A stretch of DNA of 21,127 bases. Origin: a virus. Positions 1 through 21,127 of the stretch are shown one piece after another. The DNA is taken from the IMG/VR virus record IMGVR_UViG_3300031227_006127, positions 1-21,127 of that record; one strand, 5' to 3'. Under the pieces are notes generated by a model. The model was not told the origin of the DNA. It worked only from the letters and a program-made list of their open reading frames with translations, and did not search any database. Within the stretch, counting starts at the first letter, position 1. Every line of letters begins with the position of its first letter. The position numbers were made by a program, and so were the translations under genes.

Positions 1-49
1 CAGTAATATCAAATATTTCAGATAGTTCATTGCTGTCTGTTTCCTTCAT
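1..49 (-). CDS. Partial unknown CDS, N-terminal 16 codons
   Basis: A minus-strand reading frame opens at an ATG (positions 49-47) and runs off the left edge; the visible peptide is MKETDSNELSEIFDIT. A GAGGTG Shine-Dalgarno site lies at 60-55, five bases from the start, and a TATAAATA box lies at 73-66, so this looks like a true gene start. Too little is visible to assign a function. Confidence 0.6.
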   Translation of the reverse strand, partial: MKETDSNELSEIFDIT

Positions 50-65
50 TAATACACCTCTAAAT

Positions 66-73
66 TATTTATA
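66..73 (-). promoter_or_regulatory. TATAAATA box, T4-late-promoter-like
   Basis: TATAAATA reads on the minus strand 17 bases upstream of the ATG at 49. It matches the T4 late promoter consensus, which needs no -35 element and uses the sliding clamp as co-activator. The same octamer precedes other gene starts in this window (652-659, 8502-8509, 11469-11476). In such AT-rich DNA a single match is weak evidence. Confidence 0.45.
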
Positions 74-288
74 ACATATTGTGAAATACTAACATATATA
101 CGGTGAATTGTAAATACCAAATTAATTTATGCTCCAGGTTTACAATATTCGGCATCTGTGTTAAAATAAAGACCTTATCCACACAGAGAGAATATACCAT
201 TTTTACCAATACATAAGTTAGTATAATTATTTAGTATTTATTATGTGAAGAAAAGAATATGTTAGAATTTCATGGTTAGAATAAAAAA

Positions 289-396
289 TACCATGTATAA
301 TAATTACATATCACTTACAGTTCCCTGGTAAGGGTTACTTTTAGTATCATGTTCAAATACAATAAGTTTTTCGTGTATATTTAATTATACATGGTA
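289..396. repeat. Inverted repeat, 13-bp arms
   Basis: TACCATGTATAAT at 289-301 is exactly complementary to ATTATACATGGTA at 384-396, with 82 bases between the arms. It lies just beyond the 3' end of the DUF5320-like gene. A role as a protein-binding pair or an RNA end structure is possible; none is shown. Confidence 0.55.
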
Positions 397-406
397 AATT
401 TATGTT

Positions 407-622
407 TTAGATATTTTTCATGGCAGCTCTATTCATCCACCTACCTCTGCCCATGCCAAAATTTCTACCTGATGCTTGTCCTCTACCTAAACCTCCTTGA
501 CCACGACCAAGAATCTGACCCTGATCTGGTGTATTTGCTTGTGGTTGAACAGCACAATTACCTTGCTGTCTGCCTGTCATTGGACCCATTCCTTCTGGTC
601 CTGTTCCATTTTTAAATGGCAT
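407..622 (-). CDS. Small Gly-rich DUF5320-like protein
   Basis: The 71-residue product is rich in Gly, Gln and Arg. Its N-terminus carries NGTGPEGMGPMTGR followed by GNC, the signature of the small DUF5320 family (typically MPxxDGTGPxGxGPMTGRGxGxC) found in anaerobic bacteria and archaea. The rest is a GRGQGGLGRGQASGRNFGMG-type low-complexity tail. No enzymatic function is known for the family; in cellular genomes it often sits near iron-molybdenum-cofactor-type small proteins. The start at 622 is set by a near-perfect AAGGAGGTGA site at about 641-630, with a TATAAATA box at 659-652. It stands alone on the minus strand, divergent from the gene at 740. Presence in a phage is unusual. Confidence 0.75.
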   Translation of the reverse strand: MPFKNGTGPEGMGPMTGRQQGNCAVQPQANTPDQGQILGRGQGGLGRGQASGRNFGMGRGRWMNRAAMKNI

Positions 623-651
623 ATATTTTCACCTCCTTATTCTGTCACCTC

Positions 652-659
652 TATTTATA
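652..659 (-). promoter_or_regulatory. TATAAATA box upstream of the DUF5320-like gene
   Basis: TATAAATA on the minus strand lies 30 bases upstream of the ATG at 622 and upstream of the AAGGAGGTGA ribosome-binding site. The position fits a T4-type late promoter. Confidence 0.5.
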
Positions 660-686
660 TCAAATCTAGTATTGATGTAAAAATAG

Positions 687-715
687 TTGACTTTATTTAA
701 TGGTAATGTTATATT
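687..715 (+). promoter_or_regulatory. Sigma70-type promoter
   Basis: TTGACT (687-692), a 17-base spacer and TATATT (710-715) lie just upstream of the gene at 740. The leader TTTGAAAGTGAGGTA that follows is repeated behind the promoter at 1194-1222, so the two form a duplicated promoter/ribosome-binding module. Confidence 0.75.
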
Positions 716-739
716 GCTTTTGAAAGTGAGGTAAATAAT

Positions 740-973
740 ATGATGATAGAAACGAGAATTGTAAAAAGAACACAAATCAACGGTATAGTAAGTTTCTTTA
801 TTCAAAAAAAGAAAAATTCATGGTTTAATTGGTCGTGGGTTGATGCCTCATTGGATCGTGCGGATGAATTCGGTAAAGACGGGTTTGAGTCATTATCAGA
901 TGCTAAATTATATCTGCATTTATTTGATGGAACAACAGATAAAGATGAAGTTGTATATGTCAAAAATGATTGA
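740..973 (+). CDS. Hypothetical small protein (77 aa)
   Basis: The product is a soluble, charged 77-residue protein, with aromatic residues (SWFNWSWVDASLDRADEFGKD) in the middle and an acidic C-terminus. No family was recognised. Two adjacent ATG codons (740, 743) follow the GTGAGGTA Shine-Dalgarno; either could start translation. It sits behind a strong promoter at 687-715 and just before a second small gene at 993 with a similar GTGAGGTAATAAT leader, so both are probably early-transcribed accessory genes. Confidence 0.65.
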   Translation: MMIETRIVKRTQINGIVSFFIQKKKNSWFNWSWVDASLDRADEFGKDGFESLSDAKLYLHLFDGTTDKDEVVYVKND

Positions 974-992
974 TGTAAGGTGAGGTAATAAT

Positions 993-1144
993 ATGATAGT
1001 TCGGGTTATTAAATTTGGAGATAAAACTGATGTATTTATCGGTGGTTGGCCTTTGAAGTAATCAGTTGCTACGATCGCGGTTGCTCTTGGAATCGCAAAA
1101 ACGATGGGCAGAAAGAATTGAATGTTGTGACTTTTTCTTGGTAA
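993..1144 (+). pseudogene. Small gene apparently split by a -1 frameshift
   Basis: An ATG at 993 with a good AAGGTGAGGT site opens a 22-codon frame (MIVRVIKFGDKTDVFIGGWPLK) that stops at 1059-1061. In the -1 frame an open stretch continues from about 1052 to a TAA at 1142-1144 and reads like ordinary protein (FEVISCYDRGCSWN...NVVTFSW). Joining the two gives a protein of about 50 residues. The junction (CCTTTGAAG) is not a classic slippery heptamer, so an indel or a sequencing error is more likely than programmed frameshifting. A genuine 22-residue peptide is the alternative. Confidence 0.4.
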
Positions 1145-1172
1145 AGGAAAAACATCAACAAGAACAATTGCG

Positions 1173-1193
1173 GTAAAATAAGTTTTATTTTAC
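1173..1193. promoter_or_regulatory. Perfect inverted repeat abutting a -35 box
   Basis: GTAAAATAA-GTT-TTATTTTAC is a perfect 9-bp inverted repeat with a 3-base loop. It ends one base before the TTGACA at 1194. It could be an operator for the promoter at 1194-1222, or an AT-only hairpin ending transcription from the upstream genes. Confidence 0.4.
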
Positions 1194-1222
1194 TTGACAG
1201 GTAAGTGAATATTTGTTATATT
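1194..1222 (+). promoter_or_regulatory. Strong sigma70-type promoter
   Basis: TTGACA (1194-1199), a 17-base spacer and TATATT (1217-1222), followed by the leader TTTGAAAGTGAGGTA and the ATG at 1246. The -35 box matches consensus and the -10 box is close to it. Confidence 0.8.
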
Positions 1223-1245
1223 GTATTTGAAAGTGAGGTAGAAAG

Positions 1246-2424
1246 ATGTCTGACACATATACAATTCCTTTGGTAAATAAGAGTCTCGCACTTAGGGGAA
1301 TTAATAAAATCAACAAGAAAGCCAAGGTGCTGAATGTTGAAGGTATCAAGTATTTCATATCAGATGTTTACAAAAAACTATATCCAGTATTCGTTCCTGA
1401 ACTAGATGGTTTCAAAGAAATCGAGGTTGAAGTCGTTGATTTTGTTCTTGAATCAACCGTGGTATCACTCAAAGGTTGGAGTTTTCTGGCCGTCATTGAG
1501 TCCACTCCTAATGGTAACATTGTTCTTAAAATCCGGGATGATGTTGAAATTCCTAAAAGATACAGTGTTCCTAATACGTTCTGTGAGCATTGCAAAACAA
1601 ATCGCAGGAGAAAAAAACTGTTTCTGGTATATAATGAAGGCACCAAGGAAACAATTCAGGTCGGAAGTACTTGTATTCGCAACTACTTAGGATTTGACGC
1701 ATCATATCTTATGTACCACGCTGAAATTCTTGAAAAATTCATGAATGGTTCCTATGATGATGACGAAGCAAGACAAAAGAGGTGTGAGCCTATCATAAAC
1801 CTCGATGTGTTTTTGTCCTATGTAATCAGTGACATAACACTATATAGATATGTATCGGCTAAAATGGCACGTGAGAGTGATGACCTTTCAGCAACAGGAC
1901 ATTCTGTTTTCTCTGACTATTTTGACATTAAAACCAAGGACATGGAAGATAATATGAGAACAAAATACATGAACGAAATCAAAAAGATTCGTGAGTGGGT
2001 AGAAACACTTGATTTGAATAACGATTATTACCGTAATGTTTCAATAGCCGTTAAGAATGACTATGTTACATGGAAATCATCTAACCTTGTGGCCTCTGTT
2101 GTTATGTCATACAGAAAATCACTTGAAGATAAGAAGGTGAGAGAAAAACGGCCTATCTCTGAGTACTTTGGTGAGGTCAAGGAAAGGGTTGAGGTTAATA
2201 TGACACTGGAAGCAGTATTCGAGTTTGACAGTACCTTTGGTGTTGTGTCCATGCATAAATTCAGAACATTGGATGGTAATGTAGCCATGTGGACCACGGG
2301 TACCGGAGCTTTTACCTTGGGCAATTACACAGGAAAAGCCACGATAAAAGAACATAAGGATTACAAAGGAACAAAACAAACAATATTAACACGTTGTAAA
2401 ATAAAAAGAATATGGGAGGACTAA
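1246..2424 (+). CDS. Probable nucleic-acid-binding protein with Cys cluster
   Basis: The 392-residue protein has a central zinc-finger-like segment, residues 110-149, with FCEHC (C113, C116), a run of Arg/Lys (NRRRKK) and a second knuckle VGSTC (C143) before a hydrophobic patch. This C-x2-C ... G-x2-C arrangement recurs in phage and plasmid proteins of unknown biochemical role; only three ligands are obvious. The C-terminal 80 residues (EAVFEFDSTFGVVSMHKF ... YKGTKQTILTRCKI) are beta-rich and look like an OB-type fold, which would fit single-stranded nucleic acid binding; this is inference. It follows a strong promoter and GTGAGGT site. It leads the operon that continues into the gene at 2426, one base after its stop codon. 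Confidence 0.6.
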   Translation: MSDTYTIPLVNKSLALRGINKINKKAKVLNVEGIKYFISDVYKKLYPVFVPELDGFKEIEVEVVDFVLESTVVSLKGWSFLAVIESTPNGNIVLKIRDDVEIPKRYSVPNTFCEHCKTNRRRKKLFLVYNEGTKETIQVGSTCIRNYLGFDASYLMYHAEILEKFMNGSYDDDEARQKRCEPIINLDVFLSYVISDITLYRYVSAKMARESDDLSATGHSVFSDYFDIKTKDMEDNMRTKYMNEIKKIREWVETLDLNNDYYRNVSIAVKNDYVTWKSSNLVASVVMSYRKSLEDKKVREKRPISEYFGEVKERVEVNMTLEAVFEFDSTFGVVSMHKFRTLDGNVAMWTTGTGAFTLGNYTGKATIKEHKDYKGTKQTILTRCKIKRIWED

Positions 2425-2425
2425 A

Positions 2426-2680
2426 ATGAAGATAAAAAACTTAATTGAAACGTGTGGTGCATGTCCTTCTCAATGGGAAGCTAACACATTGGACGGCAGG
2501 GGTGTGTATGTTCGTTATAGGTGGGGGTATTTAAGTATCAGTATTTCAACAGAGCCAGGTCAATGTGGCGTAAATGGTCCGGAGGTTTATGGTTGTCAAA
2601 TTGGTGAGGGATTTGATGGTGTTATATCATGGAGTGAAGTTGCTCCTATAATAGAAGGTCTTAATATTAACTTGTTATAA
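2426..2680 (+). CDS. Conserved phage hypothetical protein (84 aa)
   Basis: The N-terminal half carries CGACPSQWEANTLDGRGVYV followed by RYRWGYLSI. I recognise this CPSQWEG-type motif from small uncharacterised phage proteins. The rest is Gly-rich and beta-like, ending in a short helix. It starts right after the previous stop, with GGAGG at about 2414-2418 as ribosome-binding site, so it is translationally linked to the upstream gene. Function unknown. Confidence 0.7.
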   Translation: MKIKNLIETCGACPSQWEANTLDGRGVYVRYRWGYLSISISTEPGQCGVNGPEVYGCQIGEGFDGVISWSEVAPIIEGLNINLL

Positions 2681-2704
2681 AAAAATACAGAAGGGGGAAT
2701 AAAA

Positions 2705-2845
2705 ATGAAGACAGTAATTAATGCGGGTGGTACAATGAAACGGGTAAGTAACAAGAAAGCCATGGATATTGTGGACAATGAGACATGGACATACTGCTCC
2801 AAGAGAGAATGGAAAGAGTCAGTAAGAACAAAAAAGTCAAAATAG
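2705..2845 (+). CDS. Hypothetical small protein (46 aa)
   Basis: An ATG at 2705, preceded by GAAGGGGGAATAAAA, opens a 46-residue frame: MKTVINAGGTMKRVSNKKAM, then a stretch with a YCSKREWKES motif and a basic tail. The pattern (Ser-x-Lys/Glu-x-Ala-x2-hydrophobic ... Trp-x-Tyr-Cys-x-Lys-x2-Trp-Lys) resembles short phage proteins of unknown function. The good ribosome-binding site and position in the operon support a real gene. Confidence 0.6.
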   Translation: MKTVINAGGTMKRVSNKKAMDIVDNETWTYCSKREWKESVRTKKSK

Positions 2846-2876
2846 ACAGTAACTAACATTATATTTGCTGTCCATA

Positions 2877-2905
2877 TTTACAATTACAAGTATGTATATT
2901 ATAAT
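2877..2905 (+). promoter_or_regulatory. Sigma70-type promoter for the HU/clamp-loader operon
   Basis: TTTACA (2877-2882), a 17-base spacer and a consensus TATAAT (2900-2905) lie 32 bases upstream of the HU-like gene. The HU gene has a strong AGGAGG site. Confidence 0.75.
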
Positions 2906-2937
2906 AAACAAAACTAATGAAATAGGAGGAAAACAGA

Positions 2938-3213
2938 ATGAACAAAACAGATTTAGTAAATGAGGTCGCGTCATCTATTGATATGACTAAAAGTGATGCT
3001 AGTATAGTAGTATCCACTATGGTTGATTCCATGATAGATGGACTATTGGAAACGGGTAAGTTAGCGCTTTCTGGTCTCGGCACATTTTCGGTGGTTACAC
3101 GTAATGCAAGAGTCGCCAGAAATCCGCAGACCGGTGAACCAGTTGATGTTCCGGCAAAAAGGGTTGTAAAGTTCAAAATATCATCAAAACTCAAAGAAGC
3201 ATTGAACAGTTAA
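2938..3213 (+). CDS. HU/IHF-family DNA-binding protein
   Basis: The 91-residue length and sequence match the HU/IHF family, histone-like dimers that bend DNA. The N-terminal part forms the two dimerisation helices. It is followed by GLGTFSVVTRNARVARNPQT (residues about 46-65), the GxFxVxxRxxRxxRNPxTG signature of the DNA-binding beta arm, then GEPVDVPAKRVVKFKIS and a C-terminal helix (LKEALNS). No domain is missing. It starts the operon that continues into the clamp-loader genes, so it may assist replication or nucleoid packaging. Phage HU homologues are known. Confidence 0.95.
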   Translation: MNKTDLVNEVASSIDMTKSDASIVVSTMVDSMIDGLLETGKLALSGLGTFSVVTRNARVARNPQTGEPVDVPAKRVVKFKISSKLKEALNS

Positions 3214-3226
3214 AAGGAGTGATAAA

Positions 3227-4126
3227 TTGATAACTGATATATGGACGTTTAAGCATGCTCCTGATAAGTTGGAGGACATGATTCTTAATGATACTGTTAG
3301 GACTAAATTCACCAAAATTATCAAGGAACTGCCCAATCTACTTATATATTCAACACCGGGACAAGGTAAAGGAACCTTTGTTGATATTCTCCTTAAAGAG
3401 ACCGGATTGGACTATATGAAAGTTAATGCATCTGATGAAACAGGTATTGATAACCTAAGAACAAAGGTTAAAGGGTTCGCAACATCAATGGGTTCAACAG
3501 ATAAAAAAATTGTGGTATTGAATGAAGCGGATGCTCTATCAATGGGACAGTCCGGTGCACAGAAAATGTTAAGGCAGTTGATGGAAGATGTGCAGGGTAT
3601 AACAAGGTTTATACTACTGGCTAACTATGAACATTTGATAATACCAGAAATAAAATCAAGATGTCAAGTAATTGAGATATCTAATCCACCTGCAAAGGCT
3701 ATATTTTTACATTGTATGAAAATGCTTGCCAAAGAAGGGGTTGAGGTGCGAAATAAATCGGCAATCGTTAGTACTATTAAGAACTTATATCCTGATATTC
3801 GTAAGATAATCAATACTATACAGCTTAACACTGTTGATGGTGTTATTGATTCTATTGAAGTTGAGAAGGTCAATGGCGTATTTACTATAATAAAGGATTC
3901 AATATTGAAAGGTGATGTTGATGAAATAAGAAAAACATTAAGAAGTAACTCTATTGATTACGTTGAGTTATACAGGTATCTATATGAAAACTGTGATGGA
4001 TTCAAGTCACCAGGAGACGTTATCATTAATGTTGGTGAATATATTTACCGGGATTCTATTGTCGCAATCAAAGAAATAAATTTCATGGCAATGGTTATTA
4101 AATGTCTGAAAAATGGGTACATATAA
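3227..4126 (+). CDS. 44: Clamp-loader large subunit (T4 gp44-like AAA+ ATPase)
   Basis: This 299-residue AAA+ ATPase should load the sliding clamp onto primer-template junctions. Visible motifs are Walker A TPGQGKGT (43-50), Walker B VVLNEAD (96-102, with Asn in place of the usual first Asp, a variant seen in some RFC subunits), sensor-1 Asn in LLANYE (about 133) and the SRC arginine-finger motif (144-146). The opening WTFKHAPDKLEDMILND is typical of RFC/gp44 N-termini. Translation starts at a TTG (3227) with AAAGGAG seven bases upstream. The stop overlaps the next gene (gp62-like) in a TAATG junction, and the sliding clamp follows two genes later, so the loader and clamp genes are clustered as in T4. 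Confidence 0.92.
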   Translation: MITDIWTFKHAPDKLEDMILNDTVRTKFTKIIKELPNLLIYSTPGQGKGTFVDILLKETGLDYMKVNASDETGIDNLRTKVKGFATSMGSTDKKIVVLNEADALSMGQSGAQKMLRQLMEDVQGITRFILLANYEHLIIPEIKSRCQVIEISNPPAKAIFLHCMKMLAKEGVEVRNKSAIVSTIKNLYPDIRKIINTIQLNTVDGVIDSIEVEKVNGVFTIIKDSILKGDVDEIRKTLRSNSIDYVELYRYLYENCDGFKSPGDVIINVGEYIYRDSIVAIKEINFMAMVIKCLKNGYI

Positions 4127-4473
4127 TGGCAGAGAAACCAGTTAATATATTCACATTCTTAAATCAGATTTATTATAAGAAATATGACTGTGATTATGAC
4201 CCTAAAGCGGCCAGTATATACATGTTAGCTTTATGGTTATCACATGACAGTAAACTCATTGAAATGGTTAATAGTATTAATGAGTCTATATTCAGATTAC
4301 CGCCAAAGGCCATATATGACTATTTCTTTAACAAGGTTCCGAAGGGTAAGAGATATATTAAGTGGATAAAGAAAGACAAGGAAGATATTAAAAAGGATAA
4401 AGTTATTAAAGAGTTGATGCAAGAAAAGGATATATCGAAAAGGGAAGCAATGATATATATAAAAATGATATAG
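4126..4473 (+). CDS. 62: Clamp-loader small subunit (T4 gp62-like)
   Basis: The 115-residue product matches the diagnostic core of T4 gp62: IYDYFFNKVPKGKRYIKWIK (about residues 82-101) corresponds to the gp62 segment ending VPRGKRYGKWAK, and the C-terminal ISKREAMIYIKMI resembles the gp62 stretch that follows. It is shorter than T4 gp62 (187 aa), lacking the C-terminal region. The start at 4126 forms a TAATG overlap with the gp44-like gene, suggesting translational coupling; an in-frame ATG at 4102 is an alternative. It would be the non-catalytic subunit of the loader complex. Confidence 0.75.
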   Translation: MAEKPVNIFTFLNQIYYKKYDCDYDPKAASIYMLALWLSHDSKLIEMVNSINESIFRLPPKAIYDYFFNKVPKGKRYIKWIKKDKEDIKKDKVIKELMQEKDISKREAMIYIKMI

Positions 4474-4482
4474 GAGAGTATT

Positions 4483-4725
4483 ATGAATAACACTGTAAAA
4501 TATATAGGTGAAAAAACAGATACTTCCACTGATAAGTTTGAAAAGGAATTGGAGGAATTATTAAATTCGCATAGTATTGAAAATTTATGTGATATGCCTG
4601 ATTTTTTACTGGCTAAAATGATTATAGGTTTTATCAAAGGTGTTGGAGGACCGATAAAGAAAACATTGGACTGGTATGGTGTTGATTCTGTTTGTCATCC
4701 GAAAAATATGACAATTGACGTGTAA
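4483..4725 (+). CDS. Small conserved phage protein, ENxxxxPDFxLA motif
   Basis: The 80-residue protein contains SIENLCDMPDFLLAKMIIGF, which matches the motif ENxSxTPDFILAxYL found in a widespread family of small phage proteins of unknown function. A WYG follows (DWYGVDSV), as in that family. It lies between the clamp-loader and clamp genes with a GGAGAG site before the ATG. Its recurring place among phage early genes suggests an accessory early role, but no activity is established. Confidence 0.75.
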   Translation: MNNTVKYIGEKTDTSTDKFEKELEELLNSHSIENLCDMPDFLLAKMIIGFIKGVGGPIKKTLDWYGVDSVCHPKNMTIDV

Positions 4726-4734
4726 TTGTTTTTT
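4711..4734 (+). terminator. Weak AT-rich intrinsic terminator candidate
   Basis: ACAATT (4711-4716) pairs with AATTGT (4724-4729) across a 7-base loop and is followed by a T run to 4734. The hairpin overlaps the stop codon of the preceding gene and the T run overlaps the -35 box of the clamp promoter. The stem has only one G-C pair, so efficiency would be low. Confidence 0.35.
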
Positions 4735-4761
4735 ACATTGTCTAGTAAAATGTGTTATAGT
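4732..4761 (+). promoter_or_regulatory. Promoter for the sliding clamp gene
   Basis: TTTACA (4732-4737), an 18-base spacer and TATAGT (4756-4761) precede the clamp start at 4787. A separate promoter would let the clamp be made in excess over its loader. Confidence 0.6.
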
Positions 4762-4786
4762 AAGTAAAAATAAACGAGGATAAAAT

Positions 4787-5539
4787 ATGATACTTAATGT
4801 TGATAAGTTTGAAGATGTTATAAAAAAGGCTACATTGAATTTTACTCTGGAAACCGTCCAGTTGAATTTTAATAAGGATAAGGTTACAACCAAAATATTC
4901 AATTCATCTGAGGACGCCATTGTGTTCCTTAATATTGATAATGATATTGTACCTATCACATCTGAGCATGATGAATTGCAGTTTAATTTCATTGAGCCTA
5001 ACAATACAGTAATTCCTTATTTGTCGCTAATAGACAGTGAGCAGGCTGATATTGAAATCAAGAAGGAAAAGGTTATACTTAAATCGGATAATCAGAGGTC
5101 AAATATATTCTTCTGTTCACCGATAATAGTTAAAGTATTCAATCGTGATGATGTTAAACCCGGTATAGAATACTTTACAAAATTGGCGATTGATGATAAT
5201 TTTGTCAATGGATTTAATAAGATAAAGAAAATCGGGTCACGTTTTGGTAAAATATACATCACAGTGAAGGATAACACGCTATATATGGAAACAATGGATA
5301 AAACCAATAGAAGCTCAAATGGTTTTAGCTTTAATATGGGTAATATAGAAATGTCGGACTTATCCATGTGTTTTAATTACAAAAACATTATTAATCTGAT
5401 GAATGTATTAGCAATAACAGATATAGATAATTTTCATATTAACCTAGCGTATATTGAAGCGCAGGGTCTTGGTATGATGTATGTAACTAATAGTGATGAA
5501 TCAGAAAAATATTATTTGATGTCAAAATCGGATTTATAG
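4787..5539 (+). CDS. 45: Sliding clamp (PCNA/T4 gp45-like)
   Basis: The 250-residue product has the size and alternating beta/helix pattern of the PCNA/gp45 processivity clamp, which encircles DNA as a trimer and tethers the polymerase. The N-terminal half (FEDVIKKATLNFTLETVQLNFNKD...) and C-terminal half (KIKKIGSRFGKIYITVKDNT ... NYKNIINLMNVLAITDID) each look like one clamp repeat. Sequence similarity by eye is modest, as is usual for phage clamps, but the place just downstream of the gp44/gp62-like loader genes makes the call strong. It has its own promoter and a GAGGATAAA ribosome-binding site. In T4 the clamp also activates late transcription, relevant to the TATAAATA boxes here. Confidence 0.85.
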   Translation: MILNVDKFEDVIKKATLNFTLETVQLNFNKDKVTTKIFNSSEDAIVFLNIDNDIVPITSEHDELQFNFIEPNNTVIPYLSLIDSEQADIEIKKEKVILKSDNQRSNIFFCSPIIVKVFNRDDVKPGIEYFTKLAIDDNFVNGFNKIKKIGSRFGKIYITVKDNTLYMETMDKTNRSSNGFSFNMGNIEMSDLSMCFNYKNIINLMNVLAITDIDNFHINLAYIEAQGLGMMYVTNSDESEKYYLMSKSDL

Positions 5540-5549
5540 AAAATAAATG

Positions 5550-5578
5550 TTGACATTGGATGGCGGTAGTGTTAATAT
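5550..5578 (+). promoter_or_regulatory. Distal promoter (P1) of the Ubl gene
   Basis: TTGACA (5550-5555), a 17-base spacer and TAATAT (5573-5578). The -35 is consensus and the -10 nearly so. It gives a leader of about 115 bases that includes the TGAG repeat. Confidence 0.75.
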
Positions 5579-5586
5579 GTAGTCAT

Positions 5587-5606
5587 TGAGTGAGTGAGTG
5601 AGTGAG
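5587..5606 (+). repeat. (TGAG)5 tetranucleotide repeat
   Basis: Five perfect TGAG units in tandem, followed by TGAA, lie between the two Ubl promoters, just downstream of the predicted P1 start site. The tract is not in a gene. Length change by slippage could alter leader structure or promoter spacing. Confidence 0.9.
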
Positions 5607-5643
5607 TGAAGTGGTTAATTAGAACGAGTAAGAAAAATAGTTC

Positions 5644-5671
5644 TTGACATTAACCGATATTATGTTAGTAT
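5644..5671 (+). promoter_or_regulatory. Proximal promoter (P2) of the Ubl gene
   Basis: TTGACA (5644-5649), a 16-base spacer and TAGTAT (5666-5671) lie 28 bases upstream of the Ubl start. A strong AAAAGGAGG site follows. Confidence 0.7.
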
Positions 5672-5699
5672 GAAGTTAAATTAAAAAGGAGGAAGTATC

Positions 5700-5969
5700 A
5701 TGGAAGAAACATGGAACGGCAGTGATGTCTGGGGAGCGGATGAAAGCGAAGGTAGCAATCCTACAATTCGTGTAAACGGTGAGAATATGGACCTTGATGT
5801 AGGTGATAATTTCAAGGACGTAATCAAGGAAGCATCACTTGAGGCTGGATTCGGCAAATTCAGAGTTATCCTTGACGGTGAGGAAATTCTACCCAGTCAA
5901 GCACCTGAGCTTGTTGAGGCTGGTATGAGGATTGAGGTTCTGCCCTACGATGTACCGGGCGCAGAATAA
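5700..5969 (+). CDS. Ubiquitin-like beta-grasp protein (Ubl)
   Basis: The 89-residue product has an acidic, flexible N-terminal tail (residues 1-20, including SDVWGADESEGS) and a compact beta-grasp-like core (21-82): strand TIRVNGENMDL, helix NFKDVIKEASLEAG, strand FRVILDGEEI, a loop, and the last strand MRIEVLPYDV. It ends in VPGAE, so there is no di-Gly; exposing Gly87 would need removal of two residues, a step the linked JAB peptidase could do (inference). Size and neighbours match PRTRC protein C and other prokaryotic Ubl modifiers. It has two promoters, a near-ideal AAGGAGG site and a strong terminator behind it, so it is probably made in excess of the E2/E1/JAB proteins. By eye it is richer in G+C than its neighbours. 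The fold assignment rests on pattern and context; a ThiS/MoaD-type sulfur carrier is the main alternative. Confidence 0.8.
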   Translation: MEETWNGSDVWGADESEGSNPTIRVNGENMDLDVGDNFKDVIKEASLEAGFGKFRVILDGEEILPSQAPELVEAGMRIEVLPYDVPGAE

Positions 5970-5999
5970 CCAATCTAATATCAAGTAATTACAATAGAA

Positions 6000-6036
6000 G
6001 GTAGCGGCAGTATATGACAGCCGCTACCATTTTTTA
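6000..6036 (+). terminator. Strong rho-independent terminator after Ubl
   Basis: GGTAGCGGC (6000-6008) and GCCGCTACC (6020-6028) form a perfect 9-bp GC-rich stem with an 11-base loop, followed by ATTTTTTA. It lies between the Ubl stop and the E2-like start. No strong promoter is seen between it and the E2-like gene, so E2/E1/JAB expression probably depends on readthrough. Confidence 0.92.
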
Positions 6037-6052
6037 TTGATTGGAGAACATG

Positions 6053-6892
6053 ATGGAAGAACTTGTTAAAATACATGATGATATAACACTTAAAATTGAT
6101 GATTTACTTAATGATACTGGTGAAATCAATCTTGAAAATGTTACACTTCGTATTGGTGGACATGTCTGTAAACTTGAAAAGGTTGATGATGTTGATGTGC
6201 TTGATATTAATAAGGATATCAAGGAAGAATATAAGCAAAAAATCAATGATAAATTGAAAGTTGTATCCGGATTCGTCAATGATAAAATGGTCGAATACCA
6301 GAACGCTATAAACGCTGTTAAAAGTGAGTTTAAACGTAAGGAAAACGACCTTGATGAACGTCTTAGGACATTGGTATCCTTACCTGATATACAATATACG
6401 CACGCAACCAAGGGTCTATCAATCTCAAAGGGAAGTAGTGGTAACAATCTTAGTTGGTTTGTTCGCAGAGTATTTAATCCTAAATTTGTTGATGGCAAGC
6501 CTTTGAAGGACGCCATTGTTAAAAAGATGATAACACCTATCATCATTCAAATAGATACAAGGGACGATAAGGTAACAAGAGTCTCAACAAAACAACTTAT
6601 GAATCTTCAATATTTTGAGCATTACCATCAATCTAATCCTGATTGTTGGGGTAATTGGCATCCTGCCGCTACATGGAGTACACCAGATGATATTATAGCA
6701 ATAGCTGATGAAGCGATATCAGTCCTGGAAAATGTTAATTCAATGTCACTGGCTATGAGGACACCGAGAGGATTACCGAGATTCACTACATTACGCAGAA
6801 ATATTGTACTAGATGGTCCAGTTAGTAATGTGGAATCCAATCAAGAACCAAGGATCGGCTCAACAGATGAACTTGATGTATGGGGTTCATAA
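6053..6892 (+). CDS. E2-like ubiquitin-conjugating-type protein
   Basis: This 279-residue protein appears to be the E2 partner of the cassette. Residues 1-110 are acidic and helical, probably partly coiled coil. The core (about 112-235) ends with FEHYHQSNPDCWGNWHP (188-204), then TWSTPDDIIAIADEAISVLE. That order, a His before Pro-x-Cys-x-Gly, then a Trp and a helix, copies the E2 layout (HPN ... Cys ... W-P ... helix) and the HPHV-x-CWG form of prokaryotic E2-like proteins. C198 is the expected thioester cysteine. The C-terminal tail (236-279) is basic, then acidic, and ends in DELDVWGS, echoing the Ubl N-terminus. ATG 6053 lies six bases after GGAG; TTG 6041 and ATG 6050 are in frame but fit the site less well. 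The E1-like gene follows 18 bases later. Confidence 0.72.
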   Translation: MEELVKIHDDITLKIDDLLNDTGEINLENVTLRIGGHVCKLEKVDDVDVLDINKDIKEEYKQKINDKLKVVSGFVNDKMVEYQNAINAVKSEFKRKENDLDERLRTLVSLPDIQYTHATKGLSISKGSSGNNLSWFVRRVFNPKFVDGKPLKDAIVKKMITPIIIQIDTRDDKVTRVSTKQLMNLQYFEHYHQSNPDCWGNWHPAATWSTPDDIIAIADEAISVLENVNSMSLAMRTPRGLPRFTTLRRNIVLDGPVSNVESNQEPRIGSTDELDVWGS

Positions 6893-6910
6893 CAAGAAAG
6901 GATAAGAGAA

Positions 6911-7492
6911 ATGGGTATTTATGATCGACAAGAAGCATTTAATTTGAATACAGATATTACCGTAAGTATTATTGGCCAGGGCGGAATCGGATATTGGGTA
7001 GCAAAACTACTTGCAATGTCTGGTGTTAAGAACCTTTACCTTTTTGATGATGATGTTATTGAGGAATCCAATCTCAATAGACTTGATCTGCCAATGCAAA
7101 CCCTTGGAATGAATAAGGCTGGTGTCGCTAAAAAGGTAATAAATCAACTACGTCCTGAGTGTTCAGTGTATGTTCTACCTTATCGATTCAAGGAAACATT
7201 GTATACTGATAGTAACTATATTGTTGATTGTACTGATAATTTTGCCTCACAATTAGAAATACAGAAAATAGCAAAAGATAAAGGTGCTATCTATGTGAAA
7301 GCAGGATATGACGGTACACACATATCAATCAGCAATAGTGTGGCCGAATGGGGTGAATCAGTTGATGGATATACAGTGACACCATCTTGGTGTGTACCAG
7401 CTATAACAGTTGCTGCACTTACGGTTGCCAAGATAATGAAATCCTGTGAAAAATCGGCTACATTGGATATAATGGATGTCTTTACTTTTTAA
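6911..7492 (+). CDS. E1/ThiF-like Ubl-activating enzyme
   Basis: The 193-residue protein is a Rossmann-type E1 superfamily enzyme, which adenylates the Ubl C-terminus and can pass it to a cysteine. Visible features are YDRQ near the N-terminus, the nucleotide loop GQGGIG (22-27), acidic FDDD (45-48), the signature SNLNR (53-57), Lys69, and the DCTDN (106-110) Mg/adenylate site. The likely catalytic cysteine is C161 in TPSWCVPA. It is shorter than MoeB/ThiF (about 245 aa) and lacks their paired CxxC zinc motifs, pointing to a dedicated Ubl-conjugation E1. It sits between the E2-like and JAB genes behind an AAAGGATAAG ribosome-binding site. Confidence 0.92.
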   Translation: MGIYDRQEAFNLNTDITVSIIGQGGIGYWVAKLLAMSGVKNLYLFDDDVIEESNLNRLDLPMQTLGMNKAGVAKKVINQLRPECSVYVLPYRFKETLYTDSNYIVDCTDNFASQLEIQKIAKDKGAIYVKAGYDGTHISISNSVAEWGESVDGYTVTPSWCVPAITVAALTVAKIMKSCEKSATLDIMDVFTF

Positions 7493-7511
7493 ATAAGATG
7501 TGTTATATAAT
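7481..7511 (+). promoter_or_regulatory. Possible internal promoter before the JAB gene
   Basis: TTTACT (7481-7486) and a consensus TATAAT (7506-7511) are separated by 19 bases, longer than ideal. If active, it would give the JAB peptidase extra expression independent of the upstream operon. Confidence 0.35.
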
Positions 7512-7534
7512 AGTCTAAAAGAAAGGAAAGTGTG

Positions 7535-8479
7535 ATGAATAAAAATATTATGGAAGAATGTTGGGAAAATGAGGATGTTGTGTATATTGAAACCTGTGGT
7601 AAAGCGCCGGCATCCGTTAATGTGTATGTATCTGAATTGGTTAAGTATAAGATAAGCTTACTGATGGATAAGTTTACATCACTTGAATGGCTAGCATATG
7701 TAACAGGCTCCATGGATGACGATGGTTATATTGTTGAGGATTTATATATACCAAAACAGATGGTTACAAGTGTCGATGTTCATGTTGATCCGAGTGACAC
7801 TATAGGTAAGCCAATAATAGGTATTCTGCATTCCCATCATAACATGTCGCTGAGATTTTCTGGAATTGACCATGATGGTGTGAATAAAAATCATGATGTG
7901 TCTCTCCTTGTTACCCATAAAGGCATGATAGGACAGGTAAGGGTAAAAACAGAATGTGGTTCATATGTTATTGTACCTGCAAGCATTGAACCATATTATG
8001 ATGTTGATGTGGACAAGGACGCATTTCAGGCTGATATGGTTGAAAAAATAAGTGAAATAAAATATGCCCGGAGTCTTACACCTATACAGGGTAAAGGTAC
8101 ATTTAGGGATTATCTACATGATCGAATGACACAGTTAGATGGTGACTTAATCGATATTGATGATGTGGATACAATGATAGAAGAGTATAAATCACGTAAT
8201 GATGATGTATTGGACATGTATGAAGGCTATCCTGTTGATGGTCACCTAGACAGAGAAGAGGATATCGATACAGATAATTTCATGTATGATGACCTGGACA
8301 ATACTGAATTATATGCCGTGGGAAAGGTTAGAACATTATATAGCTACAGGAACATGACACCGCAAGAAACCTCCGTATTAGAAATAATGGGAGAAGGCAC
8401 GCCTGAGTTCAATGATTATTTGGACGAAATTAACGAAGAATATGGTTGTAGTGAACTTGAGAATACCAGATTTTTATAA
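7535..8479 (+). CDS. JAB/JAMM-domain metallopeptidase
   Basis: The 314-residue product has an N-terminal JAB (Mov34/MPN+) zinc isopeptidase domain. The JAMM motif is complete: Glu51 in SLEWLAYVTG, then H99-S-H101, seven residues, S109-x2-D112 (ILHSHHNMSLRFSGIDH). Such enzymes trim Ubl precursors or release Ubls from targets; here the likely substrates are the AE-ending Ubl and its conjugates (inference). Residues about 190-314 form an acidic, probably flexible extension without a recognised domain, so the protein is about twice the length of a bare JAB domain. ATG 7535 suits the AAAGGAAAG site; a GTG at 7532 is adjacent. It closes the Ubl-E2-E1-JAB cassette. Confidence 0.93.
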   Translation: MNKNIMEECWENEDVVYIETCGKAPASVNVYVSELVKYKISLLMDKFTSLEWLAYVTGSMDDDGYIVEDLYIPKQMVTSVDVHVDPSDTIGKPIIGILHSHHNMSLRFSGIDHDGVNKNHDVSLLVTHKGMIGQVRVKTECGSYVIVPASIEPYYDVDVDKDAFQADMVEKISEIKYARSLTPIQGKGTFRDYLHDRMTQLDGDLIDIDDVDTMIEEYKSRNDDVLDMYEGYPVDGHLDREEDIDTDNFMYDDLDNTELYAVGKVRTLYSYRNMTPQETSVLEIMGEGTPEFNDYLDEINEEYGCSELENTRFL

Positions 8480-8501
8480 TCCTAATAAAATACCTTTATT
8501 G

Positions 8502-8509
8502 TATAAATA
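8502..8509 (+). promoter_or_regulatory. TATAAATA box, T4-late-promoter-like
   Basis: TATAAATA lies 33 bases upstream of the ATG at 8543, in the gap after the JAB gene, with no matching -35 box. The spacing to the gene start resembles that of the boxes at 652-659 and 11469-11476. Confidence 0.5.
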
Positions 8510-8542
8510 GTATAGAGGTGTTTTACCTTGGAGGACATCTAT

Positions 8543-8872
8543 ATGAGTAAGATATCAGAATATTTACATGAACCAGTGGATGAATCCATTGAATTACTAC
8601 TTGAAAGCAATGTAAAATTATCACCTTTAGATGGTAAGTCAATAGAATCGGCCATAAAAAACAAACGTAATGCGGAAGTTAATTTGCAATCCTTCCCTGA
8701 AAATACAATCACTGTTATACACGAAGATAATCAAATAGAATTTCAATATGATAAGACCCTGCATGAGGTATCAAATTTTATAATTGATTATTGTGATGAT
8801 AATGAATACACGTCTAAGCATTTCATATTAAACAATAATACACAATATATAATTATAGAAAAGGAGAAATAA
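8543..8872 (+). CDS. Hypothetical protein (109 aa)
   Basis: The acidic 109-residue protein begins with a helical stretch (ISEYLHEPVDESIELLLES), then a beta-rich half ending in NTQYIIIEKEK. No family was recognised. The ATG at 8543 lies eight bases after GGAGG, which decides the start over the in-frame TTG at 8528. It opens a three-gene group with a late-type promoter and abuts the next gene (TAA directly followed by ATG), so these three may be late or virion-related. Confidence 0.65.
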   Translation: MSKISEYLHEPVDESIELLLESNVKLSPLDGKSIESAIKNKRNAEVNLQSFPENTITVIHEDNQIEFQYDKTLHEVSNFIIDYCDDNEYTSKHFILNNNTQYIIIEKEK

Positions 8873-9178
8873 ATGCCAAAGTTAAGAGACCTGCTACGGA
8901 GAAGATGTGATGTAAAGCAGGGTGATTGGGTTTTAATTAATGATTTTAAGGGTATATACATTACATCATTATCTGAGAGAGAATCGGTTATTGCTGTGTA
9001 TAATAGCAAGAAAATGTTATACAAAAACATAAATACAAATGATATGATTAAGACAGATCGTATTAATGATGGACGTTTATATAAGTACGCTAAAAAACAT
9101 GTGATGTGGTCTGAGAATAAAAAACCAAGGAAAATTAAAAATGAGACTAGAATCACACCTAACCAACCTATTAAATGA
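8873..9178 (+). CDS. Hypothetical basic protein (101 aa)
   Basis: This 101-residue, strongly basic protein starts directly after the preceding stop codon with an AAAAGGAG site. Its core (VKQGDWVLINDFKGIYITSL ... VIAVYNSKKMLYKNIN) looks like a small SH3-type or OB-type beta barrel, while the C-terminus is Lys/Arg-rich; this is suggestive only. It overlaps the next gene by 38 bases. No family recognised. Confidence 0.65.
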   Translation: MPKLRDLLRRRCDVKQGDWVLINDFKGIYITSLSERESVIAVYNSKKMLYKNINTNDMIKTDRINDGRLYKYAKKHVMWSENKKPRKIKNETRITPNQPIK

Positions 9179-9659
9179 GGATGTGTTTTCGGATGCATTA
9201 AAGAAAATACAATCTAAGTCCTCAAAATCCATTGAAAAATTTCTTAAATCTAACTGGGACGACTTTTCTCATATATTGCAGGATAAAGTACTTGAGGATG
9301 ACGCCCTTGAAATAATAAACAGACGATTGGGAACGCATTATAAAACATTAAAAGATATCGATTACATGAAAGTAATGCGATTCACGGAAGGTGTTGACTT
9401 AAATGAGGATTTTGCCCATTATTGGGACCTGATGAAACAGGAAGCATTTCCATCCCTTGCCTTTTACCCGGCATTAATGGTATGGTTAGAGTTTGATAAA
9501 ATGTTGAAGGCAAATGGTACGTCCACTGGCAGTATGAAGGTGGTAATGGTATATGCTGCAATTTGGTTAATATTAATCACTGGTAAATATATTAAGTCAT
9601 TTCGGGATTGGAAAAAGAAGAATCCTGAGGAATATCGAAAGGAAAAAGGATTGGGTTAA
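9141..9659 (+). CDS. Hypothetical membrane-anchored protein (172 aa)
   Basis: Residues 1-105 are mostly helical and charged. Around residues 108-118 lies a hydrophobic patch (FPSLAFYPALMVWLEF), and about residues 133-152 form a clear transmembrane helix (VVMVYAAIWLILITG), followed by a basic tail rich in Lys (DWKKKNPEEYRKEKG). This suggests a protein anchored in the host membrane or in an assembly intermediate, with a positive-inside tail. It overlaps the previous gene and meets the leftward helicase gene tail to tail, with stop codons overlapping at 9656-9659. AAGGA precedes the ATG. No family recognised. Confidence 0.7.
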   Translation: MRLESHLTNLLNEDVFSDALKKIQSKSSKSIEKFLKSNWDDFSHILQDKVLEDDALEIINRRLGTHYKTLKDIDYMKVMRFTEGVDLNEDFAHYWDLMKQEAFPSLAFYPALMVWLEFDKMLKANGTSTGSMKVVMVYAAIWLILITGKYIKSFRDWKKKNPEEYRKEKGLG

Positions 9660-10513
9660 CCTTCATCTAAATTATACTCTGTTGTATCGAATCCTTCACT
9701 ATTATAATAACGCATTCTTTTATCACCGTGTGTTTCTAAGTACTTCACATGGTCTATAATGTCGAATATTGTGGCACCCAATGATTTGTTGGCGTGCTTT
9801 CTTAATGCTCTTCCTATTGACTGTAGCACACGTATTTTACTTTTGAATGGTGACGCAAGCACAATGTATTTAAGCGAGGGAATGTTTACTCCTAGCTGAA
9901 ATATACCATATGTGGCTATGATTATAATGTCTGTTCTGAGACCGCATTCTTTTCTCCAGTACTCTCTATCCTCCACGCTTGTATTACCCCACAAAAAAAT
10001 AACTTCCTTGCCTTCTATATGACTATCCAGGTACTCTTTAAGTACTTTACCTTCCTTTTCAACCTTACCAACAAGTAAAAGCACATTACTATCAAGGTCT
10101 TGTACTGTGTTCTTTATGATGTTCATTCGGAAACTATTATTGAATACATCATCCTTCACTTCATTATATGTACCATCATAATCATGTTTATATGTTAGCT
10201 CAAATGTGTTTATATTACACTTGCTTATATACCCATGTTCCATTAACCAACCGGCGGAGTATGTTCTCAAAATAGGACCAAGATATGATTTTACATTCAG
10301 TGTTTCTAAACGATATGTGGGCATGGTGCCGGTAAACCCAAGACGATATTCAGCTTTTGTGGCATGCTTTAATATCTCCCGCAATTCTAATCCCCGGATA
10401 CCATGACAGTTCGATACTACTAAGTTATTTGCAATATAATTATTATTATTTTTTACATGTAAATTATAAACATTAGTAGGTTTATTTATTTTTTCTATAC
10501 ATTTTACTTTCAT
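9656..10513 (-). CDS. uvsW: UvsW-like helicase C-terminal half with IntC
   Basis: Residues 1-35 are a C-terminal split-intein fragment: KVKCIEKINKPTNVYNLHV (block F region) and the terminal NLVVSN, with Asn35 as the splice residue and Cys36 as the +1 residue. Residues 36-285 are the rest of the SF2 helicase: CHGIRG completes the DECH box, GFTGT is motif III, IIIATYGIFQLGVNIP is motif V and QSIGRALRKH is motif VI. This half has its own ATG (10513) inside the end of the endonuclease gene. It cannot work as a helicase alone, as Walker A and most of the DExH box lie in the protein encoded at 11377-12429. The penultimate intein residue is Ser, not the usual His. Trans-splicing would give a protein of about 471 residues, close to T4 UvsW (503). 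Confidence 0.9.
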   Translation of the reverse strand: MKVKCIEKINKPTNVYNLHVKNNNNYIANNLVVSNCHGIRGLELREILKHATKAEYRLGFTGTMPTYRLETLNVKSYLGPILRTYSAGWLMEHGYISKCNINTFELTYKHDYDGTYNEVKDDVFNNSFRMNIIKNTVQDLDSNVLLLVGKVEKEGKVLKEYLDSHIEGKEVIFLWGNTSVEDREYWRKECGLRTDIIIIATYGIFQLGVNIPSLKYIVLASPFKSKIRVLQSIGRALRKHANKSLGATIFDIIDHVKYLETHGDKRMRYYNSEGFDTTEYNLDEG

Positions 10514-11435
10514 ATTTTATTATTGATGATAACATTTTTTCTTTTATATCATCATATCCTTTTATATTTTCAATATCATTTTTTTTATTGTAAAAATAAT
10601 CGTCACTAATTATGTGAAATGTAAAATTATTTTCGCTGCACCATTCAGTTGCCGCTTCGATTTTTTTTATAAATCTAATACTATCTCTATGCGAACTAGG
10701 TTTTATTTCAATAAGTTTTTTTTCTTTTTCATTAATAAAATCAACTATATATATTCGTTTAATGTTGTTTTCATCGAAATATGGTATTCTAATTGTTTCA
10801 TATTTTAGATCATCATGTAATATGTGATATATAGCTTCCCATGATGATCTAAATTTTTTATTTCCAACAATACATTGCCAGTGTGTTTGTGAATTATGAA
10901 CATTCGGCGTGAATTCTCCTTTTAATATTTTTTCCTTCATTATTTTAGATTTGTTTTCTCGACATTCAATAGATAAATGCTTACCGAACATTGGGTTACC
11001 ATCGCCTGTCCTGTCTATTGAAATTTTTTTAAGTCTATCGTCTGTATATTTTGTTTTACCTTTATTCCAAACATTATAAGGTAATTTTTTACCCTTCCAA
11101 TAGGATGGACTGTTTAATATATGCGATACTATATTAGGATATTTTTTTTGACAATTATATCCACCTTTTCTACCAAATATCTGTTTTATTTCTTTCTCTT
11201 TTTTTAAAATTTCATCGTTATTAAAACTATATAATATATCAAAATTTTGTGGATATAGTAAAATACCCCGTGTTAGTCTTTTATACAACTTTTTTACTTC
11301 TTTTCTATTTAATATTTTTCCATTAGATAATTCAGCACATTTATCAGTGTATACTATTATTCGCAATTTTTGTTTGTTATTTTTTAATATATTGTTCATT
11401 TTCTGTATTAATTCCGATGTTGTTAATCTTTTCAT
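10482..11435 (-). CDS. Free-standing homing endonuclease (uvsW insertion)
   Basis: The 317-residue protein lies between the two intein halves, overlapping IntN by 59 bases and IntC by 32. NUMOD3-type DNA-binding motifs are visible (NKGKTK at 124-129; GNPMFGKH at 146-153), a modular element common in phage homing endonucleases. The C-terminal part has FRSSWEA (E200), VDF (D232) and IEIK (E243, K245), a PD-(D/E)xK/Vsr-like nuclease pattern like that of endonucleases reported in 'fractured genes'. The start at 11435 follows AGAGGT, and a TATAAATA box lies upstream at 11476-11469. It probably cuts uninserted uvsW alleles near the DECH box to spread the insertion. Confidence 0.85.
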   Translation of the reverse strand: MKRLTTSELIQKMNNILKNNKQKLRIIVYTDKCAELSNGKILNRKEVKKLYKRLTRGILLYPQNFDILYSFNNDEILKKEKEIKQIFGRKGGYNCQKKYPNIVSHILNSPSYWKGKKLPYNVWNKGKTKYTDDRLKKISIDRTGDGNPMFGKHLSIECRENKSKIMKEKILKGEFTPNVHNSQTHWQCIVGNKKFRSSWEAIYHILHDDLKYETIRIPYFDENNIKRIYIVDFINEKEKKLIEIKPSSHRDSIRFIKKIEAATEWCSENNFTFHIISDDYFYNKKNDIENIKGYDDIKEKMLSSIIKYESKMYRKNK

Positions 11436-12429
11436 AATATTTTACCTCTTGTTGTGTGTCTTTATATCTATTTATATCAAAAGACAAAATATTATCGTTT
11501 TTTGTTAACATATCAACACGTTTATATCCGTCAACTGTTAAAACTTTATGATTACCGGTTATTTTTATAACACTATTATCGTCCATTACAAGTTCATACA
11601 TATCATTGGAAGCGGATATATTACTATTATGATATACATTTTCAACAATATCATTTTCAAATGTATTTGTTTTTATATTATAACTTATTATACTATCACC
11701 AATTTTAATGTCGGAAATATCTTTTTCTCCAGTTGGTGTTTTTATTTTTGTATCACCACTTAAACATTCATCAACAATAACACAGTCATAGTTGGCTAAT
11801 ATTGTTTTCTTATTCTGCAATGTCTGCCATGTTGATATTGTTATAGGCATATCGTATGTTAATTCTTTGCATGTACTGTATACTCGTCCAATAGTGTCCT
11901 CATTAATACCATAATCAATCAGGTCTTCATAGAACTGCTCCACAAGTGCCGTGGAAGGTACAATAATAATAGGTTTTTTTATCACATTATTATCCATCAG
12001 GTTTTGTAAAATATATGATATCATTAAACTTTTTCCTGATGCCGTGGCGCTAACTATGATTCCACTCTTGTATTTTATACCGGCTTCTATGCAATCCCTC
12101 TGATAATCATATGGTTTATATTTTAGATCATATTTTAATTCGATGGAAGCACCCTTGAACATGGCAAGCACATCAGGTGATATGGTTATTGTGGTATTAG
12201 CATAATTCTTTTTGTGAAAACGTACCACTTCGGTAAGCAGTCCATAAGGTAGGGTTCTGTTATTATTGAATAAGCACACCTTACCATTCCACTGGCCTGA
12301 TTTATACTTTTGCATGTGGATGTAATTCTCAACATACTCAGTAAAATATTCCTTTACATTTCGTATATATTCAGTGTCTAAGGTATCGATTTTTATATGT
12401 AATCCATCATGTTTTATAATATTAACCAT
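11377..12429 (-). CDS. uvsW: UvsW-like helicase N-terminal half with IntN
   Basis: Residues 1-221 are the N-terminal half of a T4 UvsW-type SF2 helicase, which unwinds branched DNA in recombination and repair. The UvsW N-domain signature YKSGQWNGKVCLFNNNRTLP is at 42-61, Walker A SATASGKS at 127-134, motif Ib region ISTWQTL, and VIVDE at 217-221. The DExH box then breaks off at C222, where a split-intein N-half starts: block A CLSGDTKIKTPTGE, block B ITGNHKVLT with its His294 intact, ending at residue 350. The missing CH of DECH is supplied by the protein at 9656-10513. The gene starts a few bases after the Cys-rich gene (AGGATA site) in the uvsY-led minus-strand operon. Confidence 0.92.
   Translation of the reverse strand: MVNIIKHDGLHIKIDTLDTEYIRNVKEYFTEYVENYIHMQKYKSGQWNGKVCLFNNNRTLPYGLLTEVVRFHKKNYANTTITISPDVLAMFKGASIELKYDLKYKPYDYQRDCIEAGIKYKSGIIVSATASGKSLMISYILQNLMDNNVIKKPIIIVPSTALVEQFYEDLIDYGINEDTIGRVYSTCKELTYDMPITISTWQTLQNKKTILANYDCVIVDECLSGDTKIKTPTGEKDISDIKIGDSIISYNIKTNTFENDIVENVYHNSNISASNDMYELVMDDNSVIKITGNHKVLTVDGYKRVDMLTKNDNILSFDINRYKDTQQEVKYYEKINNIGINTENEQYIKK
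11469..11476 (-). promoter_or_regulatory. TATAAATA box before the endonuclease gene
   Basis: TATAAATA on the minus strand lies 33 bases upstream of the endonuclease start at 11435, inside the IntN coding region. This would let the endonuclease be made late, as for T4 intron-encoded endonucleases. Another copy at 12508-12515 (minus) lies inside the Cys-rich gene, 78 bases before the helicase start. Confidence 0.45.
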
Positions 12430-12433
12430 TATC

Positions 12434-12679
12434 CTATAAAAATTCCCTAAAAAATCCTATATTCTTCGCAGTTTGTGATTTTACAAACGAATCGCAATAG
12501 CCATATCTATTTATAGATAAGTTGTTATTTTTACAATGTTTTAAATGATAATAAATATGCAATCTACATAATCCCCAGTCACTATTCTTATTTTCAAACA
12601 TAGAGAATCGGCAAGTATTACAAGTATCATACATTTTATAATTTACATCTCTTAAAACCTTTAATTTATTATTATCCAT
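12434..12679 (-). CDS. Cys/His-rich small protein, probable metal binding
   Basis: The 81-residue protein has DTCNTCRFSMFENK, then WGLCRLHIYYHLKHC and a final YGYCDSF. The Cys and His spacing (C-x2-C ... C-x2-H-x3-H-x2-H-C ... C) suggests a Zn or Fe-S site like those of small phage proteins with a C-x2-C-x-F ... G-x-C ... Y-G-x-C-x-x-F pattern. The ATG at 12679 overlaps the stop of the UvsY-like gene (TAATG) behind AAGGTGGG; an upstream in-frame ATG at 12724 lies inside the uvsY gene and is less likely. Its place between uvsY and uvsW suggests a recombination-related role, which is inference. Confidence 0.7.
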   Translation of the reverse strand: MDNNKLKVLRDVNYKMYDTCNTCRFSMFENKNSDWGLCRLHIYYHLKHCKNNNLSINRYGYCDSFVKSQTAKNIGFFREFL

Positions 12680-13098
12680 TATAACCCACCTTTTAATGCT
12701 TGCAAGTATGATTTCATATTCCATCCCATGCTATTAATAGATTTGTAACACATTTCAAAAAAATCAACTCTCCACTGCTGCTGCCGTAATAGTTTGTTTA
12801 TCCTTATTATTTTTTCATCCTTTGGTAAATAATAGCTTTTCACCTCTGCTGGCGCCAATACTTTATCATAACCAAACCTGTAATAATCATACCGTTCCCC
12901 TGTTATTTTATCTTTCAGGGCTTCAATCTTATTCAGTTCATTTTTCTCCCTAAAGAAAAGTTCTTGGTATTTTATTACCTCAAAAGCGTTCATTTCTAAT
13001 TTATCACGCACATCCGATTCATCAAATGTTACAATATCATTGATTGGATATTCAAGTAACAGTTCATCAATGACATCTTCCCTATTAATTTCACCCAT
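12679..13098 (-). CDS. uvsY: UvsY-like recombination mediator
   Basis: The 139-residue length and pattern match T4 UvsY (137 aa), which loads the UvsX recombinase on ssDNA coated with single-strand-binding protein. The matching core is KYQELFFREKNELNKIEALK followed by DYYRFGYDKVL, then LRQQQWRVDFFEMCYKSINS and MGWNMKSYLQA, mirroring UvsY KLNKHSSIKKEMLRIEAQKK, LDYYSGRG, LLDFCSGALDAIKSRGFAI and HIQDMRAF. It is the first gene of the minus-strand uvsY-Cys-rich-uvsW operon, downstream of a promoter at 13157-13129. UvsX is not in this window. An AGGGGTAAA site precedes the ATG. Confidence 0.85.
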   Translation of the reverse strand: MGEINREDVIDELLLEYPINDIVTFDESDVRDKLEMNAFEVIKYQELFFREKNELNKIEALKDKITGERYDYYRFGYDKVLAPAEVKSYYLPKDEKIIRINKLLRQQQWRVDFFEMCYKSINSMGWNMKSYLQALKGGL

Positions 13099-13128
13099 AA
13101 ATTTACCCCTGTTATGTTATCTGTTAGA

Positions 13129-13157
13129 ATAATAACACAATAGTAGCAAGATGTAAA
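13129..13157 (-). promoter_or_regulatory. Promoter of the uvsY-uvsW operon
   Basis: On the minus strand TTTACA (13157-13152), a 17-base spacer and TATTAT (13134-13129) lie 30 bases upstream of the uvsY-like ATG at 13098. Confidence 0.7.
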
Positions 13158-13174
13158 AATACAGGGCTGTAATA

Positions 13175-13203
13175 TTAACAATTCAATTCTTTTAATGTAT
13201 AAT
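13175..13203 (+). promoter_or_regulatory. Promoter of the helicase operon
   Basis: TTAACA (13175-13180), a 17-base spacer and consensus TATAAT (13198-13203) face rightward, divergent from the uvsY promoter 17 bases away. The intergenic stretch 13099-13240 is thus a two-way control region. Confidence 0.7.
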
Positions 13204-13240
13204 CATATTTTAATTAATAGATTAGGAGAACATAAACACT

Positions 13241-14596
13241 TTGATAGAAAAACTGATAATTAAAGCCGCTATGGCCGATAAACAGTTCCTTAACATGGTT
13301 ACGAGTGCATTTGATGCGAAGTACTTTGATGATGTAATTATAGGTGATGTATTTCAACAGCTTAAAGAATATAATGTGACATATAGTAAAGTAGCACCTA
13401 AAAGTATTATCGCCGATGCTGTTAAGGATTCCGATAAATTGTTCAGTGAAATTGATGGCATAGATTTCAATATTGCTGACAACTATGATTATTTAGTTGA
13501 TACTACTAACGATTACCTAAAAAAGGTAGCAGTTAAGAACGCTATTTTGGATTCTGTCGATATCGTTAATAAAGAGGAGGATATCGCACAGGTTCGCACA
13601 TTGATAGAGGACGCTTTATGCAAGGACCTGAAAATAGACCTTGGCCTGGATTACTTTGAGTCATGGGGTGAACGCATTAGACGTATCCGTGCACAGGGAG
13701 ACCATAGAGTACCTTCATATTTCCCGCAATTTGATGAATATGTAAGTGGCGGGTTTCCTCCATACACATTATCTGTCATGCTATCACGGGTACATGGATG
13801 TAAATCAAATACCCTTTCTAATTTCGCCGCACGTCAAGTACTTCATGGTCATAATGTTGTACTGGCGTCAATGGAGATGTCTGAGGATGCATTTGCCCAG
13901 AGATTTGATGCTATATACTCACTACAGGACATCAATAAAATCTATACCAATAAAAAAGAACTTGGTATAATGATGAAAAGTATTAAGAAAATCAAGAAGG
14001 AAGCACTAGGTAAACTGTTCATCAAAGAATTTCCCACAGGACTTGCCTCCACTGATGATATAAGAAAATATTTACGTGAACTTGTTATACGTGGCACCAA
14101 ACCATCAATCGTATATGTTGATTATATTAACCTCATGAAACCATCATACAATAACAAAGCAGATTTATACAAAGACAATAAAGGTATTTCAGAAGAATTA
14201 CGAGCACTTGGATTGGAGTTTGACTGCCCTATTGTGTCGGTGTCGCAGTTGAACAGAGAAGGTTCAATGCTAGAATTAAAGGAGTTGGATTTCACACACA
14301 TAGCAGAAAGTATTGGTATTGTTGCTACCGCAGATTTTGTTGGTATATATGGTAACAATGATGATGACATGATATATTCCTCTGAGCTATGGTATAAGAT
14401 AGTCAAGAACAGACTTGGTGGCAGAATAGGTGCCATAGATAAATTCTACCTTGACACCAGATCACTTAAAATGTATGATAGTGTGGAACTTGACCAATGG
14501 ATAGATGATTCACATATTAGCAATGATGAAAGGAAAATGGCAGAAATAGTGGATAAACCAGAGAGAAAGAAAAAACTGAAATGGGAGAAAAAATGA
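13241..14596 (+). CDS. 41: Replicative DNA helicase, DnaB/T4 gp41-like
   Basis: The 451-residue protein matches the DnaB/gp41 family of hexameric 5'-3' replicative helicases. Residues 1-130 form the helical N-domain. The RecA-like domain starts near VPSYFPQFDEYVSGGFPPYT (157-176). It contains the P-loop region LSRVHGCKSN (181-190), the EMSEDAFAQRFDA motif (212-224), Walker B PSIVYVDYINLM (288-299, D294) and VSVSQLNREG (333-341, Gln336 as H4 and Arg339 beyond). The P-loop is unusual: GxxxxGKS has become RVHGCKS, keeping only Lys188-Ser189. The start is a TTG with AGGAGA 11 bases upstream. The stop overlaps thioredoxin in an ATGA junction. The distance to clamp and loader genes differs from T4. 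Confidence 0.9.
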   Translation: MIEKLIIKAAMADKQFLNMVTSAFDAKYFDDVIIGDVFQQLKEYNVTYSKVAPKSIIADAVKDSDKLFSEIDGIDFNIADNYDYLVDTTNDYLKKVAVKNAILDSVDIVNKEEDIAQVRTLIEDALCKDLKIDLGLDYFESWGERIRRIRAQGDHRVPSYFPQFDEYVSGGFPPYTLSVMLSRVHGCKSNTLSNFAARQVLHGHNVVLASMEMSEDAFAQRFDAIYSLQDINKIYTNKKELGIMMKSIKKIKKEALGKLFIKEFPTGLASTDDIRKYLRELVIRGTKPSIVYVDYINLMKPSYNNKADLYKDNKGISEELRALGLEFDCPIVSVSQLNREGSMLELKELDFTHIAESIGIVATADFVGIYGNNDDDMIYSSELWYKIVKNRLGGRIGAIDKFYLDTRSLKMYDSVELDQWIDDSHISNDERKMAEIVDKPERKKKLKWEKK

Positions 14597-14913
14597 GAAA
14601 AATTTTAAAGTTGACAGATGATAATATCGATGGTATACTTTCGTCAAATGAAATGGTAGTAGTTGATTGTAACGCTGAATGGTGTGCCCCATGTAAATTA
14701 TTCGGTCCTGTTTTTGAGGAAATGGCACCGCATTTTCCCACGATTCAGTTTGTGACCATGGACACCGATAATAATAACATGGTAAACAGTGGACGGTTCA
14801 ATATAAGGTCAATTCCCATGGTACTTTTTATAAAGGATGGTGAAATTGTTAACACAGGGGTAGGATTGATGAATAAGGGTCAGTTTAGAGAATTCATAAT
14901 GGAAAGTTGGTGA
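14593..14913 (+). CDS. Thioredoxin
   Basis: The 106-residue product is a standard thioredoxin: VVVDCNAEWCAPCKLFGPVF holds the WCAPC redox site, and RSIPMVLFIKDGE carries the cis-Pro loop. It could reduce ribonucleotide reductase or serve as a DNA polymerase processivity factor, as host thioredoxin does for T7; here a clamp exists, so the redox role is more likely. The ATG at 14593 overlaps the helicase stop (ATGA) behind GGGAGA; an in-frame ATG at 14581 is an alternative. Confidence 0.95.
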   Translation: MRKILKLTDDNIDGILSSNEMVVVDCNAEWCAPCKLFGPVFEEMAPHFPTIQFVTMDTDNNNMVNSGRFNIRSIPMVLFIKDGEIVNTGVGLMNKGQFREFIMESW

Positions 14914-14917
14914 TAAT

Positions 14918-15208
14918 ATGAGAATACTTGAAGTAAGTGATGTAGCGCGAAGAGCTATAGACAAAATAAAGCAAGAGGAATATAATGAATATATACTAGA
15001 ACTTAACATCAAAAAAGCACTAGAATATTGTATTTGTCCTATTTGTGGAGAACGAATTGAGCATGAGATTTTATTTCCACCAAAAAGAAATTGGCTCAAG
15101 GAATGGTTTAGTATAGGTGGAAGAACGGTTTACGGTGATAGATATACATGTAAAACCCATGGTATTGTACATGAAACGGAACCTCATTATGAAAAATTTT
15201 ATTATTAA
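14918..15208 (+). CDS. Hypothetical Zn-binding protein (96 aa)
   Basis: The N-terminal half is a helix (SDVARRAIDKIKQEEYNEYI). Then CICPICGERIEHEILFPPKR and YTCKTHGIVHETEPHYEKF form a Cys/His cluster (C-x2-C-x2-C ... C-x2-H ... H) typical of a small zinc ribbon. No family recognised. The start is fixed by GTTGGTGATAAT just after thioredoxin. The same leader, AAAGTTGGTGATAATATG, recurs at the next gene (15231), so the pair shares a duplicated translation-start segment. Confidence 0.65.
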   Translation: MRILEVSDVARRAIDKIKQEEYNEYILELNIKKALEYCICPICGERIEHEILFPPKRNWLKEWFSIGGRTVYGDRYTCKTHGIVHETEPHYEKFYY

Positions 15209-15230
15209 ATGACAAAAAGTTGGTGATAAT

Positions 15231-15887
15231 ATGGACATGATATTTAGAATTATAGCAGGTTCAAGAATGTACGGTACACATAATGAAAATAGTGATTATG
15301 ATTACCGTGGTATTTTCATGCCAGAATACAATAGCTACTTCAAATTTAACCAAAAAGATGTAATAGAATCAAATAGTAATGGAGAGGATATCGTCTATTA
15401 CTCAATCCGTAAGTTCGTCAAATTAGCAATGGCAAATAATCCTAATATTATCGAATGGCTATACGCACCCGAGGAAAATATAGTAGAGATTAGCCCTGCC
15501 GGTAAAGCATTGATGGAAATGAAATTTAGATTGCTGAATAAACGATATATCAGAGACCGTTTTACAGGTTTCAGTACGAGTGAAATGTATAAATATAACA
15601 ATGATAATCGTAAGTTGAAAAGCATTGCGCTTTGTACCAGAGTATTATATGAAGGCATTGAACTATTACAACATGGTTCCTTAACCTTTCCTAGGCCTGA
15701 GGCATCATTATTACTTGACATTAGAAATGGTTTAGTGTCACATGAGGATATCACTAACAATATTAAATTCTTACGAGAGGAGATTAATTACGAATACAAT
15801 GAGTGTAAATTTTTACCGGATATAACAAATAATGAGATAATTGAATCTGAAATGGTTGAAATTATTAAAAAGCATACAAGGAGATAG
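15231..15887 (+). CDS. RlaP-type predicted nucleotidyltransferase
   Basis: The 218-residue protein belongs to the DNA polymerase beta-like nucleotidyltransferase superfamily, RlaP group (Pfam PF10127), common in large phages. The active-site motif is GSRMYGTHNENSDYDYRGIF (10-29): the GS of the helix-turn and the catalytic Asp pair D22/D24. FVKLAMANNPNIIEWLYAPE is the other conserved stretch of the group. The substrate is unknown; members are thought to modify RNA or protein ends, which is inference from fold. It is two bases upstream of the dUTPase gene. Confidence 0.85.
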   Translation: MDMIFRIIAGSRMYGTHNENSDYDYRGIFMPEYNSYFKFNQKDVIESNSNGEDIVYYSIRKFVKLAMANNPNIIEWLYAPEENIVEISPAGKALMEMKFRLLNKRYIRDRFTGFSTSEMYKYNNDNRKLKSIALCTRVLYEGIELLQHGSLTFPRPEASLLLDIRNGLVSHEDITNNIKFLREEINYEYNECKFLPDITNNEIIESEMVEIIKKHTRR

Positions 15888-15889
15888 AA

Positions 15890-16408
15890 ATGGCGGTTAT
15901 TAAAGTAGAGCGTGTTTTGGAAGATGCTATTATACCCACAAGGGCACACAAATCAGATGCAGGATATGACCTATATACACCAGTTGATTTTGTTGTACAT
16001 GGACAGGCAAGGGAAATAGTTGACATTGGCATACGAATAGCGTTAACTGATGGATATGAAGGACAGATAAGAGGCAGGTCAGGAATCGCAGCTAAAAAAG
16101 GTGTATTTGTGTTAAATTCACCTGGAACTATAGATTGTTTTGATGAAAATAGTTATATAAAGACCGTGGACGGTGATAAGAAAATAAAAAATATTTCTAT
16201 TGATGATATTGTGTTTTCGGTGGATAATAATGGTGATATTACAAAGGATACCGTGGTTTGTATTATAAACACAGGAATTAAAGATATATTGAGCATCGAA
16301 ACGGATGCTGGTGTTTTAAAAGTAACTCCAAATACAAAAATTTACACAAAAGATGGTATAAAAAATGCATGTGATTTAACTACTAAGGATGGGTTAATCA
16401 AATTTTAA
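15890..16408 (+). CDS. dut: dUTPase N-terminal half with IntN
   Basis: Residues 1-82 are the N-terminal part of a trimeric dUTPase, which hydrolyses dUTP to dUMP and keeps uracil out of DNA. Motif I is SDAGYDLY (22-29), motif II GRSG (62-65), and the start of motif III is SPGTID (77-82). Right after the catalytic Asp82 the sequence switches to a split-intein N-half at Cys83 (CFDENSYIKTVDGDKKIKN), which ends at residue 172. Block B reads VTPNTKIYT: the usual His of TxxH is Thr here. The remaining motifs III-V are encoded at 17344-17637. The spliced enzyme would be about 143 residues, the normal size. A GGAGATAGAA site precedes the ATG, two bases after the RlaP stop. Confidence 0.92.
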   Translation: MAVIKVERVLEDAIIPTRAHKSDAGYDLYTPVDFVVHGQAREIVDIGIRIALTDGYEGQIRGRSGIAAKKGVFVLNSPGTIDCFDENSYIKTVDGDKKIKNISIDDIVFSVDNNGDITKDTVVCIINTGIKDILSIETDAGVLKVTPNTKIYTKDGIKNACDLTTKDGLIKF

Positions 16409-16413
16409 ATATT

Positions 16414-16454
16414 TTTACTTCTATATACTAAATACATATAGACTATGTATATAG
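16414..16454 (+). promoter_or_regulatory. Promoter/hairpin leader of the endonuclease gene
   Basis: TTTACT (16414-16419) and TATAGA (16437-16442) with a 17-base spacer could be a promoter. In RNA covering the segment, CTATATA (16421-16427) can pair with TATATAG (16448-16454), with an inner CATA/TATG helix; the 3' arm covers the first two bases of the AGGAG ribosome-binding site (16453-16457). An alternative 7-bp stem is 16432-16438/16444-16450. Such a hairpin could limit translation from long transcripts but not from a promoter starting inside it. Confidence 0.35.
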
Positions 16455-16466
16455 GAGTGAAATATA

Positions 16467-17366
16467 ATGATTAAATGTAAAATATGCGGACATGTTGCAA
16501 AATATAGATTAATAGAGCATATCATAAAACAACATAAAATAACATTAAAGGAATATAAAGAAAAATATGGCGATTATATAACAGATGAATATAGGGACCG
16601 TGTTAGTAAAAAATCTAAAGAAAAATGGAAAGATACCGAATATAGAAATAAAACAATGAACGCTATGAAATATATCTACACAGATGTTGATATTCGTAAA
16701 AAAAGATCAAATACAATAAAAGAGCGATACAGAAAAGGAGAAATAACAGTATGGAATAAAGGATTAACAAAAGATGATGATGTAAGATTGAAACATATAG
16801 GTGAATATAATAAACAAAATTTAAGAGGTAGAACAAAAGAAGAATACCCATATTTGATGAAACATAGTAAACTTATAAAAAAACTATGGAAAAACAAAAA
16901 TAGTAATATGACATATGCAACAAAATGTTTATCAGATGGTGATATATTAAAATGGAAAGAAAAAATATCAGATACCATGTCGAGTCGAATTGCGGATGGC
17001 ACATTAAATACCATGAGTAATTTTAAAAACGGTTATTATAATTCAATTGATGGTGAAAAATATTGGTATGCGTCATTATTAGAATTAAATGCAATGAAAT
17101 ACTTCGATGTTAATAAAATAAAATGGACAAATAAGCATGGAATACGAATAAAATATTTTATAAATGATACACAGCATTATTATGTTCCTGATTTTTTAAT
17201 TGAAGTTGATGGTATTGAATATGTTATAGAAATGAAAGGATGGCAGACAGAGGAGGTTAATATAAAGGAAAAATACACAAGAAAAATATATGGTAATAAA
17301 TATTTTATCATATATTCAATAAATGAACTGGAGGATATAATAAATGGAATATGTAAGAGTGAATAA
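16467..17366 (+). CDS. Free-standing homing endonuclease (dut insertion)
   Basis: The 299-residue protein starts with a C2H2-type zinc finger of MucR/Ros style (C4, C7, H18, H23, followed by ITLKEYKEKYG). NUMOD3-like motif VWNKGLTKDDDVRLKHIG lies at about 95-112. The C-terminal nuclease has SLLELNA (E206), YVPDFLIEV (P241, D242) and VIEMKG (E255, K257), a clear PD-(D/E)xK pattern of the Vsr-like kind described for fractured-gene endonucleases. AGGAG at 16453-16457 precedes the ATG. Its 3' end overlaps the IntC gene by 23 bases. It shares its layout (NUMOD3 then nuclease) with the endonuclease at 10482-11435 but has a different N-terminus, so the two are probably separate invasions of related elements. 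Confidence 0.88.
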   Translation: MIKCKICGHVAKYRLIEHIIKQHKITLKEYKEKYGDYITDEYRDRVSKKSKEKWKDTEYRNKTMNAMKYIYTDVDIRKKRSNTIKERYRKGEITVWNKGLTKDDDVRLKHIGEYNKQNLRGRTKEEYPYLMKHSKLIKKLWKNKNSNMTYATKCLSDGDILKWKEKISDTMSSRIADGTLNTMSNFKNGYYNSIDGEKYWYASLLELNAMKYFDVNKIKWTNKHGIRIKYFINDTQHYYVPDFLIEVDGIEYVIEMKGWQTEEVNIKEKYTRKIYGNKYFIIYSINELEDIINGICKSE

Positions 17367-17637
17367 AATAACCAAAAGCAATAAACAAACGTATGATATA
17401 ACCATCAACAATAACCATAACTTTTTTTGTAATAATTTTTTAATAGGTAATAGTTCGTACCGTGGGAATATAAAAACAATTCTATTTAACACCACACGAC
17501 TTCCTGTGTATTTCAAGAAAGGCGATAAAATATCACAAATGGTCTTCAACCGAATCCCAGAAACATCACTTGAGGAAGGTGTCGTCTCTATTGATACTGA
17601 TAGAGGTGAAGGTGGAATGGGGTCAACAGGTAATTAA
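17344..17637 (+). CDS. dut: dUTPase C-terminal half with IntC
   Basis: Residues 1-36 are the C-terminal intein fragment: YDITINNNHNFFCNNFLIGN is block F through the terminal Asn36, with Ser37 as +1 residue. The penultimate residue is Gly, not His. Residues 37-97 complete the dUTPase: SSYRG (rest of motif III), FKKGDKISQMVF (motif IV region) and the glycine-rich motif V RGEGGMGSTG. The gene has its own ATG after GGAGGATATAATAA within the end of the endonuclease gene. Alone it has no active site. The stop at 17635-17637 abuts the ATG of the uracil-DNA glycosylase gene. Confidence 0.92.
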   Translation: MEYVRVNKITKSNKQTYDITINNNHNFFCNNFLIGNSSYRGNIKTILFNTTRLPVYFKKGDKISQMVFNRIPETSLEEGVVSIDTDRGEGGMGSTGN

Positions 17638-18210
17638 ATGAATCAAAAACAAACCAAAATGTTACAATTACTCGATAAGAAAATACAGTCCTGTACATTA
17701 TGCGGTTTACATGAAAATGGTGGATGTAAACCATACTGGACTGAGCAATCAAAGTATGTCATATTAGGCGAAGCACCGGGACGTAACGAGGTTGAAAATA
17801 ATGAGCCTTTTATAGGTAATGCAGGCAAAAATTTATGGTCAATTATGGCAGAGTTTGACCTTACTAAAGAAGAATTTTTAATAATGAATTCAGTTAATTG
17901 CCGGCCTGTCAAAGGTAATAAGAATGGTAAACCAACGAAAGAACAGATGCTTACATGCAAGCCTTGGATTCGTAAGTACATAAAAGTATTACAACCTGAA
18001 TTAATATTGATATTAGGGTCATATCCACTGTTGACAATGACTGGATTAACTGGTATAATGTCTTTAAACAGTGAAGTTATACACAGCGCCGAGTTTAATG
18101 TTGATACTGTTATTTCTATCCATCCGGCCATGTGTATATACAAAGGTGAGGAAGGTAAACAGATGTTAAGGGAAAGTATAAAGGTGTTTAAGGATAAATG
18201 TTATGGGTAA
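17638..18210 (+). CDS. Uracil-DNA glycosylase, family-4-like with Fe-S Cys
   Basis: The 190-residue protein matches family 4/5-type uracil-DNA glycosylases. Motif A is GEAPGRNEVENNEPFIGNAG (44-63), and IHPAMC (161-166) is motif B with His162. Four cysteines placed as Fe-S ligands are visible: CTLC (C19, C22), NCRP (C88) and TCKPW (C107). These enzymes excise uracil from DNA; sitting directly behind dut, it would complement dUTP removal. A related role, such as processing another modified base, cannot be excluded. It overlaps the phosphoesterase start by 8 bases. Confidence 0.88.
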   Translation: MNQKQTKMLQLLDKKIQSCTLCGLHENGGCKPYWTEQSKYVILGEAPGRNEVENNEPFIGNAGKNLWSIMAEFDLTKEEFLIMNSVNCRPVKGNKNGKPTKEQMLTCKPWIRKYIKVLQPELILILGSYPLLTMTGLTGIMSLNSEVIHSAEFNVDTVISIHPAMCIYKGEEGKQMLRESIKVFKDKCYG

Positions 18211-18721
18211 ACTATTTTTTACAGCAGATGAGCATTACGGTCACGCTAACATAATCAAGTATTGTGATAGGCCATATGAAACAGTATATGAAATGAATGA
18301 GGATATAGTCCAGCGTCATAATTCCGTTGTTTCTAGTAATGATAATGTTATCCATGCAGGTGATTTTACGCTACAAGGAAGAAAAAAAGCGCATGAATAC
18401 ATAGACCGTCTTAATGGTTCACATATTTTTCTAAGAGGAAGTCATGATTATTGGCTACCAAACGATCATCAAATGATATGGGAAGGCAATCTATGTAAGG
18501 ATGGATTTACTGTTATATGTCATTATTGTATGAGAACATGGGCACGGTCACATTTTAACAGTTTCCATTTATATGGACACTCACATGGTAAGTTAGCTCC
18601 AATTGGCAAGTCATGGGATATAGGCGTTGATAATAACAATTTTTATCCACTATCAGTACAAGACGTTATAAAAATAATGGATGACCGTCCAGATAACCCT
18701 AACAGAATTAGAAAGGAGTAA
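18203..18721 (+). CDS. Calcineurin-like metallophosphoesterase
   Basis: The 172-residue protein has the metal-binding motifs in order: TADEHYGH (D9, H11), HAGDF (D54), RGSHDYW (79-84), CHYC (H107) and YGHSHG (H126, H128). The third motif is normally GNHD; here Ser80 replaces the metal-bridging Asn. Phage members of this group may act on nucleic acids, cyclic nucleotides or phosphoproteins; the substrate is unknown. AAGGATAAATGTT precedes the ATG, which overlaps the end of the glycosylase gene. Confidence 0.9.
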   Translation: MGKLFFTADEHYGHANIIKYCDRPYETVYEMNEDIVQRHNSVVSSNDNVIHAGDFTLQGRKKAHEYIDRLNGSHIFLRGSHDYWLPNDHQMIWEGNLCKDGFTVICHYCMRTWARSHFNSFHLYGHSHGKLAPIGKSWDIGVDNNNFYPLSVQDVIKIMDDRPDNPNRIRKE

Positions 18722-18729
18722 TTATTATT

Positions 18730-19116
18730 ATGTCACAGGATATGGTTGAGATTTTTGTTAATAATAAACATTATGCTAAGGTCGATAGGAAAAGTGTACT
18801 AGGTGATGTTGTAAACCTATGTATGCCTTACCTTGAATTTATGTCTGCTTATGCAATGAGGGATTGGATTCTTGAAGCGTGTGATCTGGTCGAGGAAACA
18901 CTTGAATGGAAAAAGAACAATTCCATCAATAAAAAAATTGGATATTTACGTGAATATTTCAGGAAGCACACCGATCTTGACAGGGAACGGATGCAACAAT
19001 TTACCATTAACGTCATCCTAAGCGCTGATGGCCTTGGACTATTGAGAGGATTTGGATTCGGTGAAATAGGGTCAAAATATCAGAAAAACCCGGAGGTAAT
19101 GTCAACACGTGATTAA
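18730..19116 (+). CDS. Conserved phage hypothetical protein (128 aa)
   Basis: The protein is mostly helical, with EFMSAYAMRDWILEACDLVE in the middle and a C-terminal FTINVILSADGLGLLRGFGFGE that is Gly-rich and could be a loop or nucleotide-contacting segment. No known domain was recognised. GAAAGGAGTAATTATT precedes the ATG. The end overlaps the GTG start of the methyltransferase gene by 8 bases, so the two are probably translated together. Confidence 0.7.
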   Translation: MSQDMVEIFVNNKHYAKVDRKSVLGDVVNLCMPYLEFMSAYAMRDWILEACDLVEETLEWKKNNSINKKIGYLREYFRKHTDLDRERMQQFTINVILSADGLGLLRGFGFGEIGSKYQKNPEVMSTRD

Positions 19117-20449
19117 ACATGCAAATATAGATAACTTAATAGACAATTTTTTCCAATCAGCTACAATACAAGAATCAACTATAGTAGGTGGTCCAGTTTA
19201 TACAAGATTAAATCTACCTAATGAGTTGAATCCGCATTACAATGATGTTATCGAAATGGATGATGCAACATTTACAACATATGTAGAAAAATTGAGATTA
19301 TATCTATTAAATTTATGGGATACAGAATCGATACCGTTTTGTGGTAATAATAACACTGTTGAGACTGTAATTAAAAAACTCATAAAATTTAAAGAATATA
19401 ATGTGTTTGGTGAAAATGTTGTTTTTGATAATAATGGTGAAACAATCATTAAAGGATTTTCAAATTATCCATCTGTCATAAATCATTGGTTTCCTGAAAT
19501 GTTGGATGTTGAATTTTCAAGAGGGGTTAAAGGAAAAATATCACCATCTGTTATGCAATTAGTAAAGGATAAAGATGAATGGAAAAAACAACTTTACAGG
19601 CAAATAATAAAAAACAAACTTAAAACATTTTCAGAGGATAAAAATGTTAGGATTTTCCCGGCTCTAGGAAGCGCATTAAGGATAACATCAGGTAGACAAC
19701 CAGCTATCAATATACGTGGTGTTGTGTGTAAACATATATACCAGTCATTTTTTCTTGATAACGCCGATGTCGATGAAATTATTGTATGGGACCCGAGCAT
19801 GGGATGGGGCTCACGTCTAGTTTCATTTTTAGCCGCTACAAATCACGATAAACTAAAACATATTAAATTTACGTATATAGGAACAGACCCGAACAAAAAA
19901 ATATTCGGTCAATATAAGAAACTTGAGGCATTTTGGAAGTATTATATTGATCCAGACTGCACAGCAAATGTTGAACCAATATGCTGTGGTAGTGAAGTTT
20001 TTAATGAAACAGATACATTTAAAGAATACAAAGGAAAGGTGTCACTTGTTTTTACTTCACCTCCATATTTTCACAGAGAACGGTATACAAATGAAGAAAC
20101 TCAATCATATGTAAAATATCCTGAATATAATTTATGGCGTGATGGGTTTTTAACCTCGACAATTAAAAATGCTTATGATGTCTTACATGTAGATGGTTTG
20201 TTTAATTTTAATGTTGCTAATATCGCATATGGTACAGGAAAGTTCTTTACAATAGAGGACGATTCTATTAGGATAGCCAAGGAGACCGGGTTTACATATG
20301 ATACCGTATATAAGATGCTAATGAGGAGTATGGGTGGTCGTGATAGTAAGGAAAATATGTTGAAAATGGTCGAGAATAAATCAATTAATCTGGTCAATAT
20401 TGATGGAAGATACCAGAAATATGAACCTATGTTTGTGTTTAGAAAATAA
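19109..20449 (+). CDS. DNA methyltransferase, SPPY-type amino MTase
   Basis: The 446-residue protein carries the two hallmarks of AdoMet-dependent N6-adenine or N4-cytosine methyltransferases: motif I VWDPSMGWGSRLV (226-238) with acidic GTDP (258-261, motif II), and catalytic motif IV VFTSPPYF (314-321). The SPPY form favours N4-cytosine or beta-class N6-adenine activity. About 200 residues precede motif I and may hold target recognition; a distinct restriction endonuclease gene is not seen nearby, so it looks like an orphan that protects phage DNA or changes its expression. The start is GTG at 19109, with GGAGGT 11 bases upstream. Confidence 0.85.
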   Translation: MIKHANIDNLIDNFFQSATIQESTIVGGPVYTRLNLPNELNPHYNDVIEMDDATFTTYVEKLRLYLLNLWDTESIPFCGNNNTVETVIKKLIKFKEYNVFGENVVFDNNGETIIKGFSNYPSVINHWFPEMLDVEFSRGVKGKISPSVMQLVKDKDEWKKQLYRQIIKNKLKTFSEDKNVRIFPALGSALRITSGRQPAINIRGVVCKHIYQSFFLDNADVDEIIVWDPSMGWGSRLVSFLAATNHDKLKHIKFTYIGTDPNKKIFGQYKKLEAFWKYYIDPDCTANVEPICCGSEVFNETDTFKEYKGKVSLVFTSPPYFHRERYTNEETQSYVKYPEYNLWRDGFLTSTIKNAYDVLHVDGLFNFNVANIAYGTGKFFTIEDDSIRIAKETGFTYDTVYKMLMRSMGGRDSKENMLKMVENKSINLVNIDGRYQKYEPMFVFRK

Positions 20450-20468
20450 CAAGAAAGGAGATTGGACG

Positions 20469-20732
20469 ATGAATGGACTCGATGATATAAAAACAATACA
20501 CTTTGAACCTGGTATGGATATGTATGATGTAACAGCAGCCATATATTTCCATATCGATGCAATCAAAAATACTGATGATGTTGAAACCATTAAGGTATGC
20601 CTGGAGTGCATTTATGACTTGTTTTGCGGGTCATTTGATACTAATAAGGAAGAAATAATAGAATATATCAAGGATGGTGTGGGTATATTTGGTGAAATAC
20701 GTAAGAAATGTATGGGTTTATGGGTGCTATAA
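20469..20732 (+). CDS. Hypothetical acidic protein (87 aa)
   Basis: The ATG at 20469 follows AAAGGAGATTGGACG, so this start is preferred to the in-frame ATG at 20400 inside the methyltransferase gene. The product is acidic and helical (MYDVTAAIYFHIDAIKNTDD) with three Cys residues (CLECIYDLFCG) and no recognised family. Its stop overlaps the next start (TAATG). Confidence 0.6.
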   Translation: MNGLDDIKTIHFEPGMDMYDVTAAIYFHIDAIKNTDDVETIKVCLECIYDLFCGSFDTNKEEIIEYIKDGVGIFGEIRKKCMGLWVL

Positions 20733-20950
20733 TGGAAGCAGGTAAAACATATAAAACAGTTAATGGACTTGATGCCCATGTTCTATGGAAAATAAAGGAA
20801 CCTAGAGAAGGTCAGAATGTGTATTATGTGGTATTAACTGATGATAATGGTAATGAATCTAATATGATACTATATTTTGAATGTGGTAAACGATGCAACT
20901 GGACATCATTAACATTTGAAAAAGAGGAATATGACCTTATATTGGAGTAG
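20732..20950 (+). CDS. Hypothetical beta-rich protein (72 aa)
   Basis: The start at 20732 sits in a TAATG overlap with the preceding gene. The product (MEAGKTYKTVNGLDAHVLWK ... YYVVLTDDNGNESNMILYF) looks like a small all-beta domain, perhaps SH3-like. No family recognised. Confidence 0.6.
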   Translation: MEAGKTYKTVNGLDAHVLWKIKEPREGQNVYYVVLTDDNGNESNMILYFECGKRCNWTSLTFEKEEYDLILE

Positions 20951-20952
20951 TA

Positions 20953-21127
20953 ATGAAAAAACTAATACTTAAATATCTTGAAATAGACAACTATGATATG
21001 ATTTCCTTTAAGATAGAGGAACAGACACATAGGAATAATGGTTTTGGTGATAATGGCAGTTATTTCGATGCAAAAAATGACTTAATGATTGCATCAGATG
21101 GGTATCCAGCTGTATATAATCAAAGAA
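20953..21127 (+). CDS. Partial hypothetical CDS, cut by window end
   Basis: An ATG at 20953, two bases after the previous stop and preceded by TTGGAGTAGTA, opens a frame still open at the window edge (58 codons). It reads MKKLILKYLEIDNYDMISF, then a Gly/Asn-rich stretch (NNGFGDNGSYFDAKND). No family recognised. Confidence 0.55.
   Translation, partial: MKKLILKYLEIDNYDMISFKIEEQTHRNNGFGDNGSYFDAKNDLMIASDGYPAVYNQR

Follow-up and report, generated by a model that had tools for sequence, protein, structure and literature searches.

The stretch of DNA analyzed here (the window) is a 21,127-base fragment of a virus (IMG/VR record IMGVR_UViG_3300031227_006127). Directly downstream of genes for an HU-type protein, the two clamp-loader subunits and, as judged by position, the sliding clamp, it carries four consecutive plus-strand genes for a small ubiquitin-like protein (Ubl), an E2-like protein, an E1/ThiF adenylating enzyme and a JAB peptidase. 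The coordinates of these features are collected in Table 1, in which residues of the E2-like protein and of JAB are counted from the ATG codons at 6053 and 7535, respectively. A sequence-only reading of this DNA had described the four genes as a complete phage-encoded Ubl-E2-E1-JAB conjugation cassette, and our analysis confirms the positions and motifs of the genes and supports this interpretation, with the corrections given below. Scans against Rfam and for tRNA genes were empty.

Table 1. Features of the replication region and of the Ubl cassette in the 21,127-base window.
Position	Strand	Feature	Basis
2938..3213	+	HU-type DNA-binding protein, upstream neighbor in many relatives	Pfam PF00216, 9e-30; synteny
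3227..4126	+	Clamp-loader large subunit (gp44-like)	PHROG 168, 1e-63; Gp44_lid
4102..4473	+	Clamp-loader small subunit (gp62-like)	Phage_clamp_A, 9e-11; PHROG 225
4787..5539	+	Sliding clamp (gp45-like by position), directly upstream of the cassette	Position after gp44/gp62 in every relative; no Pfam or PHROG match of its own
5550..5671	+	Two promoter-like sites, TTGACA-17-TAATAT (5550-5578) and TTGACA-16-TAGTAT (5644-5671), both with an upstream TG; a TGAG x5.8 repeat between them (5587-5609)	Number of sigma-70 promoter sites in the region not above shuffles
5700..5969	+	Ubiquitin-like modifier, 89 aa; conserved C-terminal glycine G87 followed by two residues (AE)	Predicted beta-grasp fold; conservation
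6000..6035	+	Terminator-like hairpin between Ubl and E2: perfect 9-bp stem (GGTAGCGGC/GCCGCTACC), then T6	Fold z -5.7; missed by a scan with a loop limit of 8
6053..6892	+	E2-like protein, 279 aa: long predicted helix 50-106, E2-like domain 105-252 with H190-Y-H192 and C198, tail ending DVWGS	Structure model; conservation
6911..7492	+	Probable minimal E1/ThiF adenylating enzyme, 193 aa; no conserved catalytic cysteine outside DCTD	Pfam PF00899, 1.4e-26; conservation
7535..8479	+	JAB/JAMM metallopeptidase, 314 aa (E51, H99, H101, S109, D112; invariant C21 and C141), variable tail	Prok-JAB, 1.9e-4 (below its cut-off); invariant JAMM motif

While the E1 matched the ThiF family and JAB matched Prok-JAB below its cut-off but with a complete JAMM motif, the Ubl and the E2-like protein matched no Pfam, PHROG or NCBIfam family convincingly. 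To assess how widely the cassette is distributed, we searched cultured phages (INPHARED) and IMG/VR. Cultured phages gave no match to the E2-like protein or to the clamp, and only generic ThiF matches to the E1, whereas IMG/VR contains many relatives. The four genes recur in the same order in 32 distinct lineages of uncultured T4-like phage contigs. In every lineage that spans the region, the order is gp44 - gp62 - clamp - Ubl - E2 - E1 - JAB on one strand, often with HU in front. Two lineages are partial exceptions: L013 (5308-13528) has Ubl and E2 but no E1 or JAB in its 19-kb fragment, and L028 has E1 and JAB without Ubl or E2, with a serine recombinase plus TnpB-like pair (IS607-type; L028:3366-5337) lying upstream where these genes are missing. 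In lineage L017 we found two adjacent E2 genes (6941-8689), both keeping the cysteine motif.

Since these contigs had been found through E1 or E2, we searched again with the clamp alone. Of the 33 contigs recovered, 26 have Ubl-E2 directly after the clamp (24 with all four genes in the stretch retrieved), while seven, belonging to four lineages, have other genes there; none of four representative contigs of these lineages has E1 or E2 elsewhere in the fragment. The cassette is therefore a common but not universal part of the replication block of an uncultured T4-like group. Consistent with the affiliation to T4-like phages suggested by the gp44/gp62 clamp loader, the T4-type capsid protein gp23 is encoded on 5 of 14 related contigs, which may be fragments, although not in the window itself. 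We found no host; the only hits in cellular genomes are two contigs of one Thermoplasmata MAG, and these are probably phage contigs in the bin. Elsewhere in the window (9656-12429 on the minus strand and 15890-17637 on the plus strand), a UvsW-type helicase and a dUTPase are each broken into an N-part, a separate endonuclease-like ORF and a C-part with intein-like ends, which looks like the fractured-gene/split-intein arrangement; the close relative L002 has an intact helicase ORF of 471 aa.

We next examined the conservation of the predicted catalytic residues across the 32 lineages. The cysteine of the E2-like protein is present in 32/32 (preceded by HYH in 31 and by QYH in one, with a spacing that varies among relatives), as are the five JAMM residues and the two further JAB cysteines. 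Likewise, the E1 residues for ATP and Ubl adenylation (G22/G24/G25/G27, D46, D48, N54, R57, K69 and D106) are invariant in 32/32. However, E1 Cys161, which the sequence-only reading had listed among the E1 motifs, is conserved in only 4/32 lineages and is Val or Ala in the other 28, so that the E1 is probably a minimal adenylating enzyme that hands the Ubl straight to the E2. C107 is conserved in 31/32 but lies in the DCTD motif, which appears to be common to ThiF/MoeB proteins; an unusual thioester site at this position is not excluded. The Ubl keeps a glycine at the same place in 30 of 32 lineages, some of which had to be classified by eye; 17 end exactly on it, 13 carry 1 to 6 more residues, and two (L046 and L113) lack it. 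Where the Ubl ends on the glycine, JAB has nothing to mature, yet its motif is intact, and we infer that deconjugation is its general role. The JAB tails vary strongly between relatives; the JAB proteins of L003 (8612-10054) and L017 (9308-11239) have long tails of repeated cysteine modules, possibly zinc ribbons for target choice, whereas the tail of the window JAB has none.

The cassette is under purifying selection (dN/dS 0.08-0.26), and the distances of E2+E1+JAB are correlated with those of gp44+clamp (Mantel r 0.68; 0 of 10,000 permutations). This indicates that cassette and replication genes have largely been inherited together. These data also bear on the possibility that the cassette serves in counter-defense, interfering with a host Ubl-based defense (Bil, CBASS Cap2/Cap3 or Bub-like; Ye et al. 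2026, named in PMC13373217) through a decoy Ubl or through JAB cleavage of host conjugates. Bacteria do use Ubl conjugation against phages (PMC11354881, PMC10097602), and the variable JAB tails would fit this view. Nevertheless, a full E1-E2-Ubl set is more than a decoy or a deconjugase needs, the single-domain Ubl is not Bil-like, and both the location within the replication block and the co-divergence with it look like a core function rather than a swapped defense island. We therefore regard counter-defense as unlikely. A phage-borne module aimed at competing phages, following the same logic by which Bil acts on phage assembly, would be compatible with its absence from four related lineages, but appears to us a remote possibility.

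To evaluate the folds of the two proteins without family matches, we compared their structure models with known structures. The Ubl model (pLDDT 77, core near 88) is a clear beta-grasp and finds ubiquitin, MoaD, ThiS and SUMO. In the model of the E2-like protein (pLDDT 78), the long helix is followed by a domain that aligns to UBC enzymes in about 40 of the top 50 structural rows (Z 5.5-6.5, 113-128 residues). Foldseek, however, gave no significant match for this model, no Pfam E2 family was reached, and Z values below 8 can reflect a common arrangement; support for the E2 fold is therefore only moderate. The placement of C198 at the UBC active site is inferred from its position between the last strand and the following helix. 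The best E1 relatives of known structure include UBA5, a minimal E1.

The closeness of the E1 to the ThiF/MoeB group, its lack of an E1 catalytic cysteine and the C-terminal glycine of the Ubl would also be compatible with a sulfur carrier system, in which Ubl and E1 form a ThiS/ThiF- or MoaD/MoeB-like thiocarboxylate pair and JAB cleaves an adduct. We consider this improbable, since an E2-like protein with an invariant cysteine is encoded in every complete cassette and no rhodanese, ThiG, MoaE or cysteine-synthase gene was seen in the four-gene block. Furthermore, a terminator serving the Ubl gene alone suggests that the Ubl is consumed in bulk. Hairpins of at least -12 kcal/mol before a T-run lie within 140 bases after the Ubl gene in 15/32 lineages, against 0/32 after gp44, gp62, clamp or E1, 4/32 after E2, 10/32 after JAB and 15/480 random windows. 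The stems differ in sequence. This fits a partial terminator that should give more Ubl than enzyme, as a consumed modifier needs, although the expression ratio is inferred.

A second feature is a tryptophan close to the end of the E2-like protein, which was found in all 32 tails (typical ending DVWSS), against 17% of ORFs with a tryptophan in the last 12 residues. Most Ubls have a W or F near the N-terminus, and related motifs occur in Ubl and JAB. We asked whether the tail motif might be a clamp-binding box, but this was not supported, as the DNA polymerase tails of the same phages end in a different pattern (L.LFF-like or FFFG-like). A genome-wide scan for the motif gave few hits above shuffles beyond the E2 tails from which it was built. 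Small acidic or disordered proteins with repeated W motifs (such as KIWDTGEGWSTGETEDVWRS) resembling the E2 tail are possible partners or targets; they are encoded at L048:4876-5436, at 24007-24282 of G001 (the contig of L003) and at 6610-6861 of G004 (the contig of L017), but those of G001 and G004 have no relatives in the six genomes compared.

We then compared the cassette with known systems. It appears to belong to the general kind of prokaryotic Ubl-conjugation operons (Iyer, Burroughs and Aravind 2006; PMC1779556), in which operon type 6d has the same four separate components and an E1 without fused E2. The 6d E2, however, lacks the upstream His and has a conserved His downstream of the Cys, whereas here two His lie upstream (HYH in 31/32) and no downstream His is invariant; 6d also has an extra helical protein and was described from bacteria, while the present cassette is clamp-linked and phage-encoded. 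The sequence-only reading had named PRTRC and BilABCD as known relatives, but membership in either system, or among Cap2-type systems, is not supported. The bacterial antiphage operon BilABCD (as described in PMC11354881) likewise combines Ubl, E1, E2 and JAB, but BilA has two tandem Ubl domains, BilD has two adenylation halves and a Cys domain, and BilB has a CEHH motif (E +6, H +8 and H +13 from the Cys); here, the Ubl and the E1 have one domain each, and no His or Glu is conserved at those offsets after C198. PRTRC was named in the sequence-only reading for its ThiF, JAB and E2-like parts, yet our E1 scores 23.5 bits against the PRTRC_ThiF (TIGR03736) cut-off of 144.75, and no PRTRC model hits the other proteins. 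CBASS Cap2/Cap3 has E1, E2 and JAB activities, but E1 and E2 are fused in Cap2 and there is no beta-grasp Ubl, the CD-NTase being the substrate (PMC12355090). UBA5/UFM1, MoeB-MoaD and ThiF-ThiS share a minimal adenylation-domain E1, but UBA5 forms an E1 thioester (PMC12355090), and MoeB and ThiF serve sulfur transfer without an E2. The lambda/T1 tail assembly proteins TAPI-TAPK (PMC1779556) combine a phage-encoded Ubl with JAB, but lack E1 and E2 and lie in tail genes.

A survey of 224 jumbo phages by the group that described bacterial Ubl operons does not mention Ubl, JAB or ThiF in its main text (PMC7824862), and we found no phage-encoded E1-E2-Ubl-JAB set in the open papers searched, although a prior description in subscription papers or preprints cannot be excluded. 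Three other virus contigs carry clearly different sets, so such cassettes seem widespread in environmental viruses: L037 (5805-8270; Ubl-E2-E1-JAB, with a related Ubl, hhalign 91%), L005 (6000-9219; with a double Ubl) and L004 (4976-8606; with two Ubl-like genes). Gene orders differ in L004 and L005, and the E2 assignment there was made by eye only; profile comparison of the E2-like protein with the candidates of all three contigs gave no usable signal.

Taken together, these data are best explained by a complete phage-encoded ubiquitin-like conjugation cycle, a view that we hold with reasonable though not full confidence, since every enzymatic step is inferred from gene content, motif conservation, synteny, the predicted Ubl fold and co-divergence. 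In this model, the E1 adenylates the C-terminal glycine of the Ubl and, lacking a conserved crossover-loop cysteine, passes it directly to Cys198 of the E2, which transfers it to protein targets without a recognizable E3. JAB trims the short C-terminal extension where one exists (under half of the lineages) and removes the Ubl from conjugates in all, the hairpin keeps Ubl in excess over the enzymes, and the long helix and the tail tryptophan motif of the E2 probably serve for docking. Because the cassette sits behind the clamp and evolves with the replication genes, a replisome protein is the first guess for a target, although a shared position next to the clamp does not show that the clamp itself is one. 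It is conceivable, but rather unlikely on present evidence, that these phages modify their own sliding clamp, or a protein on it, to switch replisome function, as a viral counterpart of PCNA ubiquitination and SUMOylation in eukaryotes. Ubl conjugation in prokaryotes is known mainly from bacterial defense and mobile-element operons; a complete, compact four-gene cycle that is a regular part of the replication block of many T4-like phages would mean that viruses of bacteria use ubiquitin-like tagging for their own replication cycle or for host takeover.
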